Source: an uncultured Bacteroidaceae bacterium (GTDB lineage Bacteria; Bacteroidota; Bacteroidia; Bacteroidales; Bacteroidaceae). Taken from it: a stretch of DNA of 64,000 nucleotides. The stretch lies in contig CAJOCU010000013.1 of NCBI GenBank assembly GCA_905233765.1, positions 35,237 through 99,236 of the forward strand, given 5' to 3'. Below the pieces are notes generated by a model. The model ran no database searches. It saw nothing but the letters and a program-made list of their open reading frames with translations, and was not told the DNA's origin. Shown in pieces: positions 1 to 64,000 of the stretch. Each line of letters starts with the position of its first letter. The stretch's first letter is position 1. Position numbers and translations under genes: made by a program.

Positions 1-471
1 CTACTCACGTTGATTCCCCAACAGTGGCATAACCAGATAGTTGTCCACAACCATTTCTATTTGGTTGATGAGTTTGGTCTGCGTGGCATTCATCGCACGG
101 GAAACGAACAGCTTCCACAAAACTATCATGGGACACAAAGCCGGTCGTGTCATAGTCTTGAAGAGCTACGCCATCGGCAAGACATGGACTATGTCTTCCT
201 TTCGCCTGTCTTTAACAGCATCACCTACCCCGAGCGCCACGCAGCCTATTCTCCGCAACAGCTTCACGATGCCACCCGTGCCGGTTTAATCGACCGCAAG
301 GTAATGGCAGCAGGAGGCGTCAACAATGAAACACTTCCTTTGCTTTCCGATTATGGCTTCGGTGGTGCCGTCATCTTGGGAGACCTGTGGACACGATTCA
401 ATATCCATTCGGGCCTTGATTACAAAGAAGTTATCGCACACTTCCGCAAATTGCGCAAAGCAGCAGAATAA
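1..471 (+). CDS. Thiamine phosphate synthase family protein (3' part)
   Basis: The reading frame is open from the first base of the window, so the 5' end of the gene is missing; the TTG at base 10 is not a credible start. The visible 156 residues match the second half of a TIM-barrel thiamine phosphate synthase (ThiE/TenI type). They include a 'DYVFLSPVFNSIT' segment, where the family carries its phosphate-binding 'GP(I/V)FPT' loop, and a late 'VMAAGGVNNETLP' strand plus 'GFGGAVILGDLW', the usual C-terminal phosphate site. Such enzymes join the thiazole and pyrimidine halves of thiamine. The loop reads SPVFNS rather than the canonical GPIFPT, as in many Bacteroidetes second copies, so a TenI-like or divergent role is possible. 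A repeat-rich spacer separates it from prs. Confidence 0.75.
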   Translation, partial: LLTLIPQQWHNQIVVHNHFYLVDEFGLRGIHRTGNEQLPQNYHGTQSRSCHSLEELRHRQDMDYVFLSPVFNSITYPERHAAYSPQQLHDATRAGLIDRKVMAAGGVNNETLPLLSDYGFGGAVILGDLWTRFNIHSGLDYKEVIAHFRKLRKAAE

Positions 472-475
472 GAAT

Positions 476-551
476 CGTTTAGCGTTTGGACGTTTAACGT
501 TTAGACGCTAAAAAAAGAATTAAACGACGAACGTTAAACGATAAACGAACA
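476..551. repeat. Simple TTTAACG/GTTAAACG repeats upstream of prs
   Basis: The whole spacer before prs is built from degenerate copies of a short word and its complement (CGTTTAGCG, CGTTTAACG, CGTTTAGACG, then TTAAACGACG, CGTTAAACG, ATAAACG). It ends within a base or two of the ATG. Similar low-complexity words occur upstream of other genes in this window. No promoter box is evident inside it. Confidence 0.7.
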
Positions 552-1481
552 ATGAATAATTTCCTTGTCTTTTCGGGTACAGCCACCCAGTATCTGGCTG
601 AGAAAATATGCAACAGTCTGGGCGTGCCTCAGGGAAAAATCAACATTACGCGCTTTGCCGATGGCGAGTTTAGTGTGAGCTACGAAGAAAGCATTCGCGG
701 TCGCGATGTCTTCCTCGTGCAGAGCACCTTCCCCAATTCAGATAATCTTATGGAGTTGCTCCTGATGATTGATGCCGCCAAGCGCGCCTCAGCACGCACA
801 ATCAATGCTGTAATCCCCTATTTCGGGTGGGCTCGCCAGGACCGTAAGGACAAGCCCCGTGTGGCTATTGGCGCTAAGCTGGTTGCCGACATGCTCTCTG
901 TGGCAGGTGTTAACCGCGTCATCACGATGGACCTCCACGCTGATCAGGAACAAGGATTCTTTAATGTCCCTGTGGATCACCTCTATGCCTCCAGCGTTCT
1001 GCTGCCTTATATCGAGAGCCTCCACTTGGAGAATCTTGTGATTGCCACGCCCGATGTCGGTGGTTCAAAGCGAGCATCGGCCTACTCCAAGTTCTTTGGC
1101 TGCCCGCTGGTACTGTGCAACAAGACACGTCCCCGTCCCAACCAGGTTGGCACGATGCAGATTATCGGCGATGTCACCAATGCCGATGTCGTCCTCGTGG
1201 ATGATATGGTTGACACCGCCGGCACCATCACAAAAGCTGCAGACCTGATGATAGAAAACGGCGCCCGCAGCGTTCGAGCTATTGCCAGCCACTGTGTCAT
1301 GAGCGGCGCAGCCAGCGAGCGTGTACAAAACAGCCAGTTAGAGGAAATCGTGTTCACAGATTCTATTCCCTACAGCAATCGCAGCGCCAAGGTCAAACAA
1401 ATCTCCATTGCCGACCTTATTGCAGAAACCATCCGGCGCGTAGAGGACAACGAAAGCATCAGTAGTCAGTATTTGATTTAA
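552..1481 (+). CDS. prs: Ribose-phosphate pyrophosphokinase (PRPP synthetase)
   Basis: Makes 5-phosphoribosyl-1-diphosphate from ribose 5-phosphate and ATP, the cytosolic precursor for purine, pyrimidine, histidine and tryptophan synthesis. The 309 residues are the usual length. Visible hallmarks are FADGEFSV near residue 36, the metal/ATP region MDLHADQEQGFF near 125, a KTRPRPN flexible-loop segment near 190, and the PRPP-binding loop VVLVDDMVDTAGT near 212-224. The ATG is the first in frame after the repeat-rich spacer and gives the standard N-terminus. It is followed by a long hairpin at 1516-1549. Confidence 0.97.
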   Translation: MNNFLVFSGTATQYLAEKICNSLGVPQGKINITRFADGEFSVSYEESIRGRDVFLVQSTFPNSDNLMELLLMIDAAKRASARTINAVIPYFGWARQDRKDKPRVAIGAKLVADMLSVAGVNRVITMDLHADQEQGFFNVPVDHLYASSVLLPYIESLHLENLVIATPDVGGSKRASAYSKFFGCPLVLCNKTRPRPNQVGTMQIIGDVTNADVVLVDDMVDTAGTITKAADLMIENGARSVRAIASHCVMSGAASERVQNSQLEEIVFTDSIPYSNRSAKVKQISIADLIAETIRRVEDNESISSQYLI

Positions 1482-1515
1482 GTCGGGGCCACAAAAAGAC
1501 GGAACCGTTACAAAA

Positions 1516-1549
1516 GAAAGGTAGGTTGTCTCACGACAACCTACCTTTC
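1516..1549 (+). terminator. Hairpin after prs, terminator-like
   Basis: Perfect 15-bp stem (1516-1530 with 1535-1549) and a TCAC loop; the inner part reads AGGTTGTC-TCAC-GACAACCT. There is no strong T-run after it (ATTAACCTTAAAT), so it may be a processing or attenuation structure rather than a textbook intrinsic terminator. Confidence 0.6.
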
Positions 1550-1570
1550 ATTAACCTTAAATCTAATACC

Positions 1571-1594
1571 ATGAAAAACACGTTGCAAAGTTAG
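1571..1594 (+). other. Seven-codon minigene (MKNTLQS-stop) after the prs hairpin
   Basis: ATG AAA AAC ACG TTG CAA AGT TAG lies 21 nt behind the 1516-1549 hairpin in an otherwise gene-free 219-bp interval. The codons look like a truncated signal-peptide start. It could be a leader peptide, a gene remnant, or part of a dispersed intergenic element; nothing downstream on the same strand would be controlled by it here. Confidence 0.25.
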
Positions 1595-1700
1595 GGCATT
1601 TTCTAAAGAAAGCCAACATAGTGTATGTTTATCAGCTCTTTTTTTAAGTTGTTTAACCTTTTTCACTGTTTCATGTGCTAAAAGGTTAAACAATTTAACT

Positions 1701-2882
1701 TTATTCAACCTGCAAAACCAAGCCTTTCAAATATTCGCCCTCGGGATGATAAATATTCACGGGATGATCTGCAGGCTGATGGAGTTGATGCAGGATGCGG
1801 ACACGCCGTCCACTCTGAGCTGCCGCGGTAAAGATCGCCATTCGGAACTGATCCTTTGACACCGCCTGCGAGCAGGAGAATGTAAAGAGTATTCCGCCCG
1901 GGCGAATCTTCTCAAACGCACGAAGGTTCAGACGAGTATAGCCTTTCAGCGCATTGTGCAATGCATCTTTGTGTTTGGCAAAAGCCGGCGGGTCAAGGAT
2001 AATCAGGTCATAGGACCCCTCTTCCATTTGCTGTAGGAATCGGAAAGCATCCTCGGCGTAAGCCTTGTGTCGGTTGTCTCCGGGGAAATTCAGTTCCATG
2101 TTATCATTGACAAGATCGATCGCCTTCGCCGAGCTATCAACAGAGTGAACAGTGCGGGCTCCTCCTCTCATAGCATAGACCGAAAAACCACCCGTGTAAC
2201 AGAACATATTCAGGATATCGCGACCTTTAGAGTAATGCTCTAACAGACTGCGATTATCTCGCTGATCTACAAAGAACCCCGTCTTCTGGCCACGGAGCCA
2301 GTCAATATGAAACTTGAGTCCGTTTTCAATCGCCACATCATCGGGACTTCCGCCCAGGAGGAAACCATTCTCTTGTCCAAGCTCTGCCTTGAACGGCAAT
2401 GTCGTCTCGCTCTTATAGAAGATATGCTGAACCGTGTCACCCATGACCGTCTTCACAGCCTGCGCAACTTCATTTCTGCAACGATGCATCCCCACACTAT
2501 GCGCCTGCACAACGGCCGTAGCACCATAGATGTCAATGACTAATCCTGGCAGATGGTCCCCTTCACCATGGACCAAACGGTAGGTGCTGTTATTGGGGGA
2601 GTCCGCAACGCCTATTGCGCGACGCACTTCTAAGGCCGCCTGAAGACGACGCTGCCAAAAGGCTTCATCGATAGCTTCATCTTCAAATGTCAGTACCCGC
2701 ACAGCAATAGAGCCTATCTGCCAATGACCGGTGGCAATATAATCGCCATCAGCTGTCAGCACCCTCGCCAGAGCGCCCTCCTCTTGTGCGCCATCGATAT
2801 GATGTATGGCGCCCGAGAAAATCCAAGGATGAAAACGGCGCAAGGACTCGTCCTTTCCGCGTTTAAGATAAATTGTCATCAT
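1701..2882 (-). CDS. rlmI: 23S rRNA cytosine methyltransferase, RlmI type
   Basis: SAM-dependent methyltransferase of the RlmI/YccW family, which makes 5-methylcytosine in 23S rRNA. The 393 residues are full length. An N-terminal PUA domain (about 1-75, with RRFHPWIFSGAI) is followed by a central RNA-binding part and a Rossmann methyltransferase domain. That domain has NMFCYTGGFSVYA at 225-237 (SAM loop), LDPPAF at 296-301, and TFSCSQ near 334-339 holding the catalytic cysteine region. The start overlaps the end of the upstream exonuclease gene by 20 bp, so the two are probably translated from one message. Assignment to RlmI rather than another PUA-containing methyltransferase is by overall architecture. 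Confidence 0.9.
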   Translation of the reverse strand: MMTIYLKRGKDESLRRFHPWIFSGAIHHIDGAQEEGALARVLTADGDYIATGHWQIGSIAVRVLTFEDEAIDEAFWQRRLQAALEVRRAIGVADSPNNSTYRLVHGEGDHLPGLVIDIYGATAVVQAHSVGMHRCRNEVAQAVKTVMGDTVQHIFYKSETTLPFKAELGQENGFLLGGSPDDVAIENGLKFHIDWLRGQKTGFFVDQRDNRSLLEHYSKGRDILNMFCYTGGFSVYAMRGGARTVHSVDSSAKAIDLVNDNMELNFPGDNRHKAYAEDAFRFLQQMEEGSYDLIILDPPAFAKHKDALHNALKGYTRLNLRAFEKIRPGGILFTFSCSQAVSKDQFRMAIFTAAAQSGRRVRILHQLHQPADHPVNIYHPEGEYLKGLVLQVE

Positions 2883-3501
2883 GATGTTCTTGCGTAGTTA
2901 CCAGTTCGAAATCACGTGTGCTCATCAGTCGGTTGATTTCGTCGAAAAGCATGAGACATGCCCAAGCGTCTGTAGCAGCATAGCGTTTCTGAGCCTCGGT
3001 CAACACGTCGGCATCCCAATTCGTCAACCGTTGTGTTTTGGAAATCTTCTGTCCGAAAAGGTTGGCATAGAGCTTTTGAAGGCTCATATCCTGAATGCCT
3101 AACTTTTTCACATAATCCTGAAGCTCAATATAATTGCCGGGCTCGAAATCGGTACGACGGCGCAGCTGGGCCCAGTCATCGTGCAACGACAGCCCGACTT
3201 TCTCCACGCCTTTGTCCGCCAGTAGCTGTACGAGACATTCGGGCAGCCCAATCCGATTCAGGCGGAACAGGAAACACGTGTCGGGCGTTGCGACCTGCAA
3301 GAGTCCCACCGGATTCATTCCTCCAGGCTTGAAATTGGGGCGAGTCTCCGTGTCAATACCCAATCGCTGCGAACGTGAAAGGTAGGCCACCGCACGCCGC
3401 GCCTCTCCCACGCTCTGAATGACAATAATGCGTCCGTCAAACAGAGCCTTGGGCAACGCCGCAATGGCGTGTTTATCGAATTGTGAGTATATTGTTTTCA
3501 C
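2863..3501 (-). CDS. RNase D-like 3'-5' exonuclease domain protein
   Basis: Single-domain DEDDy 3'-5' exonuclease resembling the catalytic part of RNase D. GIDTETRP carries the first two acidic residues, LSLHDDW the third, and KRYAATDAWACL the final Tyr/Asp motif. There is no HRDC domain. I start at the GTG at 3501 (MKTIYSQFDKHAIAALP...). The longer frame beginning at 3576 would start upstream of a clear -7 box at 3523-3530, and the residues before the GTG are lysine/phenylalanine-rich noise. This gives 212 residues, normal for the Bacteroidetes family. The gene overlaps rlmI by 20 bp and is divergent from ftsK. Confidence 0.85.
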   Translation of the reverse strand: MKTIYSQFDKHAIAALPKALFDGRIIVIQSVGEARRAVAYLSRSQRLGIDTETRPNFKPGGMNPVGLLQVATPDTCFLFRLNRIGLPECLVQLLADKGVEKVGLSLHDDWAQLRRRTDFEPGNYIELQDYVKKLGIQDMSLQKLYANLFGQKISKTQRLTNWDADVLTEAQKRYAATDAWACLMLFDEINRLMSTRDFELVTTQEHHDDNLS

Positions 3502-3522
3502 GAAATCAACCTGTTCAAGGTG

Positions 3523-3530
3523 CAAAATTA
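3523..3530 (-). promoter_or_regulatory. Bacteroidetes -7 box for exonuclease-rlmI
   Basis: Minus-strand TAATTTTG fits TAnnTTTG and lies about 22 bases before the proposed GTG start at 3501. It places transcription start near 3518. Confidence 0.7.
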
Positions 3531-3584
3531 CAGCTTTTTTGAAAAAAATAGTTCTTTTTTGATGAAAAGTTATCAAAAAAGCAT

Positions 3585-3592
3585 TACTTTTG
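3585..3592 (+). promoter_or_regulatory. Bacteroidetes -7 box for ftsK
   Basis: TACTTTTG (TAnnTTTG) lies 25 bp upstream of the ftsK ATG. The box is divergent from and only about 55 bp away from the exonuclease promoter, so the two promoters share an AT-rich stretch. Confidence 0.75.
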
Positions 3593-3617
3593 TCGCCAAA
3601 TAAGGAGAGAAAGGTTT

Positions 3618-6206
3618 ATGACAAAAGAAACTAAAAGCCAACCGACACGCTCACGCGCGCCTAAGCGCAAGGTACACCCCAACAACAAAACCCAGGACCA
3701 AAGCCTCCACATGCACGAGGCAATGCGCGGTGATCGCGACGAGCCTCTGAACAGGATTGAAGCCATCCGCATCGCCTTAGGTGTCCTGCTCTTGGCAGCG
3801 GCGGCCTTCACCTTGCTTAGCTTCGTCTCGCATCTGCTCACCGGCGGCGCAGATCAGAAAGTGCTGCAAGGCGGCTACTATGGCGACGCCAAGAACTGGG
3901 CGGGATACATTGGTGCCTGGTGGAGCGAGTACTGGATTACTCGCAACTTTGGCCTAGGTGCATTCTTCATTCCCGTATTCGCTTTTGCCGCATCGCTCAA
4001 GCTTACAGGAGCTTACTATGTGCGTCTGTGGAAATGGTTCATCAATTGCGCCATCCTACTCTGTTGGGTCAGCGTGGCTGCCGCTTTCTTTCTCACCTCT
4101 TCTTTCTCCGCGAACCCCTCCATCAGCTATATTAGTCCTGGTGGTTATCATGGTTTACGCATTGTCGAGATTCTCACTGGGATGGTCGGCAATGTGGGGA
4201 CCTTCATCCTTATTATCCTCTCGTTGCTAGCCTACCTTTGCTATCTCAGCGCCGAGACCATCCGCATCATTAAGCGCCTGCTTCATCCCCAGCAATTCGC
4301 CCGTGAATTGCGGGAGCGCTACCCCGTGCTGAGTCGCATTGTTGCCTTCTTCCACAAACCCACGGAAGAGGATGACGCGTCCGAAGAAGAGGAGCCTACG
4401 GAAAAGGAACCCGATGTGCCGCTCGTCATCGACCTCACCGACGAGCCGTCCGTCGTCACGACACCTTCCACCGACGTACCGCTGGCCACCGTTGTCACCC
4501 CCGTCGTAGAACCCGTGCAGCCCCTTGTCCGCGAAACGTTCCCGAGCACAGTCTCCGGCATGCCCTCCGAGACACCCTCCGAGACGCCTTTCACCATCGA
4601 GCCCGCTAGCGGCGAGGACAACGACGACACGCCCTTCACCATTGAACATCCACAGGAAGACGAGATTCTCGATGAAGAGCACGAGGCAGCCCTCGAGCCC
4701 TACGATCCCAAGCTCGATCTGGAGAACTACCGCTACCCCACCCTTGACCTGCTCAAGCACTACGACGTAGATCCCCATGCCAACATCGACATGGAAGAGC
4801 AGACGAAGAACAAGGACCAGATCATCTACGTCCTGCGCACATTTGGCGTTGAGATTTCCAGCATCAAGGCCACCGTGGGTCCCACCATCACTCTCTACGA
4901 GATTACGCCAGCCCCCGGTGTTCGCATCTCCAAGATCCGCAACCTCGAGGATGACATCGCCCTTTCGCTCTCAGCCCTCGGCATCCGCATCATCGCACCC
5001 ATTCCGGGCAAAGGCACCATCGGTATCGAAGTGCCGAATGCCAAGCCGCAGATTGTCTCCATGGAGAGCATCCTCAACAGCAAGAAATTCGCCGAGACCA
5101 CCATGGAGCTGCCGATGGCGCTGGGCAAGACCATCACCAACGAAGTCTTCATGGCCGACCTGGCTAAGATGCCACACCTGCTCGTAGCCGGTGCCACAGG
5201 TCAGGGTAAGTCCGTAGGCCTCAACGCCATCATCACCTCACTGCTCTACAAGAAGCACCCCGCCGAGCTAAAGTTCGTCATGGTCGATCCCAAGAAGGTG
5301 GAGTTCCCCATCTACTCCCCCATCGTCAACCACTTCCTCGCACAAATCGAGGACGAGGACGACGAGCCCATCATCACCGACGTGCAGAAGGTCATCAATA
5401 CACTCAAGAGCCTCTGCCTGGAGATGGACACGCGCTACGACCTGCTGAAGAAAGCCCGTGCGCGTAACATCAAGGAGTACAACGAGAAATTCAAGAACCG
5501 CCAGCTCAACCCGCAGAACGGACATAAGTTCCTCCCCTACATCGTGGTCATCATCGATGAGTTCGGAGACCTCATCATGACCGCCGGCAAGGAGATTGAG
5601 CTCCCCATCGCTCGCATCGCCCAGCTGGCTCGTGCCGTGGGAATGCACATGATCATCGCCACACAGCGCCCGACCACTAACATCATCACGGGTACCATCA
5701 AGGCCAACTTCCCGGCCCGCATGGCCTTCAAGGTCAGCGCCATGATCGACTCCCGCACCATCCTGGACCGTCCGGGTGCTAACCAGCTTATCGGTAAGGG
5801 TGACATGCTCTTCCTTGCCGGCTCGGAGCCCATTCGTCTGCAATGCGCCTTCGTCGATACCCCCGAGGTGGAGAAGATTGCCAACTTCATTGCCTGCCAG
5901 CAGAGCTACAATGCCCCCTTCGCCCTGCCGCGTCCGCCTATGGAGGATGCCGGCGGTACTGCCGACGTCGATATGAACCACCTCGACCCCATGTTCGCCG
6001 AGGCCGCCCGACTCATTGTCACCAGCCAGCAGGGGTCCACCAGCATGATCCAGCGCAAATTCTCCATCGGCTACAACCGCGCAGGGCGCCTCATGGACCA
6101 ACTCGAGACCGCCGGTGTCGTAGGTCCCGCACAAGGTGCTAAGCCGCGCGATGTGCTCATTCAAGACGAAATCACCCTTGACAATCTCCTCAACAGTTTA
6201 GGTTAA
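3618..6206 (+). CDS. ftsK: DNA translocase FtsK/SpoIIIE
   Basis: Septum-anchored ATPase that pumps chromosome ends to the daughter cells and promotes dimer resolution. Of 862 residues, about 1-210 contain four hydrophobic membrane segments. Residues about 240-380 form an acidic, proline/threonine-rich linker. The motor follows with Walker A GATGQGKSV near 524-532, MVDPKKVEF, and Walker B VVIIDEFGDL near 642-652. The C-terminal gamma winged helix (about 795-860, including QRKFSIGYNRAGRLMDQLE) would read the KOPS polarity signals. The ATG follows AAGGTTT and a -7 box at 3585. Unusually long antisense open frames here are GC-driven shadows. Confidence 0.96.
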   Translation: MTKETKSQPTRSRAPKRKVHPNNKTQDQSLHMHEAMRGDRDEPLNRIEAIRIALGVLLLAAAAFTLLSFVSHLLTGGADQKVLQGGYYGDAKNWAGYIGAWWSEYWITRNFGLGAFFIPVFAFAASLKLTGAYYVRLWKWFINCAILLCWVSVAAAFFLTSSFSANPSISYISPGGYHGLRIVEILTGMVGNVGTFILIILSLLAYLCYLSAETIRIIKRLLHPQQFARELRERYPVLSRIVAFFHKPTEEDDASEEEEPTEKEPDVPLVIDLTDEPSVVTTPSTDVPLATVVTPVVEPVQPLVRETFPSTVSGMPSETPSETPFTIEPASGEDNDDTPFTIEHPQEDEILDEEHEAALEPYDPKLDLENYRYPTLDLLKHYDVDPHANIDMEEQTKNKDQIIYVLRTFGVEISSIKATVGPTITLYEITPAPGVRISKIRNLEDDIALSLSALGIRIIAPIPGKGTIGIEVPNAKPQIVSMESILNSKKFAETTMELPMALGKTITNEVFMADLAKMPHLLVAGATGQGKSVGLNAIITSLLYKKHPAELKFVMVDPKKVEFPIYSPIVNHFLAQIEDEDDEPIITDVQKVINTLKSLCLEMDTRYDLLKKARARNIKEYNEKFKNRQLNPQNGHKFLPYIVVIIDEFGDLIMTAGKEIELPIARIAQLARAVGMHMIIATQRPTTNIITGTIKANFPARMAFKVSAMIDSRTILDRPGANQLIGKGDMLFLAGSEPIRLQCAFVDTPEVEKIANFIACQQSYNAPFALPRPPMEDAGGTADVDMNHLDPMFAEAARLIVTSQQGSTSMIQRKFSIGYNRAGRLMDQLETAGVVGPAQGAKPRDVLIQDEITLDNLLNSLG

Positions 6207-6263
6207 TTCGCCACTTTCGGCAGATTTCTGAGAATTTCTTGCGCGCGTTCTAATTATTATAGT

Positions 6264-6271
6264 TAACTTTG
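6264..6271 (+). promoter_or_regulatory. Bacteroidetes -7 box before the glycosyltransferase gene
   Basis: TAACTTTG lies 35 bp before the ATG at 6307, in the 100-bp gap after ftsK; it fits TAnnTTTG. It probably drives the glycosyltransferase and the lipoprotein pair behind it. Confidence 0.65.
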
Positions 6272-6306
6272 CAGCCGCGTAAGTAAATTCTTTAACCTCT
6301 ACATAG

Positions 6307-7257
6307 ATGGATATTTCTGTCATTGTACCCCTTTACAATGAGGCCGAATCGCTCACTGAGCTGCACGCGTGGATCAAGCGTGTGATGGATGCCAACGGCT
6401 TCACGTATGAAATCATCTTCGTCAACGACGGCTCCACCGATGCCTCTTGGGATGTCATAGAATCGCTCTCTGCAGAGAACCCCGAGGTGAAAGGCATTAA
6501 GTTCCGCCGTAACTACGGCAAGAGCCCCGCCCTCTTCTGTGGTTTCCGTCGCGCCGAGGGCGATGTGGTCATCACGATGGACGCCGACCTGCAGGACTCT
6601 CCCGACGAGATTCCCGAGCTACGCCGCATGATTGTGGAAGACGGCTACGACCTGGTCAGCGGCTACAAGCAGAAGCGCTACGACCCGCTCTCAAAGACCA
6701 TTCCCACAAAGCTCTTCAACGCCACTGCCCGCGCCGTGAGCGGCATCAAGAACCTGCACGACTTCAACTGTGGCCTGAAGGCCTATCGCCACGATGTGGT
6801 CAAGAACATTGAGGTCTATGGCGAGATGCACCGCTATATCCCCTATCTCGCCAAGAATGCCGGCTTCGACAAAATCGGCGAGAAGGTCGTTCACCATCAG
6901 GCCCGCAAGTACGGCAAGACGAAGTTCGGTCTGGACCGCTTCGTTAACGGTTACCTCGACCTGCTCTCCCTGTGGTTCCTCAGCCGTTTCGGCCTGAAGC
7001 CGATGCACGTGTTTGGGTTGATGGGCACCTTGATGTTCTTCCTCGGCTTCGTGGCCGTCATCATCGTGGGCATCAACAAGCTCTACGCCCTGGCCAACGG
7101 CATCCCTGCTCGTCTGGTAACGGATTCCCCCTATTTCTACATCTCATTGACGATGATGTTGCTCGGCACCCAGCTCTTCGTTGCGGGTTTCCTCGGCGAC
7201 CTCATCAGCCGCAGCTCGCAACAGCGCAACGACTACCAGATAGAGAAGGAGTTGTAA
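6307..7257 (+). CDS. Polyprenyl-phosphate-type glycosyltransferase family 2
   Basis: GT2 enzyme of the DPM1/GtrB/ArnC type, expected to transfer a sugar from a nucleotide donor to a polyprenyl phosphate at the inner membrane. The 316 residues begin with the GT-A fold: SVIVPLYNEAESL (about 4-16), FVNDGSTD (about 39-46), and the metal-binding TMDADLQDSPDEI near 96-108. Two C-terminal hydrophobic segments follow (about 240-262 and 275-300), as in GtrB-like enzymes. The stop is 8 bp before the next gene, so the two are likely cotranscribed. The sugar and acceptor cannot be told from sequence. Confidence 0.9.
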   Translation: MDISVIVPLYNEAESLTELHAWIKRVMDANGFTYEIIFVNDGSTDASWDVIESLSAENPEVKGIKFRRNYGKSPALFCGFRRAEGDVVITMDADLQDSPDEIPELRRMIVEDGYDLVSGYKQKRYDPLSKTIPTKLFNATARAVSGIKNLHDFNCGLKAYRHDVVKNIEVYGEMHRYIPYLAKNAGFDKIGEKVVHHQARKYGKTKFGLDRFVNGYLDLLSLWFLSRFGLKPMHVFGLMGTLMFFLGFVAVIIVGINKLYALANGIPARLVTDSPYFYISLTMMLLGTQLFVAGFLGDLISRSSQQRNDYQIEKEL

Positions 7258-7265
7258 GGGACCCC

Positions 7266-7823
7266 ATGAACATTTTTATCAAGCAATTCGACAAGGTAAT
7301 CACTCCCTCCCTCATAGGAAGGGTGAAGGGTGGGTCCGCTCTATTTTTACTACTTTTCACCTTCCTGTCCTGCGACACCAACAACTGCCTGCTCGAAACC
7401 AAGGTGCAATGCGTCTATGGTTTCTATGCCTCGGCACGCAGCGACGACGGAGCTTTTGCCGCTGGTGAAGCTATTTCCGTTGCCGACACCATCACCATCA
7501 CCGCCATGGGCATCAACACGGTTCTGGCCAATCGCCTCGTGAACCAGAGCGGCGTGAAACTGCCCGTGAGCTACTACGGCGACGTCGATTCGTTGCTCTT
7601 CACGTTCAACGCCACGGACGGCACGGGCTACGACACGCTCTATATCAGCAAGCGAAACATCGCCCACCTCGATGACCCCTCGTGCCCGGCCCACATGTGG
7701 CACAACATCACCTCGGTACATTCCACCCACAACCTAATAGACACGGTTCTCGTCAGTGAATCTAACATCAACTATGACGGTCTTGAAAACCTCCAGATCT
7801 ACTTCCGCACAGCTCAGGAATAG
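7266..7823 (+). CDS. DUF6452-like lipoprotein
   Basis: Secreted lipoprotein of 185 residues found in Bacteroidetes beside DUF6048 proteins; function unknown. The ATG at 7266 lies 8 bp after the glycosyltransferase stop. The frame is open far upstream, but that part is a shadow of the previous gene. The signal peptide is odd: a long N-region (MNIFIKQFDKVITPSLIGR) precedes the hydrophobic ALFLLLFTFLSC lipobox, with cleavage before the Cys of CDTNNC. The extra residues are encoded by a GC-rich palindromic repeat (7301-7336). The mature part is beta-rich with NCLLETKVQCVYGFY and GYDTLYISKRN. It overlaps the next gene by about 50 bp. Confidence 0.75.
   Translation: MNIFIKQFDKVITPSLIGRVKGGSALFLLLFTFLSCDTNNCLLETKVQCVYGFYASARSDDGAFAAGEAISVADTITITAMGINTVLANRLVNQSGVKLPVSYYGDVDSLLFTFNATDGTGYDTLYISKRNIAHLDDPSCPAHMWHNITSVHSTHNLIDTVLVSESNINYDGLENLQIYFRTAQE
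7301..7336 (-). repeat. GC-rich palindromic repeat in a signal-peptide coding region
   Basis: The minus strand reads GACCCACCC...CTTCC-TATGA-GGGAGGGAG, the same family as the serS inverted repeats (56003-56037, 56103-56137) and the copies at 10312 and 57164. Here it adds about 12 codons (ITPSLIGRVKGG) in frame to the N-region of the lipoprotein signal peptide. Confidence 0.6.
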
Positions 7824-8505
7824 CGCACTTATGCTGCTGCTTCCTTCGCTGCCAACGGCCGCGCAGGACACCTTGAGTGTGGAGGTGGGTGATACCGTGA
7901 AGGTGAAGCTGCCCAAGAAGAAGGACAAGGAGAAACGCGTTTACTGGGGCACGGCGGTGGGCGGCGACCTCGTAGGTCTCGTCATGAAGGCTTTTGGTTC
8001 GGAATGGTCGTTCATGGAGGTCATGGCGCGCGTCAATCTGAAAGACAAGTATTTCCCCGTCCTTGAGGTGGGCCTTGGCGAGGCCGACCACGAGGGCAAC
8101 GACCTCGATTACCGTTTCAAGGCGCGAGCCCCCTACTTCCGCGCAGGCATGGACTACAACATCAACAAGAAGCACAACGGCAACCGCCTGTTCGTGGGCG
8201 TGCGCTATGGCTTCTCGTTCTTCAACTACGACCTGGTCTCTCCCACCCCCTTGACAGACCCCGTCTGGCAGACCTCGCATCCCTTCAACTATGAGAGCCT
8301 CCACGGTAGCGCACACTGGGCCGAGATCGTGTTCGGTCTGGAGACGCGCCTCTGGAAGTTCATCCGCATCGGTTGGGACATCCGCGGCAAATTCCGCATC
8401 GCGCAGCAAACAGGCGAAGTGGGCCCACCCTGGCTCATTCCCGGATTCTGGAAGAACGACACCACAGGTTGGGGCGGAACATTCAAAGTTCTGGTGGAAC
8501 TTTGA
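7774..8505 (+). CDS. DUF6048-like outer-membrane-type protein
   Basis: Protein of about 243 residues, predicted to be exported and rich in alternating beta strands. Examples are RLFVGVRYGFSFFNYDLV and WAEIVFGLETRLWKFIRIGWDIRGKF, which suggest an outer-membrane barrel. It matches the DUF6048 family that follows DUF6452 lipoproteins in Bacteroidetes; function unknown. I chose the ATG at 7774 because it gives a signal peptide (basic N-region, ALMLLLPSLPTAAQ core). ATGs at 7756 and 7831 are alternatives; the last leaves a very short signal and no overlap. With 7774 the first 50 bp overlap the lipoprotein gene in another frame, implying translational coupling. Confidence 0.7.
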   Translation: MTVLKTSRSTSAQLRNSALMLLLPSLPTAAQDTLSVEVGDTVKVKLPKKKDKEKRVYWGTAVGGDLVGLVMKAFGSEWSFMEVMARVNLKDKYFPVLEVGLGEADHEGNDLDYRFKARAPYFRAGMDYNINKKHNGNRLFVGVRYGFSFFNYDLVSPTPLTDPVWQTSHPFNYESLHGSAHWAEIVFGLETRLWKFIRIGWDIRGKFRIAQQTGEVGPPWLIPGFWKNDTTGWGGTFKVLVEL

Positions 8506-8560
8506 AAAATGAAAAATGAAGAACGAAGAGTGAAGAGTGAAGAGTGAAGAATTATGAATT
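8506..8560. repeat. Simple GAAAAATGA/GAAGAGTGA repeats before apbE
   Basis: The spacer contains AAAAATGAAAAATGAA followed by four tandem copies of a GAAGAGTGA-like word, ending with ATGAATTAAACC directly before the ATG of the next gene. Same class as the low-complexity spacers at 476, 10411, 47483 and 55430. Confidence 0.65.
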
Positions 8561-8565
8561 AAACC

Positions 8566-9669
8566 ATGACCGATCCATTGAACCCCATACAGGACATCCA
8601 GCAGCCAGCGGACTTGCAAGGCGCAAAGAAGCACAAGTTTGAGCCGCTCACACCGGAGGACGCGCCCAAGTCGCAATGGCGACGTTGGCACCTTCCCGTG
8701 TTAGTGCTGTTCGTCATCGCCACCATCCTGATCCTCCAGCGCCGCAACGCTCCAGCGCCCTACCAGCACAACGAGGGAGCCGTCTTTGGCACCTTCTATC
8801 ACCTCACCTATCAGTCTTCCGAGGACTATCAGCCCGATGTGGAGGCTGCCTTGGAGCGTGTCGATAAGAGCCTGTCGATGTTCAATCCGCAGAGCATCAT
8901 CAGCCGCGTGAACAAGAACGAGGATGTCGCCATCGACACGCTCTTCAAGCGCGTATTCCTGTTGAGTCAGCGCGTCAGCGAAGCAACCCACGGCGCCTTC
9001 GACATCACCGTGGCACCGCTGGTGAATGCGTGGGGCTTCGGTTTCAAGAACGGCAGTATCCCCGACAGCGTTGCCGTTGACAGCCTGCGCAGTTTAGTGG
9101 GCTGGCAGCGCGTCCAGCTCACTGCCGACGGGCACCTCCGCAAGGACGACCCGCGCATCGTGCTCGACTGCTCGGCCATCGCCAAAGGGTTCGGCGTGGA
9201 TGTGGTTGCCGACCTGCTACGCAGCAAAGGCGTCAAGAACTTCATGGTAGAAATCGGCGGCGAGGTGGTGGTCAGCGGCAGCAACCCCAAGGGCGAGGCG
9301 TGGCGTATCGGCGTGAACAAGCCCGACGACGACCCCACGAGCAGCAACCACGAGTTGGAAACCGTGCTGGCGCTCGATAACCAGGCCTTGGCCACCAGCG
9401 GCAACTATCGCAACTTCTACGTCACCGACGAGGGCCGTCGTGTGGCCCACACCATCGACCCCGCCACGGGCTATCCCGTGCAGCACAACCTCCTCTCGGC
9501 CACCGTGCTGGCACCGACCTGCGCCACGGCAGATGCCTTCGCCACGGCCTTCATGGTGCTGGGTATCGACAGCGCCAAGCAAGTGCTAGCACGCCACCCG
9601 GAGCTCGAAGTGTTCTTCATCTACGACTCCCTCGGCGTGCAACGCACTTTCTCCACCATTTCGCAATAA
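8566..9669 (+). CDS. apbE: FAD:protein FMN transferase (ApbE family)
   Basis: Attaches FMN covalently to threonine of exported flavoproteins such as NqrB/NqrC or RnfG/RnfD. The 367 residues start with a cytoplasmic stretch and one membrane anchor (about 44-61, HLPVLVLFVIATILIL) rather than the usual cleavable lipoprotein signal; the catalytic part then faces the periplasm. Recognisable ApbE motifs in order: GAFDITVAPLVNAWGFG near 144-160, LDCSAIAKGFGVD near 201-213, FMVEIGGEV near 226-234, TSGNYRNFY, HTIDPATGYPV, and CATADAFATAFMVLG near the end, where D of the ADA motif helps bind Mg2+. It precedes the kinase pair. Confidence 0.92.
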   Translation: MTDPLNPIQDIQQPADLQGAKKHKFEPLTPEDAPKSQWRRWHLPVLVLFVIATILILQRRNAPAPYQHNEGAVFGTFYHLTYQSSEDYQPDVEAALERVDKSLSMFNPQSIISRVNKNEDVAIDTLFKRVFLLSQRVSEATHGAFDITVAPLVNAWGFGFKNGSIPDSVAVDSLRSLVGWQRVQLTADGHLRKDDPRIVLDCSAIAKGFGVDVVADLLRSKGVKNFMVEIGGEVVVSGSNPKGEAWRIGVNKPDDDPTSSNHELETVLALDNQALATSGNYRNFYVTDEGRRVAHTIDPATGYPVQHNLLSATVLAPTCATADAFATAFMVLGIDSAKQVLARHPELEVFFIYDSLGVQRTFSTISQ

Positions 9670-9682
9670 ACAACTATCTACC

Positions 9683-10303
9683 ATGCATATTGTCATTGCC
9701 GGAAATATCGGAAGCGGGAAAACGACGCTCACGAACATGCTTGCCCAGCACTATGGCTGGACAGCGCAGTTCGAGGCGGTCGACTACAACCCCTATCTCG
9801 AGGACTACTATAAGGACATCCCCCGATGGTCCTTCAACCTGGAGGTCTATTTCCTGAAACAGCGTTTCAAGGACCTCTTGGAGCTATCGCACACCGACAA
9901 CACCATCATTCAGGACCGCAGCATCTACGAGGGCGTCTATGTCTTCACGACCAACAACCATGCCATGGGCAACCTCTCGGACCGCGATTTCGAGACCTAC
10001 ATGGAACTGTTCGACAACATGACAGACATCCTGCGCTACCCCGACCTGATGATCTACCTGCGTGCCTCGGTGCCCCACCTGGTGGCCAACATCCAGAAAC
10101 GGGGTCGCGACTACGAGCAGTCCATGCCCATCGACTACCTGCGCAACCTGAACCACCTCTACGAGGACTTCATCTACGAGAAATACCGCGGGCGCACCCT
10201 GGCCATCGACGTGGACCATCTCGATTTCCAACATAACACCGAGGACTTCGCCCACATCATCGACAAAATCGACACCACCCTATTTAACCTCTTCCCAGAA
10301 TAG
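9683..10303 (+). CDS. Deoxynucleoside kinase (first of a tandem pair)
   Basis: Phosphorylates deoxynucleosides for dNTP salvage. The 206 residues are the normal dNK length. P-loop GNIGSGKTT at 7-15, YNPYLEDYYKD substrate-lid region near 36-46, and QDRSIYEG near 74-81, where the family has its (E/D)R(S/T) catalytic/phosphate-binding motif. The RGRDYEQ lid loop is near 137-143. It is 14 bp behind apbE and about 180 bp ahead of a paralogue with roughly half identical residues, with a hairpin-rich repeat cluster between them. Paired dNKs usually split specificity (for example dA/dG versus dC). Which this one is cannot be told by eye. Confidence 0.92.
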   Translation: MHIVIAGNIGSGKTTLTNMLAQHYGWTAQFEAVDYNPYLEDYYKDIPRWSFNLEVYFLKQRFKDLLELSHTDNTIIQDRSIYEGVYVFTTNNHAMGNLSDRDFETYMELFDNMTDILRYPDLMIYLRASVPHLVANIQKRGRDYEQSMPIDYLRNLNHLYEDFIYEKYRGRTLAIDVDHLDFQHNTEDFAHIIDKIDTTLFNLFPE

Positions 10304-10311
10304 CAACCCAG

Positions 10312-10408
10312 CCCCACCCCGACCCTCCTCAAGGGGAGGGAGTCCTTCCCCCTGAGGGAAAGTTCTTCGAAGTATCGAAGCGACCAAAGGTCGAGCGAGA
10401 AGGGGGCT
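10312..10408. repeat. Composite palindromic repeat between the two kinase genes
   Basis: Consecutive short hairpins: CCCTCC/GGAGGG (10323-10340), TTCCC/GGGAA (10346-10360), CTTCGA/TCGAAG (10365-10380) and CGACC/GGTCG (10381-10393), then GAAGGGGGCTCCCC. The first 30 bases belong to the same GC-rich family as the serS and lipoprotein insertions. The chain-of-hairpins layout resembles the array at 15616-15744. Confidence 0.65.
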
Positions 10409-10410
10409 CC

Positions 10411-10478
10411 CCTTAAACCTCTTAAACCCTTAAACCCTTAAACCCTTAAACCCTTTAAACTTTAAACTTTAAACTCTA
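10411..10478 (+). repeat. Tandem CTTAAACC repeats before the second kinase gene
   Basis: At least five near-perfect copies of CCCTTAAA are followed by three of CTTTAAA, ending two bases before the ATG at 10481. The same words occur in frame in coaBC (31916-31990). Confidence 0.75.
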
Positions 10479-10480
10479 CA

Positions 10481-11095
10481 ATGCATATCGCCATCGCCGG
10501 AAACATCGGTAGCGGAAAGACTACCCTCACCAAGCTCCTCGCCGCGCACTACGGCTGGACCGCTCGCTTCGAGCCCGTTGACTACAACCCCTACCTCGAC
10601 GACTTCTACAAGGACATGGGTCGCTGGTCCTTCAATCTGCAGATCTACTTCCTGAACAAGCGTTTCAAGGATGTCGTGGAGATAGGCCAGAGCAGCGAGA
10701 CCATCATCCAGGACCGCACCATCTTCGAGGACGCTCGCATCTTCGCCCCCAACCTGCACGCGCAGGGCTACATGAGCGACCGCGACTTCAACAACTACAC
10801 CGACCTCTTCGACCTGATGATGTCGCTCGTGAAGCTGCCGGACCTGATGATCTACATCCGCTCCAGCATCCCCACCCTCATCGCACAAATCCAGCAGCGC
10901 GGGCGCGAGTTCGAGCAGAGCATCCGCATCGACTACCTGCAGGGCCTTGGCGACCGCTACGAAGAGTGGATCAAGAACTACAAGGGGAAACTCATCGTCG
11001 TGGATGGCGACAACTGCAAGTTCGACAACGACCCGCAGGCGTTCCAGCAGGTCACCGACATGATCGACGCCGAACTCTACGGCCTCTTCAGCTAG
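10481..11095 (+). CDS. Deoxynucleoside kinase (second of a tandem pair)
   Basis: Paralogue of the preceding gene: 204 residues, P-loop GNIGSGKTT at 7-15, YNPYLDDFYKDMGRW near 36-50, QDRTIFEDA near 74-82 and RGREFEQ near 137-143. Both proteins share the MHI(V/A)IAGNIGSGKTTLT start. Differences concentrate between residues 80 and 125 (IFAPNLHAQGYMSDRDFNN against VFTTNNHAMGNLSDRDFET), which flank the nucleoside pocket and are where substrate choice would differ. The last 4 bp overlap the stop of the convergent HAD gene. Role: salvage of deoxynucleosides to dNMPs; exact specificity unknown. Confidence 0.92.
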   Translation: MHIAIAGNIGSGKTTLTKLLAAHYGWTARFEPVDYNPYLDDFYKDMGRWSFNLQIYFLNKRFKDVVEIGQSSETIIQDRTIFEDARIFAPNLHAQGYMSDRDFNNYTDLFDLMMSLVKLPDLMIYIRSSIPTLIAQIQQRGREFEQSIRIDYLQGLGDRYEEWIKNYKGKLIVVDGDNCKFDNDPQAFQQVTDMIDAELYGLFS

Positions 11096-11718
11096 GATTG
11101 CAATTTCCGGCTCACCGCCTCGCGCCAGTCGCCGTTCTTCTCCACCAGTAGCGTCTGAATGCCCATGTCAGCCGCCGCCGCGACGTTGGCCGGACTGTCG
11201 TCCAGGAACAGCGTCTCCGCAGGCTCCAAGTGTGCATCCTCCAACATATAGCGGAAGATGGCCGCATCAGGTTTCATCATGCCCAGCTCAAAAGAACAAT
11301 AGCACTTCTCCAAATAGCTGCTCAGTGGGCGCCCCGACAGGCAGAACTGCGCACTCTCGGCCCACGACTGCACAAAGGGGTTGGTGTTCGAGAGCAGGAA
11401 GGTGCGATAGCCGCGCTCGCGCAAAGCCTCGATATATTCCAGCTTGCGCTCGTCCACGGGATTACCCACATAGCCCAGCCACGCCCCCAGAACCTCGTCA
11501 TGCGTGAGCGGGCGGTGGCACAGCGGTTCCAGCTGCCGGCGGAACTCATCGGGCGTGATGCGACCACACTCCAGATCCTCGAAGAACCCACGCTGGTGGA
11601 AGCGGTCCAGGCGCTGCTCAGCATCCGCGAGACCAATCCGCTTGAACGTCTCCACAGCATTCTCATAGGCAAGGTCGAAGATGACGCCACCAAAATCAAA
11701 GGCAATATTCTTAATCAT
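11092..11718 (-). CDS. HAD-family phosphatase (YihX-like)
   Basis: Cytosolic haloacid-dehalogenase-fold phosphatase of 208 residues. Motif I is FDFGGVIFDL: the nucleophile Asp is present, but the +2 position is Gly rather than the usual Asp. That is the pattern of the YihX/epoxide-hydrolase-like branch (FDLGNV). Motif II is LLSNTNP (about 110), motif III lies in the ELGMMKPD lysine segment, and motif IV is LFLDDSPANV near 174-183. I use the ATG at 11718; the frame is open a further 92 codons upstream, but that part is proline/arginine-rich, overlaps the divergent patatin gene and precedes the promoter box at 11762. Sugar-phosphate substrate likely, not identifiable. Confidence 0.85.
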   Translation of the reverse strand: MIKNIAFDFGGVIFDLAYENAVETFKRIGLADAEQRLDRFHQRGFFEDLECGRITPDEFRRQLEPLCHRPLTHDEVLGAWLGYVGNPVDERKLEYIEALRERGYRTFLLSNTNPFVQSWAESAQFCLSGRPLSSYLEKCYCSFELGMMKPDAAIFRYMLEDAHLEPAETLFLDDSPANVAAAADMGIQTLLVEKNGDWREAVSRKLQS

Positions 11719-11761
11719 AATCCCAGCACGTAAAATATTCTGCTTCTTGCGAAACGCGCTG

Positions 11762-11769
11762 CAAAAGTA
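11762..11769 (-). promoter_or_regulatory. Bacteroidetes -7 box for the HAD gene
   Basis: Minus-strand TACTTTTG lies about 43 bases before the ATG at 11718 and supports that start over the longer frame. Confidence 0.65.
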
Positions 11770-11857
11770 GCGAATTATGATGTTTGGGCAAAGAAAAAGG
11801 TGGAAAACTTGGGGGAAGGCGAAAAGGTTTGTATATTTACACGAAATAAAATAGCAT

Positions 11858-12706
11858 ATGACGAAAGGATTGGTTCTTGAAGGTGGAGGCCTGCGCGGAT
11901 TGTTCTCCGCGGGCATCATGGATGTGCTCCTGGAGCATGGCGTGACCTTCGACGGCGTTGTCGGCGTGTCCGCAGGAGCCTGCTTTGGCTGCAACTACAA
12001 AAGCGGACAGGCCGGGCGTGTGCTGCGCTACAACCTACGCTATGCCCACGACCCACGCTACTGCAGTCTGTGGTCGTTGCTGACCACCGGTGGCATCTTC
12101 GGTCCCCACTTTGCCTACTACACCCTCCCACTCCACCTCGACCCCTTCGACACACGAGCTTTCGATGCGAACCCAATGCAGTTCCATCTCGTGGCCACCG
12201 ATGTTCAGACAGGCAAAGCCGTATATCGGCGCTTCGACCGCTTCAGCGACGACATCCTCGACTGGATATTAGCCTCCTCATCCATGCCCATCGTGTCGCG
12301 CATCGTGAACATCGGCGACCGCCAGCTGCTCGACGGCGGCATCGCCGACTCCATCCCCCTCCGCTATTTCCAGGAACAAGGCTTTGAGCGCAATCTCGTC
12401 GTTCTCACACAACCCGCCGACTATCATAAAAAGCCCCTGCGCCACCTGCCCCTCATCCGCCACCTGCTCCGCCATCATCCCCAACTCCTGTCAGCCTGGG
12501 AGCAGCGGCATGAGATGTACAACGCCCAGCTCGACTATATCGCCGCACAGCAGCGCCTCGGCAACACCCTCATCCTCTGTCCGCAGCACACCCTCTCCGT
12601 AGGGCGCGTCTCCCACAATCGCCGCCTCATGCGCGAAGCCTACGACCAAGGCTGCGCACTCGCCACATCCTACCTTCCCCGTATCACAGAGTTCCTGTCT
12701 CTTTAG
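11858..12706 (+). CDS. Patatin-like phospholipase
   Basis: Serine acyl hydrolase of the patatin/RssA type, 282 residues. The oxyanion loop GGGLRGLFSAG is at 9-19, the nucleophile elbow GVSAG has Ser38, and the catalytic Asp is in LLDGGIADSIP near 155-165. No signal peptide, so cytoplasmic. An AT-rich stretch with a weak TATATTTA box precedes the ATG. The stop lies 6 bp from the end of the convergent gene, with no clear terminator between. Natural lipid substrate unknown. Confidence 0.9.
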   Translation: MTKGLVLEGGGLRGLFSAGIMDVLLEHGVTFDGVVGVSAGACFGCNYKSGQAGRVLRYNLRYAHDPRYCSLWSLLTTGGIFGPHFAYYTLPLHLDPFDTRAFDANPMQFHLVATDVQTGKAVYRRFDRFSDDILDWILASSSMPIVSRIVNIGDRQLLDGGIADSIPLRYFQEQGFERNLVVLTQPADYHKKPLRHLPLIRHLLRHHPQLLSAWEQRHEMYNAQLDYIAAQQRLGNTLILCPQHTLSVGRVSHNRRLMREAYDQGCALATSYLPRITEFLSL

Positions 12707-12712
12707 CAGTGC

Positions 12713-13270
12713 TTAGAAAGTGTAGGTGATGCTGCCAGCGGCCAGTTTGAGTTCATGTCCCGACTTGTAACTGCAGACAATGGACCCAACGGCACATCCG
12801 AGAGAGATGACCCCTGTCGCTATGCCTACAACTTTTAATACTGTATTATCCTTGCTAAAGCCAGCACCGAGGCATGCGCCTCCAGCAACACCAAAGGCAG
12901 AAGCCACGAACATGAGATTATTAGACCTTTGAATCATCGTCCCAGCCTTCATCAGATGGACGTCTGGCCCCATCTTCTCATCATGACGGCTCAGCAGGCT
13001 GTTCCGTTGAGTGATTAGTCTCCACTTCATAGAAGAAAGAGAATCGGTTACATGGTCTCTGGCACTAAACTGCTGCCCGTTCCTTTCTACAGTATAATAA
13101 GCCGAGCGGCCTTTCAGTTGTTCTTCAACATTCTGTATGGCCGCATTGAGCCGATTAAGGCTGTCTATCATTTCGGCATACTTCAATCTTACGATGCCAT
13201 AGGTGGTTTCCTGTGCATTCACCGGCAGAATGGCCAATGTAAATAATAAGGATAAGAAGAGTTGTTTCAT
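12713..13270 (-). CDS. Hypothetical secreted/membrane protein with coiled coil
   Basis: I do not recognise this 185-residue protein. It has a clear signal peptide (MKQLFLSLLFTLAILPVNAQ) and a helical, glutamine-rich region about 25-110 (LKYAEMIDSLNRLNAAIQNVE) likely to form a coiled coil. Then come two glycine/alanine-rich hydrophobic stretches (about 118-140, MFVASAFGVAGGACLGAGF; about 147-168, VVGIATGVISLGCAVGSIV), probably a membrane hairpin. It ends SYKSGHELKLAAGSITYTF. Similar small Bacteroidales envelope proteins are common near the ends of operons. It lies 47 bp downstream of the exonuclease-BRCT gene on the same strand with no promoter box between, so cotranscription is likely. Confidence 0.65.
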   Translation of the reverse strand: MKQLFLSLLFTLAILPVNAQETTYGIVRLKYAEMIDSLNRLNAAIQNVEEQLKGRSAYYTVERNGQQFSARDHVTDSLSSMKWRLITQRNSLLSRHDEKMGPDVHLMKAGTMIQRSNNLMFVASAFGVAGGACLGAGFSKDNTVLKVVGIATGVISLGCAVGSIVCSYKSGHELKLAAGSITYTF

Positions 13271-13317
13271 TGTTTGTAATTTATTTAAGGTAAGTAATTT
13301 ATCTGTTTCCTTTCGCC

Positions 13318-14889
13318 CTATTGTGCGTCTTGCACAGCATTCGACATCTCCTTTGCATAGTTGCGTCGGGCAACCGCTAAACCAAACTTGTAATCATTCT
13401 CAGGGTCTATGCCTGCCGATTGGAGATAAGCAACATACAAACGAGCTGTAATTTCATCATTCTGCCGAACTATCCGTTCTCTCACAAATTTGAGAATATC
13501 GTGTTCCGTTACGAAACTAGCATCAAAGGTTACTGCCAGGCTTCGATTGTAAAATTCCTCGTATTCTCTAATAACATCATCCTTTCCTCGGTTTTGAAGA
13601 ATTGCGACTGTACTCAATGGCAACACTACATGAGTCACTTGTGGGTTCAAGTCCCAGTTCCCGAATGCCCCCAAATTGCCACAAATCTGACATAAAAATT
13701 GCATATCTCCTCCGAAATGGTCCGGGAAATAGAGTTCTTTGTTTGCAATAGAGTTGTTCGGATAAGAGAGCGCGTATTTGTGCTTTAGATAATGATTGAG
13801 TGTAAAGTTTAGCTCTTTCTTAGCCGGTTCATGGATTGCAAAGTCCTTTGCACTAAGCGATGTATCGTAGAGCAAACTGTCTAGTTGCTCGTCACCCGTA
13901 ATCCTTGCAATATTATAACCATTATGTATTAGATTGGTTATTTCTTGTAATTTCTTGGGACCTACATTTCTCTCACCAATCAACACAGCCTGAGTTTTCT
14001 TTGTTACAGTATTGCTTCGTTTAGCTCCCATTGCATCAAGGGCTTTTCGAAGTTGACTACGTGATATATGAAAGAATCCTGTTATGACAACATTACACCC
14101 GAACAGAGGATTTGTGTTAGCTACGTTCAAACGGGAATAATCGACTTCATCAATACCATCATCCAAGTCACTGTATTCTTTATAAAAAATTGAAGGCGCA
14201 TGTTGATTCGTACAAGACGATAATGATGTTGATGTCAACGCATCAGAAAATAAGTCTAACTGACAAGCTTGATGTTCTGCTCGCTCTTTCTCTTCCTGCA
14301 GACGATGCATCTCTTTAACTCGCTTCATTGTTTCGTCTGCTAATATCCAATTAGGCTCTTGACCATTGAGAAATGCGATTAGAACTTGTGCACACATGGC
14401 AGCATCCTCGCCAGCATCATGATGATTCTCACAGGGTAAGCCAAAGGCATATAAGCAGTTTTCTAGTCCTATTCCGCCATTCCACCTGTTCGTATCCTCG
14501 CGTATAAACAAGCGCATTGAGTCATATATAACATAGGGCGTATGGTGGATAGAATAAGCCCTTAGATTCTTTTCTATGACCGGGACCTCTACCGATATAG
14601 CATTATGGGCCCAAATTTCAGAACCATCAAGGTACATCGCAATCTCTGGCCATACTTCAGGCAGAATCGGACAATCAGCCGTTGTCTCTGAAGTCATTCC
14701 ATGAACTTCAGTGGTTTGTTCATCGTATTTATTTCCCAGTGGCTGAATATACCAACTTCTGACTTCGACAATCTTGGCATTACTCACTACTGCCAAGCCG
14801 AACTGACAAATACTTTGGTCATGTCTTGTAGCATATTCAACGTCTATAGCAACGAAATCACGAGAAGGTGTTTTGTAAGTTGTACACAT
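13318..14889 (-). CDS. DnaQ-like exonuclease with BRCT domain
   Basis: A 3'-5' exonuclease fold joined to a BRCT fold. Counting from the ATG at 14889: FVAIDVEYA (about 12-20) holds Asp/Glu of ExoI, WAHNAISVEVP (about 93-103) lies at ExoII, and HDAGEDAAM (about 157-165) is the ExoIII His-x4-Asp, so the DEDDh set looks intact. A charged linker (about 190-255) leads to a BRCT domain (about 262-340; CNVVITGFFHISRSQLRKALDAMGAK). A second, weaker BRCT-like segment may lie at about 375-490. ATGs at 14922 and 14916 are alternative starts, and a promoter sits far upstream at 15242. AT-richer and with different codon use from its neighbours, suggesting transfer. DNA repair or element defence are possible roles. 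Confidence 0.8.
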   Translation of the reverse strand: MCTTYKTPSRDFVAIDVEYATRHDQSICQFGLAVVSNAKIVEVRSWYIQPLGNKYDEQTTEVHGMTSETTADCPILPEVWPEIAMYLDGSEIWAHNAISVEVPVIEKNLRAYSIHHTPYVIYDSMRLFIREDTNRWNGGIGLENCLYAFGLPCENHHDAGEDAAMCAQVLIAFLNGQEPNWILADETMKRVKEMHRLQEEKERAEHQACQLDLFSDALTSTSLSSCTNQHAPSIFYKEYSDLDDGIDEVDYSRLNVANTNPLFGCNVVITGFFHISRSQLRKALDAMGAKRSNTVTKKTQAVLIGERNVGPKKLQEITNLIHNGYNIARITGDEQLDSLLYDTSLSAKDFAIHEPAKKELNFTLNHYLKHKYALSYPNNSIANKELYFPDHFGGDMQFLCQICGNLGAFGNWDLNPQVTHVVLPLSTVAILQNRGKDDVIREYEEFYNRSLAVTFDASFVTEHDILKFVRERIVRQNDEITARLYVAYLQSAGIDPENDYKFGLAVARRNYAKEMSNAVQDAQ

Positions 14890-14963
14890 AATGTCTGATA
14901 GCTTTAAATGTTTCATAAGCATCTGCCATCAATCCGTTATTACACAAAAGAGCGTGATGCTCC

Positions 14964-15146
14964 TTTGCGCATAGCAAGAGGCGGCGTCGGATGGAGCCTC
15001 TGTCTCGTTTGCAGGATGCATCACGCCTAAGCGTGTGCATCGCTATTACAAACGAGAACAGAAGAACCTTTATATGGCCCACCTGTCACTTATTATTTAC
15101 GTGCTTGTTATACCAATTAGAGTTTCCGACGCTCTTTGCTATGCGC
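14964..15146 (-). promoter_or_regulatory. Long structured leader or small RNA upstream of exonuclease-BRCT
   Basis: Nested complementary arms: outer GCGCATAGCAA (14967-14977) with TTGCTATGCGC (15136-15146), and GCGTCGGA (14984-14991) with TCCGACGC (15125-15132). Middle: 15000-15011 with 15049-15061 (one bulge). Inner: GATGCATCACGC (15015-15026) with GCGTGTGCATC (15031-15041), around a CTAA loop. With the -7 box at 15242 these lie in a leftward transcript, giving a leader of roughly 320-350 nt or a separate small RNA. Transcription itself is inferred. Confidence 0.5.
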
Positions 15147-15241
15147 GAAATAATAGCGAATGCTTTTTTTACATCAAAATTATTAGGCACCTCCGCTGAG
15201 TTTGCATAGGCTTATGTACCCATTTCATGCCCTTTCGGCTG

Positions 15242-15249
15242 CAAAGATA
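15242..15249 (-). promoter_or_regulatory. Leftward Bacteroidetes -7 box
   Basis: Minus-strand TATCTTTG followed by CAGCC is a perfect TAnnTTTG, with TTGC about 24 bases further upstream as a possible -33 element. It would transcribe the structured leader and the exonuclease-BRCT gene. Confidence 0.65.
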
Positions 15250-15375
15250 GGGAATAATTTATTATGGGATGCAAGAAAAACCTGCATTTTTTGCATCGCA
15301 GGCCTCAAAATCAAATGGATAATGTCATGAAATTCTAAAATGCAAAAAAATATTTCACCTTCACATCATGACGAT

Positions 15376-15437
15376 AATCTATTGTATAACTGACCGTTAT
15401 AGCGTGAAGCTTACTATCAAAAGCTTCACAATAGATT
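15376..15437. repeat. Bulged hairpin linking AATCTATTGT and GTGAAGCTT arms
   Basis: AATCTATTGT (15376-15385) is complementary to ACAATAGATT (15428-15437), and inside it GTGAAGCTT (15404-15412) is complementary to AAGCTTCAC (15421-15429). The 3' half carries both arms as one uninterrupted word. Confidence 0.6.
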
Positions 15438-15597
15438 CACAAAAGAGTCAAAGTGGATACGCTGAGCCGAGAAAGGGGTAAACTGGTGAAGGGCTGGTGA
15501 AAGGCTGTGAAGCTTTGTGAAGCTTCACCGATGGGGATAGGACTTCTAAACAGAAGTAAACCAGATGATTGAGAATAAAGTGTGAACGGTGAAGCTT
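15404..15597. repeat. Iteron-like cluster of GTGAAGCTT
   Basis: Five exact copies of GTGAAGCTT or its complement: 15404-15412, 15421-15429 (inverted), 15507-15515, 15517-15525 and 15589-15597. The fourth extends to a perfect palindrome GTGAAGCTTCAC (15517-15528). Related GGTGAAGGG/GGTGAAAGG words fill 15485-15505. Looks like a protein-binding or replication-type iteron set. Confidence 0.65.
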
Positions 15598-15615
15598 TTT
15601 ACGGGCAAAAAAAAT

Positions 15616-15744
15616 GAAGACCGCGGTCTTCGAGCTGTAAGAGCGTGCTCTTCGAAGCGTAAGACCGCGGTCTTATTGTTGTTCGGTCGCGACCGAACAA
15701 CGAGTTCCATGCATGGAACACGCGTTTACCACCAATGGTAAACG
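15616..15744. repeat. Array of six different short palindromes
   Basis: In order: GAAGACCGCGGTCTTC (15616-15631); AAGAGC-gt-GCTCTT (15639-15652); TAAGACCGCGGTCTTA (15660-15675); a perfect 24-bp palindrome centred on CGGTCGCGACCG (15678-15701); GTTCCATGCATGGAAC (15704-15719); and CGTTTACCA-ccaa-TGGTAAACG (15723-15744). Spacers are 2-7 bp. Copies 1 and 3 share a core; the others are unrelated in sequence. The array ends about 130 bp before the transposase promoter. Confidence 0.8.
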
Positions 15745-15875
15745 GCAACACACTACACTGTATTTGCGTTTTCAATGCAGGGTGTTGGATGGATTACCAT
15801 GGAGGAAAAAACACGAATTCTGCATCTGCAATAGATTATTTCCCCTTCTTTGTGATTCAATCAAGAGATATGTTG

Positions 15876-15883
15876 TATCTTTG
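15876..15883 (+). promoter_or_regulatory. Bacteroidetes -7 box for the RAYT gene
   Basis: TATCTTTG, followed by GCGC, lies 30 bp before the ATG at 15914; TTTG at 15849 may serve as the -33 element. It shows that the open frame before 15914 is not translated from this promoter. Confidence 0.7.
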
Positions 15884-15913
15884 CGCAGAAAAAACAACAT
15901 TCTCGCAGGCGAA

Positions 15914-17365
15914 ATGGAGCAGAAGAATGACTATCACCGCATGGGCCGGCGCTGCTGGCGAAATAAATACAGCCGACCGGGCATTTACCATGTGACTATT
16001 CACGTGGATGAGGCGTTGCGGCAGCCGCTGGGGCGTATAGCCGGCGACCTCGCCATCGCCGACGGCGAGGCTGGGGCACCGCATGTGGAGCTGTCGGCCA
16101 TAGGGCGCATGGTGGAGGAGGAGCTGACAACGAGCATCACTGCGCACTACCCATTCATAGAGGTGCAAGAGCATGTGGTGATGCCGGAACACCTCCATTT
16201 CATTCTCCGCGTACATAACAGCATCATCAGCGTCAACGGCCGCGAGACGCATCTGGGACAGGTCATCGCGGGCTTCAAGAAGGGCTGCAACCGCCGCTTC
16301 TGGGAGATAATGGGAGTGCGGGGTGAACCCGCAAACGCTACGGAGAAAGGAGTGCGGGGTGAACCCGCAAGCGCTACGGGTGAAGGGAAAAGAGGGGATG
16401 CGGCAGAAGCAAGGGGAATGCGGGGTGAACCCGCAAGCGCTACGGAGAAAGGAATGCGGGGAGAAGCCGCAGGCGCAGCGGGAATGCGGGGTGAAGGAGA
16501 GGGGGAACAGGGCAGCGTGTTGCGTGTTGCGGTTCGCCCGCAAGGATCAATGGGCAATGCGGCAGCAAAAACCGATAAGCGCACCCCCTCATGGGGCACT
16601 ACGGACCGCCAGCCGCTGTTCGCTGCAGGCTATGTCGATGTGATGCCACTGTCGCAAGAGCAATTGGAAGTGCAGCGGCAATACATCCTGAACAACCCGC
16701 GCAGCCGCTTGCAGCGAATGCGCAACCGCGCCTGGCTGCAAACACAACACGCCAGCACCCCTACCGCACTCTCCATGCGCGCTCTCAGAGGCTACCTGCA
16801 GCGCGAATGCGCGCCGTCGCAGTTCAGCGATGAAATCTGGGAGCGGATTCGGCAACAGCTGCTGGATGCCAATGGGATGGTTGTCTGCGATAGCTATGGC
16901 AACCTGCAGCTGCTCAAGGACACGCTGTTGCCCGTGGTGTGCCATAGGAAGGATGCACGCTGGTTCCCTCAACAGATGCAGCGCTGCCTTGAGGCTGCTC
17001 AGGCGGGTGCTGTGCTGGTGTCGGCACGCATCGCAGGCGGGGAACAGCAGATCATGGACGAGGCGATGAGGCGAGGCTTTCCCGTAGTCCTTGTGGCTGA
17101 CAACGGGTTCCCCGAGCGCTATCACCCGTCGGCACGACAGATGGAGCAATGTGGCAATGGAACGCTGTTGCTGCTGACGCCGTGGAAGTATCACTATCGC
17201 CCTGTTGACACGCACATCACAGTGGCCGAATGCAAGACCATGAACTGCGCTGTGCAAGCGATTTGCAGACGCAAGGACGATTGGTGGCAAACTTTTGGCG
17301 ATAAGCTGGTGAGGAGGCGGGAGTGGATGGGAGCTAAAATTGAAGAGGAAAGAGAAAAAATGTAA
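15914..17365 (+). CDS. REP-associated tyrosine transposase (RAYT) with repeat linker and C-terminal extension
   Basis: HUH single-strand transposase of the IS200-like/RAYT group, 483 residues from the ATG at 15914. The frame is open back to 15713, but that lies across the promoter and palindromes. The N-terminus RPGIYHVTIHV and VVMPEHLHFILRV (His93, His95) give the HUH metal site. Tyr240 in AAGYVDVMPL is the likely nucleophile, followed by QYILNNPRSRLQRMR. Between them residues about 135-195 are 12-residue repeats of (V/M)RGEPASATEKG encoded by 36-nt hairpin repeats. The C-terminal half adds a domain with GAVLVSARIAGGEQQIMDEA and FPVVLVADNGF, resembling a DprA/LOG-type Rossmann fold, then LLLLTPWKYHY. 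RAYTs mobilise or process REP palindromes. Confidence 0.82.
   Translation: MEQKNDYHRMGRRCWRNKYSRPGIYHVTIHVDEALRQPLGRIAGDLAIADGEAGAPHVELSAIGRMVEEELTTSITAHYPFIEVQEHVVMPEHLHFILRVHNSIISVNGRETHLGQVIAGFKKGCNRRFWEIMGVRGEPANATEKGVRGEPASATGEGKRGDAAEARGMRGEPASATEKGMRGEAAGAAGMRGEGEGEQGSVLRVAVRPQGSMGNAAAKTDKRTPSWGTTDRQPLFAAGYVDVMPLSQEQLEVQRQYILNNPRSRLQRMRNRAWLQTQHASTPTALSMRALRGYLQRECAPSQFSDEIWERIRQQLLDANGMVVCDSYGNLQLLKDTLLPVVCHRKDARWFPQQMQRCLEAAQAGAVLVSARIAGGEQQIMDEAMRRGFPVVLVADNGFPERYHPSARQMEQCGNGTLLLLTPWKYHYRPVDTHITVAECKTMNCAVQAICRRKDDWWQTFGDKLVRRREWMGAKIEEEREKM
16316..16500 (+). repeat. In-frame 36-nt tandem repeats within the RAYT gene
   Basis: Full units at 16316-16351, 16352-16387 and 16418-16453, with degenerate or partial units at 16388-16417, 16454-16483 and from 16484. 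Each full unit contains a hairpin, TGCGGGGTGAACCCGCA. The partial unit at 16454 keeps a shortened stem (TGCGG...CCGCA) despite base changes. The unit encodes 12 residues, so copy number can change without a frameshift. Confidence 0.8.
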
Positions 17366-17425
17366 ATAGTGAATGGTCCGCTCGAAATTTTTCGCTTGAA
17401 ACTTCAAGAAGTCGTAAATTATCTT

Positions 17426-17433
17426 TATCTTTG
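17426..17433 (+). promoter_or_regulatory. Bacteroidetes -7 box before the flavodoxin-like gene
   Basis: TATCTTTG lies 24 bp upstream of the ATG at 17458, followed by CGGCC; a clean TAnnTTTG match. Confidence 0.75.
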
Positions 17434-17457
17434 CGGCCAAACGAGACTTAATCACTT

Positions 17458-18075
17458 ATGAAAGTTCTACTCATCAACGGAAGCCCACGCGAAAGGGGCA
17501 ACACATTCACGGCTCTCAACCAAGTGGCCACAACCCTGAACGAAGAAGGCGTCGAGACGGAAATCATCAGCATCGGGAAAGCGGCTGTGCAGGGGTGCAT
17601 CGCCTGCGGATGGTGTGGTCGTACAGGGAAATGCACCTACAACGATGACCTCTACTATCGTGTCATGCGCGCGGTGAAGGACGGCATCGACGGCCTCATC
17701 ATCGGCTCGCCCGTCTATTACGGCGGCCCGAACGGTTCGCTGTGCGCCCTACTCGACCGCGTGTTCTACTCGCTGGGCAACGAGCTGAAGTTCAAGCCTG
17801 GAGCCAGCGTCGTGGTCTGCCGTCGCGGCGGTGCGTCTGCTGCCTTCGACCGGTTGAACAAGTATTTCACCATCCTGAACATGCCCGTCGTGAGCTCGCA
17901 GTACTGGAACATGGCCTACGGGCAGACACCCGGCCAGGCCAAGGAGGACGAGGAAGGGATGCAGACGATGCGTACGCTGGGACGCAACATGGCGTGGATG
18001 GTGAAGAAGCTGAACATCGCCGCCGACGGGCACCCCTCTCTGGAACCGCCCGTGCGCACCAATTTCATCCGATAG
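17458..18075 (+). CDS. Flavodoxin-fold NAD(P)H/FMN-dependent reductase
   Basis: Cytosolic flavoprotein of 205 residues in the NADPH-dependent FMN reductase / iron-sulfur flavoprotein group. The FMN-phosphate loop is INGSPRERGNTF at 6-17. A cysteine-rich segment GCIACGWCGRTGKC near 46-59 resembles the cluster region of iron-sulfur flavoproteins. IGSPVYYGGPNGSL near 81-94 is the second flavin loop. Physiological electron partner unknown; such proteins often act in quinone or metal-stress reduction. It has its own promoter and stands alone between the RAYT gene and ppdK. Confidence 0.88.
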   Translation: MKVLLINGSPRERGNTFTALNQVATTLNEEGVETEIISIGKAAVQGCIACGWCGRTGKCTYNDDLYYRVMRAVKDGIDGLIIGSPVYYGGPNGSLCALLDRVFYSLGNELKFKPGASVVVCRRGGASAAFDRLNKYFTILNMPVVSSQYWNMAYGQTPGQAKEDEEGMQTMRTLGRNMAWMVKKLNIAADGHPSLEPPVRTNFIR

Positions 18076-18151
18076 GCTGCCGCGGGACGCAAAAATCGGC
18101 CTCTCGCGAAAGGTTTTGCCCATTTCCTTTGGTAGTGTGCAGGAAAAATGC

Positions 18152-18159
18152 TACTTTTG
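18152..18159 (+). promoter_or_regulatory. Bacteroidetes promoter for ppdK
   Basis: TACTTTTG is preceded by TTTGG at 18128-18132, a 19-bp spacing typical of -33/-7 pairs in this phylum. The leader to the ATG is about 50 nt. Confidence 0.75.
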
Positions 18160-18213
18160 CGCACTTGAACTTACAAATATTCATTATTCATCCTTTTAAT
18201 ACAAACAAAACTA

Positions 18214-20934
18214 ATGAGTCAAAAACGTGTTTACACCTTCGGCAACGGACAAGCTGAAGGTAACGCGCAGATGCGCGAGCAGCTCGGTGGCAAGGGTGCC
18301 AATCTGGCTGAAATGAACCTCATTGGCGTTCCCGTTCCTCCGGGCTTCACCATCACCACCGACGTGTGCAACGAGTACTACGAGGTGGGTCAGGAGAAGA
18401 TCATGGAGCTGCTGAACGACGAGGTGATGGCCGCTGTTGCCCACATCGAGAAGCTGATGAACAGCAAGTTCGGCGACGTGCAGAACCCGCTGCTCGTGAG
18501 CGTTCGTTCCGGCGCACGCGCTTCTATGCCCGGTATGATGGACACCATCCTCAACCTGGGTCTGAACGACGAGGTGGCTGAGGGCATGGCCAAGAAGACC
18601 AACAACCCCCACTTCGTGTATGACAGCTACCGCCGCTTCGTGCAGATGTACGGCGACGTGGTGCTGGAGATGAAGCCCGTGAACAAGACCGACATCGACC
18701 CGTTCGAGGAGATCATCGAGAAGGTGAAGGCTGAGCGCGGCATCAAGCTGGACAAGGACCTGAGCGTGGATGAGCTGAAGAAGCTGGTGAAGCTCTTCAA
18801 GGAAGCCATCAAGGCCCGCACCGGCAAGGACTTCCCCAACGATCCCATCGAGCAGCTCTGGGGCGCTATCTGCGCTGTGTTCCGCAGCTGGATGAACGAG
18901 CGCGCCATCCTCTATCGTAAGATGGAAGGAATCCCCGACGAGTGGGGAACCGCTGTCAGCGTGATGGCCATGGTGTTCGGCAACATGGGCGAGACCAGTG
19001 CTACGGGCGTTTGCTTCAGCCGTGACGCGGCCAACGGCGAGAACCTGTTCAACGGCGAGTACCTCGTCAACGCACAGGGCGAAGACGTGGTGGCTGGTAT
19101 CCGCACACCCCAGCAGATCACCAAGATCGGCAGCCAGCGTTGGGCAGAGCGCGCAGGCATCAGCGAGGCTGACCGCGCCGCCAAGTACCCCTCCATGGAA
19201 GAGGCTATGCCCGAGATCTACAAGGAGCTCGACGGCATCCAGAACAAGCTCGAGGAGCACTACCGCGACATGCAGGATATGGAGTTCACCGTTCAGGAAG
19301 GCAAGCTCTGGTTCCTGCAGACACGTAACGGTAAGCGCACGGGCGCTGCCATGGTGAAGATCGCCATCGACCTGCTCCACGAGGGCAAGATCGACGAGAA
19401 GACCGCCATCATGCGCTGCGAGCCCCAGAAGCTCGACGAGCTGCTGCACCCCGTCTTCGACAAGAAGGCTCTCTCCACCGCTAAGGTCATCGCTCAGGGT
19501 CTGCCCGCATCACCGGGCGCAGGCTGCGGTCAGATCGTGTTCCACGCTGACGACGCACAGGCCTGGCACGCCGACGGTCATAAGGTGGTCCTCGTCCGCA
19601 TTGAGACCAGCCCCGAAGACCTCGCCGGCATGAGCGCTGCTGAAGGTATCCTCACCGCACGTGGCGGTATGACCTCTCACGCTGCCGTCGTGGCTCGTGG
19701 TATGGGTAAGTGCTGCGTCAGCGGCGTAGGCTCACTGAATGTTGACTACAAGGCCAAGACCGTGGAAATCGACGGCGTGGTCTATAAGGAAGGCGACTAC
19801 ATCTCCATCAACGGTACCACCGGTCAGGTGTATGCCGGCGAGGTTCCCACGAAGGCTGCTGAACTCAGCGGCGACTTCAAGGAGCTCATGGACCTCTGCG
19901 ACAAGTACACCAAGCTGCAGGTTCGCACCAACGCCGACACGCCCCACGATGCTGAAGTGGCTCGCGCCTTCGGTGCCAAGGGTATCGGTCTGACCCGTAC
20001 GGAGCACATGTTCTTCGACGACCAGAAGATCATCGCCATGCGCCAGATGATTCTCGCCGACACCGTTGAGGGTCGCGAGAAGGCTCTTGCCAAGCTCCTC
20101 CCCTACCAGAAGGCTGACTTCAAGGGCATCCTCAAGGCCATGAACGGTCTGCCCGTGAACATCCGCCTCTTGGATCCCCCTCTCCACGAGTTCGTGCCCC
20201 ACGATCTCGCCGGTCAGGAGACGATGGCCAAGGAGATGGGCGTGGACCTCGCCACCATCCAGCGCCGCGTTGCCAGCCTCGCCGAGAACAACCCGATGCT
20301 GGGTCACCGCGGTTGCCGTCTGGGCATCACCTTCCCCGAAATCACAGCCATGCAGACCCGCGCCATCCTCGGCGCCGCTTGCGAGCTGAAGAAGGAAGGC
20401 TTCGATCCCAAGCCCGAAATCATGGTGCCCCTGATTGGTATCCTCCACGAGCTCAAGCAGCAGAAGGCTATCATCCAGAAGGTCGCCGAAGAGGTCTTCG
20501 AGGAGTATGGCGTGAAGGTTGAATTCGAGATCGGTACGATGATCGAGATTCCTCGCGCTGCCCTCACCGCTGACCGCATCGCCACCGAGGCAGAGTACTT
20601 CTCCTTCGGCACCAACGACCTGACGCAGATGACCTTCGGCTACAGCCGCGACGATATCGCCAGCTTCCTGCCCGTCTATCTCGACAAGAAGATCCTGAAG
20701 GTTGACCCGTTCCAGGTGCTCGACCAGAAGGGCGTCGGCAAGCTCGTGAAGTACGCCGTTGAGAAGGGCCGCGAAGTGCGTCCTACGCTCCGCTGCGGTA
20801 TCTGCGGCGAGCACGGCGGCGAGCCCAGCTCCGTGAAGTTCTGCGCTAAGATTGGTCTGAACTACGCCAGCTGCTCACCCTTCCGCGTGCCCATCGCACG
20901 TCTGGCTGCCGCCCAGGCTGCTGTCGAGGGATAA
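18214..20934 (+). CDS. ppdK: Pyruvate, phosphate dikinase
   Basis: Reversible conversion of pyruvate, ATP and phosphate to PEP, AMP and pyrophosphate; links glycolysis and gluconeogenesis in anaerobes. The 906 residues are full length. N-terminal ATP-grasp domain (GGKGANLAEM near 26-35; SVRSGARASMPGMMDT near 94-109). Swivelling phosphohistidine domain with GGMTSHAAVVARGMGKCCVSG, in which His489 is the phosphorylated residue. C-terminal PEP/pyruvate barrel (GIGLTRTEHMFF; GTNDLTQMTFGYSRDD; GICGEHGG near the end). Dedicated promoter and strong terminator, so monocistronic. Codon use is very biased, consistent with high expression. Confidence 0.97.
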   Translation: MSQKRVYTFGNGQAEGNAQMREQLGGKGANLAEMNLIGVPVPPGFTITTDVCNEYYEVGQEKIMELLNDEVMAAVAHIEKLMNSKFGDVQNPLLVSVRSGARASMPGMMDTILNLGLNDEVAEGMAKKTNNPHFVYDSYRRFVQMYGDVVLEMKPVNKTDIDPFEEIIEKVKAERGIKLDKDLSVDELKKLVKLFKEAIKARTGKDFPNDPIEQLWGAICAVFRSWMNERAILYRKMEGIPDEWGTAVSVMAMVFGNMGETSATGVCFSRDAANGENLFNGEYLVNAQGEDVVAGIRTPQQITKIGSQRWAERAGISEADRAAKYPSMEEAMPEIYKELDGIQNKLEEHYRDMQDMEFTVQEGKLWFLQTRNGKRTGAAMVKIAIDLLHEGKIDEKTAIMRCEPQKLDELLHPVFDKKALSTAKVIAQGLPASPGAGCGQIVFHADDAQAWHADGHKVVLVRIETSPEDLAGMSAAEGILTARGGMTSHAAVVARGMGKCCVSGVGSLNVDYKAKTVEIDGVVYKEGDYISINGTTGQVYAGEVPTKAAELSGDFKELMDLCDKYTKLQVRTNADTPHDAEVARAFGAKGIGLTRTEHMFFDDQKIIAMRQMILADTVEGREKALAKLLPYQKADFKGILKAMNGLPVNIRLLDPPLHEFVPHDLAGQETMAKEMGVDLATIQRRVASLAENNPMLGHRGCRLGITFPEITAMQTRAILGAACELKKEGFDPKPEIMVPLIGILHELKQQKAIIQKVAEEVFEEYGVKVEFEIGTMIEIPRAALTADRIATEAEYFSFGTNDLTQMTFGYSRDDIASFLPVYLDKKILKVDPFQVLDQKGVGKLVKYAVEKGREVRPTLRCGICGEHGGEPSSVKFCAKIGLNYASCSPFRVPIARLAAAQAAVEG

Positions 20935-20950
20935 GCAACCACGCAATAAG

Positions 20951-20990
20951 AAAGAGAGCGCTGCCCGATGGGGTGGCGCTCTCTTTTATT
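20951..20990 (+). terminator. Intrinsic terminator after ppdK
   Basis: A 16-bp stem with two G-U wobbles (20951-20966 with 20971-20986), GATG loop and a TTTTATTT tail; core GAGAGCGC/GCGCTCTC. It is close enough to the convergent addB end to work for both strands. Confidence 0.88.
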
Positions 20991-21006
20991 TAACAAAAGC
21001 AAATAA

Positions 21007-23805
21007 TCAACGCCCGCACAGGTGGCGGAAGTCGCAGGTCTCGCACGACTGTAAACGGGTGGTCTGCGTGAACGGTGTGTTCTGGTCGAAGATCTCCAGA
21101 ATCAACTGCTCCAACCGCTCCCAGTAGGCTGCCACCAGCGATAAGGAATTATCGTCCCGCGCAGCAGGCTGCGCCACATCGTGGATGTACTGCCCTGCGA
21201 GCTTCAACATCGGGGAATAGTTGTCGGAGCCGGACTTATGCACGAAGAACAGGCAGGGCATGACGGGCTCCGAGCGCTGCTCCGCAACGATAGCGGCATA
21301 GAGGAGCGTCTGGAAATAGTAATGCGCCTTCTGGTCAGTGTCCCTGAAGAGCTGGTCCAGCGAGGCCACGGTGTCGGGGCGCCCGCCAGTCTTGTAATCC
21401 ACAACGCGCACGACCTGACCGCCGACAGCATTCGCATCGCTGACGAGGTCCAGACGGTCGATGTAGCCGCCCGTGTCAATCTCCATGTCGCAGATGCGCA
21501 GGGTCTTCGTCCGGGGCCTCTCCAATCCGAGGATGCGGAAGGGGGCCAGCCGGCGGTCATGGCGCAGGAGCTGCAAGAGGTAGGTCGTCACCACCCTGTG
21601 CGCAATAAAGAGGATGCCACGGTATTCCTCAGGCATCTGCTTGAAGAATTCCTCGCGGAAAGCCTGCCGCACCAGAGGCTCCAGGCGCTGACCATCCATC
21701 TCCAGCAAGGGGTCTATGTCCTGCGCGCGGACCACATCGCCCGCCGAGGTGAGTTGCAGATAGACGAGCTCTGCAGCGCGGTGGAAGACATCGCCGAAGA
21801 GGACGGCGTCGAGACCCTCGGAAGGATCGGAATCCACACGCATCCCCTCGAGATACCGATAATAGAACTTCAGTGGGCAGGTAGTGTAGGTGTTCATGGC
21901 CGACGGCGAAAGTAACCGGCGCTGGTCCCCCACCCGACCCGTATTGTCGTACATCGCACACATCTGCTGCATCATCTCGGGCGTCTTAGGGATGACGATG
22001 CTGTCCGTCTTGGGCGAATAGGTCGCGGCCTGCAGGGCAACATGCTCTATCTTGAAGTCGGTTTCCGCAAGCAGCTGTCGCAGGAAACGCGAAATCTCGT
22101 TCTGTCGAATGCCCGCATTGCTCTCGTTATAGACGAAGGTGACGTGCTCGGCACGCTGGATCAAGCGGTAGAAATAGTAGGCGTAAACGGCTATCTTGTG
22201 GCGCAACGTGGTCATCCCGAACGCCTCGCGCAGGGAATAAGGGATGAAGCTGCTGTCGGCAATTTTCTTCGGGAGATAGCCCTCGCCAACGCTGAGCATC
22301 AGGATATTGCGGAAGTCCAAGGCACGCGTTTCCAGCACACCCATCATCTGCAACCCGATGGCGGGCTCCCCGTGGAAGGGAATGGTCTCCGAGGAGAGGA
22401 TGCTGCGAAGCAGGCGCTCCAGCGTGGCGTCGTTCGCCACAAGCAGAGGCTCCTCGCCACTCATCAGGTCGAAAAGGCGGTTGACGCAGGTGTAGGCGCG
22501 GAAGAGGGCCTCGGCAGCAATGAGGTCTTCGGCGAGGAATGGAGCGAGCTGCGTGAGTATCTCCTGCATGTAAATCATCAGGTCCCGCCCCTGCCCGGCA
22601 GGGCGTAGCCAGGCGGCCTCATCGAGGAGGCGCGCATAGGGGTGAGCGGCAACATGCTTGATGGAGGCCGCACGGAAACGCTGCCCCTCGGCTTGAAAGC
22701 CGTCGGTCTGCAGAGCGGTAAGCGCAAGGATGAAGCTATAGACAGGGGTATCGCTAAGGGGGAAACCCATCGTCACATTGAGGGGTGTCTCACCAGACGG
22801 GATGGAATGAAGGACCGGCTGGAGGAGCTGTTCGTTGCAGAGCACGATGGCTGTCTGGTTGGCCCTCGGCGTGGTGTGCTCCGCGAGCCACTGGGGCAGG
22901 TAGCGCGCTTGGGCGTTCTCGCTGGATGCCGTGACGAAGGTGAGCTGCTTGGGCTGGCGCATATTGTTGAAACAATCCGAAGACAGGGAGTTCCCGTAGC
23001 GCTCCAGGTTGCGGCGCAGGAAGTGGCCAGCTTCATGATGAGAGGCACCCGCAGGCACATAGAAGGTGTCGTAGTCCCAATAGAACAGTGCCTGCTCGCG
23101 GTGCTGCAGCTCATCGAAGAGCGCCTGCTCCACGGCATTGAGCACATTGAAACCGACGAAGACTACGGTTTTCCCCTCGAAGAGCACAGTGTCGCGAGCA
23201 GCATCGCGGAACGAGCTGATGACAGCACGCTGCAGCGCACCCTCGTAAAGAAGTCCCTCGGAACGCATAGCCGCATTCAGGTCGTCATAGATGGCGGGTA
23301 TATGCTCCCAGAGACGCAGGAAACGCTCCTTCAATTCGGAATTCTGCTCGATGGAGAAGTTACGGAAGAAGGACTGCAGCGCCTTCTCCTGTTCTGGCGT
23401 GATATAGCTATTGTCCTCCAGCTCATGGAGTTGATGGATGTTCGTGAATAGCTGATGGGCATCCACCAGCTGCTTGTCGATGTCGTCGAAGTCTGCCAGC
23501 AGAATCTCGCCCCAGTTGTAGAACTGGTCGAGCGACTGCGGCGATTCAACATGGTTCGCGTAGGAACGATAAAGGCGGCAGACACTCTCGACGGAATCAC
23601 ACAAGGTGTAGGGAGACAAATCGGCAAAGAGCTCGCTGATTGTGCGGTAGGTAGGCGTCCACACGGGAGTAGCGGAAGCCTCGGCCAAAGCCTGATCCAA
23701 GAAGAGACTGGCTCGCTTGCCGGGGAAGACAACAACGAGCTGGCTGAGGTTGGTGCCATAACGCTCCAGAAGAGAGGCGGCGACGTATTGGAGAAAAGTA
23801 GTCAT
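21007..23805 (-). CDS. AddB-like nuclease/helicase subunit
   Basis: 932-residue partner of the AddA-type helicase encoded just upstream; together they would resect double-strand breaks for recombination. The N-terminus carries VVFPGKRASLFLDQALAE in place of a canonical Walker A (PGKRAS), as in many degenerate AddB proteins. The C-terminus has the RecB-family PD-(D/E)XK nuclease (RVVDYKTGG near residue 800). A four-cysteine iron-sulfur site is made by one Cys at the start of the nuclease domain (TYTTCPLKFYYRYL near 645) and the final CETCDFRHLC. All are present, so the nuclease looks active. It starts 6 bp after the addA stop. Confidence 0.88.
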   Translation of the reverse strand: MTTFLQYVAASLLERYGTNLSQLVVVFPGKRASLFLDQALAEASATPVWTPTYRTISELFADLSPYTLCDSVESVCRLYRSYANHVESPQSLDQFYNWGEILLADFDDIDKQLVDAHQLFTNIHQLHELEDNSYITPEQEKALQSFFRNFSIEQNSELKERFLRLWEHIPAIYDDLNAAMRSEGLLYEGALQRAVISSFRDAARDTVLFEGKTVVFVGFNVLNAVEQALFDELQHREQALFYWDYDTFYVPAGASHHEAGHFLRRNLERYGNSLSSDCFNNMRQPKQLTFVTASSENAQARYLPQWLAEHTTPRANQTAIVLCNEQLLQPVLHSIPSGETPLNVTMGFPLSDTPVYSFILALTALQTDGFQAEGQRFRAASIKHVAAHPYARLLDEAAWLRPAGQGRDLMIYMQEILTQLAPFLAEDLIAAEALFRAYTCVNRLFDLMSGEEPLLVANDATLERLLRSILSSETIPFHGEPAIGLQMMGVLETRALDFRNILMLSVGEGYLPKKIADSSFIPYSLREAFGMTTLRHKIAVYAYYFYRLIQRAEHVTFVYNESNAGIRQNEISRFLRQLLAETDFKIEHVALQAATYSPKTDSIVIPKTPEMMQQMCAMYDNTGRVGDQRRLLSPSAMNTYTTCPLKFYYRYLEGMRVDSDPSEGLDAVLFGDVFHRAAELVYLQLTSAGDVVRAQDIDPLLEMDGQRLEPLVRQAFREEFFKQMPEEYRGILFIAHRVVTTYLLQLLRHDRRLAPFRILGLERPRTKTLRICDMEIDTGGYIDRLDLVSDANAVGGQVVRVVDYKTGGRPDTVASLDQLFRDTDQKAHYYFQTLLYAAIVAEQRSEPVMPCLFFVHKSGSDNYSPMLKLAGQYIHDVAQPAARDDNSLSLVAAYWERLEQLILEIFDQNTPFTQTTRLQSCETCDFRHLCGR

Positions 23806-23811
23806 AGCAGG

Positions 23812-26800
23812 TCAGAAATCAAGAGAAAGTTGAGCAGCGTCCTGCGAGGACGCGGGGATATCAGCTGAGAGGGACACGGGCATAACACGGTTGGAATAGA
23901 CAAACCACAGGTAACCCTCGACATGGGCAGTCAGGTACATCGCGGACAGGAGGTGCATATAGGTGCGAACCTGGTCCTCGTAATCGGGGTTAGGATGCCC
24001 GAATTTGAAGTCCACGACAACGACGCGAGCACCGTCCTTGCTGACCATCACACGATCCGGACGGTGGACCTCCTGCTGAGACGATTGAGGATTCCAATGT
24101 ACTATCGAACACTCGTTAAAAATAGACCACTCGTCAGAGAACCAAGATTTTACACCTGGGTTATTAAAGCCCTTCTTAAACCAATGTTCTATATTGCTGC
24201 GGCGCACGCTGACATAGCTCCCATCGGGTGCATGGCGGGAGATGACGCCATCGTGCTCCAGCGAATCCAGGACGCGCGGGACATCGGCGATGACGCGAAT
24301 CTGCTGGAGGATGCCATGCAGGAGAAGGCCTGTTTCTATGTACTGCTGCTGGCGGAAATACTCCGAGGCCTCGGCTTCGTCCGCCGCCGTGTCCGACGAC
24401 AGTGACGACAGGAACTGGCGCGAGCGGTTGCTCTGGCGGAAGGAGGCACAAAGGGGATACGAGCACATCTGCACGTTGACAGGCTGGCGGTCGGGATCCA
24501 TGCGGTTGTCGCTCCTCTTGCGATTCGCCACTTGGACAACAGGCTCGCCAATCACACAGCCGCCCGGCACAATAGCAGCTATCAAGTCGCCTACCGTGCG
24601 CGAGGATTTCTCCAAATCATCAGCATCCCCGACAGCCCAGGCATAGAAATTCTCCGCGGCCCGCGTGAAGCCTACATAGAGCGCATTCAACTCATCGAGG
24701 CGCGAGAGCAGATGGGACTCGGCATAGTCATGCGAGAATACGGAGTTGGGCGCCGTGCGGGAATTGGGCGTGATGGGGACCAACTGCAGCTGGCTGTAAG
24801 GTTCCTCCGTAGGCGTACACCAGAGGAGGTCTGAGTAGCGGTCGCGCTCAAAGGGCCACGTGCAGAAAGGAATAAACACCGTGTGGAATTCCAGGCCCTT
24901 AGCCTTGTGGATGGAGATGATTCTAATGCCGTCGATGGAGCCGGCGGGAATAGACTGTCGCGACAAGCGCTCGTCCCAAAAGGCAAGGAAGCTGTGGATG
25001 TCGCCCGCCTCGCTATGCAGGAAATCCTGCACCGCATCAAAGAAACCAAAAAGATAGGCGTCCTGATGCGCCATGCGGTTCAAGTGAAAACGCTGGTAGA
25101 GGGTTTCAATGAGCTCGTACAGCGGCAGACAAGCCAACTGCGGGTCAAGGCCGTCGGCAGGCAGATCCTCCACATGGGTGCGCAGATAATAGGCCGAGAC
25201 GACATCCGCGGAGTCGTTGAGAACACGCAGCGCTGCAATGAGCAGCCGTACGGCCGGCGAAGCGGAAAGCAGGAAGGCCTCATCGCTCACGATAGGAGGC
25301 AAATCGGGGTCTTCGGCAAAGCTCTCGATGACAGGCTGCATATCGGAATTGTTGCGCACGAGGATGGTCATCTGCACATAAGGGAGTCCCTCCTGGTGCA
25401 AATGCCGTACCTGCTGCTTCAAATCGTCGAGGATGACGGGCTGCCAATCCTCGCGTTTCTTGTACTCCCCGGAATCCAGGAGCGTGAGCGAAACAAAACC
25501 GTCATCGTCATCACGCGCCGCACCGTCAAGGCTCGCTCGTTCAAGGTCTGCAGGCGTCTTCTGGACGACATCGGCATAGGCGGACCTGAAGGAGAATGTC
25601 CCCTGCAACAGTACCTCCTCTTCCGCCGAGACGACATCCAACTGCCGCGCAGCCTCCTGGAAGAACTCATTGTTGAAATGCACGACCGCCGCCGAACTGC
25701 GACGATTGACGTCGAGATTCTTCACGACGGGCGTTGGCACCACGGTACGCTCGATATCGCCGAGCACACGCCAGTCGCCGCCGCGCCAACGATAGATGCT
25801 CTGCTTCACATCGCCCACAAGCAAGTTACGCCCTCCTTTGGCGATGCTCTCCAGAAGCAACACCTGGAAGTTCTTCCACTGCAGGCGCGAGGTGTCCTGG
25901 AACTCGTCGATCATCACATGGTGCAGCATGGCGCCAATCTTCTCAAAGACAAAGGGTGCGTCGCTCTCGCCCACCATCCGGCTCAGCAAGATGGGGGTCT
26001 TGGCGAGGTTGAAACGCGATGTCTCGGCATTGATATCCGCCACCTCACGATCGATGACGTCCAACAGGCAGAGAGGTTTGAGGTGGGCCTGCGCAAGGCG
26101 GGCGCTATTGACTGCATACTGCAACTTCGGAAGGCTGCGGAGCACCATTTCCAACTGGCCGCTAATCTCATCGACAACAGGCAGCAGCTCCGGGCGCTTC
26201 TGATCGGCCTTCTTCAATAGCGTCAAAGGATCATCGGCCCACGCGCTTATGCGCGCGCCCGTATCTATATTAATATCTCCTGATTTCAACCGTTCCACAA
26301 AGGTTCGCAACGTTTGCCCATTCGACAGCTCCGCATAAGTGATGCCGGCGTCATAGACCGCTTGCTCAATGCGCGCACCGCTCCCTTTCAATGCCTCGAC
26401 CGCCCCGGTCTCCATCTCCTGCAAATGTTGAATGAACTGTCGCATGAAGGAAGGATCACGCAAACAATCGCGCAACTGCTCGCCACGCATCAGATAGTCC
26501 TCATTGAAGATGGCGCGACCAAAATTCTTCACCTCGCGAGTGACATCCCAACGCTGGTCGCTGGCAATGCGATCGCGCACAAGACTGTAAAGCCACTCGA
26601 ACACCTGCGGCTCGTTCTGAAGCCGATCAACAATGCGATCAACGGCTTTGGAGAGCACTTCCGTGTCACTGATTTCCACCTGGAGATTGGCCGTCAGGTC
26701 CAACTCGTGAGCCAGACCACGCAGGATGGTCTGGAAGAAGGCATCGATGGTCTGCACACGGAAGTGATTATAGTCGTGCAGTATCTGGTGCAGCGCCATC

Positions 26801-27132
26801 CTACAACGGCGACGTATTTCCTCATCAGAGAATGGCTCACCATTAACCTCTTCTTGAACCGATTTCTTTAACACATTGAAATATGGCTCGCTATCGTTTA
26901 GATGATTACCTATACCATAGAGCTGACTAAGGATTCGATCCTTCATCTCAGCCGTCGCCTTATTGGTAAAAGTAACAGCAAGAATGCGGGCATATTCTCC
27001 ATCCTCCTGGGCCAAGACCAACCGCTTCAGATACTGGACAGCCAACGTAAAAGTCTTGCCGGAACCAGCCGATGCCTTATACACAGTAAGAGCAGGTCTA
27101 TTGCCCGCCGACGAAGTCGCGATAGAGGTCAT
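23812..27132 (-). CDS. AddA/RecB-like UvrD-family helicase-nuclease
   Basis: Superfamily 1A helicase of 1106 residues, the motor subunit of an AddAB-type complex. Walker A is KASAGSGKTFTL at 19-30 and motif Ia is ILAVTFTNKATAEMKDRIL near 48-66. Walker B is MIDEFQDTSRLQWKNF near 404-419, and a late IISIHKAKGLEF motif lies near 740. The C-terminal nuclease segment has VVVVDFKFGHPNPDYEDQVRTY near 1038-1060, so both nuclease sites of the complex appear intact. It is transcribed from a -7 box at 27160, with addB 6 bp downstream. Confidence 0.9.
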   Translation of the reverse strand: MTSIATSSAGNRPALTVYKASAGSGKTFTLAVQYLKRLVLAQEDGEYARILAVTFTNKATAEMKDRILSQLYGIGNHLNDSEPYFNVLKKSVQEEVNGEPFSDEEIRRRCRMALHQILHDYNHFRVQTIDAFFQTILRGLAHELDLTANLQVEISDTEVLSKAVDRIVDRLQNEPQVFEWLYSLVRDRIASDQRWDVTREVKNFGRAIFNEDYLMRGEQLRDCLRDPSFMRQFIQHLQEMETGAVEALKGSGARIEQAVYDAGITYAELSNGQTLRTFVERLKSGDINIDTGARISAWADDPLTLLKKADQKRPELLPVVDEISGQLEMVLRSLPKLQYAVNSARLAQAHLKPLCLLDVIDREVADINAETSRFNLAKTPILLSRMVGESDAPFVFEKIGAMLHHVMIDEFQDTSRLQWKNFQVLLLESIAKGGRNLLVGDVKQSIYRWRGGDWRVLGDIERTVVPTPVVKNLDVNRRSSAAVVHFNNEFFQEAARQLDVVSAEEEVLLQGTFSFRSAYADVVQKTPADLERASLDGAARDDDDGFVSLTLLDSGEYKKREDWQPVILDDLKQQVRHLHQEGLPYVQMTILVRNNSDMQPVIESFAEDPDLPPIVSDEAFLLSASPAVRLLIAALRVLNDSADVVSAYYLRTHVEDLPADGLDPQLACLPLYELIETLYQRFHLNRMAHQDAYLFGFFDAVQDFLHSEAGDIHSFLAFWDERLSRQSIPAGSIDGIRIISIHKAKGLEFHTVFIPFCTWPFERDRYSDLLWCTPTEEPYSQLQLVPITPNSRTAPNSVFSHDYAESHLLSRLDELNALYVGFTRAAENFYAWAVGDADDLEKSSRTVGDLIAAIVPGGCVIGEPVVQVANRKRSDNRMDPDRQPVNVQMCSYPLCASFRQSNRSRQFLSSLSSDTAADEAEASEYFRQQQYIETGLLLHGILQQIRVIADVPRVLDSLEHDGVISRHAPDGSYVSVRRSNIEHWFKKGFNNPGVKSWFSDEWSIFNECSIVHWNPQSSQQEVHRPDRVMVSKDGARVVVVDFKFGHPNPDYEDQVRTYMHLLSAMYLTAHVEGYLWFVYSNRVMPVSLSADIPASSQDAAQLSLDF

Positions 27133-27159
27133 AACGCTTGTTTAGATAATAATTTGCTG

Positions 27160-27167
27160 CAAATATA
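27160..27167 (-). promoter_or_regulatory. Bacteroidetes -7 box for addAB
   Basis: Minus-strand TATATTTG followed by CAGC, 27 bases before the addA ATG; matches TAnnTTTG. Confidence 0.7.
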
Positions 27168-27253
27168 GTCGCTTTTTCTGAATATCTCATTCGATTGCAA
27201 AAAAAATGTTTAAAAAATGGGCGATAGATGATGACGGAATCAGAAAAATATCG

Positions 27254-27261
27254 TATCTTTG
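27254..27261 (+). promoter_or_regulatory. Bacteroidetes -7 box abutting the HU/SPOR start
   Basis: TATCTTTG is followed by CGGC and then the ATG at 27266. With the usual 4-7 nt from box to start site, the message would begin at or within a few bases of the ATG, so it may be leaderless. Confidence 0.65.
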
Positions 27262-27265
27262 CGGC

Positions 27266-28270
27266 ATGAATGACTTGTCAAGGCATATTGAATATCTGCT
27301 GCTCACACATAATTGTGTGATTGTGCCGCAGTTCGGCGCTTTTGTCGCCCACGTGAACAACGCCCATCGCATTGAGAGCGAGGAGTTCTTTTTCCCTCCC
27401 CATCGCGTAGTCCGCTTCAACCCCGACCTCACCGAAGACGACGGTCTGCTGGTTGACGTTGTGCGTGCGGTGCACCGCTGCCCCACCCCTGAAGCCAAGC
27501 GCAAGATTCAAGGGATGATTCTACAGCTGCGCCAGCAGTTACTGGCCGAAGGCCAAGCCGATTTTGGCCGCATCGGGAACTTCACCCAGGACGAAGACGG
27601 CAGACTGAGCTTCTCAGCCTGTCAGGCAGGTGTGGCAACGCCCTCCTTCTACGGTCTGGACACATTCCCGATGTCGAAACTGACCTCCTTACAACGCCGA
27701 GGGAAGGCCGCTGAGAGCCGCAAGCTGCCAACAGACAATGCCACCAACAACGACAAGCACATCGTCATCCGCATCAGCCGTCGCACACTACGCTACGCCA
27801 CTGCCGCAGCCGCAGTTATCTTGATTTGTGTGCTCTTCACCCCTCCGTTGCAGGTACAGCGCGAGCGTCTTGCACAGCAGGCTTCGATACTCTCCACATC
27901 CAGGGAGGTCAACGAGGAGAAGAGCCTTCTCACGATGACACCACAGGCAGCACCGATTGCACCAACAAGCGTGCAGACGAAGACCGTAGCGGAAGCAACA
28001 GACAAAACCGCGGTCATTGAAGAAGCCGCAACAAAGGCCAAAGGTGCCTATGCCATTGTGGTAGCCAGCAATGTGAGCCAAAAGAATGCCGAGCGCTATG
28101 TCGCCGACCTTCAGCAGCGCGGCTACGAGAATGCCACCATCCACGACAACGGCAAGATGCTCCGCGTGGTATTGTCTGGCTACGCCGACGAGACAGAGGC
28201 ATACAACCGCAATGCCGCCCTTCATCGCGAAGGCAGGGAATTCGCGTCCAGCTGGGTGATGAAACTATGA
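27266..28270 (+). CDS. HU-CCDC81-like and SPOR domain membrane protein
   Basis: Bacteroidetes-type envelope protein of 334 residues. Residues about 1-130 match the twin HU-CCDC81-like domains (LSRHIEYLLLTHNCVIVPQ; FGRIGNFTQDEDGRLSF). One membrane helix follows near 170-190 (YATAAAAVILICVLFTP). A low-complexity stretch leads to a C-terminal SPOR domain near 262-334 (AYAIVVASNVSQKNAERYV), the fold that binds denuded glycan strands at division sites. It may therefore connect DNA or a cytoplasmic partner to septal peptidoglycan. I use the ATG at 27266, not the longer frame from 27206 that spans the promoter. The FHA gene overlaps its stop by 4 bp. Confidence 0.85.
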   Translation: MNDLSRHIEYLLLTHNCVIVPQFGAFVAHVNNAHRIESEEFFFPPHRVVRFNPDLTEDDGLLVDVVRAVHRCPTPEAKRKIQGMILQLRQQLLAEGQADFGRIGNFTQDEDGRLSFSACQAGVATPSFYGLDTFPMSKLTSLQRRGKAAESRKLPTDNATNNDKHIVIRISRRTLRYATAAAAVILICVLFTPPLQVQRERLAQQASILSTSREVNEEKSLLTMTPQAAPIAPTSVQTKTVAEATDKTAVIEEAATKAKGAYAIVVASNVSQKNAERYVADLQQRGYENATIHDNGKMLRVVLSGYADETEAYNRNAALHREGREFASSWVMKL

Positions 28271-28791
28271 AGAAAGTACGCTGCCCCAAGTGCGACCACT
28301 ACCTCCCCTTTGACGAAACACGCTACACAAAAGGAGAGACCCTTGTCTTTGAATGCCCGAATTGCCATAAACAGTTTGGTATTCGCCTCGGGGATGCACC
28401 GAAAGAAGAACGCCAGGACTGCGGCGCGCTTCTCGTCATTGAAAACGTCTTCCATTTCCAACAGACACTCCCCCTCCAGATGGGCGACAATGTGGTGGGC
28501 CGCTACGTGAAAGGCAGCGACATCAACGTCCCCATCGAAACTGTTGACCCCAGCGTGGACACCAAGCATTGTGTGCTCAACGTGAGTCGCAACCGCGCCG
28601 GACAATTCATCTACACCCTCCGCGACACATCGCCCGACGGTACGGGAACATTCGTGGGCAACACCATCCTCCGCCACAACGACCGTCTGCGCATCGAGAA
28701 CGGCACCATCATCAACATCGGCGCGACAACCATGATCCTTCGTGCCGCAGGTTGCGAGGAAGAAGAGACCACCGCCGAACAAAAACATTAA
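28267..28791 (+). CDS. Zinc-ribbon and FHA domain protein
   Basis: 174-residue cytosolic protein. Two CxxC pairs (CPKC at 6-9 and CPNC at 31-34) make an N-terminal zinc ribbon. A forkhead-associated domain follows at about 75-160 (NVVGRYVKGSDINVPIET; SVDTKHCVLNV; DGTGTFVGNTIL), with Arg/Ser/His/Asn positions expected for phosphothreonine binding. The ATGA overlap with the HU/SPOR gene means the two are translationally coupled. A role as phospho-signal adaptor for the neighbouring division-type protein is plausible but unproven. A terminator follows directly. Confidence 0.85.
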   Translation: MKKVRCPKCDHYLPFDETRYTKGETLVFECPNCHKQFGIRLGDAPKEERQDCGALLVIENVFHFQQTLPLQMGDNVVGRYVKGSDINVPIETVDPSVDTKHCVLNVSRNRAGQFIYTLRDTSPDGTGTFVGNTILRHNDRLRIENGTIINIGATTMILRAAGCEEEETTAEQKH

Positions 28792-28823
28792 GGGGTTGCC
28801 ATATGGCAAGCCCCTTATCTTTT
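28789..28823 (+). terminator. Terminator between FHA and DUF3127 genes
   Basis: TAAGGGGTTGCC-ATAT-GGCAAGCCCCTTA with one bulged G, followed by TCTTTTTC. The stem begins inside the FHA stop codon and lies between convergent genes. Confidence 0.85.
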
Positions 28824-28843
28824 TCTAGCTGTCAGAACCTCTT

Positions 28844-29290
28844 TTAGAAAGGAAGATCATCCGTGCTGTCGCCCGTGAAAGCAGGTGCGGCAGGAGCAGC
28901 AGGCGCCTCGGATGTAGGTGCTGGAGCATCAGGCTGTGCTGCGGGAGCCGGCGGGAAGGCTGCAGGATTGGCAAAAGGCACGTTCGGGTCTGCAGTGGGC
29001 GTCGCTACAGCGTTGGGATCATAGGGCACCACCTTCCAAGCACGAATTTGGTTATACCAACGTCCATTGTACTCGCGGGCGTCAATATCGAGGCTCACGG
29101 TGAGCATCTGCCCCACCTGAATATTAAACTGAGCAATACGGTCGGTTCCGAAGACCTCGAAGCAACATTTCTTGGGATACTGCTCCATTGTTTCCAGAAT
29201 ATACGATGCTACTTTCCACTCACTTCCCGAGCGCTGAGATACGCCTCCACGCTCGGGGAGTACCATGATGATTTTTCCAGATATTTCCAT
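28844..29290 (-). CDS. DUF3127 protein with SSB-like C-terminal tip
   Basis: 148-residue protein. Residues 1-95 are the DUF3127 fold, which looks OB-like (MEISGKIIMVLPERGGVS; KCCFEVFGTDRIAQFNIQVGQMLTV; EYNGRWYNQIRAWKV). A proline/alanine linker (about 96-140) ends in GDSTDDLPF. The layout of OB-like core, flexible linker and acidic DDLPF tip copies that of single-stranded-DNA-binding protein, whose DDIPF tip recruits repair enzymes. Single-strand nucleic-acid binding is therefore an attractive inference, not established. Leftward promoter box at 29368. It faces dnaN across a divergent intergenic region. Confidence 0.82.
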   Translation of the reverse strand: MEISGKIIMVLPERGGVSQRSGSEWKVASYILETMEQYPKKCCFEVFGTDRIAQFNIQVGQMLTVSLDIDAREYNGRWYNQIRAWKVVPYDPNAVATPTADPNVPFANPAAFPPAPAAQPDAPAPTSEAPAAPAAPAFTGDSTDDLPF

Positions 29291-29367
29291 GTGATGAAAT
29301 AGATTTATAATGATGTTTTTTATGTGATATTACGTCCTATATCGTGCTCCTTTTTTGAAAAGCGATG

Positions 29368-29375
29368 CAAATATA
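29368..29375 (-). promoter_or_regulatory. Bacteroidetes -7 box for the DUF3127 gene
   Basis: Minus-strand TATATTTG followed by CATCGC, about 78 bases before the ATG at 29290. Confidence 0.6.
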
Positions 29376-29439
29376 GCCCTTTCTCTTCAAGTTTTGCTAA
29401 TTTTTGGTACTTTTTTTTGCCTATTCGGACAAAAGTTCT

Positions 29440-29447
29440 TATTTTTG
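29440..29447 (+). promoter_or_regulatory. Bacteroidetes -7 box for dnaN
   Basis: TATTTTTG followed by CTCGG, 63 bp before the dnaN ATG; probable promoter for the long rightward run beginning with dnaN. Confidence 0.6.
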
Positions 29448-29510
29448 CTCGGTTTTAGGACACATTATTGGATTCTCTGACTCGAAAAACAACAAATATA
29501 CTACCAGAAC

Positions 29511-30635
29511 ATGAAGATTAAAGTCTCCAGCGCGGCCCTTTTCAGCCGCCTCACCTCCATCAACCGAGTGCTCAACAGCAAGAACTCTCTCCCCATCCTC
29601 GACTGCTATCTCTTCGACGTGGACGGGCTGAAGATGTCCATCACCGCATCAGATAGCGAGACGACACTCGTGACCAGCGTTGAGCTCATAGAAAGCGACA
29701 TCAACGCCCGTTTCTGCATCAAGGCAAAGACCATCCAGGACTCCCTGAAAGAGATCTCCGACCAGCCCATCACGCTGGATATCAACCTGGACAGCATGGA
29801 AATCAAGGGTGGATACCAGAACGGCACCTTCAACATCATCGGAGAGCGCGCCGACGAATACCCCGCTCCCCACAACATTGACGCTGATGCCAAGCGCTTT
29901 GAAATGCGTCAGAACGTGCTCCTGGCTGGTATCAACCAGAGTATCTTCGCCACCGCCGACGATGAAATCCGCCCCGTGATGACAGGTATCTACTTCGACT
30001 TCACACCCGATTGCCTCGTCCTCGTGGGCACCGATGGTCGCAAGTTGGTCCGCAAGAAGGACTTCTCCGTCAAGAGCGAACAGCAGATTGGGTTCATCCT
30101 GCCGAAGAAACCCGCCAACATCCTGAAGACCCTGCTCCAGAAAGGCGATGCCACAGTTGAGCTGACCTTCAACGACAAGATGGCGCAAGTATCAACTGCT
30201 GACTTCACCATGACCTGCCGCCTCATCGATGGCCGCTATCCCAACTACAACAGCGTGATTCCACAGAACAACCCCTACAAGGCCACGATTGACCGTGCAG
30301 CACTTGTTTCCACGCTGAAGCGCGTGCTCGTATTCAGTAGCCAGAGTAGCGCGCAAGTCAAACTGTCATTCAAAAAGAACCAGCTGGTAGTGAGCGGCCA
30401 GGACATCGACTTCTCCACCTCCGCCGAGGAGCGCCTCGCCTGCGATTACGAGTCCCCGGCCATGAACATCGGCTTCAAGGGCACACTGCTTTTAGACATC
30501 CTTGGCAACCTGGACAGCAACGAGATCGTCTTTGAACTGGCCGATCCCGGTCGTGCCGGCATCATCACACCTTCAGAGCAGAAAGAGGGCGAAGAGATTC
30601 TCATGCTCCTGATGCCTATGATGCTTAATGACTAA
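29511..30635 (+). CDS. dnaN: DNA polymerase III sliding clamp (beta subunit)
   Basis: Ring-shaped clamp that tethers DNA polymerases and mismatch/repair factors to DNA. The 374 residues are normal length, with the three-domain pattern: MKIKVSSAALFSRLTSINRVL at the start, GTDGRKLVRKKDF near 169-181, and a C-terminal LLMPMML tail matching the peptide-binding pocket side (family consensus LVMPMR/ML). Not adjacent to dnaA, as is common in Bacteroidetes. Five bp separate it from the downstream exonuclease gene, which suggests coupled expression of two replication-related proteins. Confidence 0.97.
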   Translation: MKIKVSSAALFSRLTSINRVLNSKNSLPILDCYLFDVDGLKMSITASDSETTLVTSVELIESDINARFCIKAKTIQDSLKEISDQPITLDINLDSMEIKGGYQNGTFNIIGERADEYPAPHNIDADAKRFEMRQNVLLAGINQSIFATADDEIRPVMTGIYFDFTPDCLVLVGTDGRKLVRKKDFSVKSEQQIGFILPKKPANILKTLLQKGDATVELTFNDKMAQVSTADFTMTCRLIDGRYPNYNSVIPQNNPYKATIDRAALVSTLKRVLVFSSQSSAQVKLSFKKNQLVVSGQDIDFSTSAEERLACDYESPAMNIGFKGTLLLDILGNLDSNEIVFELADPGRAGIITPSEQKEGEEILMLLMPMMLND

Positions 30636-30640
30636 TCGAC

Positions 30641-31408
30641 ATGAAGCTACATCTAGACAGACCTATCGTCTTTTTCGACCTCGAGACCACCGGCATTGAT
30701 GTCGTCAATGACCGCATTGTGGAGATATGCCTGCTGAAGGTATTCCCCAATGGGAATGAGGAATCCAAGGTCATGAGGATCAATCCTGAGCGTCACATTC
30801 CCGAGGAAGCCTCCAACGTTCATGGTATCTACGATCAGGACGTGGCCGACTGTCCTCGCTTCGCCGACGTGGCCGCAGACATCTGGGACTTCATGAAGGA
30901 TTGCGACTTGGGCGGATTCAACTCCAACCATTTCGACATCCCCATGCTGGCCGAGGAATTTCTACGTGTCGGCCTAAACGTGGACCTCAAGAAGTGTCGT
31001 CGCGTGGATGTGCAGAACATCTACCATAAGCTGGAACGCCGCACACTCGTGGCCGCATACCAGTTCTACTGCCACAAGAACCTCGAGGACGCACACTCGG
31101 CATTGGCAGATACAAAAGCCACATACGAGGTTTTGTGCGCGCAGCTCGACCACTACCCTGAGACATTGCAAAACGACATTGACTTCTTGGCCGAGTATTC
31201 CCTGCGCGACCACAACGTGGATTTCGCAGGTCGTATCATCTATGACAACCAGCATGTGCCTGTCTTCAACTTCGGCAAGTACAAAGGCATGGCCGTGCAA
31301 GATGTGTTGCGCCGCGACCCTGGCTATTTCAGCTGGATGATGCAAGGCGATTTCGCCCGCAACACAAAACAGGTCCTCACCGAGATAGCACTCAACAGCA
31401 AAAGATGA
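30641..31408 (+). CDS. DnaQ-like 3'-5' exonuclease (pol III epsilon-type)
   Basis: 255-residue DEDDh exonuclease. FFDLETTGIDVVNDRIVEI (ExoI) near 11-29, LGGFNSNHFDIPMLAEEF (ExoII) near 91-108, and EDAHSALADTKAT (ExoIII, His-x4-Asp) near 148-160. After the catalytic domain a C-terminal segment (VFNFGKYKGMAVQDVLRRDPGYFSWMM) resembles the DUF3820-type small domain found behind several bacterial exonucleases. No obvious clamp-binding motif stands out. It follows dnaN by 5 bp and its last 4 bp overlap coaBC. A proofreading role is plausible from the context. Confidence 0.9.
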   Translation: MKLHLDRPIVFFDLETTGIDVVNDRIVEICLLKVFPNGNEESKVMRINPERHIPEEASNVHGIYDQDVADCPRFADVAADIWDFMKDCDLGGFNSNHFDIPMLAEEFLRVGLNVDLKKCRRVDVQNIYHKLERRTLVAAYQFYCHKNLEDAHSALADTKATYEVLCAQLDHYPETLQNDIDFLAEYSLRDHNVDFAGRIIYDNQHVPVFNFGKYKGMAVQDVLRRDPGYFSWMMQGDFARNTKQVLTEIALNSKR

Positions 31409-32634
31409 ATATCGTCTTAGGCATCACCGGCAGCATCGCCGCCTACAAGGCGTGCACGCTCATTCGGCAGTTCGTGAAACAAGGTCATGAAGTGCAGGTG
31501 GTCATCACCCCTGCCGGAAAGGAGTTCATCACACCCATCACACTGTCAGCCCTGACCTCGAAGCCGGTCATCAGCGAATTCTTCTCCCAGCGCGACGGCA
31601 CATGGCACAGCCATGTTGATCTGGGCCTTTGGGCTGATGCGATGGTGATTGCCCCCGCAACAGCCTCTACGATTGGGAAGATGGCTCACGGCATTGCCGA
31701 CAACATGCTCATCACCACCTACCTGTCTATGAAGGCGCCCGTCTTCGTCGCGCCGGCCATGGACCTTGACATGTGGGCCCACGCTTCCACACAAGAGAAT
31801 CTCGCGGCCCTTCGTCGCCGTGGCGTCACCGTCATCGAGCCTGCCAGCGGCGAGCTGGCCAGCCACCTCGTGGGCAAAGGGCGCATGGAAGAGCCTGAGA
31901 AAATAGCAGCACTCGTCCTTGAGTCTCTGGAGTCACTCAAACCTCTTGAACCCCTTGAGTCCCTTAAACCACTTGAACCCTTAAACACGCTCTCCGGTCG
32001 CCGCATCCTCATCACCGCGGGCCCCACTTACGAGCGCATCGATCCTGTCCGCTTCATTGGCAACTACTCCAGCGGGAAAATGGGTTTTGCCCTCGCTGAA
32101 GAGTGTGCCCGTCGCGGCGCAGAGGTTCACCTCGTCTGCGGACCTGTGCAACGAACCACTACAGCCACAGGCATTACCGTGACACGCGTGGAAAGTGCTC
32201 AGGAGATGTGGGAGGCCGCCAGCCGTCTCTTCCCCGATACCGATGCTGCCATCCTTTGTGCTGCAGTAGCCGATTTCACGCCCGAACAGACACAAAGCAC
32301 TAAAATCAAGCGCGAAGGCGACGGCCTCGTCCTCCGCCTGAAGCCCACCCAGGACATCGCGCGTGGCTTGGGCCAGATGAAGCGTGAAGGGCAGCGCCTT
32401 GTTGGTTTTGCCCTGGAGACCCACGACGCCCTTTCGCACGCTCAAGAGAAACTGCGCCGGAAGAACCTTGACTTCATTGTCCTCAACTCCCTGCAGGACG
32501 ACGGTGCCGGCTTCCAGTACGACACCAACAAGGTGACCATTATCACACCCACAGAGCAGATACCCTATCCTCTCAAGCCCAAGACCGAAGTCGCAAGCGA
32601 TATTATCGACCACCTCGCCAGCATCCTGTTATGA
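31405..32634 (+). CDS. coaBC: Phosphopantothenoylcysteine decarboxylase/phosphopantothenate-cysteine ligase
   Basis: Bifunctional coenzyme A enzyme: the ligase adds cysteine to 4'-phosphopantothenate and the flavin-dependent decarboxylase then makes phosphopantetheine. 409 residues. CoaC half about 1-170 (GITGSIAAYKA; GTWHSHVDLGLWADAMVIAPATAST with the catalytic His; VFVAPAMDLDMW). CoaB half about 196-409 (ITAGPTYERIDPVRFIGNYSSGKMG; AAVADFTPE). Between them residues 171-195 are an unusual repeat (LESLKPLEPLESLKPLEPLN) encoded by a tandem DNA repeat of the CTTAAACC class. ATGA overlaps occur at both ends, so it is tightly coupled to its neighbours. Confidence 0.96.
   Translation: MNIVLGITGSIAAYKACTLIRQFVKQGHEVQVVITPAGKEFITPITLSALTSKPVISEFFSQRDGTWHSHVDLGLWADAMVIAPATASTIGKMAHGIADNMLITTYLSMKAPVFVAPAMDLDMWAHASTQENLAALRRRGVTVIEPASGELASHLVGKGRMEEPEKIAALVLESLESLKPLEPLESLKPLEPLNTLSGRRILITAGPTYERIDPVRFIGNYSSGKMGFALAEECARRGAEVHLVCGPVQRTTTATGITVTRVESAQEMWEAASRLFPDTDAAILCAAVADFTPEQTQSTKIKREGDGLVLRLKPTQDIARGLGQMKREGQRLVGFALETHDALSHAQEKLRRKNLDFIVLNSLQDDGAGFQYDTNKVTIITPTEQIPYPLKPKTEVASDIIDHLASILL
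31916..31990 (+). repeat. Tandem repeat encoding the CoaBC interdomain linker
   Basis: Degenerate 9- to 12-nt words (CTTGAGTC, CTTGAACCC, CTTAAACCA, CCCTTAAACAC) in frame at the junction of the two enzyme domains. They match the intergenic CCCTTAAA repeats before the second kinase gene (10411-10478). Confidence 0.7.
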
Positions 32635-33530
32635 AACGACTTCTTCCCCTCATCGCCCTTTGGCTCGTCAGTTGGAATGTGCAGGCACAAGAGCTGAACG
32701 CCAAGGTCAACATCAATCGCTCTCAGGTTTCCAACACCAAATCGGGCGTCTTTGATGCGCTTGAGAAAGTCATTTCGCGTCTGCTCAACGAACATGCTTG
32801 GACGGGTCTCAAGTTTCGCGATATGGAACGCATCCAATGCACGTTCAACATCACCATTGATACTTATAGCGAAACCGACAACTCCTTCACGGGGAGCCTG
32901 CTGGTAGCCGGCATACGTCCAGTCTATAACTCGTCCTACACGACGACGGTCTTCAGCATGAATGACAAAGACTTCAACTTTGCATTTCAGGAATTCGACC
33001 AGCTGGAGTGGCGTCCCGAACAAGTCGATAACAACCTCACGGCGATGATTGCCTATTGGGCTTATGTGATCATCGGGATGGACCTCGACGCAATGGCACC
33101 CATGGGTGGCACCGAAGTGCTTCGCATGGCGCAGGACGTTTGCAACAACGCCGAGATGCTAGGCTACGCGGGATGGAAGGCCTTCGACGACTCCAAGAAC
33201 CGCTACGCCATCATCAACGATTATCTCGACGGCTCGATGGAGAAGTTCCGCCAACTGCAGTACACATACTACCGCACCGGTCTTGACCACATGGCCGAAA
33301 ACCCCGAAGCGGCCCGTACGACCATCGCCGAGTCACTCAATCTGCTGAAGGAGGCCCACGAGGACAAGGCAATGAGTATGTTACCTCAGATCTTCACAGA
33401 CTACAAGCGTGATGAACTGGTCAGTATCTTCAGCGGCCAAGGTTCATCTAAGGATCGGGAAGCCATCTATGACATTCTCTTCCGCATCAACCCCTCACAG
33501 AACAACTACTGGGAAAAGATCAAGAACTGA
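32631..33530 (+). CDS. DUF4835 family exported protein
   Basis: 299 residues with a signal peptide (MKRLLPLIALWLVSWNVQAQ) and no lipobox, so periplasmic or outer-membrane associated. It matches DUF4835, conserved between coaBC and recN in Bacteroidetes. The start ELNAKVNINRSQV and the central EWRPEQVDNNLTAMIAYWAYVIIGMDLD are characteristic. The function is unknown. The mature protein is a mix of beta strands at the N-terminus and helices at the C-terminus (LQYTYYRTGLDHMAENPEAA). It overlaps coaBC by 4 bp and abuts recN with no gap, so it travels in the same message. Confidence 0.85.
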   Translation: MKRLLPLIALWLVSWNVQAQELNAKVNINRSQVSNTKSGVFDALEKVISRLLNEHAWTGLKFRDMERIQCTFNITIDTYSETDNSFTGSLLVAGIRPVYNSSYTTTVFSMNDKDFNFAFQEFDQLEWRPEQVDNNLTAMIAYWAYVIIGMDLDAMAPMGGTEVLRMAQDVCNNAEMLGYAGWKAFDDSKNRYAIINDYLDGSMEKFRQLQYTYYRTGLDHMAENPEAARTTIAESLNLLKEAHEDKAMSMLPQIFTDYKRDELVSIFSGQGSSKDREAIYDILFRINPSQNNYWEKIKN

Positions 33531-35213
33531 ATGCTGAAATCTCTCTTCATACAAAACTACGCCCTCATCAACGAACTTCGCATAGAGTTCGAGCGTGGTT
33601 TCTCGGTTATCACGGGCGAGACCGGCGCTGGCAAGAGCATCCTTCTCGGAGCCATCGGTCTATTGCTGGGCGGTCGCGCCGAAGCACGGATGATCAAGAG
33701 CGGTGCCCGACGATGCATTATCGAAGCAGAGTTCGATCTGACGGGTAGCAAAGCAGAAGTTTTCTTCGAGGAAAATGACATTGATTTTGACGGACATAGC
33801 TGCATCATTCGCAGGGATTTAAGCGACAACGGCAAAAGCAGAGCTTTCATTAATGACACCCCCGCACAGGTATCCCAACTCCGTGCCCTTGGCGCGATGC
33901 TCATCGACATACATTCCCAGCATCAGAACCTACTCCTCAGCCAGGAGAATTTCCAGCTGAATGTTCTGGATATAATCGCCCACGACCAAGCTTTGCTGCA
34001 GCAATACCAATCCAGTTTTGAAGCCTACCAACAGGCCCGACAACAGCTACGTGATGCTGAGAGCGCCCTTGCACGCGGTCTCGAGGATGAGGATTACCTT
34101 CGCTTTCAGTTGCAACAATTGGAGGAACTGGACCTCGCAGCCGGCAAGCAGGAGGAGATGGAACAGGAACAACAGATGCTGGAGCACGCCGAGGAGATTC
34201 GCGAGGCTCTGTGGACCGCCGAGCAACTGCTGCAAGGCGATGACCGCACCAGCAGTGGTGTCCTGCAGGCCCTGCACAATGCAGAACGCAGCCTCAGCGC
34301 CATCGCATCCATGCTACCTGCTGCTGATGAGTTGACAACACGGCTCGACTGTTGCCACATTGAACTGAAAGATATCTCCAACGAACTCAGCGCCCAAGCC
34401 GAAGACATTGATGTAGATCCCGAACGACTCGCCATCGTCAACGACTGGCTCAGCAGGTTCTACAGTGCCCAGCAGAAGCATCACGCCCAGAGCGAGCAGC
34501 AACTCATAGACATCACCGAGGACTTCCGCAACCGCCTCTCCCTCATTGATAGCAGCGGCGAGCATCTGCAAGCCCTGCGCAACGCTTGTGAACAGGCCGC
34601 GTGCGCTTTGCAGGACCTAGGGGCACAGCTGACGGCCTCACGCCAGCAAGCCGCCCACGAGGTGGAACAGAAGATGACGGCTTTGCTCGCGCCCCTCGGT
34701 ATCCCCAATATACAGTTCCAAATTATCATCAACCAACGCCCTGAGCCCTCCCCCACAGGGTTGGATAATGTCAGTTTCCTGTTCTGCGCCAATAAGAACG
34801 GCCAGTTGCAGTCTATTGCCGACGTTGCTTCGGGCGGCGAGATTGCTCGCGTTATGCTGTCGCTCAAGGCTCTGATCAGCGATGCCGTGCGCCAGCCCAC
34901 CATCATCTTTGATGAGATTGACACGGGCGTCAGTGGCCGCATCGCTGAACGAATGGCCGAGATGATGAGCGCGATGGGCGAAAGCGGCCGTCAGGTTATC
35001 TCCATCACCCATCTGCCACAGATTGCAGCCATGGGACGCCACCACTACCGTGTCTATAAACAGGACAGCGCCGACGAAACCACCAGCAACATTGAGCACC
35101 TTGATGCCGATGGCCGCATTACAGAGATTGCCCATATGCTCAGCGGCACCGAGTTGACAGACGCTGCCATCGCAAATGCAAAAACACTTCTATCCCATGC
35201 CGAGACCCTCTGA
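33531..35213 (+). CDS. recN: DNA repair protein RecN
   Basis: SMC-like ATPase recruited to double-strand breaks. 560 residues, normal length. Walker A GETGAGKSILLGAIGLLLGGR near 29-49. A central helical coiled-coil region about 150-370 (LEELDLAAGKQEEMEQEQQM). The C-terminal ATPase half has VASGGEIARVMLSLK (signature) near 430-444 and Walker B TIIFDEIDTGVSGR near 458-471. ISITHLPQIAAMGRHHYRVYK follows. It begins immediately after the DUF4835 stop, and its 3' end overlaps the next gene. Confidence 0.96.
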   Translation: MLKSLFIQNYALINELRIEFERGFSVITGETGAGKSILLGAIGLLLGGRAEARMIKSGARRCIIEAEFDLTGSKAEVFFEENDIDFDGHSCIIRRDLSDNGKSRAFINDTPAQVSQLRALGAMLIDIHSQHQNLLLSQENFQLNVLDIIAHDQALLQQYQSSFEAYQQARQQLRDAESALARGLEDEDYLRFQLQQLEELDLAAGKQEEMEQEQQMLEHAEEIREALWTAEQLLQGDDRTSSGVLQALHNAERSLSAIASMLPAADELTTRLDCCHIELKDISNELSAQAEDIDVDPERLAIVNDWLSRFYSAQQKHHAQSEQQLIDITEDFRNRLSLIDSSGEHLQALRNACEQAACALQDLGAQLTASRQQAAHEVEQKMTALLAPLGIPNIQFQIIINQRPEPSPTGLDNVSFLFCANKNGQLQSIADVASGGEIARVMLSLKALISDAVRQPTIIFDEIDTGVSGRIAERMAEMMSAMGESGRQVISITHLPQIAAMGRHHYRVYKQDSADETTSNIEHLDADGRITEIAHMLSGTELTDAAIANAKTLLSHAETL

Positions 35214-36864
35214 CCTCCGCCACAGCCTATTACTGTGTCTGCTGTTCATCACCGCCGTTCTTCAAGCCCAAACCCCGAGATGGCAAAAGAAAGCGCACAA
35301 GGCGATGCTCAGCATCATCACCTACGGCACCGATGGCCAGATGCTACACTCCACCAATGGTTTCTATATCCACAATGACGGCACGGCACTGTCCGACTAC
35401 CGATCTTTTCAGGGTGCTGCACGTGCCGTAGTCTTCGACGAAGCTGGGAAAGAGTGGCCCGTGGAATGTATCCTTGGTGCCAACTCACTCTATGATGTCG
35501 TCAAATTCAAGGTGGCAGCCCCCAAGGTTACGGCCCTCACCTTGGCTTCTCAGACGGCATGCCAGGGCGACAAGGCCTTCATCCTTCCCTATCTTTCTAG
35601 CAACACCGCCAGTACCGCCACCACTGTGGCTGCTGTTTCCACGTTCAACGGAAGCTATGCCTACTACACCCTGCCCGCCCGAATGACAGAGAAATGGACC
35701 TCATGTCCCCTCATGAACGAGGCTGGCCAAGTCCTTGGTATTCTGCAGATGGCAGCAGGCGCCAAAGACAGCTGTTCCTACGCTGTTTCGGCCCTGTTCG
35801 CCGATAGCCTTCACATCCATGCCCTCACGGCAGCATCCAGCGACTATCAGGCCATACCCCTTAAAAAAGCATTGCCACGCGAGGCTTCGCAGGCACATAG
35901 CTTCATCTATCTCGTCGGTACACGCGACACGGCAGCCTACATCGCCTACGTAGAGGAGTATATTTCGCTTTTCCCCACCGAGGCTAACGGTTACACCATG
36001 AAAGCCGAGATGCTCGCTGCACAGCAGCGTTTCGAGGACGCAGAGAACGTCTGGGCTCAAGGCTTGAAATCCACCACTCACCCCGAAGATATCCGCTACT
36101 CACGTGCCAATACGATCTTCCGGACGGCACAGGGAGGGCACTCCCCCGAGGCTTGGACACTCGAGGCGGCGATGGCGGAGGTGGAACAGGCCTCAACTGT
36201 ACAACCACAACCCGTTTATGATGCCTTGAAAGCTCATATCCTCTATAGCCAGAAGCGCTACGAGGAAGCCTGCACGCAGTTCCTGGCACTAAACGCAACC
36301 GCCCTACGTACGCCCGACAACTTTCTCTATGCAGCACAATGTCGCCAGATGCTGAACGACACCACCGCCGTATTGGCCCTTCAAGACAGTGCAATCGCGT
36401 GCTACACCCGTCCATACATCGAAGCGGCAGCCCCTGCCCTGCTGATGCGCGCTGGCACACTCCTTAGCCTTCGCCGCTACCGTGAGGCTGTGCGTGATCT
36501 CAACGACTACGAGCACCTGAAATCCAACGAGCTCAACGCCAACTTCTACTACCGTCGCGAACAGGCTGAGATGCGCTGCCGTATGTACCAGCAGGCACTT
36601 TCCGACATCGAAAAGGCCGTACGCATGAATCCTCGAGAGCCACTATACCACGCTGAAGCGGCAGCTGTCTATTACCGTTTCAACCAACTAGACGAGGCCG
36701 TTGCTGCCGCTCGTCAGGCCATTGCCATCGATAATCAATTCCCCGATGCTCACCGCATCCTCGGGGTTTGCCTACGCGCTCAAGGCAAGGAGGCGGAAGC
36801 GCGCTCGGCCCTCCGACAAGCAGCTGACCTCGGTGACGAGATTGCTCAATCCCTCCTCCACTAA
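35197..36864 (+). CDS. Degenerate trypsin-fold protease with TPR repeats
   Basis: Exported protein of 555 residues from the ATG at 35197, which puts a clean signal peptide (RHSLLLCLLFITAVLQAQ) at the front. An ATG at 35176 would lengthen it by 7 residues. Both overlap the recN end. Residues about 30-220 look like an HtrA/trypsin-type domain (NGFYIHNDGTALSDYRSFQGA; CPLMNEAGQVLGILQMA). The His normally in a 'NYHV' motif is absent (DYRS), and the usual GNSGGP is TSCP, so proteolysis is unlikely. The rest is TPR-like (QQALSDIEKAVRMNPREPLYHAEAAAVYY). Probably a periplasmic scaffold or ligand-binding protein. Confidence 0.78.
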   Translation: MPRPSDLRHSLLLCLLFITAVLQAQTPRWQKKAHKAMLSIITYGTDGQMLHSTNGFYIHNDGTALSDYRSFQGAARAVVFDEAGKEWPVECILGANSLYDVVKFKVAAPKVTALTLASQTACQGDKAFILPYLSSNTASTATTVAAVSTFNGSYAYYTLPARMTEKWTSCPLMNEAGQVLGILQMAAGAKDSCSYAVSALFADSLHIHALTAASSDYQAIPLKKALPREASQAHSFIYLVGTRDTAAYIAYVEEYISLFPTEANGYTMKAEMLAAQQRFEDAENVWAQGLKSTTHPEDIRYSRANTIFRTAQGGHSPEAWTLEAAMAEVEQASTVQPQPVYDALKAHILYSQKRYEEACTQFLALNATALRTPDNFLYAAQCRQMLNDTTAVLALQDSAIACYTRPYIEAAAPALLMRAGTLLSLRRYREAVRDLNDYEHLKSNELNANFYYRREQAEMRCRMYQQALSDIEKAVRMNPREPLYHAEAAAVYYRFNQLDEAVAAARQAIAIDNQFPDAHRILGVCLRAQGKEAEARSALRQAADLGDEIAQSLLH

Positions 36865-36894
36865 TTCACTCCTATTCGTCACTCTTCACGCTCA

Positions 36895-37368
36895 ATGAAG
36901 CTCACCCTCCTCGTCATAGGCAAGACCACCAGCCGTCATGTTCAGGATATAATAGATGACTATGCGAAACGACTCACGCACTACGTGCCGTTCGCAATCG
37001 ACGTCATCCCTGAGCTTCGCAACACCAAAGCGCTGACCGCCGACCAGCAGAAAGCGCAGGAAGCCGACCTCATCCGCCGTCAGCTACAAGCGGGAGACCA
37101 TGTCGTACTTCTCGACGAGCACGGTACAGAGCGACGCTCTGTTGATTTCGCAACATGGCTCGGCAAGCGTATGGGAACGGGGCCGCGCCGCATCGTCTTC
37201 ATCGTTGGCGGCCCCTATGGTTTCGACGCCTCCATCCACGCCCTGGCCGCTGAGGAGATATCCCTCTCCCAGATGACCTTCAGCCATCAGCTCATCCGTG
37301 TCCTTTTCACCGAGCAGCTCTACCGCGCCTGCACCATCCTGCGTGGCGAGCCTTACCATCATGAGTGA
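36895..37368 (+). CDS. rlmH: 23S rRNA pseudouridine-1915 N3-methyltransferase RlmH
   Basis: SPOUT methyltransferase that acts on helix 69 of 23S rRNA in assembled ribosomes. 157 residues, standard length. The start MKLTLLVIGKT, the LLDEHGTERRSVDFATWL segment near 70-87, and the trefoil-knot SAM loop FIVGGPYGFDASIHALA near 102-118 are present. The closing LIRVLFTEQLYRACTILRGEPYHHE is strongly conserved in the family. It follows the TPR gene by 30 bp, and a short AT-rich gap leads to the pseudouridine synthase gene. Both therefore modify rRNA or structured RNA and may be coexpressed. Confidence 0.96.
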   Translation: MKLTLLVIGKTTSRHVQDIIDDYAKRLTHYVPFAIDVIPELRNTKALTADQQKAQEADLIRRQLQAGDHVVLLDEHGTERRSVDFATWLGKRMGTGPRRIVFIVGGPYGFDASIHALAAEEISLSQMTFSHQLIRVLFTEQLYRACTILRGEPYHHE

Positions 37369-37407
37369 AGAGGGAAAAATAAATAGTTCATTCGTTAATC
37401 CGCAAAT

Positions 37408-38331
37408 ATGAAAAATGCCACCGGTGCCCAATATGCCGCCAGCAAATATAACGAGCTGGTAGTTCGCGAGGAGACCACCCTTCTGGAGTTTCTGCTCAAA
37501 GAAATGAGCGGCATTTCCCGCAATCGTGCCAAAGACATTTTGGCCGGTCATGGCGTCACCGTTGATCGCCGCAACACCACGCGCTACGATGAGCCGCTCC
37601 ACCCAGGTCAAGTTGTTCGCGTCAGCAAGCACAAGCAGTCCAACCAACTTCTGAACCACTACGTCAAGATCGTCTATGAGGATAAGGATCTCGTAGTTAT
37701 CGAGAAAGCCGTAGGCATTCTCTCTATGCCAGCCACAGCCAAGCAGTATTCTGCCAAGCAGGTTCTCGACGAATACTTCGCCAAGCGCCACTTCAAGTGC
37801 ACTGCCCACACCGTTCACCGCCTCGACCGCGACACCAGCGGTTTGATGATGTACGCAAAGAACCTCGAAATAGCTAAGATTCTCGAGGACAATTGGCACG
37901 ATATCGTCTTCGACCGCCGCTATGTGGCCGTCGTCAGCGGCGAGATGGAACGCGAGGGCGGCACCATCGAAAGCTGGCTCAAGGACAACAAAGCCTATAT
38001 CACCTACTCCTCGCCCGAAGACCCTGGCGGCGGCAAGTACGCCATCACCCATTATCACACCCTGAAAACCACGCCGCGCTGCTCCCTCGTGGAACTGAAA
38101 CTGGAGACAGGCCGCAAGAACCAAATTCGCGTGCACATGCAAGACATCGGCCACCCCATCCTCGGCGACAACAAATACGGCAATGGTCAGGACCCCATCG
38201 GGCGCCTCTGTCTCCATGCCTACCGTCTCGACTTCTACCACCCCCGCACGGGCGAGGTTATGAATTTCGAGACCCCGTACCCTCGCGACTTTATGAAATT
38301 ATTCAACCAACCTATCATCTCAGAACAATGA
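37408..38331 (+). CDS. RluA-family pseudouridine synthase
   Basis: 307 residues. An N-terminal S4-type RNA-binding domain (about 25-85, LLEFLLKEMSGISRNRAKDIL with RYDEPLHPGQVVRVS) is followed by the RluA catalytic domain. That domain has the signature HRLDRDTSGLMMYAK near 139-153 containing the catalytic Asp, and VELKLETGRKNQIRVHMQ near 228-245. It isomerises uridine in 23S rRNA or tRNA; the exact target (RluC/RluD-like) cannot be assigned by eye. The last 4 bp overlap the downstream lipoprotein gene. Confidence 0.93.
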   Translation: MKNATGAQYAASKYNELVVREETTLLEFLLKEMSGISRNRAKDILAGHGVTVDRRNTTRYDEPLHPGQVVRVSKHKQSNQLLNHYVKIVYEDKDLVVIEKAVGILSMPATAKQYSAKQVLDEYFAKRHFKCTAHTVHRLDRDTSGLMMYAKNLEIAKILEDNWHDIVFDRRYVAVVSGEMEREGGTIESWLKDNKAYITYSSPEDPGGGKYAITHYHTLKTTPRCSLVELKLETGRKNQIRVHMQDIGHPILGDNKYGNGQDPIGRLCLHAYRLDFYHPRTGEVMNFETPYPRDFMKLFNQPIISEQ

Positions 38332-38990
38332 AAAAAAACATCTTTGCCACTCTGGCAATCGCCACGACCCTGACACTTTCGGGCTGTGGTTTCGGAACTA
38401 CAGGAACTTCTACTGGTTCCACAACAACACCCACCATTAACACCGACACTGCGATCGGTGCTGGAACCAGCATCCTCAACGACCTCCTCGGTACCCTACT
38501 CAGCAAGACCATCACCGAACGCAGTTTCATCGGCACTTGGACCTACCAGACCCCCGAGGTACGCTTCGAGAGCGAAAACCTGCTCTCAAAGGCCGGCGGC
38601 TCAGTGATGGCTGCATCCATTGAGAAGAAGCTCGACAGCTATCTCGCAAAAGTTGGTATCACCAAGGGCGTCACCACCTTCACCTTCAAGAGCGACAAGA
38701 GCTATACCATCCAGACGAAGGGCAAGACCATTTCCACCGGCACCTACACCTACGACCAGTCCACGCAGATGCTCTCCATGCAGGGCACCTTCGGTCTCAT
38801 GAACCAGAGTTGCCTCGTCGGGATGGACGGCACCAACCTGTGCCTCCTTTACGATGCTGATAAGCTCCTCACCGTCATGAACTCTGCTGCCAGTGTCCTG
38901 GGGCAGGCCAACAGCACCCTCGGTTCCGTGGCCAGCGTTTTCGGAAACAACTATAACGGCATGAAGGTCGGCTTCAGCCTCTCAAAATAA
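38328..38990 (+). CDS. DUF4923-like lipoprotein
   Basis: Exported lipoprotein of 220 residues. The signal peptide MKKNIFATLAIATTLTLSGC has a clear lipobox (LSGC). It is followed by a threonine/serine/glycine-rich stretch (about 21-45). The mature domain has the DUF4923 pattern (SFIGTWTYQTPEVRFESENLLSKAGG; TYTYDQSTQMLSMQGTFGLM). This is a small lipocalin-like beta fold common in Bacteroidales, of unknown function. I start at the ATG at 38328, which overlaps the pseudouridine synthase stop as ATGA. The frame is open further upstream, but that part is the shadow of the previous gene. A 56-bp palindrome terminates the run. Confidence 0.82.
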   Translation: MKKNIFATLAIATTLTLSGCGFGTTGTSTGSTTTPTINTDTAIGAGTSILNDLLGTLLSKTITERSFIGTWTYQTPEVRFESENLLSKAGGSVMAASIEKKLDSYLAKVGITKGVTTFTFKSDKSYTIQTKGKTISTGTYTYDQSTQMLSMQGTFGLMNQSCLVGMDGTNLCLLYDADKLLTVMNSAASVLGQANSTLGSVASVFGNNYNGMKVGFSLSK

Positions 38991-38999
38991 GGTACGGAG

Positions 39000-39055
39000 T
39001 AACCTCATACAGAAAAGGTGCACATGGCCATGTGCACCTTTTCTGTATGAGGTTA
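39000..39055. terminator. 56-bp perfect palindrome, bidirectional terminator
   Basis: Every base from 39000 to 39055 pairs with its mirror; the centre reads CACATGGCCATGTG and the inner arms AGAAAAGGTGC/GCACCTTTTCT. It sits between convergent genes, and its right end includes the stop codon of the leftward oxidoreductase gene. Internal A4/T4 runs could serve as weak U-tracts in either direction. Confidence 0.85.
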
Positions 39056-40237
39056 ATTCATGCCGGCAATGGCCGAGGCTACGGTGTAGGCTGTTGTCCA
39101 GGCTGCCTGGAAATTGAAGCCACCCGTGACGCCGTCAATATCCAACACCTCGCCCGCAAAATAGAGACGAGGCACATGGCGACTCTCTAGAGTGGCCGGG
39201 ACAACATCGCTAAGGGCAATGCCACCGCAGGTAACAAACTCATCGCGGAAGGCTGCTCGACCTGCTGTTTGGTAAGTGTCGTTGGTCAGGGTGTTTGCCA
39301 GACGGTTCAGATCCTTCTGTCCGAGGTTTCCCCAGCGGTCCTGCGCGGATTGGCTGAGTGTTTTCGTCAACAGATGCTCCCAGAGCCTACTGGGGAGGTT
39401 GAACGGTCGCTGAGAGGAGAGCTGTTTTTGTGCGTGGCTGGTGCGGATGTCACGCAGCGTCTCCTGCGCCTCGGCAGCGGTGTGTCCCGACCAATTGATA
39501 CTCAGTGGCACAGCATAAGCGTGCTCGTTCAGGTGGCGGGCGGCATAGCTGGAGAGGCGGAGAATGGCTGGACCGCTCACGCCCCAGTGGGTGATGAGCA
39601 AGGGACCTTCTGCACGCATCTTTGTACCCGGAAGCATGACGGAAACAGACTCCACGACTGTACCCATCAGCTCGCGGAGCGAAGTATCTGCGACGCTGAG
39701 TGTGAAGAGCGATGGCACTGGTGCCACCACCTCGTGGTCAACCTCTGCAAGCCACCGAAGCCCTTCGGCACGTGGCGAACCACCAGTGCAGACGGAAATG
39801 AAGTCGTAACCCTCAAGGTCGCGGAGCGAACTAACGCGAGCGCCTGTACATATATGAATCTGATGGCGACTCGCTTCGCGCAGGAAACAATTGATGATGG
39901 TTTGCGAATCCTGAGAGGCTGGAAATACGCAGCCGTCGTCTTGCGTGACGAGGCGCACGCCATGACGCTCGAACCAAGCATAAGCATCGGCAGGCCCGAA
40001 TTGCTTAAAAAGTCGCTTCAACAGACGATGCCCACGCGGATAGACTGTCGAGAGGTCTCTAACGTGTTCGAAAGAATTGGTGCAGTTACAGCGCCCCCCT
40101 CCTGAAATCTTCACCTTTGCCAGAACGTGTTGGCTACCTTCCATAATCGTGACGTCCATGCCAGGAAACATCTCCTTCAGGTTGATGGCCAGAAAGAAGC
40201 CGGCCGCGCCGCCACCTATAATTGCTGTACGTAGCAT
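39053..40237 (-). CDS. HI0933/BaiN-like flavoprotein oxidoreductase
   Basis: 394-residue FAD-dependent oxidoreductase of the HI0933 family. The dinucleotide-binding GGGAAGFFLAINLKEMFPG is near 8-26. ILAKVKISGGGRCNCTNSFEHV-like sequence near 40-61 carries the family's hallmark KISGGGRCN. TCGGIALSDVVPATLES near 330 and the C-terminal YFAGEVLDIDGVTGGFNFQAAWTTAY also match. Members include the bile-acid 3-dehydro-4-oxidoreductase BaiN, but most have unknown substrates. The stop codon lies inside the 56-bp palindrome. The promoter at 40265 is divergent from the secreted-protein promoter. Confidence 0.9.
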   Translation of the reverse strand: MLRTAIIGGGAAGFFLAINLKEMFPGMDVTIMEGSQHVLAKVKISGGGRCNCTNSFEHVRDLSTVYPRGHRLLKRLFKQFGPADAYAWFERHGVRLVTQDDGCVFPASQDSQTIINCFLREASRHQIHICTGARVSSLRDLEGYDFISVCTGGSPRAEGLRWLAEVDHEVVAPVPSLFTLSVADTSLRELMGTVVESVSVMLPGTKMRAEGPLLITHWGVSGPAILRLSSYAARHLNEHAYAVPLSINWSGHTAAEAQETLRDIRTSHAQKQLSSQRPFNLPSRLWEHLLTKTLSQSAQDRWGNLGQKDLNRLANTLTNDTYQTAGRAAFRDEFVTCGGIALSDVVPATLESRHVPRLYFAGEVLDIDGVTGGFNFQAAWTTAYTVASAIAGMN

Positions 40238-40264
40238 GAGAAACGTCGTTCGTGTATTTTCGAG

Positions 40265-40272
40265 GACAAAAA
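40265..40272 (-). promoter_or_regulatory. Bacteroidetes -7 box for the HI0933-like gene
   Basis: Minus-strand TATTTTTG, 27 bases before the ATG at 40237. Confidence 0.6.
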
Positions 40273-40315
40273 TACAACCTTTTTCTTGAAACGCAGATCA
40301 TTCTTAATTATTTTT

Positions 40316-40323
40316 TGTACCTT
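40316..40323 (+). promoter_or_regulatory. Bacteroidetes -7 box for the secreted protein/GH53 pair
   Basis: TACCTTTG followed by CCCC, 55 bp before the ATG at 40379; clean TAnnTTTG match. Confidence 0.7.
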
Positions 40324-40378
40324 TGCCCCAAATTCCTTTTAAACCAAACTATTATTTCTACAAAAAGCAACAAAAAGC

Positions 40379-43300
40379 ATGAAAAAGTTCCTACTTCTCG
40401 CTGTCGCTTTGACTGCAAGTTTTGCCGCCACGGCACAGGGATGGGTGAAACCTGAGCCCACCCCCTCCATGTACACTTCACTCAGCAAAGTAGATAGCGT
40501 CTATATCTACAACATCGGTTCTGGGTTGTTTCTCACCCAGGGCAATGATTGGGGCACTCACGCCAGTGTGGGCGAGACGCCTGCTCTCTGCGTAGTCCTG
40601 CCCTACGCTAAGGAGGGCGACACATGGGACGGCAAGTCCTACAAGCTACGCAACCTTGATTCGTGGGGCTATTGGCATGATTTCTACATTGAGGAATGGA
40701 GTGCTTTGGATATTTGGGCCAACGGTGATAATAAAGAAAACTACCTGTTCTGCGTGGAGCCCGTTGACGCAGAGGCCTTCACCTATCGCTTCACCGCCTC
40801 AGATGCCAACATTACCACAAAAGATCTCACCGGAAAATACGTAGGCAACTACAAACTCTACCACGACAACAATCATGATGTTGACAGCCCTACAGGTGTC
40901 ATCTATAGCACACTCGACGACGAAACGAATTTCCTAAGCGTGTGGGCTTTCATCACCCGCGAAGACTATGCGCCATTGGAGGCTGCCACAGCGACATACA
41001 ACCTGGCCATGCAGCTCCAGAAACTCATCGAGAAGGCCGAAGGCCTTGGCATCTACACCCAGGCGGCGCAAGCTGTGTTCGACAACACCTCCAGCACACT
41101 GGAACAACTCCAAACGGCTTATGACAACCTTTACGTCCTCGTTACTGCCGCAGAAGAAAACAGCGCAACTCCCGACAATCCCGCTGACAAGACAGACCTG
41201 GTCGTCAACCCCGACTTCACCGACGGTGTCAACGGCTGGACGAACGGCGCAAATGCCAGCACTTTTGAAGCACAAAATTATTTTGCACAGTTTGGCACCC
41301 CGCACCTGAATATATGGAATGCCAAAGGGTTGGACGGCAAGAGCTATCAGATGGTCACGGGCCTGCCCAACGGCATCTACGAAGTGAAGATGTATGCATT
41401 CAGCAACAACGGCTGTGACTATGTCTTCGCAGGCGATGACAAACAACAAGTACAAGGATCTAACGGCAAGGAATTCACGTTGCTGGCCTGCACCACCGAC
41501 GGCAACCTGGAGCTTGGAATGCTCCACACACCCACCGACCATGAGGGTGGTCCGTGGTGCGGTTTCGGCAATGTACGCCTCAGCTACCTAGGCACCGTTG
41601 CCGAGAGCTATCAATACTGGCTGAACTACTACCTCGAACAAGCACCAGATTATGCCAATATGGAGGTGTCCTTCCAAACGAGCCTCGGAGAAGAATATGT
41701 CAATGTATTACAAAGCGCCAGTGAGGCAACAGAAGTGGCCGACATTCAACTCATCGTGGCCAAGCTGATTGATCTTATCCCTGCAATGGCTGAGAACGTT
41801 GCAGCCTATGCAGCCTTTGAAGCCGCCGTGATTGCAGCTGAAGCAGTGCTGGAACAAATTGATCAGAACCCCAAAGCATTGGAACTGGAGGAATATCTAA
41901 GCGAACACTACGACGATGCCAGCATAGGCCTTCTGAGCACCGAGGAAATTGCAGCGCAGACCGCCCTACTCTATGAGATGTCTGAAGCAGCCATTAAAGC
42001 CAGCGCAGTCCCAGGCACCGACATCACGAATATGATTGCCAATCCCGATTTCTCCGATGGCAAGACCACGGGTTGGACAGTCACTGGCGGCACCGTCAAG
42101 ATTGGAGCCAACGACGTAAATATTACGGCTGAAGTGTGGCAGGAGAACTTCACCATCTCGCAGGAGATAAAGGGTCTCGCAAACGGCCTCTACCAGCTCG
42201 ATTTCTATGGAATGGGGCGCACGGGATCGGCAGAACTTTCTTGGGACAACCAAGATGCTCCCATCCCCGCAGCCTATGCCATTGTCAACAACTCCTTGAC
42301 AGCCCTTGCAGACTATTGCTCGGCACCTGCAGAAGAAGCCTATGCCGACTATGACTATGAAGCCGACGAAGGCATACACTTCCCCACTAGCCTGTCAAAC
42401 TGTGCCATCGCCTTCAAAAATGGTCGCTACGCAAACACAGCCTACGGTGTGGTCACAGACGGTGTCCTCCGCATTGGCATCACGAGCACAACGATGACCG
42501 ATAATAAAGAAAGCTGGGCAGTCTTTGATAACTTCCGCCTCATCTATCAGGGCAAGGACGAGACCGCGCTGAAGGCCGCATTGCCCCAGCTGATTACAGG
42601 ATTGCAGCAGGCCCTCACCGGCCATCTGTCACCTGCGGTAAAGCAAACTGTGACCGATGCCACGCAGAACGTCAATCTCGATGCCGATGCCAATACCCTT
42701 TACGAAACCTACCTCACACTAGAGGCCCTTTATCAACCCATCGAAGCCTCCATGGCCAAATACGCAGAACTCTACGACGCATACAAACGCCTGCAGCAAG
42801 CCTATATCGACTATGTCGAGACCGCTTCACAAGAAGCGTTTGAAGCACTCGAGCCAATGGCCGCCCGTGTGAAGGAGGCTTATGAAGGGAATACCCTCAC
42901 CGATGAGCAGATCGATGCATTGCTGGTCGAGGTAGCAGATGCCATCAGAGCTGCCCAAGGTTTAGACGATGCCACCGATGAGAAACCCGTAAACGCCACC
43001 AACTACATCGTGAACCCCAACTTCGACGCAAATATCAACGGATGGACAAATACAGGTGACCGCAACTGGGAATGGCGCAACTCAGGTGGTAGCTACTTGC
43101 AGAGTATGCAATGCTACAACGACGACTGGAAGTCACCCTTCGGTGCCTCCTCTGTGGAACAGGTCATCAAGGGCCTGCCCGCTGGCAGCTATGCCGTTGG
43201 CTTCGGCTACAAAATGGCTGATGCAAACTGGGAGACCGCAGGGACCTTCCATGGCTGCTATGCCATCGCCAACAACGGAGCCGTAGAGCTTACAGAGAGC

Positions 43301-43624
43301 ACCCTCGGTGGATGGGAGAAACTGGAAGAAGGACAGGTCCTCTGCGCCGTTGGCGACGACGGAATCCTCACCATTCGCTTCATGTCCACAGCCGACGAGA
43401 CAGCTATTCTGTGGATTATTGACAACGTCACCCTCACCTACTTCGGTAAGAACAGCACCGTGGGTATTGAGAAAGTGAATCTCGAGGAAGGCATTGCCAA
43501 CGAGCAACAGACCGATGTGGTCTATGACCTGAGCGGACGCAGCATAGCCAAGAACGGCATTGCCAACGGCAAATTGCCCAAGGGCGTCTATATCATCGGC
43601 GGCAAGAAAGTTCTGGTGAAATAA
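40379..43624 (+). CDS. Large secreted protein with three carbohydrate-binding-like modules and a type IX tail
   Basis: 1081 residues with a signal peptide (MKKFLLLAVALTASFAATAQ). An N-terminal ricin/lectin-like region (about 30-190) is followed by three jelly-roll-type modules. Each is introduced by NP(D/N)F and a GW or GWT (about 277, 554, 905): NPDFTDGVNGWTNGA, NPDFSDGKTTGWTVTGG and NPNFDANINGWTNTGD. Each contains a 'GLPNGIYEVKMYAF'-type strand. They are separated by alpha-helical FIVAR-like spacers. No catalytic motif recognised. The tail VVYDLSGRSIAK...LPKGVYIIGGKKVLVK is a type IX sorting-like signal, so it is probably displayed on the cell surface. The GH53 gene lies 19 bp downstream, suggesting a helper in plant galactan binding. 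Confidence 0.75.
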   Translation: MKKFLLLAVALTASFAATAQGWVKPEPTPSMYTSLSKVDSVYIYNIGSGLFLTQGNDWGTHASVGETPALCVVLPYAKEGDTWDGKSYKLRNLDSWGYWHDFYIEEWSALDIWANGDNKENYLFCVEPVDAEAFTYRFTASDANITTKDLTGKYVGNYKLYHDNNHDVDSPTGVIYSTLDDETNFLSVWAFITREDYAPLEAATATYNLAMQLQKLIEKAEGLGIYTQAAQAVFDNTSSTLEQLQTAYDNLYVLVTAAEENSATPDNPADKTDLVVNPDFTDGVNGWTNGANASTFEAQNYFAQFGTPHLNIWNAKGLDGKSYQMVTGLPNGIYEVKMYAFSNNGCDYVFAGDDKQQVQGSNGKEFTLLACTTDGNLELGMLHTPTDHEGGPWCGFGNVRLSYLGTVAESYQYWLNYYLEQAPDYANMEVSFQTSLGEEYVNVLQSASEATEVADIQLIVAKLIDLIPAMAENVAAYAAFEAAVIAAEAVLEQIDQNPKALELEEYLSEHYDDASIGLLSTEEIAAQTALLYEMSEAAIKASAVPGTDITNMIANPDFSDGKTTGWTVTGGTVKIGANDVNITAEVWQENFTISQEIKGLANGLYQLDFYGMGRTGSAELSWDNQDAPIPAAYAIVNNSLTALADYCSAPAEEAYADYDYEADEGIHFPTSLSNCAIAFKNGRYANTAYGVVTDGVLRIGITSTTMTDNKESWAVFDNFRLIYQGKDETALKAALPQLITGLQQALTGHLSPAVKQTVTDATQNVNLDADANTLYETYLTLEALYQPIEASMAKYAELYDAYKRLQQAYIDYVETASQEAFEALEPMAARVKEAYEGNTLTDEQIDALLVEVADAIRAAQGLDDATDEKPVNATNYIVNPNFDANINGWTNTGDRNWEWRNSGGSYLQSMQCYNDDWKSPFGASSVEQVIKGLPAGSYAVGFGYKMADANWETAGTFHGCYAIANNGAVELTESTLGGWEKLEEGQVLCAVGDDGILTIRFMSTADETAILWIIDNVTLTYFGKNSTVGIEKVNLEEGIANEQQTDVVYDLSGRSIAKNGIANGKLPKGVYIIGGKKVLVK

Positions 43625-43643
43625 ACAGCAAGAACCAGTTGTT

Positions 43644-44891
43644 ATGAAAAAATGGTTTTTAGTGGCAAGTGTCCTGTGCGGCGGTTTCTCGGCCGTCGCA
43701 CAGGACATCATCCGCGGCGGAGACATCTCGATGCTCACGCTCGTGGAGGATAACGGCGGTAAATACAAGAATACCAATAACCAAGAGCGCGAATGCCTCA
43801 GCCTACTGACCGAGAACGGGATGAACTGCGCACGCCTGCGCCTATACAACGACCCTGGGAACCCAGACTTTGATCCCTCGAATCGCTTGCCTGCGGGCTA
43901 CCAGAACGAGGAGGACGTGCTTCGGCTGGCTCGCCGTGCCAAAGAGGCTGGGATGCAAATCCTGCTCACCTTCCACTACAGTGACTATTGGACCAACGGC
44001 GAAACACAAACGAAACCGCACGATTGGGCTGAGTTGAGTTTCCTGCTATTGCGACGCGCAGTGAGGAGATATACCTCCGATTTTCTTACGAAGATGAAGG
44101 AGCAAGGTACATTACCCGAATATGTAAGCATCGGCAACGAGACCCAATCAGGGATGCTCTACCCCGACGGCTCCCATGAGAACATGACACAATTATGTCA
44201 GCTCTATGGTGCTGCAAGTGCCGGCGTGCGCGATGTATCCAAAGATATCAAGGTGATTGTACACCTGGCCGGAGGCGGTGACGCAACACTCTACCGATGG
44301 CACTTTGGAGAACTAAAGAAGAACAACGTAGATTACGATATCATCGGTGCATCCTACTATCCCTTCTGGACGGAAAAGACTATAGAGGAAATCAGCGATT
44401 GGGCAACGGTCATCAATCAAGAATTCAACAAGCCCGTACTCCTCATGGAGGTAGGCTATGCCTGGCGGAAGACACTCCCTGATGGATCAAATGGACAACT
44501 CTACGACAACGGTCCCTACACTAGCATGACCCCGACAGGACAGAAGGACTTCATGGAACAGCTCTTCAACACCATCCTCGCGAACGATGCCCTCATAGGC
44601 CTCGTCTATTGGGATCCCATCTTCATCCCCGCAGGAGACGCCGGTTGGGAATTGGGTGGTAAGAATGTCGTAGCCAACAGCACACTCTTCTCGTTCTACG
44701 GGAAAGCACAGCCCGCCCTGGCCACTTTCAAGACAGGCCTGCCCGATGCCGTGCGCGACGTGAAAAACGAAGACGTTAGCTGTGAACTGTCATCGAACGT
44801 CGTGTATGACCTGAGCGGCCGCAAGATTGCTCACCCTTCATCGCCGAAGGGGGTCTATATCATCAACGGTCAGAAGAGAGTGGATAAATAA
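43644..44891 (+). CDS. GH53 arabinogalactan endo-beta-1,4-galactanase
   Basis: Secreted glycoside hydrolase of 415 residues that cleaves beta-1,4-galactan side chains of pectin. A signal peptide (WFLVASVLCGGFSAVAQ) is followed by the family opening IIRGGDISMLTLVEDNGGKY. The catalytic acid/base is Glu166 in SIGNETQSGM and the nucleophile is Glu269 in LLMEVGYAW, both within a TIM barrel of normal size. The C-terminus NVVYDLSGRKIAH...PKGVYIINGQKRVDK is a type IX sorting-like tail shared with the preceding protein and the GH29 protein. No promoter lies in the 19-bp gap, so it is cotranscribed with the upstream binding protein. Confidence 0.92.
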   Translation: MKKWFLVASVLCGGFSAVAQDIIRGGDISMLTLVEDNGGKYKNTNNQERECLSLLTENGMNCARLRLYNDPGNPDFDPSNRLPAGYQNEEDVLRLARRAKEAGMQILLTFHYSDYWTNGETQTKPHDWAELSFLLLRRAVRRYTSDFLTKMKEQGTLPEYVSIGNETQSGMLYPDGSHENMTQLCQLYGAASAGVRDVSKDIKVIVHLAGGGDATLYRWHFGELKKNNVDYDIIGASYYPFWTEKTIEEISDWATVINQEFNKPVLLMEVGYAWRKTLPDGSNGQLYDNGPYTSMTPTGQKDFMEQLFNTILANDALIGLVYWDPIFIPAGDAGWELGGKNVVANSTLFSFYGKAQPALATFKTGLPDAVRDVKNEDVSCELSSNVVYDLSGRKIAHPSSPKGVYIINGQKRVDK

Positions 44892-44936
44892 TCATAGTTT
44901 TTTGTGTCTTTTTGCGCTTAAATGCTAAAAATGTTG

Positions 44937-44944
44937 TACCTTTG
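44937..44944 (+). promoter_or_regulatory. Bacteroidetes promoter for the 2-oxoacid oxidoreductase operon
   Basis: TACCTTTG with TTTGCG at 44911 about 22 bp upstream, 20 bp before the TPR gene ATG at 44965. Confidence 0.75.
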
Positions 44945-44964
44945 CGCCCGCTAAGCGAAACGTA

Positions 44965-45165
44965 ATGAGCACAGAAGCATCCAAAGCACGGGCACAAGAG
45001 CTCTACATTCAGGGTAACACCTTCCGCAAACAACAGTTGTGGGCAGAGGCATTGAACGCCTATGAGGCAGCCGCCGCCCTCGACCCTGAGTCGCCGGCAG
45101 TAACCGCGCGACAGATGCTCATGAACATTATGGAATACTTTTGTAAAGAGTATTACAACCCCTAA
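44965..45165 (+). CDS. Small TPR protein heading the oxidoreductase operon
   Basis: 66 residues forming about one and a half TPR-like helical hairpins (ARAQELYIQGNTFRKQQLWAEALNAYEAAAALDPES), ending NIMEYFCKEYYNP. It lies 9 bp before the ferredoxin gene and directly behind the operon promoter. Small TPR proteins often precede this oxidoreductase set in Bacteroidales, so a chaperone or assembly role for the enzyme is a reasonable guess. Two cysteines are not arranged to bind a cluster. Confidence 0.78.
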   Translation: MSTEASKARAQELYIQGNTFRKQQLWAEALNAYEAAAALDPESPAVTARQMLMNIMEYFCKEYYNP

Positions 45166-45174
45166 TTCTACTAT

Positions 45175-45408
45175 ATGGCAAAAATGAAAGGAGCGATTGT
45201 CGTCAATACAGAGCGCTGCAAGGGCTGCAGCCTCTGCGTGGTGGCATGTCCGCTCAATCTTATCCAGCTGGCCGACAAGAAGGTCAACCTGCGCGGCTAC
45301 CGTTTCGTGGAACAGGTGAACACAGAGGCTTGCACAGGCTGCACCTCCTGCGCCATCGTGTGCCCCGACGGATGCATCAGCGTGTACAGAGTGAAAAATG
45401 AAGCATGA
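45175..45408 (+). CDS. 4Fe-4S ferredoxin subunit of 2-oxoacid oxidoreductase
   Basis: 77 residues with two CxxCxxCxxxCP-type motifs: CKGCSLCVVACP near 14-25 and CTGCTSCAIVCP near 54-65, enough for two [4Fe-4S] clusters. This is the delta (KorD/VorD-like) electron-carrying subunit that passes electrons from the thiamine-diphosphate enzyme to a soluble ferredoxin. The stop overlaps the alpha-subunit start (ATGA), so the subunits are made together. Confidence 0.92.
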   Translation: MAKMKGAIVVNTERCKGCSLCVVACPLNLIQLADKKVNLRGYRFVEQVNTEACTGCTSCAIVCPDGCISVYRVKNEA

Positions 45409-46523
45409 AAAGTGAAAATAAAGAAATGAATAATAGCAATTCCGAAGTAGTCCTGATGAAGGGCAACGAGGCCATCGCACACGCCGCCATCCGTTGTGGC
45501 TGCGACGGCTATTTCGGCTACCCCATTACGCCGCAGAGCGAGATCCTGGAGACACTGGCCGCCGAGAAACCGTGGGAGACCACAGGCATGGTTGTGTTGC
45601 AGGCCGAAAGCGAGGTAGCCAGCATCAATATGATCTACGGCGGTGGTGGCAGCGGCAAGCGCGTCATGACATCGTCCTCCAGCCCCGGCGTGGCACTGAT
45701 GCAGGAGGGTATCGCCTACATGGCCGGTGCCGAGATTCCTGGATTGATTGTCAACGTGCAGCGCGGTGGTCCAGGTCTGGGAACCATCCAGCCCTCTCAA
45801 GGCGACTATTTCCAGGCCACACGTGGAGGCGGTAACGGCGACTACTATGTTCTGGTACTGGCACCCGCTAGCGTGCAGGAAATGGCCGATTTCGTGGATA
45901 TGGCATTCGAACTGTCATTCAAGCATCGCATCCCTGCCATGATTCTCTCCGATGGTGTCATCGGTCAGGTGATGGAGAAGGTGGTGCTGCCGCCCTTCAA
46001 GCCCCGTCGCACTGAAGAAGAAATCCTGCGCGAATGTCCGTGGGCCAGCACAGGTCGCAAGAACAAGCGCCCCATCAACGTCATCACCTCGCTGGAACTG
46101 AAACCCGAGGCAATGGAGAAGCACAACCTGCACCTGCAAGAGAAATACGACATCATCCGCGAGACAGAAGTGCGCTACGAAGAACTTTACACCGAGGATG
46201 CCGACTACCTGATTGTAGCCTTCGGTTCAGCAGCACGTATCGCCCAGAAAGCCATTGGCGACCTGCGTCGTCAAGGTCTGCGCGTCGGCCTGCTACGCCC
46301 CATCACCCTGTGGCCCTTCCCCACGAAGCGCATCCAAGAGCTGTCGCAGAAGGTCAAAGGCATACTCACCTTCGAGATCAATGCCGGCCAGATGGTCGAA
46401 GACGTCCGCCTAGCTGTCGAAGGGCGCTGCCCCGTAGCCCACTACGGAAAGATGGGCGGCATTGTCCCGACACCGGACGAGCTGATTCAAGCACTGAAAA
46501 CAAAGTTACAAATTAAGAGCTGA
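45405..46523 (+). CDS. vorB: 2-oxoacid:ferredoxin oxidoreductase alpha subunit (VorB/KorA-type)
   Basis: 372-residue pyrimidine-binding/transketolase-like subunit of a ferredoxin-dependent 2-oxoacid oxidoreductase. The family start VVLMKGNEAIAHAAIRCGCDGYFGYPITPQSE and EVASINMIYGGGGSGKRVMTSSSSPG are clear. The substrate may be branched-chain 2-oxoacids (VOR) or 2-oxoglutarate (KOR); the alpha subunit resembles those named VorB, but the distinction is not secure by eye. I take the ATG at 45405 that overlaps the ferredoxin stop; a second ATG at 45426 follows GAAA-rich repeats and is possible. The enzyme is oxygen-sensitive and typical of anaerobes. Confidence 0.9.
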   Translation: MKSENKEMNNSNSEVVLMKGNEAIAHAAIRCGCDGYFGYPITPQSEILETLAAEKPWETTGMVVLQAESEVASINMIYGGGGSGKRVMTSSSSPGVALMQEGIAYMAGAEIPGLIVNVQRGGPGLGTIQPSQGDYFQATRGGGNGDYYVLVLAPASVQEMADFVDMAFELSFKHRIPAMILSDGVIGQVMEKVVLPPFKPRRTEEEILRECPWASTGRKNKRPINVITSLELKPEAMEKHNLHLQEKYDIIRETEVRYEELYTEDADYLIVAFGSAARIAQKAIGDLRRQGLRVGLLRPITLWPFPTKRIQELSQKVKGILTFEINAGQMVEDVRLAVEGRCPVAHYGKMGGIVPTPDELIQALKTKLQIKS

Positions 46524-46526
46524 ACA

Positions 46527-46700
46527 ATGAAGGACAGAGAAGCTGTTCGCAGGAATCTGAATACGGTATTCATGCTGCTGGCCCTCATCGGTGTGGTCAT
46601 CTACTTTGCATTCCCCGCGCACCACATCATCGGTCTCGCGGTCATTGGCATTGCCATGATCATCAAGATCGCAGAGTTCTTCATTCGGTTCATGTTCTAA
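46527..46700 (+). CDS. 57-residue two-helix membrane protein inside the oxidoreductase operon
   Basis: Starts 3 bp after the alpha-subunit stop and ends 26 bp before the beta-subunit gene. The translation begins MKDREAVRRNLNTVFMLLA, followed by LIGVVIYFAFPAHHIIGLAVI and a second hydrophobic run ending KIAEFFIRFMF. The charged N-terminus and two hydrophobic segments (about 14-30 and 34-50) predict a membrane hairpin. No family recognised. The position suggests it might anchor the soluble oxidoreductase or its ferredoxin near a membrane electron acceptor such as Rnf; that is inference from context only. Confidence 0.75.
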   Translation: MKDREAVRRNLNTVFMLLALIGVVIYFAFPAHHIIGLAVIGIAMIIKIAEFFIRFMF

Positions 46701-46726
46701 ATATGATTTAAACGTTAAACGAAGAA

Positions 46727-47482
46727 ATGAACAATATAATTTCCCCCGAGAATTTGGTCTATCAGAAGCCTACGCTGCTGAACGACAATGACATGCACTA
46801 CTGCCCTGGCTGTTCACACGGCGTTGTACATAAGCTCATCGCCGAGGTGATCGAAGAAATGGGCGTGGAGGAGAAAGCCGTAGGCGTATCGCCCGTAGGC
46901 TGTGCTGTCTTCGCCTACAAGTACATCGACATAGACTGGCAGGAAGCCGCCCATGGCCGCGCCCCCGCCATCGCTACAGCCATCAAGCGTTTGTGGCCCG
47001 ATCACCTCGTCTTCACCTATCAGGGCGACGGTGACCTTGCCTGCATCGGCACAGCCGAGACAATCCACGCACTGAACCGTGGCGAAAACATCGCCATCAT
47101 CTTCATCAATAATGCCATCTACGGCATGACGGGCGGTCAGATGGCCCCCACCACGCTGATGGGAATGAAGACCTCCACCTGCCCTTACGGTCGTCAGGCC
47201 GATCTGCACGGATATCCTCTGAAGATCACAGAGATTGCAGCACAACTGGAGGGCACCTGCTACGTCACACGCCAGAGCGTGCACAGCGTGGCTGCTATCC
47301 GCAAAGCCAAGCGCGCCATCCGTCAGGCCTTTGAGAACAGCATCAACCGCCGTGGTTCCAGCCTCGTCGAGATTGTCAGCACATGCTCATCGGGCTGGAA
47401 GAAGACTCCCGTAGAGGCCAACGAGTGGATGGAAGAACATATGTTCGACTTCTACCATGTGGGAGACCTGAAGACAGTTTAA
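46727..47482 (+). CDS. 2-oxoacid:ferredoxin oxidoreductase beta subunit (thiamine diphosphate-binding)
   Basis: 251-residue catalytic subunit that binds thiamine diphosphate and Mg2+. HYCPGCSHGVVHKLIAEVIEE near 22-42 carries the conserved CPGC segment of this family. TYQGDGDLACIGTAETIHALNRGENIAIIFINNAIYGMTGGQ near 102-143 is the GDG...N thiamine diphosphate motif. TCPYGRQADLHGYPLKI follows. It lies between the 57-residue membrane protein and the gamma subunit in one transcript, with a short TTTAAAC-repeat spacer before the gamma gene. Confidence 0.92.
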   Translation: MNNIISPENLVYQKPTLLNDNDMHYCPGCSHGVVHKLIAEVIEEMGVEEKAVGVSPVGCAVFAYKYIDIDWQEAAHGRAPAIATAIKRLWPDHLVFTYQGDGDLACIGTAETIHALNRGENIAIIFINNAIYGMTGGQMAPTTLMGMKTSTCPYGRQADLHGYPLKITEIAAQLEGTCYVTRQSVHSVAAIRKAKRAIRQAFENSINRRGSSLVEIVSTCSSGWKKTPVEANEWMEEHMFDFYHVGDLKTV

Positions 47483-47508
47483 AATTTAAAGTTTAAGGTT
47501 TAAAGTAA

Positions 47509-48051
47509 ATGACAGAAGAAATTATCATAGCCGGTTTCGGCGGACAGGGCGTGCTCTCTATGGGTAAGATCCTGGCTTATAGCGGCCTCATGGAAGGTAA
47601 AGAGGTATCTTGGATGCCCGCCTACGGTCCTGAACAGCGTGGCGGAACCGCCAACGTAACCGTCATTGTCAGCGACGAGCGCATCTCATCGCCCATCATC
47701 AGCAGCTACGACACCGCCATCATCCTCAACCAGCCCTCGCTGGAGAAGTTTGAAAGCACCATCAAGCCCGGCGGCACGCTCATCTACGACGGCTACGGCA
47801 TCACCATTCCCCCCAAGCGCACCGACATCAACATCTACGAGATCAGCGCCATGGACGCTGCTGCTGAGAGCGGCAATCCAAAGAGCTTCAACATGATCGT
47901 CCTTGGCGGTCTGCTGAAGGTGCGCCCTATCGTGAAGCTTGAGAACGTGGTGAAAGCCCTTCGCAAGACACTGCCCGAGCGCCACCACAACCTGATTCCC
48001 GCCAATGAAGCAGCCCTGCACACTGGCGCCGACATCATCCAGAAGAAATGA
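47509..48051 (+). CDS. 2-oxoacid:ferredoxin oxidoreductase gamma subunit
   Basis: 180-residue gamma (KorC-type) domain, which binds coenzyme A in related enzymes. IIIAGFGGQGVLSMGKILAYSGLMEGKEVSWMPAYGPEQRGGTA near 4-47 is the family hallmark. A 26-bp spacer of AAATTTAAAGTTTAAGGTTTAAAG repeats precedes the ATG. The stop overlaps the putative porin gene by 4 bp, tying an outer-membrane gene to the operon end. Confidence 0.92.
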   Translation: MTEEIIIAGFGGQGVLSMGKILAYSGLMEGKEVSWMPAYGPEQRGGTANVTVIVSDERISSPIISSYDTAIILNQPSLEKFESTIKPGGTLIYDGYGITIPPKRTDINIYEISAMDAAAESGNPKSFNMIVLGGLLKVRPIVKLENVVKALRKTLPERHHNLIPANEAALHTGADIIQKK

Positions 48052-50294
48052 AGCACCTCGCTGCCCTTCTTGCGATGCTTACAGTCATCATCCTGTGGCC
48101 AATGACCGCATTGGCTCAGGACTTTGGTGACGGGAGCTTCGATTCCATGGGCAGCGGTCTCACCTCCAACGACAGTATTGCACGCGGATTGAAGCGTAGC
48201 ACATGGGGACGCGACACTTCGAAGGTGGAACACTTTGTACCCACCGAGTACAAGCAGTGGCGTATCAGCGAACGCTTGGGTACCGTCTTCCCCGAGGAGT
48301 ACAACGACACCCTCCCCCATCTGTTCCAGAACTTCAACAACACAGACGGTTATCTGGGCGACTACAACATCCTGGGCAACCTGGGTTCCCCGCGTATGGC
48401 CCGCAACTTCCTCGACCGGGAAATTCTCGACAACCTGATGTTCATTCAGCCCTTCGACTATTTCCACACGACGCCAGAGAACCTGTTGTTCACCAACACC
48501 AAGAGCCCGCTCACCAACCTCCAGTACCACAAATGCGGCACGAAGGAGAATGGCCAGGATCGCCTATATGCCTACTTCGCCACGAACATCAACAAGCGTA
48601 CCGGCCTAGGCTTCAAGGCTGACTACCTATACGCGCGTGGGTACTATAATAATCAAGCCAATTCGCAGTTTGGAGCGACCCTATTCGGTTATTACCAGGG
48701 TGACCACTACGGTCTGCACGCGATGGCGAGTTGGGAGCACATGAAGATGGCCGAGAACGGTGGTATCGAGGATGATAACTACATCACCAACCCTCAGAGT
48801 TTTCCACGCAGCTATAACAGCACCGATATCCCTACGGTGCTGTCATCGTTGTGGAACCGCAACGACCACCAGACCGTCTATCTGACCCACCACTACAATC
48901 TGGGTAAGTACCACGATATAGAAGTTCCTGACAGTCTTAAGCCTCAGATGCCCAAAGATTCAGAGCTTCTCTTGCGCATCAAATCGGACAGCCTGCGCGC
49001 CGTCATCCAAGCCGACACGCTACGTTGCGACTCCACGCTGGACAGTCTGCGTATCCAATGGCAGAACGAGCAGATTCCACCGCGCGAGTTCATCCCCATC
49101 ACCAGCATTGTCCACACCTTCCATTTCCGTCGGTTGATGCACGTGAACTATAGTCGCTCAGCCCTGCCCACCGACTACTTCACCCACGACCCCTACATCC
49201 GTTCGTCATACGGCAACTACGAGGACAACACCACCGCTATCAGCATGAAGAACACACTGGCTGTGCAGTTGCGCGAGGGCTTCAACAAATGGGCCAAGGC
49301 CGGTATTTCACTCTTCGCGACCCACGAGTACGCCCGTTTCTCACTACCCTCAAAGGAGACCACCGACGACCTCAACGCTTTTGATGTCTGGAACGAGCAC
49401 CACATCTCTGCCGGTGGCGAAATCCGCAAGCAGCAAGGTCGCTTGCTTCACTACAACGCCGGTGCAGAAATCTACCTGATTGGTCCCATGGCCGGCGACC
49501 TGGACGTCCACGGCGGTGGCGACCTTAACTTCCGTCTGTTCAAAGATACCGTGCGCTTCGAGGCCAACGCTTTCTTCAAGAACCTTCGCGCCCCCTTCTA
49601 CTTCGACCACTTCCAGAGCCAGACCGTTTGGTGGGACAATGAAGAAAACCTCACACGCGAGCAGCACGTGCGTGTCGAGGGTAAGCTCACGCTCGACCGC
49701 ACACACACCACTCTGCGTTTCGGAATGGAGAACATCTCCAACTATATGTACCTGGCCACGACGCTCACACCCAACTACGCCGACGACGGCACCACCATCA
49801 AGTCATACGCTCGCGACGTTTCTGTCAAGCAGCAGAGCGGCAGCATCCAAGTGCTCAGCGCCTCGTTGCGCCAGAACTTCCATTGGGGCATTTTCCATTG
49901 GGACAACGAAGTGACCTGGCAGCACACGACCAACGCCGATGTCTTGCCATTGCCCATGCTCTCCATCTACACCAACCCCTACATTGTCTTCCACATCGCC
50001 AAAGTGCTACGTGTGGAACTGGGTGTAGATATGCGCTATTTCACCAGCTATTATGCGCCCGACTATTCTCCCTTCGTTGGGCAGTTCACGACACAAGATC
50101 CCACACAACCTCGTATCAAGATTGGCAACTGGCCCATCCTCAACGGCTATGCCAACTTTGCCATCAAGCGTGTGCGTGGCTACATCAACGTGACCCACTT
50201 CAACGCTGGAACAGGCAACGCCTTCTGGGCCCCTCACTACCCCATCGACCCGCTGAGCATCCACTTTGGCATCTCCTGGAACTTCTATGACTAA
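48048..50294 (+). CDS. Putative porin (outer-membrane barrel)
   Basis: 748 residues with a signal peptide (LLAMLTVIILWPMTALAQ). Long amphipathic beta strands and many aromatic residues continue to the C-terminal FGISWNFYD, whose aromatic end fits the last barrel strand. The opening segment (RISERLGTVFPEEYNDTLPHLFQNFNNTDGYLGDYNILGNLGSPRMARNFL) and family-wide pattern match the Bacteroidetes 'putative porin' group. Cargo unknown. It overlaps the gamma-subunit gene by 4 bp (ATGA), and its stop overlaps the stop of the convergent DUF4421-like gene in a CTAA, so there is no room for a terminator. Confidence 0.85.
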   Translation: MKHLAALLAMLTVIILWPMTALAQDFGDGSFDSMGSGLTSNDSIARGLKRSTWGRDTSKVEHFVPTEYKQWRISERLGTVFPEEYNDTLPHLFQNFNNTDGYLGDYNILGNLGSPRMARNFLDREILDNLMFIQPFDYFHTTPENLLFTNTKSPLTNLQYHKCGTKENGQDRLYAYFATNINKRTGLGFKADYLYARGYYNNQANSQFGATLFGYYQGDHYGLHAMASWEHMKMAENGGIEDDNYITNPQSFPRSYNSTDIPTVLSSLWNRNDHQTVYLTHHYNLGKYHDIEVPDSLKPQMPKDSELLLRIKSDSLRAVIQADTLRCDSTLDSLRIQWQNEQIPPREFIPITSIVHTFHFRRLMHVNYSRSALPTDYFTHDPYIRSSYGNYEDNTTAISMKNTLAVQLREGFNKWAKAGISLFATHEYARFSLPSKETTDDLNAFDVWNEHHISAGGEIRKQQGRLLHYNAGAEIYLIGPMAGDLDVHGGGDLNFRLFKDTVRFEANAFFKNLRAPFYFDHFQSQTVWWDNEENLTREQHVRVEGKLTLDRTHTTLRFGMENISNYMYLATTLTPNYADDGTTIKSYARDVSVKQQSGSIQVLSASLRQNFHWGIFHWDNEVTWQHTTNADVLPLPMLSIYTNPYIVFHIAKVLRVELGVDMRYFTSYYAPDYSPFVGQFTTQDPTQPRIKIGNWPILNGYANFAIKRVRGYINVTHFNAGTGNAFWAPHYPIDPLSIHFGISWNFYD

Positions 50295-51553
50295 CGCTTT
50301 CGCTTCTGGAAATAGAATCCACCGCAAAGGTTAATCGTTCCAAAGATGTTTGTGAAGACCATATCGTCACGACGATAGTTGTAGTTGTGCACGACACCAA
50401 AAAGTCCCGTAAACCATCGTCCCGTGTTGTATATCACACCTGCACGACCCGTTACGTCGAAATTCAGATTTCCACGTTTCCTAAAGTATTCGTCGATCTT
50501 TTGGCTGAAGAAGCTTCCTCCTGTCCCACTACCATTTCCTTCAATGACCGCCGAAGTGATTCGGGTGGATTTATAACCAATGGCAGGAAGAAGCGAGATT
50601 CCCAGACACCAGCCACGATGGAATACCCAGTTATATGCATAGCCCACGTTGATGCTGTAGTCCATAAACTTCACGCGTTCCAACGTAGCATAGCGGTTCT
50701 CGCCCTGTAGCTCACTGAACATCTCCTTGGGCAACGCTTCGTAGTCAAATTCAATATCGTGCGATGTAATGCTGAAGCCCAGCTGCCAGGTGCCCGCGGA
50801 ACGCCGCTGAATGGTGCTTTGCGAATAGATGGCTGGATGCGAGAACTTGCGATGGTTGAAGACATAGTAAGCGCTCACGCCGAACATCTTTGTGCTAATG
50901 TAGTCGTTGAAGTCCTGCCCCTCGTACTCACGCGCCTCCTCGCCCAAGCCACGCACACGGCTGAGGTAGAAGTCTGAGCCCGTACGGCGCCAGATGAAAT
51001 CAGCTCCCACAGCCGATGAGTAGAGTGAGAACTCGAACCTGTCACCACGCTTGTACTTGGACTTCCCGAGGCTTGTCAGGTCGTAGGTGTAACCCAGGAA
51101 GATCCAGCGCCAACCAAAATAAGGGCCAATGCGCAGGTCTGGCCGTTGCACGAAACTGATGCTCTCGCCGTAGTCATCGGTGCCAACGGTGTAGCGTTCA
51201 AAGTTCGTGGTGGCCTGCGCCATCGCCGTGAAGTTATAGGCAATGGGTTCGATGTAGTTGCTATCCGTATCGTCAAAGAAATCTACGACGCGACCAAAGA
51301 ACTGTCCAAACTTCCCGAGCCGGTCGCGGAGTCGTTTCTTCGTCGGCATAGCCAAGGCCGGCAGGGATGCCGCGGCAAGGGAGTCTGCAGCAAGGGATTT
51401 AGCCGCAATGACCTCAGTAGTGAGTGTATCTAGCTTCTGCGCGATGAGCTGAGCGAGGGTATCCACGGGCTGTGCTTCCTCTGGCTGCTGGGCGAAGGTC
51501 CCCAGGTTCGCTGTCAGAAGCGCAAGCAATATGTATGCCCTCAATCTTTTCAT
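50291..51553 (-). CDS. DUF4421-like outer-membrane protein
   Basis: 420 residues with a signal peptide (AYILLALLTANLGTFAQ) and a low-complexity alanine/leucine segment (about 35-75). The remainder is a beta-rich domain with alternating aromatic residues (IGPYFGWRWIFLGYTYDLTSLGKSKYKRG; YSINVGYAYNWVFHRGWCLGISLLPAIGYKS), consistent with a DUF4421-type barrel. Function unknown. It is the last gene of a leftward operon, 8 bp after the Gfo/Idh gene, and shares its terminal CTAA with the porin stop. Confidence 0.82.
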   Translation of the reverse strand: MKRLRAYILLALLTANLGTFAQQPEEAQPVDTLAQLIAQKLDTLTTEVIAAKSLAADSLAAASLPALAMPTKKRLRDRLGKFGQFFGRVVDFFDDTDSNYIEPIAYNFTAMAQATTNFERYTVGTDDYGESISFVQRPDLRIGPYFGWRWIFLGYTYDLTSLGKSKYKRGDRFEFSLYSSAVGADFIWRRTGSDFYLSRVRGLGEEAREYEGQDFNDYISTKMFGVSAYYVFNHRKFSHPAIYSQSTIQRRSAGTWQLGFSITSHDIEFDYEALPKEMFSELQGENRYATLERVKFMDYSINVGYAYNWVFHRGWCLGISLLPAIGYKSTRITSAVIEGNGSGTGGSFFSQKIDEYFRKRGNLNFDVTGRAGVIYNTGRWFTGLFGVVHNYNYRRDDMVFTNIFGTINLCGGFYFQKRKR

Positions 51554-51561
51554 CCTTTCTT

Positions 51562-52548
51562 CTATAACTTACCCAATATCTTGTCCATCACCCAGTTCAC
51601 AGGTGTCGCACTAACACTGTCCATTCTGCAAACAGATTTGTGTTGCAAGTGTTCCACGACCTGCTGAATCAGCGGCAACTGCACGTGTGGCGGATTAGGG
51701 ATTTCCAACTGTTCCACGCCCTGTTCCGTATGCAGACGGATAGGTTCGTAAGTGAACACCGAGAAACACACCTGTCCACAGTCGCCAATAATCTGTATGC
51801 GGTCTGTTCTCGCAGACTCATGGGCGCAGAAACACCACGTACCACTACCCGGCAGGCCGCCGATGAACTGGAACGAGGCACTCACGGTGTCCTCGCTATC
51901 ATAGAGCCCGGCACGATTGGAGCAGAAGCCGCTCACACGTGTGATAGGCCCGAAGATCTCCTGCAAGAGGTCGAGCTGATGAGGTGCCAGGTCATAGAAA
52001 TAGCCCCCACCTGCGATGTCACGCTGTACGCGCCACGGCAACTGCTTACGATTGTAGTCGAGGTCGCGAGGCGGAACGGCGAAACGAATCTGAACCCCCA
52101 CGACCTTGCCGATGCGCCCGGATTCCACCAGCTCCTTCACCTTCTGAAAGTATGGTAGGTAACGGCGGTAGTAGGCCACGAAGCAGGGGACGCCTGTCTC
52201 ACGCGAGACACGATTCACACGCAGACACTCCTCATAGGTGGCCGCGAGCGGTTTCTCGACATACACGGGTTTACCGCTCTTCATGGCCATGATGGCGTAG
52301 GTGACGTGCGAAGACGGCGGTGTAGCGATATAGATGGCGTTCACCTCCGGGTCTTCCAGCAACTGCTGGGCGTCGGTGTACCAGCGGGGTATATGGTGCC
52401 GCTCGGCATAGCTACGTGCTTTCTCCGCCTTGCGGCTCATGACGGCCACAACAGAGGAGCCCGGCACTAAATTGAATGCCGGGCCGCTCTTTTTCTCCGT
52501 GACCTCACCGCAACCGATGAAGCCCCATTTGATTTCTTTATCAGCCAC
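51562..52548 (-). CDS. Gfo/Idh/MocA-family oxidoreductase
   Basis: NAD(P)-dependent sugar or cyclitol dehydrogenase, 328 residues. The Rossmann start IKWGFIGCGEVTEKKSGPAF is near 6-25, followed by the EKPLAATYEECL motif near 93-104 that contributes the catalytic Lys-Pro. IAGGGYFYDLAPHQLDLLQE near 166-185 supplies the catalytic Asp/His. I start at the GTG at 52548 (VADKEIKWGF), 16 nt after the upstream stop. The longer frame back to 52647 lies wholly within the preceding gene and has an arginine/serine-rich nonsense N-terminus. Substrate unknown. Confidence 0.88.
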   Translation of the reverse strand: MADKEIKWGFIGCGEVTEKKSGPAFNLVPGSSVVAVMSRKAEKARSYAERHHIPRWYTDAQQLLEDPEVNAIYIATPPSSHVTYAIMAMKSGKPVYVEKPLAATYEECLRVNRVSRETGVPCFVAYYRRYLPYFQKVKELVESGRIGKVVGVQIRFAVPPRDLDYNRKQLPWRVQRDIAGGGYFYDLAPHQLDLLQEIFGPITRVSGFCSNRAGLYDSEDTVSASFQFIGGLPGSGTWCFCAHESARTDRIQIIGDCGQVCFSVFTYEPIRLHTEQGVEQLEIPNPPHVQLPLIQQVVEHLQHKSVCRMDSVSATPVNWVMDKILGKL

Positions 52549-52564
52549 GAGAAACGCGTGTTGA

Positions 52565-53956
52565 TTATTTCTTTCCAGCCTTCCAGAAATCCTCCTCGGC
52601 CTTGAGCTCAGCCTGCTGGCGGTCGTACTCGGCTTTCTGGCGAGCATACTCCGCGTTGTGAGCCTCCACAGTCTGGATGCTGCTCTTCAGGCGCTGTGCC
52701 TGACCCTCAAGGGTGATGTCTGCGGCAGCAGCCTTGTCACAGTACTGCTTGGCCAATGTGTAGTTCTTTTCCTTAGTAGCGATGTTGGCGCGCTGCATGA
52801 AGCACTTTCCTTCGAGGTCAGGGTTGTACTGCATGGCTTTGTCCAGATATGCATAGGCACTCTTGAAGTCACCACCCTTACGCATGGCAGCAGCCACGCG
52901 GAGTGCGATGTTGCCCTTCTGTGTATCGCTCTGGCAGAGATCGATGGCATCATTGTAGTACTTCACACTCTTGGCGGTCTCGCCGTCCTTGTAGTACTTC
53001 TGCGCCGTACCGATGGCACTCTCAAAAGTCGGCTCAATGTTGTAAGCATACTCGGCAGCCTTGTAATAGACGGGAGTGTCGTCACAGTCGTTGGCAGCCA
53101 TCAGCGTCAGCGCGCTCTTCAGGTATGCCAGGTTATCCTTGTTGGCCTCGATTTTCGGGGTGAAGATAGCCACGATCTGCTCGCGGTCAGCAGCCTTGGA
53201 CTCAGCGAAGAGGCCCTCGATGGTGTTCAGCGGTTGGTCGTACTTGGCCACAATCTTCTGAGCCTTCTCAGGGTTGGTTTCTTCCTTGGCCAGCTGCAGC
53301 ATCTTGTCGCAGACATCCTTGCTCTCGAGATAGTCCTGAAGGAAGGACTCGCGGAAACCGTTATTATCAGCCTGGTACTTAGCATAGCTTACGCGGAAGA
53401 AAGCATCCAGCACGAAGCCTTCCACCTCGCGACCACCCTGCTCGTTAATCTTGTTGATACCGTCTTTGAACATGGCGTATGCCTTGTCGAGCGTGTAGGT
53501 AGGATCGCAGCTGGGACCGTAGGCAGCGTAGTCATAAGCCTTGCGGGCAATGACATCGCCCTCGGTGGCACGGCGATCAACACGTGTAAAGGAATTCAGA
53601 CCATCAAGGTTCTTGACACGGGTGTCATAGATGTTCATCAGTTCCTGGAAATACTGCTGTTTCTTGGCGGCATCCTGCTCACCCTGAATCAGCATCGCCA
53701 TCATATAGGCGCCATTGGTGTAGAGTCCCATCTGTGCGAAAGGAGCCTTCTCGAAAGCGGGTTTCCAGGCCTCATAGGCTTCCGCCCAGTTGCTGCCGTT
53801 GATAGCTGTCTGGAACAAGCTCAGGTTCTGACGGGTGCGCAGGCTGTCCTCGCCCGTGCCGATACGATCATACCAAGCTGTTCCCTCATATTGCGCCATT
53901 GCGGTAGCGCTCATAGCCATCATTGCGACGGCAAGAAATACATTCTTCGTTTTCAT
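52565..53956 (-). CDS. Exported tetratricopeptide-repeat protein
   Basis: 463 residues. The signal peptide MKTKNVFLAVAMMAMSATAMAQ is followed by repeated helical hairpins of the TPR type (YEAWKPAFEKAPFAQMGLYTNGAYMM; YYNDAIDLCQSDTQKGNIALRVAAAMRKGGDFKSAYAYLDKAMQ). A charged coiled-coil tail (about 430-460, EYARQKAEYDRQQAELKAEE) ends the protein. It is probably a periplasmic scaffold. A long open frame on the opposite strand (52658-54289) is a compositional shadow. It precedes the Gfo/Idh gene by 16 nt and follows a 33-bp gap after the upstream gene, so it belongs to the four-gene leftward operon. Confidence 0.85.
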   Translation of the reverse strand: MKTKNVFLAVAMMAMSATAMAQYEGTAWYDRIGTGEDSLRTRQNLSLFQTAINGSNWAEAYEAWKPAFEKAPFAQMGLYTNGAYMMAMLIQGEQDAAKKQQYFQELMNIYDTRVKNLDGLNSFTRVDRRATEGDVIARKAYDYAAYGPSCDPTYTLDKAYAMFKDGINKINEQGGREVEGFVLDAFFRVSYAKYQADNNGFRESFLQDYLESKDVCDKMLQLAKEETNPEKAQKIVAKYDQPLNTIEGLFAESKAADREQIVAIFTPKIEANKDNLAYLKSALTLMAANDCDDTPVYYKAAEYAYNIEPTFESAIGTAQKYYKDGETAKSVKYYNDAIDLCQSDTQKGNIALRVAAAMRKGGDFKSAYAYLDKAMQYNPDLEGKCFMQRANIATKEKNYTLAKQYCDKAAAADITLEGQAQRLKSSIQTVEAHNAEYARQKAEYDRQQAELKAEEDFWKAGKK

Positions 53957-53989
53957 TCTATGTGTGATTTATTATCGATTGCTTATGGG

Positions 53990-54571
53990 TTAGACATTCA
54001 ATTCCGAATAGGGTTTAAGACCTACATAGGAGTATTCAAAATTTTTGCCCTTGGCCGAGGGGAACTGGCTGCGGGGGTCCACATCAGGACGCGAGCGCAG
54101 ATAATCAATGATACGATCATAGCAGTCCTGCGCACTGTAGGCCTTGACCAAGGCCGAGAAAGTAGTATCCTGATAATCGAACTTACCAGTCTCGGGAACG
54201 GTTATCACGCGTTTGAAAGTCACAGCGCCCTCGTACCAGCCGGGACATTCGTCGTTCAGACGCAAGCGTACCAAGTCCTTTGGACGTAGCATGGGCTCAT
54301 GCCTCTGGGGCGCATTCTCGTTGCCATCCCCCTTGCCATTGGCCTTGAACTCCTCCAAAGTGCTGGCTTGGGTTTTGATGACTATAAAATACACGCGCGG
54401 GTGCACCTTGTATCTTTTTGGGAAGGGGATTGGGCCCTCGGCATACTCACGGAACTCTGCTTCAAACTGAGGGGTAATCGTAAATCCCTGAATAGTCCGG
54501 ATGAAGTCCAAAGCAGCATCAACAGTGTCCACCACGACTTCATCGTCAAAATAGCGAATATACAAATTCAT
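53990..54571 (-). CDS. Conserved hypothetical protein, first gene of leftward operon
   Basis: I do not recognise this 193-residue cytoplasmic protein. No signal peptide or membrane segment is present. It has an acidic N-terminal alpha/beta start (MNLYIRYFDDEVVVDTVDAALDFI) and a central basic region with IPFPKRYKVHPRVYFIVIKTQ. A LRPKDLVRLRLNDECPGWYEGAVTFKRVI strand pair follows, and it ends FEYSYVGLKPYSELNV. The conserved-looking 'PKRYKVHPRVYF' suggests a nucleic-acid or nucleotide-binding surface, but that is speculation. A promoter box at 54597 precedes it. Confidence 0.65.
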   Translation of the reverse strand: MNLYIRYFDDEVVVDTVDAALDFIRTIQGFTITPQFEAEFREYAEGPIPFPKRYKVHPRVYFIVIKTQASTLEEFKANGKGDGNENAPQRHEPMLRPKDLVRLRLNDECPGWYEGAVTFKRVITVPETGKFDYQDTTFSALVKAYSAQDCYDRIIDYLRSRPDVDPRSQFPSAKGKNFEYSYVGLKPYSELNV

Positions 54572-54596
54572 TTTCTACGTTTCATTAAAAGCGGCG

Positions 54597-54604
54597 CAAA
54601 GGTA
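54597..54604 (-). promoter_or_regulatory. Bacteroidetes -7 box for the leftward four-gene operon
   Basis: Minus-strand TACCTTTG followed by CGCCGC, 26 bases before the ATG at 54571. Confidence 0.7.
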
Positions 54605-54718
54605 CATAAAATCTTTCAAACAGCCTCTTTTTTGGGACTTTTTAAGATTGGCGCGCCGAGATTCTTATCAGAAGTAAAAAAAGTAGGTCAATCCTTTGGT
54701 CATTCCACAGAAAGTCAC

Positions 54719-54726
54719 TACCTTTG
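54719..54726 (+). promoter_or_regulatory. Bacteroidetes promoter for rplU-rpmA
   Basis: TACCTTTG with TTTGG near 54695 about 20 bp upstream; a classic -33/-7 pair. Transcription would start near 54731. Confidence 0.78.
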
Positions 54727-54730
54727 CGCC

Positions 54731-54818
54731 CGATTTAGATGCCGACGGGGCTCAGTCAAGCGGCGCCACGAGGGTGCACGCCTCCCGGTAAAATCCGTTA
54801 AATACATTATTATCAAAC
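54731..54818 (+). promoter_or_regulatory. GC-rich leader of the rplU-rpmA message
   Basis: About 88 nt untranslated. The first half is GC-rich with complementary GCCGAC/GGGGCT and GAGG/CCTC segments able to fold; the last 30 nt are AT-rich and open before the ATG. A length and position expected for ribosomal-protein autoregulation, but I cannot match it to a named leader family. Confidence 0.4.
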
Positions 54819-55136
54819 ATGTACGCAATCGTAGAGATTAACGGTCAGCAGTTCAAGGCCGAAGCCGGCAAGAAGCTCTTCGTGTACCACATTCAGGGTG
54901 CCGAGGCTCAGCAGACTGTTGAATTTGAGAGAGTGTTATTGGTGGACAACGAAGGTGCCATCACTGTGGGTGCTCCCACTGTCAAAGGTGCCAAGGTGGT
55001 CTGCGAAGTCGTTTCACCCCTGGTTAAGGGCGACAAGGTGCTCGTTTTCCACAAGAAGCGTCGTAAGGGCTTCCGCAAGCTCAACGGTCACCGTCAGCAG
55101 TTCACAGAGTTGAACATCAAGGAAGTTATTGCTTAA
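54819..55136 (+). CDS. rplU: 50S ribosomal protein L21
   Basis: 105 residues, standard length. [22 protein letters not shown] and the C-terminal [24 protein letters not shown] (containing the family signature KKRR...GHRQ) identify L21, a 23S rRNA-binding protein of the large subunit. Own promoter and a folded leader; 22 bp separate it from rpmA. Confidence 0.98.
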
Positions 55137-55158
55137 CCACTAAAACAACTGAAGAAAC

Positions 55159-55422
55159 ATGGCACATAAAAAAGGTGTAGGTAGTTCTAAGAACGGCCGC
55201 GAGTCAGCAGCACAAAGACTCGGTGTGAAGATTTTTGGTGGTCAGCACTGCGTAGCTGGTAACGTCATCGTTCGCCAGCGTGGCACACAGCACTATCCCG
55301 GCAAGAACGTCGGCATGGGCAGCGACCACACACTCTATGCCCTCATCGACGGCGTGGTCACCTTCAAGAAAGGTCGTCTCGACCGCAGCACGGTGTCCGT
55401 AGAGCCCGTGGCAGAGGCATAA
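55159..55422 (+). CDS. rpmA: 50S ribosomal protein L27
   Basis: 87 residues. [24 protein letters not shown] and the signature [21 protein letters not shown] identify L27, whose N-terminal tail reaches the peptidyl-transferase centre. The protein starts directly as MAHKKG, so there is no cleaved prepeptide of the Firmicutes type. Cotranscribed with rplU. Confidence 0.98.
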
Positions 55423-55429
55423 GACAACT

Positions 55430-55612
55430 CTCGTAATTTACAATTTACGGATTTACAATTTACGATTTGGTGTGCCTCTTTCACGCAGGCCTCCGAGCGT
55501 AAATCGTAAGTCCGTAATTCGTAAAAGGATTCGGCCATTCATGACATCGAAATGTCGAAATGTCGAAATGTCGAGAATCCATCAACATTAAACGATAAAC
55601 GTTAAACGAATA
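55430..55612. repeat. Repeat-built spacer between rpmA and serS
   Basis: Contains an imperfect inverted repeat (55447-55464 with 55498-55515, 16 of 18 bases paired) made of AATTTACG words. Three tandem copies of CGAAATGT (55548-55571) follow, then TTAAACGATAAACGTTAAACG directly before the serS ATG. No promoter box was seen. Confidence 0.7.
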
Positions 55613-56995
55613 ATGCTCACACTTAAGCTCATCAACGAAGAAACCCAGCGGGTCATCCGCGGTCTGGAAAAGAAACACTTCCAGGGCGCCGCAGAGGCCA
55701 TCGCTGCCGTACAGGCAACAGATAAGAAGCGCCGTGAGGCCCAGCAACAACTCGACAACCTGCTCGCCGAGAGCAAGAAGAAAGCCGCAGAGATCGGCGC
55801 CCTCATGAAGCAAGGTCTGCGCGACCAGGCCGACCAAGCCAAGGCCGTCGTAGCCGAGCTCAAGGAGAAGGCCAAGGACCTCGAGGCCGCTATGGACGAG
55901 GCACAGCGCCAGCTCACCGAGCAGCTCTGCCAGATCCCCAATATCCCCTACGACGAAGTGCCCGAGGGCGCTGCAGCAGAGGATAATGTGGTGGTGAAGT
56001 ACAGACCCACCCTCGCCCCCTCCCGTCAGGGAGGGGAGACCTGCGGAGAGTGGAATCTGAACTTGACGGTGGCTGAATTCAACGCACAATGCGCAGCCCA
56101 ACTCCCCTCCCTGACGGGAGGGGTCGGGGGTGGGTCTTCCCTCCCCCACTGGGAACTCGCCAAGAAATACAACCTCATCGATTTCGACCTGGGCGTGAAG
56201 ATCACCGGTGCCGGCTTCCCCGTCTATATCGGCAAGGGAGCCCAGCTCCAGCGCGCCCTCATCAACTTCTTCCTCGCTGAAGCCAACAAAGCCGGCTACA
56301 CCGAGATCATGCCCCCTACGGTCGTCAATGCCGCCAGCGGCTATGGCACAGGTCAGCTGCCCGACAAGGAGGGACAGATGTACCACGCCGAGGTAGATGA
56401 CTTCTACCTCATCCCCACCGCCGAGGTACCCGTGACCAATATCTATCGCGATGTCATCCTCGATGAGAAGGACCTTCCCATCAAGAACTGCGCCTACACG
56501 CAGTGTTTTCGTCGCGAAGCCGGCAGCTACGGCAAGGACGTGCGCGGCCTGAACCGCCTGCACGAGTTCTCAAAAATCGAGATCGTCCGCATTGACACTC
56601 CCGAGCACAGCCGCGAGAGTCACAAGGAGATGCTCGCTCATGTCGAGGGCCTGCTGCAGAAGTTGGAACTCCCCTATCGCATCCTGCGCCTCTGTGGCGG
56701 CGACCAGAGCTTCACCAGCGCCATCTGCTATGACTTCGAAGTCTATAGCGAAGCACAGAAACGCTGGCTCGAGGTAAGCAGCGTCAGCAACTTCGACACC
56801 TACCAGGCCAACCGCCTGAAGTGCCGCTACCGTCGCGCTGCCGACAAGAAGACAGAGCTCTGCCACACCCTCAACGGCTCCGCCCTCGCCCTGCCCCGCA
56901 TCGTGGCTGCCCTGCTGGAGAACAATCAGTGCGATGCCGGCATCCGCATCCCCGCAGCCCTGCAGCCCTACACCGGCTTCGACATCATCGACTGA
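55613..56995 (+). CDS. serS: Seryl-tRNA synthetase (with in-frame repeat insertion)
   Basis: Class II synthetase that charges tRNA-Ser. 460 residues, longer than the usual 420-430. The N-terminal antiparallel coiled coil about 25-110 binds the tRNA long arm (KKRREAQQQLDNLLAESKKKAAEIGALMKQ). The catalytic core has GFPVYIGKGAQLQRALINFFL, TAEVPVTNIYRDVIL, motif 2 CFRREAGSYGKDVRGLNRLHEF, and motif 3 TLNGSALALPRIVAALLE. Between 'VVVK' and 'LPHWELAKKY' lies a roughly 45-residue insertion encoded by a 135-bp element with 35-bp inverted repeats (56003-56137). It falls in the loop that normally links the coiled-coil domain to the core, so activity is probably kept. Confidence 0.96.
   Translation: MLTLKLINEETQRVIRGLEKKHFQGAAEAIAAVQATDKKRREAQQQLDNLLAESKKKAAEIGALMKQGLRDQADQAKAVVAELKEKAKDLEAAMDEAQRQLTEQLCQIPNIPYDEVPEGAAAEDNVVVKYRPTLAPSRQGGETCGEWNLNLTVAEFNAQCAAQLPSLTGGVGGGSSLPHWELAKKYNLIDFDLGVKITGAGFPVYIGKGAQLQRALINFFLAEANKAGYTEIMPPTVVNAASGYGTGQLPDKEGQMYHAEVDDFYLIPTAEVPVTNIYRDVILDEKDLPIKNCAYTQCFRREAGSYGKDVRGLNRLHEFSKIEIVRIDTPEHSRESHKEMLAHVEGLLQKLELPYRILRLCGGDQSFTSAICYDFEVYSEAQKRWLEVSSVSNFDTYQANRLKCRYRRAADKKTELCHTLNGSALALPRIVAALLENNQCDAGIRIPAALQPYTGFDIID
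56003..56137. mobile_element. 135-bp inverted-repeat element inserted in frame in serS
   Basis: 35-bp ends 56003-56037 and 56103-56137 are inverted copies differing at two positions; core CTCCCGTCAGGGAGGGG. They bracket 65 bp that encode GEWNLNLTVAEFNAQCA-type sequence. The length is a multiple of three with no stop in frame. Each end is itself palindromic and belongs to the family also seen at 7301, 10312 and 57164. No obvious target duplication is seen. Confidence 0.65.
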
Positions 56996-57008
56996 GGCCT
57001 CTTAATAT

Positions 57009-57052
57009 AAAAAGAATAGCGAGACGTGTATCGTCTCGCTATTCTTTTTTTA
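57009..57052 (+). terminator. Bidirectional terminator between serS and the GH29 gene
   Basis: 18-bp perfect stem (57009-57026 with 57032-57049), TGTAT loop, flanked by A and T runs; core GAATAGCGAGACG/CGTCTCGCTATTC. The A-run before and T-run after let it work on both strands. Confidence 0.92.
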
Positions 57053-57055
57053 TTA

Positions 57056-60000
57056 CTACTTAATCACGGCCTTCTTGCCGTTGAGGATATAGATCCCTTT
57101 GCTTAATCGGCGATTGACCATTTGACGTCCGGCGAGATCGTAGATGCTCTGCTCGGCCTTCATGCTCCCCTCGCCTTTCGGAGAGGAGTCGGGGGTGAGG
57201 CTGATGCCATTGGGCATGTTGCTGCCGAGGAATTCGAGGGTAAAATGGTCGAATTTGCAGTCGTTGCTCTGGTAGCTCTTCAGCTCCACACCGAAGGTGA
57301 GCACTCCGTCCGTTACGGTGGTCGTGACGCTTGCGGTGTTGTCGCTCAGTTGGGTCATATCTGACTTGTCGCTGTTGGCGAAGAGCCAGGCTCCGGCGTG
57401 AATCTTATCGGAATTGGTGCGGACAGACAAACGGTACTTACCGCTGGGCAGACCCGAAAGCTTTTGCGAGATACTACGATTGGAGAGATTCCCGCTACTC
57501 TGCCACTTGTTGAAGTAGCTGCTGCCCACCTTGGCGGGAAGATAGCTGCTGTATTCACATTCGAAGGCATCGTCCTGCGAGAGTGTCCAGCCGACGGGTT
57601 GGTTGGCATGGAATTTGTTGTAGCGGGTGGCATCGGCATTGGTGATGACGTAGGAGATGTCGATGGGATTCTCTTCTGACGCGTTGCCTAGGTTCTCCAC
57701 AGCAGCCACATAACTGCCGCGCAGGATGGCGTAGATGTCGAAGTGCCCGATGCGACTGTCCCCAGCATTACCTGCTACCTCGTCGGTGTCATCCCAATGG
57801 CCGATATATGCTTTGCCATTGTTGTTCTGCAGCGTCCAGTAGCCTTCAGGCAGATAGGCGGGAATGACGTAGCAGCGGTCTGTCCATCCATCGCCATTGT
57901 CACCGGTGCGGAAGTTCCAGGGGTTGTCATGCTGCAGGCAGTAATCGGGATAACCGGCGCTGGTGATGGTGAAGTAGGTCAAGTCATTGCCTTTTGCTCC
58001 AGAGTAGTTGTTGCTGTTGAAACCGTCGAAGGTCCACAAAACGTATTTGTTGCCTTCGGGATAGACGTTGTTCTCGAACCACATTGCCTGGTTGGCACTG
58101 CCTTGGTTGTTTCCGGCTGCGAGCACCACGCCTTTGTCGGTATCATGCTCGCAGAGTGCGAAAAAACATTGACTCACATCTTCTGGTAATGTCTGTATCT
58201 GCTGCCAACCGTGATCCGCGGGGTGTTTTTCATAAACCTCTTTTGGGGAGTAGAGCACCACCTGTTCAGCGCGGAACTCCTGTGTGGCTGAGCCGTTGAG
58301 CAGATTGGCTTGGAAGCCGATATAGACTTCTGTTTCGGCATCGAGCTGGAAGTAGAGGCCCTGCACCTTCAGATCGCCTGAGCACTTGTTGATTTTATAG
58401 TAGGCCAAAGCCTGTCCGGTGAGGAGGGCTGTGCTGTAGAGCTCTTTGCTGACGAACATATAAGCTTTGTTGCTGATGTTGTAGGTGGTGTTGAAAGCCG
58501 CACCAAAGTAATATTTACCTGCGGGCAGGGTAATCTTACGGTAGATGCGTGCATTGCTCAGGTCGCCGCTGGTGTTGCTGCCGGCATCGTTCCACACACC
58601 GAGCATTAGGGCCTCACGGCCGGAATACCTATCGAGACCTTGCTTGGTGCCGTCGCTTCCGTTGGGGATGTTGAAATTCTCAACAGTCCAGTTCTTGGGT
58701 TTCCCGAAGCGATAACTGCCGCCTGCTGAACGCGTAAAGTCTGATCCCTCGATGAGATATTGTGTCGTCAGGTTCTCATCGATGATACCGTAGAAGGTAC
58801 CGCCCTTATTCATACCGTTGTCCATTAAATCATGGTATGCATCTAACATCGCTTGACGCGTTGCCCCAATCTGTTCCTCGGATGCACTGGCCGTCATGCT
58901 CTTGGCCATAGCCACAACCTCACGCAGCTGTTCAAACTTCACAGGGTTCATTCTGCCGGTGTTATAGTCCATGACTTCATCTGACATAATGTCTATTAGC
59001 TCTTCCAAGGAGACGACGAGATCCTGCAACTGCTCGTAGGCGCTGCGGTTGTCCTCCTTGAAGGTGATGCGGAAGACGGGAGCGATGCCGTTGGGCTTCG
59101 TGTCGGGAACCTGGATGGTAAGACCGTTAATGTCGTGGGTGAATTCCACGCCGCCACCGCCAAGCAGCGTTACTTTATCAACTTCACCGCTGTATGACGG
59201 TTCCGCTATAGAGAAAGCCTTGAAGGTGAAGTTGCTGGTCGTGGGCCAGGCCATGATGGTGGCATACACCACGCCGTCCTTCTGCACGTAACGCACGTCC
59301 TGTGCCGAGTAAGCCTGGCCTTCGTTGAAGCCCTGAGCATTCATGGGGTTGGCAGCCTCTGCAAGGGGACCCTCACCGAAGGTCTTCCACATACGTGTAC
59401 CATAGATACTCTCACTGTTGATATCCATCCAAGCCTTGATGTCGGCCAGCACCTTGCGCTCCTTGTCATCGATGCTACCGTTGCCCTTCACGGGGATGGA
59501 GAGCAGCAGATTGCCGTTCTTCGACACCACATCGATGAGCATCCGGATGACCGTAGCACCGCTCTTGTAGCCGTTGTTATTATATACACCCTGGTCATAG
59601 TGCCACTGGCCTATGCAGGTGCAGGTCTGCCAGTAGGCCTCCTGCGGACGGTCGGGGATGCCGCGCTCTACGTCCCACAGCATATAGCCCTTCTGCTCGG
59701 CGGTGAGCTGCTTGCCCGTCACCAGCACCTGCGGTGCGTCGCCGCTCCAGGCGGCTGCCTTATTATAATAATGTGCCAGGATGTTCTTGCCCACGTTGTC
59801 ATCGCAGCCGTAGAACGGCATGGCGGTGTCGTCGAAGTAGATCATATCGGGCTGGTAGTCGTTGATGAGCTCCAGCACGCGGTTCTGGAACTTCTGCTTA
59901 TAGGCTGCCGAGGGCAGGCTGGCGCCATTGCCCCAGTCCCACTGGCTGTGGATGGAGCCGCTGTTCTCCCACCCTGTCGAGTGAGTGTGGTTCTGTGCGT

Positions 60001-60640
60001 AGAGCTCCTGCGGGTCGAGGCCCTCCCACCACTTGCCGGCACCGTCTGCCTTCGTGAGGTTGCCGTCGAACTTCTGTGACGGCTCCAGCCAGGTCCAGGC
60101 GTGCGAGGCGTGGATGCTCACGCCCAAAGGCAGGCCCTCAGCCTTGCAGGCCTCGCTCCAACCCTTGATGAGGTCCTTCTTAGGACCTACATTGACGGAG
60201 TTCCACTCCTGATAGGGCGAATTCCAGTTGTCGAAGTTGTCGTGATGGTTGCCCAGCGCCATGAAGTAACGGGCACCCACACTCTTGTAGAGGCTCACCA
60301 GCTCCTGCGGGTTCCATTGGTCTGCCTTCCACGCATTGCAGAGGTCCTTCAGTCCGAAGGTGGCAGGGTTGCCGAAATGGCTCACATGGTAGTTATACTG
60401 TCCGCTGCCCTCATAGTACATGAAGCGGGCATACCAATCGCCGTCTTCAGCCTGACACTGCGGTCCCCAGTGTGCCCAGATGCCGAACTTGGCATCCTTG
60501 AACCATTCGGGGCACTCCCATGCGGAGAGTGAGTTCCAGTCGGGTGAGAACTGACCCGAAGCCACTTCGACATCGGAGGTTTGTGCGTTGGCAGACATCC
60601 CGAGGGCCAACAGCACAGTGAGTAATAGATTCTTTTTCAT
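57056..60640 (-). CDS. Secreted GH29 alpha-L-fucosidase-like multidomain protein
   Basis: 1194 residues. The signal peptide is MKKNLLLTVLLALGMSANAQ. The N-terminal GH29 barrel about 30-450 has WFKDAKFGIWAHWGPQ, GARYFMALGNHHDNFDNWNS, and DYQPDMIYFDDTAMPF, where Asp270 or Asp271 would be the nucleophile; it releases alpha-linked fucose from host or plant glycans. A beta-sandwich, a helical FIVAR-like spacer near 540-625, and further lectin-like modules follow (RSVRT.. region about 1050-1160). The tail SIYDLAGRQMVNRRLSKGIYILNGKKAVIK is a type IX sorting-like signal, preceded by a linker made from a GC-rich palindromic repeat (57164-57201). It is transcribed from near 60672, with an AraC regulator upstream. 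Confidence 0.82.
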   Translation of the reverse strand: MKKNLLLTVLLALGMSANAQTSDVEVASGQFSPDWNSLSAWECPEWFKDAKFGIWAHWGPQCQAEDGDWYARFMYYEGSGQYNYHVSHFGNPATFGLKDLCNAWKADQWNPQELVSLYKSVGARYFMALGNHHDNFDNWNSPYQEWNSVNVGPKKDLIKGWSEACKAEGLPLGVSIHASHAWTWLEPSQKFDGNLTKADGAGKWWEGLDPQELYAQNHTHSTGWENSGSIHSQWDWGNGASLPSAAYKQKFQNRVLELINDYQPDMIYFDDTAMPFYGCDDNVGKNILAHYYNKAAAWSGDAPQVLVTGKQLTAEQKGYMLWDVERGIPDRPQEAYWQTCTCIGQWHYDQGVYNNNGYKSGATVIRMLIDVVSKNGNLLLSIPVKGNGSIDDKERKVLADIKAWMDINSESIYGTRMWKTFGEGPLAEAANPMNAQGFNEGQAYSAQDVRYVQKDGVVYATIMAWPTTSNFTFKAFSIAEPSYSGEVDKVTLLGGGGVEFTHDINGLTIQVPDTKPNGIAPVFRITFKEDNRSAYEQLQDLVVSLEELIDIMSDEVMDYNTGRMNPVKFEQLREVVAMAKSMTASASEEQIGATRQAMLDAYHDLMDNGMNKGGTFYGIIDENLTTQYLIEGSDFTRSAGGSYRFGKPKNWTVENFNIPNGSDGTKQGLDRYSGREALMLGVWNDAGSNTSGDLSNARIYRKITLPAGKYYFGAAFNTTYNISNKAYMFVSKELYSTALLTGQALAYYKINKCSGDLKVQGLYFQLDAETEVYIGFQANLLNGSATQEFRAEQVVLYSPKEVYEKHPADHGWQQIQTLPEDVSQCFFALCEHDTDKGVVLAAGNNQGSANQAMWFENNVYPEGNKYVLWTFDGFNSNNYSGAKGNDLTYFTITSAGYPDYCLQHDNPWNFRTGDNGDGWTDRCYVIPAYLPEGYWTLQNNNGKAYIGHWDDTDEVAGNAGDSRIGHFDIYAILRGSYVAAVENLGNASEENPIDISYVITNADATRYNKFHANQPVGWTLSQDDAFECEYSSYLPAKVGSSYFNKWQSSGNLSNRSISQKLSGLPSGKYRLSVRTNSDKIHAGAWLFANSDKSDMTQLSDNTASVTTTVTDGVLTFGVELKSYQSNDCKFDHFTLEFLGSNMPNGISLTPDSSPKGEGSMKAEQSIYDLAGRQMVNRRLSKGIYILNGKKAVIK
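57164..57201 (-). repeat. GC-rich palindromic repeat in the GH29 C-terminal linker
   Basis: On the coding strand it reads CTCACCCCCGACTCC..., then CGAAAG and GGCGAGGGGAGC, encoding SLTPDSSPKGEGS between the last lectin module and the sorting tail. Same family as the serS inverted repeats. Confidence 0.6.
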
Positions 60641-60671
60641 GCGAAAAACGTTATTAACTTGTTATTACGGT

Positions 60672-60679
60672 GCAAAGGA
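60672..60679 (-). promoter_or_regulatory. Probable -7 box for the GH29 gene
   Basis: Minus-strand TTCCTTTG, one base off TAnnTTTG, 32 bases before the ATG at 60640. A weak box is what one expects for an activator-dependent promoter, and an AraC-type gene lies next to it. Confidence 0.45.
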
Positions 60680-60738
60680 ACGACAAATTCACGAGACGAG
60701 GCTTCAAAATCTTGCACAAAAATAGGACATTATTGACA

Positions 60739-61599
60739 TTATCGTCTCGTCTGTCGGTATGCTAAAGGCGTAGTACCTACGATTTTCTTGAACTGACGGA
60801 TGAAATAGGAGTGGTCGTTGAAACCGATGGAATACGCCACTTCCTTCACGGTTTTATCACTTGTAAGCAACAACAACTGACTCCGCTCTATCTTCTTTTT
60901 GATAATGTAGTGCATGGGCGTCAACCCAAACTCCTGCTTGAAGCGACGTATCAGATAATATTTCGTGATGCAGGCCACACTCGCCAAATGGTCCATGTCG
61001 ATTTCCTCGTGTATGTGCTTGTTGGCATAAGCCAGCACCTTCATCAGCCGCTCATCGTTCGTCCACACACGTGGTGTGGCTTGTTGCATGAAGTGCGAGA
61101 AAAGGAGTAACATCGTACCTCTGAGACGCATCTTCTGCCACAGCGGCAGGCGATTGTAACGTTGCACATAGTCGGTGAAGGAGGTCGTGTTGTCGTAAGC
61201 CTGTGGGTCGCTCTCGGGCAACTGTGCATCGGGATAGTCCAGGCACATCTGCTCAAAGAGCCGACGGCAAACATCGGAGGCATCAGTCTCCACAGGAATG
61301 TCAAACATCTCAAACACATTGGTCTCGTTCTTGAAGCCCTCATAGAAATGCAGATAGTAATGGCAGAACAAGCCGTGGCATTCATAGCTGTGCATGGTAT
61401 AGGCGGGCACAATATACATATGCCCCTGGCGCAAATCCAACACCATGTCTGTCAGGTGAAGTCGTGCCCTTCCCTCTGTCACCAGATAGATGCGGGTGAA
61501 GGGGGAGCTGACCTGTTGCCAATTCCAGTCGCCGTCGTGGTGTGCAAACCCCACATTCAGCATCTGTAGGTTAAGACTTTCTATCGGTATCTGTATCAT
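60739..61599 (-). CDS. AraC-family transcriptional regulator
   Basis: 286 residues from the ATG at 61599. A cupin-like sensor domain about 1-150 (SPFTRIYLVTEGRARLHLTDMVLDLRQGHMYIVPAYTMHSY) is followed by two helix-turn-helix motifs in the C-terminal 100 residues (IDMDHLASVACITKYYLIRRFKQEFGLTPMHYI; VKEVAYSIGFNDHSYFIRQFKKIVGTTPLAYR). The start overlaps the NUDIX stop as ATGA; the frame 15 codons longer lies within that gene. It lies 98 bp upstream of the fucosidase gene, which makes that gene the likely target, with a sugar or glycan fragment as inducer. Confidence 0.92.
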   Translation of the reverse strand: MIQIPIESLNLQMLNVGFAHHDGDWNWQQVSSPFTRIYLVTEGRARLHLTDMVLDLRQGHMYIVPAYTMHSYECHGLFCHYYLHFYEGFKNETNVFEMFDIPVETDASDVCRRLFEQMCLDYPDAQLPESDPQAYDNTTSFTDYVQRYNRLPLWQKMRLRGTMLLLFSHFMQQATPRVWTNDERLMKVLAYANKHIHEEIDMDHLASVACITKYYLIRRFKQEFGLTPMHYIIKKKIERSQLLLLTSDKTVKEVAYSIGFNDHSYFIRQFKKIVGTTPLAYRQTRR

Positions 61600-61979
61600 A
61601 GTTCTTTCAATTTCTCTATCACCTCCAAATCCGCAGGCAGCCACTTCACACTGTCCAGTTCATTTCTCGTGAGCCATCGTGCTGCCTCGTGCTCGTTCAA
61701 TTGTAGCGCTTCCGTTAGTAGCGAACACAGATAGCAATGCAAGGTGAGATGGAAGGCTGGATAATCATACTCCACCGTACACAGCAGTTCCTCCACGCTG
61801 ATCTCCGCCGAAAGCTCCTCGCGAATCTCCCGCTTCAGCGCCTCCTCCGGCGTTTCCCCAGCCTCCATCTTTCCGCCAGGGAACTCCCACCAGTCCTTGA
61901 AATCGCCATACCCCCTTTGCGTGGCGAATATCTTATCCTCTTTACGAATAATCGCTGCTACTACTTCTATGTACTTCAT
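61596..61979 (-). CDS. NUDIX hydrolase, MutT-like
   Basis: 127 residues. The Nudix box is GKMEAGETPEEALKREIREEL near 36-56 and fits GX5EX7REUXEE. IIRKEDKIFATQRGYGDFKDWWEFPGG precedes it, and the protein resembles CTP/8-oxo-dGTP pyrophosphohydrolases of the MutT group. It probably sanitises the nucleotide pool. ATGA overlaps on both sides with the AraC and TSCPD genes show a tightly coupled three-gene unit, although the three functions have no obvious link. Confidence 0.92.
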   Translation of the reverse strand: MKYIEVVAAIIRKEDKIFATQRGYGDFKDWWEFPGGKMEAGETPEEALKREIREELSAEISVEELLCTVEYDYPAFHLTLHCYLCSLLTEALQLNEHEAARWLTRNELDSVKWLPADLEVIEKLKEL

Positions 61980-62248
61980 CCTTCCAATGGTGCATCCTTT
62001 AACTCCATCAATGCCTCACAGAGTTGGTCAGGACACGATGTGCGCTTTGTGCCGCAACGGATGCCCTGCAATTTGCTGATGACATCATCAATCCTCTGCC
62101 CCTTCACCAGCGAACTTATCCCTTGCAGGTTCCCATTGCAACCACCGATGAAGAACACCTGCAGTATCACGTCGTTCTCATCTGCCGTCACATCAATGAC
62201 CTGCGAGCATACCCCTGTGGGCTTGTACATAATATGTTTCGTTCTCAT
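61976..62248 (-). CDS. TSCPD domain protein
   Basis: 90-residue cytosolic protein. It contains the name-giving TSCPDQLCEAL segment near 70-80 and the upstream VFFIGGCNGNLQGISSLVKGQ region, matching the small TSCPD family that resembles the C-terminal domain of class II ribonucleotide reductases. The conserved cysteines (Cys14, Cys37, Cys65, Cys72, Cys77) could bind metal or shuttle thiols. Function unknown. First gene of the overlapping TSCPD-NUDIX-AraC unit; no clear promoter box in the 121-bp gap upstream. Confidence 0.88.
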   Translation of the reverse strand: MRTKHIMYKPTGVCSQVIDVTADENDVILQVFFIGGCNGNLQGISSLVKGQRIDDVISKLQGIRCGTKRTSCPDQLCEALMELKDAPLEG

Positions 62249-62369
62249 AATTCGTATTCTTTATTTCTTTTTTATCTCGTTCATTATTATCGCATCATTC
62301 TGCTCTTCCTTCGTTGACTATTCCCTCAGCCGTCGAGCTAAACCTTCATCGGTTAATATTCAATCTTTT

Positions 62370-63440
62370 TTACGATACAGGTGCCTGTTCCAGTATCTCC
62401 AAAGCCGAGATTTCCTGTTTCGTCGTTGCCCAACTTGTTACGAACCGGCAGGCTGTATGAGCGTCATCGACAGGGCACCACACCTCAAACCCGATATGAT
62501 TCCGCAGACTATCGAGGTCACGATTCGGGATGATATAGAACTGCTGGTTCGTGGGCGAATCTATAAATGGCTTATATCCGAGCTGATCCACAAAAAGATG
62601 ACGCAACTGCATAGCCAGAGATACAGCGTGCTGACCGATTGTCGCATATAAAGATGTACCTCCGACCGGTTGGAACAAAGCCTCGAACTGCACCCCCACT
62701 ACGCGGCTCTTGGCCAGCAGGGAACCATGACGCTTGATACGGCTGAGCATATGACTGGGAGCATTGCCGTGTGGAAATACTACAGCCTCGCCGCAGAGCG
62801 CACCGCACTTCGTACCGCCAATATAGAAGATGTCTGCCAACTCTGCCAGCAGCGGCAGCGTAACATCCTTACTTGCCGCCAAGCCGTATGCCAGCCGGGC
62901 ACCATCGACGTAGAGCAGCAGGTTATATTCGCAACAAACCTCGTGCAAAGACCTTAGTTCATCGGCTGTGTAGAGCGTGCCCAGTTCTGTCGGAAATGTG
63001 ATATACACCATCCCAGGCCGCACCATGTGTTCTGCCGTTTCATCTGCAAAATAGGCTGCGAGCCATGCCTGCAGATCTCCGGCCACGAGTTTCCCCTCAT
63101 GCGCAGGCAGCGCGATGACTTTGTGCCCGGTAAACTCCACGGCACCGGCTTCATGCACGTTGATGTGCGCAGTCTCTGCACATAGCACGCCCTCGTAGGG
63201 TTGAAGCGCACAGTCGATGATAGTGGCGTTGGTCTGTGTGCCGCCAGCCAGGAACCATATCTGTGCCTCAGGAGCAGCACACGCCTCGCGAATCAGTTGA
63301 CGTGCATGTTCGCTGAAGCAATCGTCACCATAACTCTTTGTCCGCTCATCATTGGTCTCTATGAGCCGGCGCAACACCACTTCGTGCGCCCCATTATTGT
63401 AATCGCTCTCCAAATGGCAGAGCGCATAGTTCTTTGACAT
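62370..63440 (-). CDS. Threonine aldolase-like PLP enzyme (beta-eliminating lyase fold)
   Basis: 356 residues, fold-type I PLP enzyme of the low-specificity threonine aldolase group. LAGGTQTNATIIDCAL near 64-79 holds the cofactor phosphate loop, His92 in ETAHINVHEAGA stacks on the ring, and Asp179/Arg181 in YVDGARLAYGL bind the pyridine and substrate. Lys211 in IGGTKCGALCGEAVVF forms the Schiff base. It would split threonine or allo-threonine to glycine and acetaldehyde. Transcribed leftward after a 50-bp gap from the Fic gene; no clear promoter box seen. Confidence 0.9.
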   Translation of the reverse strand: MSKNYALCHLESDYNNGAHEVVLRRLIETNDERTKSYGDDCFSEHARQLIREACAAPEAQIWFLAGGTQTNATIIDCALQPYEGVLCAETAHINVHEAGAVEFTGHKVIALPAHEGKLVAGDLQAWLAAYFADETAEHMVRPGMVYITFPTELGTLYTADELRSLHEVCCEYNLLLYVDGARLAYGLAASKDVTLPLLAELADIFYIGGTKCGALCGEAVVFPHGNAPSHMLSRIKRHGSLLAKSRVVGVQFEALFQPVGGTSLYATIGQHAVSLAMQLRHLFVDQLGYKPFIDSPTNQQFYIIPNRDLDSLRNHIGFEVWCPVDDAHTACRFVTSWATTKQEISALEILEQAPVS

Positions 63441-63490
63441 ATATCTATAACGTTTTATTCATTGCTGTTACGAATTGTACTTCCTGAACA

Positions 63491-64000
63491 TTACTCTATA
63501 AATTCCCAGTATCCATTACGTTTACCGTTCATGATACGAAGCACCGCTACCTCTTCTAAAGTGCAATTTTTGCACTTTGGAGGCAGTTCATCGCTCAATT
63601 TTGCACTTAGAACACCAATATTTGCACTTTGAACTTTGGTTTCTTCTGTCGCCTTGTCCCAATCCACGTGCATCATTCTGTTCCTCAGATCGTGCTCTTC
63701 ACCCAGCAGCATACTACGGAAGAATCGCTCCAGATAGAGCGTGGTCTCTGAGATACCTGCTGTCAAGTCGCTATAGTTGGCACGCACCAGCGCATTGCGG
63801 AAATACCAGGAATTCTCAGCAAATACATCGTTCACCACATTAAATCCCAGCGTGCGCAGATACTTGATCATGAATACCGCCGTCGTTCTCGTGTTGCCCT
63901 CACAGAATGCATGTATCTGCCATAGGTTGGCGCAAAAACGAGTCAGATGACGGATGGCCTCATCAATATTCATGTTGGCATAGTTGAACTCACGTTCCTG
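63491..64000 (-). CDS. Fic/DOC family protein (5' end beyond the window)
   Basis: The frame continues without a stop to the last base of the window (preceding residues read QEREFNYAN), so the ATG at 63973 is internal and the N-terminus is missing. The Fic active-site loop is HAFCEGNTRTTAVF, fitting HxFx(D/E)GNxR with the catalytic His. The usual proline is alanine and the loop ends TR rather than GR, as in a large Fic subgroup. Such enzymes AMPylate proteins. The visible C-terminus (about 170 residues) contains a winged-helix-like tail ending NGKRNGYWEFIE. An inhibitory helix cannot be assessed because the N-terminus is cut. Confidence 0.85.
   Translation of the reverse strand, partial: QEREFNYANMNIDEAIRHLTRFCANLWQIHAFCEGNTRTTAVFMIKYLRTLGFNVVNDVFAENSWYFRNALVRANYSDLTAGISETTLYLERFFRSMLLGEEHDLRNRMMHVDWDKATEETKVQSANIGVLSAKLSDELPPKCKNCTLEEVAVLRIMNGKRNGYWEFIE

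Follow-up and report, generated by a model that had tools for sequence, protein, structure and literature searches.

Here we describe arrays of short palindromes that keep an exact 22-bp pitch, mix several unrelated arm families and carry a central dinucleotide typical of the genome in which they lie. The array from which this work started, a chain of six palindromes next to a RAYT gene, lies in a window of 64,000 nucleotides (the whole stretch of DNA that was analysed) from an uncultured Bacteroidaceae bacterium. Across the genus, 83 non-redundant arrays of up to 14 units were found in 12 genomes at a score of 15 or more. The best reading of these arrays is that they are non-autonomous, REP/BIME-like mosaics that lack the REP foot and hold strictly to a 22-nt pitch. 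Furthermore, we propose, with a probability of roughly 0.4, that the mostly intergenic mosaic arrays are chains of single-stranded DNA hairpins that would be recognised and processed by an HUH transposase such as the RAYT-DprA protein predicted beside the window array.

A chain of six palindromes

The sequence-only reading had placed six perfect or near-perfect palindromes in the 129 bp from 15616 to 15744, and all six were confirmed at the coordinates first given (Table 1). Their centres, at 15623.5, 15645.5, 15667.5, 15689.5, 15711.5 and 15733.5, are exactly 22 bp apart at each step, despite the fact that several adjoining palindromes are unrelated in sequence. The array is thus a mosaic, as had been claimed in setting this chain of distinct palindromes apart from ordinary REP arrays. 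A common core had been noted for the first and third palindromes only; their likeness stands, but the restriction does not, as the second belongs with them, differing by a paired C-G to G-C change (AAGAGC/GCTCTT), and palindromes 1-3 form one arm family, designated A.

The longest chain at 22 bp comprises 6 centres, compared with 2 in 20,000 dinucleotide shuffles of 15600-15760, and the count of 6 centres in this interval compares with 4, a number reached in 1 of the 20,000 shuffles. No longer chain of this kind occurs within the 64-kb window. Folded as single-stranded DNA, the stretch gives -44.9 kcal/mol versus -20.0 +/- 2.8 for shuffled sequences (z = -9.0).

The array lies upstream of the RAYT gene; on its other side a gene starts about 690 bp away, and no gene ends before the array. 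A gap of about 130 bp had been given between the array and the promoter of the RAYT gene. The distance is right provided that the TATCTTTG box, a putative Bacteroidetes promoter motif, is the promoter.

Table 1. Coordinates of the palindromic units and neighbouring features in the window
Feature	Coordinates	Strand	Sequence	Details
Longer repeat containing the array	15288..15772	none		two blocks, with 81% and 85% identity to another copy
Unit 1	15616..15631	none	GAAGACCGCGGTCTTC	arm family A; the 22-bp unit is 15613-15634
Unit 2	15639..15652	none	AAGAGCGTGCTCTT	family A with one paired change
Unit 3	15660..15675	none	TAAGACCGCGGTCTTA	family A
Unit 4	15678..15701	none	GTTGTTCGGTCGCGACCGAACAAC	family B
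Unit 5	15704..15719	none	GTTCCATGCATGGAAC	family C
Unit 6	15723..15744	none	CGTTTACCACCAATGGTAAACG	family C2; 9-bp arms, non-palindromic CCAA tip
Promoter-like box	15876..15883	+	TATCTTTG	presumed motif, before the RAYT gene
RAYT gene	15914..17365	+		483 aa; Y1 HUH transposase with DprA-like C-terminal domain, predicted from motifs and fold
In-frame repeats in the RAYT linker	16317..16471	+	TGCGGGGTGAACCCGCA	three exact, one with 2 mismatches

The array is contained in a longer repeat, the second copy of which lies on contig C9 (L131:6614-7041) in the opposite strand. The left part of the repeat contains short repeats (GTGAAGCTT), some of them at 11-bp steps. The period-11 autocorrelation of this left part is weak (0.36), and an 11-bp periodicity of 15380-15600 was set aside as weak and not the top period in the C9 copy. 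Repeat-rich stretches with GTGAAGCTT or ACCTACACC motifs adjoin arrays at several places (window 15380-15600, L131:6813-7041, L133 and L137); these stretches are common to array copies and may be part of a larger element.

Other classes of sequence were also considered. At the Rfam gathering threshold, the array contains no known RNA family, and the sole match in the window is to FopS, a paralogous sRNA family of Bacteroidetes (RF04319, 1510-1581, minus strand, 76.7 bits). A CRISPR array was ruled out: units vary within an array and their likeness drops with lag, and no CRISPR family is among the Rfam matches of the window. A plasmid or phage origin was dropped, as blastn searches of plasmid (72,556) and phage (50,697) records returned nothing.

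Arrays in the source genome and across the genus

Used as a query against its own genome, the array returned 18 matches, including itself and some that are second strands of one place. The matching stretches are mosaics of the same arm families, in combinations such as D-A(n), A(n)-B-C, A(n)-C2(n) and F-F-F-C-A-A-A-I-H(n). Among the stretches examined, the source genome (G000) has at least 19 array loci at a score of 15 or more, namely 17 non-redundant arrays plus the window array and one at L270. For the genus-wide set of 83, the 23 lower-scoring of 106 arrays were dropped and arrays sharing a 40-mer were counted once; the window and L270 arrays are not members of this set and hence lie outside the unit, family-mixing, context, tip, lag, chimera and homology-break statistics given below.

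The exact core of family A (AAGACCNNGGTCTT) is present in 27 copies in the source genome versus 1 for the reversed control. Four or more copies occur in 11 of the 139 genus genomes (43 in G134, 36 in G132, 27 in G000, 25 in G095, 20 in G096, 16 in G098, 10 in G125, 9 each in G082 and G116, and 4 each in G030 and G059), the reversed control never rising above 3. An 18-bp core of family B, with up to 2 mismatches allowed, has 3 or more copies in 10 of the 139 genomes, with at most 1 for its control. Additionally, 84,980 species, each represented by a single genome, were scanned, a set from which the source genome itself may be absent; two exact A units on pitch were found in 15 stretches, which are titled uncultured Prevotellaceae or Bacteroidales MAGs. 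The search of related genomes for the palindromes and the array, which the sequence-only reading had proposed, recovered both cores and many arrays in some genomes of the genus.

Two variant forms were seen in the course of this survey. In G107, G018 and G017 (L084, L087, L253 and L078), a family B palindrome precedes degenerate 22-bp units whose core resembles CACATATATACGTG; L084 and L087 are also alike in their flanks by eye and may represent one ancestral locus. G134, a draft in which no RAYT was detectable, has copies of a short A-type element (L079, L095 and L325-L328) with inverted ends, GACACCGCGGTC...GACCACGGTGTC, and a spacing of 22 or 21.5, which looks like a small mobile repeat.

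Pitch and anatomy of the units

A motif-free chain scan of 101 loci found 27 arrays at pitch 22 with a score of 17 or more, versus 0-1 arrays each at pitches 15, 17-21, 23-25, 27 and 30; the loci were mostly fetched for array or RAYT hits, so that densities are not genome averages, while the comparison between pitches is unaffected. The harmonic pitches 33 and 44 were raised in the same scan, with 15 and 13 arrays. In a viral control of 0.6 Mb, consisting of 62 stretches where AAGACCGCGGTCTT matched viral contigs, there were 2 arrays at pitch 21, whereas at pitch 22 no array reached a score of 17 and a single one reached 15. Distances between palindrome centres were also tallied in 1.13 Mb of fetched genus DNA. 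Eighty pairs lie at distance 22, of which 28 join unlike palindromes, and 47, 65 and 22 pairs lie at 33, 44 and 55; distances that are not multiples of 11 have 3-23 pairs overall and 3-17 between unlike palindromes. The corresponding distribution in the viral control DNA is flat.

Of 550 units, the 396 in which at least 4 of the 5 inner stem positions are paired were used for unit statistics. Among these, pairing at positions +-3 to +-7 of the stem stands at 84-97%, partly through that selection; the centre pair (+-1), which was not selected for, is complementary in 62% versus 28% expected. At position +-2, 75% of half-arms have C (and G opposite), so that a C-N-N-G core is common to units of all arm families. 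The GT[AG]G foot, the sequence recognised by canonical TnpA-REP enzymes, was sought 0-2 nt 5' of the stem and is present in 2 of 215 perfect-stem units. In the three valid aligned comparisons, 3 two-sided stem changes were paired in both sequences versus 1.0 expected, which is too few for a claim of compensatory change.

Mixing of arm families is common: among the 83 arrays, 44 contain at least two of the ten named families, 32 contain one and 7 none, and the same families recur in varied order across many arrays. Similarity between units falls from 0.60 at lag 1 to 0.48, 0.26, 0.16 and 0.08 at lags 2-5. Because neighbouring units are the most alike and similarity decays with lag, this pattern points to local duplication of units.

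A central dinucleotide typical of the genome

The main central dinucleotide of the palindromes, their tip when folded, is GC in G000 and in G132 (there together with AC), TA in G059, G096 and G125, AT in G082, AA/AT/CA in G095 and CA/TA in G098. There are exceptions, such as arrays with AT and TA centres in G000 and mixed centres in G082. Pairs of units from the same genome that differ in both family and array were compared, and 31.5% of 3,534 such pairs had the same centre. Permutation of the genome labels over arrays gave 16.7% on average, with a maximum of 22.0%, and 0 of 1000 permutations reached 31.5%; the test used 264 units whose two halves belong to the same named family and left phylogeny uncorrected. 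The central dinucleotide is therefore characteristic of a genome, even between arm families that are unrelated.

Six pairs of arrays whose flanks are homologous were aligned, and three of these pairs could be compared unit by unit; the window/L131 pair was left out of this set. Between G125 L228 and G132 L274, where the aligned blocks are 88.7% and 95.3% identical, position +-1 differs at a frequency of 0.86 versus 0.07-0.29 for positions +-3 to +-8, and +-2 (0.50) and +-10 (0.64) are also much changed. Between G082 L342 and G132 L090, the centre differs at 0.62 and positions +-3 to +-8 at 0-0.12. In the third pair, G000 L135 versus G132 L203, with 3 units, the largest change is at +-11 (0.67) and the centre differs at 0.50.

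The RAYT gene

The gene next to the window array had been called a REP-type transposase, and this is borne out at the level of a Y1 HUH motif, a weak family match and a predicted fold. H93, H95 and Y257 are invariant in 21 diverse sequences. The NCBIfam model REP_Tyr_transpos matches with 21.1 bits (E = 0.00023), below its curated cut-off of 80 bits, and no Pfam family matches the 483-aa product above its cut-off. In the AlphaFold2 model (mean pLDDT 75, pTM 0.62), a Y1-like core is split by a low-confidence linker, residues 138-228. Foldseek matched the DprA-type domain to ShosA (E 2e-5) and DprA (E 5e-4), and from rank 5 onward returned the TnpA proteins of ISDra2 and IS608, with TM scores of 0.45-0.55 by target length and E values of 0.0035 or weaker. 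By sequence, DprA is matched at residues 323-434 with E 0.61. From the motifs and this model, the RAYT product is predicted to be a Y1 HUH core fused to a DprA-like domain. No paper on a fusion of DprA with a REP-associated transposase was found in the open-access papers searched. Both parts of the RAYT query match paralogues in many genomes of the genus.

The TGCGGGGTGAACCCGCA repeats in the linker, which are palindromic, were considered as the dispersed REP of the RAYT itself. This was rejected: the 4 matches are all in the gene, and none occurs elsewhere in the genome with up to 2 mismatches. Palindromes in mid-gene were also seen by eye in some RAYT relatives. In addition, a RAYT locus of G115 (L126) has four GTATTCTTCGACCAGGTCGAAGAATAC-type palindromes that flank the match or lie within it, an arrangement nearer to an ordinary REPtron.

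Association of arrays with RAYT genes

Each of the 3 RAYT genes found in the source genome lies within 2 kb of an array, and for two of these genes the distance is under 300 bp. The sequence-only reading had inferred a link between palindromes and transposase and proposed co-occurrence of arrays with this RAYT family as its test; the outcome is divided. Array-bearing genomes have more RAYT matches than the others (mean 6.9 vs 3.2 per genome, 17 vs 122 genomes, one-sided p = 0.0005); in this comparison RAYT matches were counted as HSPs, genomes were classed as array-bearing by a threshold chosen afterwards (4 A or 3 B copies), and phylogeny is uncorrected. Presence of RAYT, in contrast, is found in 14 of 17 array-bearing genomes versus 77 of 122 others (p = 0.095). 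Proximity was not significant either: an array lies within 500 bp of 7 of 58 RAYT loci, which come from 11 of the 17 array-bearing genomes, versus 17 of 243 control genes in the same loci (p = 0.155), and Fisher tests of RAYT against other genes in these loci gave p values of 0.11-0.37 overall. An apparent 6-fold excess of arrays near RAYT per kb was dropped, since it falls below 2-fold per intergenic kb when the arrays at L217 and in the window, placed inside an ORF by an overrunning ORF call, are counted as near RAYT.

Searches outward from RAYT were also made. No array of families A-D was seen by eye beside the genus RAYT relatives with short flanks (L102-L130), and palindromes within 1.5 kb of RAYT relatives showed nothing consistent. 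None of 24 RAYT loci from a family-wide search, 21 of them in other genera, showed an array, the one hit at a score of 15 or more being a plain tandem repeat by eye. Palindromes in genomes lacking the transposase had been named beforehand as evidence against the link, and three such drafts were found: a 21-sequence profile detected no RAYT in G134, G116 and G059, which carry 43, 9 and 4 exact A palindromes, respectively. These drafts are 78-85% complete, and the finding leans against a strict dependence of arrays on RAYT. Taken together, a link between RAYT and the arrays is no more than plausible.

A proposed hairpin reader and the alternatives to it

The arms of the units change yet stay complementary, the pitch is fixed and the tip is shared genome-wide, and for these reasons we favour a trans-acting reader of hairpin shape and tip. 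Y1 HUH transposases (IS608, ISDra2, TnpA-REP) read hairpins as single-stranded DNA and are therefore natural candidates for this role. In the mechanism we propose, the hairpins would act as single-stranded DNA and the reader, putatively of the RAYT-DprA family, would sense their geometry and the tip dinucleotide. Under such a reader the arms would be free to drift together and arrays could gain or lose whole 22-nt units, while the enzyme would hold the pitch and the species-specific tip as the arms diverge. A more specific version, in which a single-stranded DNA enzyme, likely RAYT-DprA, builds and edits the 22-nt hairpin chains, accepting nearly any arms and only its own tip, such that the tips of all families would change together, is on balance doubtful. 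Together, the complementary arms, the pitch and the tip point to a shape-plus-tip reader in preference to slippage alone, a one-strand RNA function or a sequence-specific dimer.

The arrays could instead be neutral minisatellites, in which slippage multiplies 22-bp units and template switching at forks keeps them palindromic, with no dedicated enzyme. The decay of similarity with lag is what such a process would leave, as is the drift of the pitch to 21.5-23 in G134 and G116 (it stays at 22 in G059). One gap between aligned arrays, that separating G125 L228 from G132 L274, is exactly 22 nt, although others, such as the 26 nt in L135/L203, are not multiples of 22. Slippage would not, however, give unlike arm families a common centre across the arrays of a genome, at a level that none of 1000 permutations reached, nor does it provide for a concerted switch of the centre between species or for the same arm families in different orders in many arrays, and we regard this account as unlikely.

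A second alternative is that the DNA pattern only serves the transcript: RNA hairpins clustered at the 3' ends of genes would act in transcription termination or in the protection of mRNA ends. Among 46 arrays with callable neighbours, 19 lie between codirectional, 13 between convergent and 8 between divergent genes, with 6 inside an ORF, so that 40 of 46 are not within an ORF. Closeness to gene 3' ends speaks for this account and is counted for the REP-like reading as well: 22 of 49 facing 3' ends are within 50 bp of an array, versus 3 of 33 facing 5' ends, in 46 arrays, 37 of the 83 having been skipped for short flanks or ORF overlap. Furthermore, the window array folds as RNA with z = -8.0, a T run follows its outer unit on the minus strand, and terminators are reported to include clustered hairpins that lie within 80 bases of a stop codon (PMC8355165). 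On the other hand, selection on one RNA strand should favour G-U pairs, whereas A-C and G-T mismatches are near equal in number (96 and 81, both strands alike) and no strand-specific G-U wobble was seen in the array units. Moreover, the exact pitch and the genome-typical tip are left unexplained, and the window array itself lies upstream of RAYT and about 690 bp from the start of the other gene. This explanation therefore also seems rather unlikely.

Some further features of the surroundings were recorded. Ten flanking proteins are of mixed kinds, including glycoside hydrolases, a capsule-type kinase, ResB and an outer-membrane protein, 5 of the 10 being without a Pfam match at 1e-8, and no common partner gene was seen among them. 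In G132, a four-unit array (L090:1475-1562) lies inside an open sulfatase-family gene (PF00884, residues 296-579), where it precedes the Sulfatase domain, and the aligned G082 DNA (L342) has an array at the same place. Comparison of L230 with L199, in which the G125 RAYT adjoins an array and G132 has an array with the same right flank and another left flank, suggests that arrays can sit at rearrangement borders.

The units might also be dyad sites for a dimeric DNA-binding protein with a 22-bp footprint that reads the central CNNG, in line with the dense dimeric operators that the sequence-only reading had listed among its options. The dyads do fit: perfect palindromes are also compatible with double-stranded DNA dyads, the core is common to all families and the genome-typical centre is palindromic in 62%. 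The diversity of the arms does not, as positions +-3 to +-7 are complementary yet unrelated between families, a constraint that a reader of sequence could do without. Some tips, CCAA and CCTA among them, lack palindromic symmetry, and 22 bp is not two helical turns of DNA at 10.5 bp each; this makes dimer sites improbable.

An array that collects hairpins by recombination had been suggested as well and is possible, in view of the 10 chimeric A/H units found. Site-specific recombination at unit centres, where the central dinucleotide would be the crossover and sites of the same centre would swap half-arms, could account for the genome-typical centre and for chimeric units with intact halves joined at the centre (10 A/H and 3 F/G). 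Such a crossover at the centre is very improbable, in that homology breaks between arrays fall mostly at palindrome edges (phases 3-4 and 18) and least near centres, a statistic that mostly reflects shared palindromes with differing linkers, and that to our knowledge no recombinase fits arms so diverse. Crossover at the centre was accordingly rejected as the main engine of mixing.

Comparison with known systems

No paper describing 22-bp palindrome arrays in Bacteroidales was found in the open-access papers searched. The arrays resemble the REP, BIME and REPIN elements of REPtrons with their TnpA-REP (RAYT) genes in that they are short palindromes, mostly intergenic, clustered and present in many copies, often near gene 3' ends, with a Y1 HUH gene beside some and several families per genome. 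Unlike REPs, they have no GT[AG]G foot, and unlike REPs and BIMEs they combine an exact 22-bp pitch with several unrelated palindromes per array and a genome-typical tip. BIMEs and REPINs pair one REP type in alternating orientation, whereas more than half of the arrays here mix families and perfect palindromes have no orientation. In contrast to REPtrons, the co-location with RAYT is not significant. Since the GT[AG]G foot is nearly absent and the arrays are not organised around a single REP type, we did not file them as REPs. Mosaic elements of the BOX/NIME type are likewise modular, being built from several repeat types in partly fixed order, but their modules are longer and are not known to keep a 22-bp hairpin pitch.

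Among described transposases, the nearest by description is the TnpA-REP subclass 2.6, or RAYT group 5, of Bacteroidetes, whose genes have atypical secondary structures on their flanks, with further copies at other places in the genome, according to the passages of PMC6006769 considered here, in which IS608, ISDra2 and TnpA-REP are also named. The RAYT studied here is similarly an HUH protein of Bacteroidetes. Those passages differ from our findings in having no array, pitch or tip rule, and a search for the term DprA in the main text of that source gave nothing. Another Bacteroidetes repeat, the BrickBuilt MITE/minisatellite of Porphyromonas gingivalis, forms dispersed, intergenic arrays of short tandem units like those described here, with units of 23 nt and 19 loci in one strain, as given in the portion of PMC4596501 considered. 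Its units are, in the same portion, imperfect direct repeats of one consensus, AGAYCATARTATCCTCTCRTRTG, which is not a palindrome, and they sit in a MITE-like element with a leader, a tail and IS5-type terminal repeats (PMC4596501). Unlike in such an element, the units of the present arrays are not one sequence.

If one enzyme reads the tip for all arm families, the arrays would offer a direct view of the co-evolution of REP-like elements with their transposase, which is usually studied with a single REP sequence per enzyme. Also, the fixed 22-nt pitch across unrelated hairpins is an unusual feature that assays of cleavage or binding could exploit quantitatively. The DprA fold is known from natural transformation and ShosA from phage defence, and an HUH-DprA fusion would link a DNA-processing nuclease to the former and, through ShosA, to the latter. 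Of the kinds of element compared, REP/BIME elements are the closest, and we regard the arrays as dispersed palindromic mosaic elements of a new variety.
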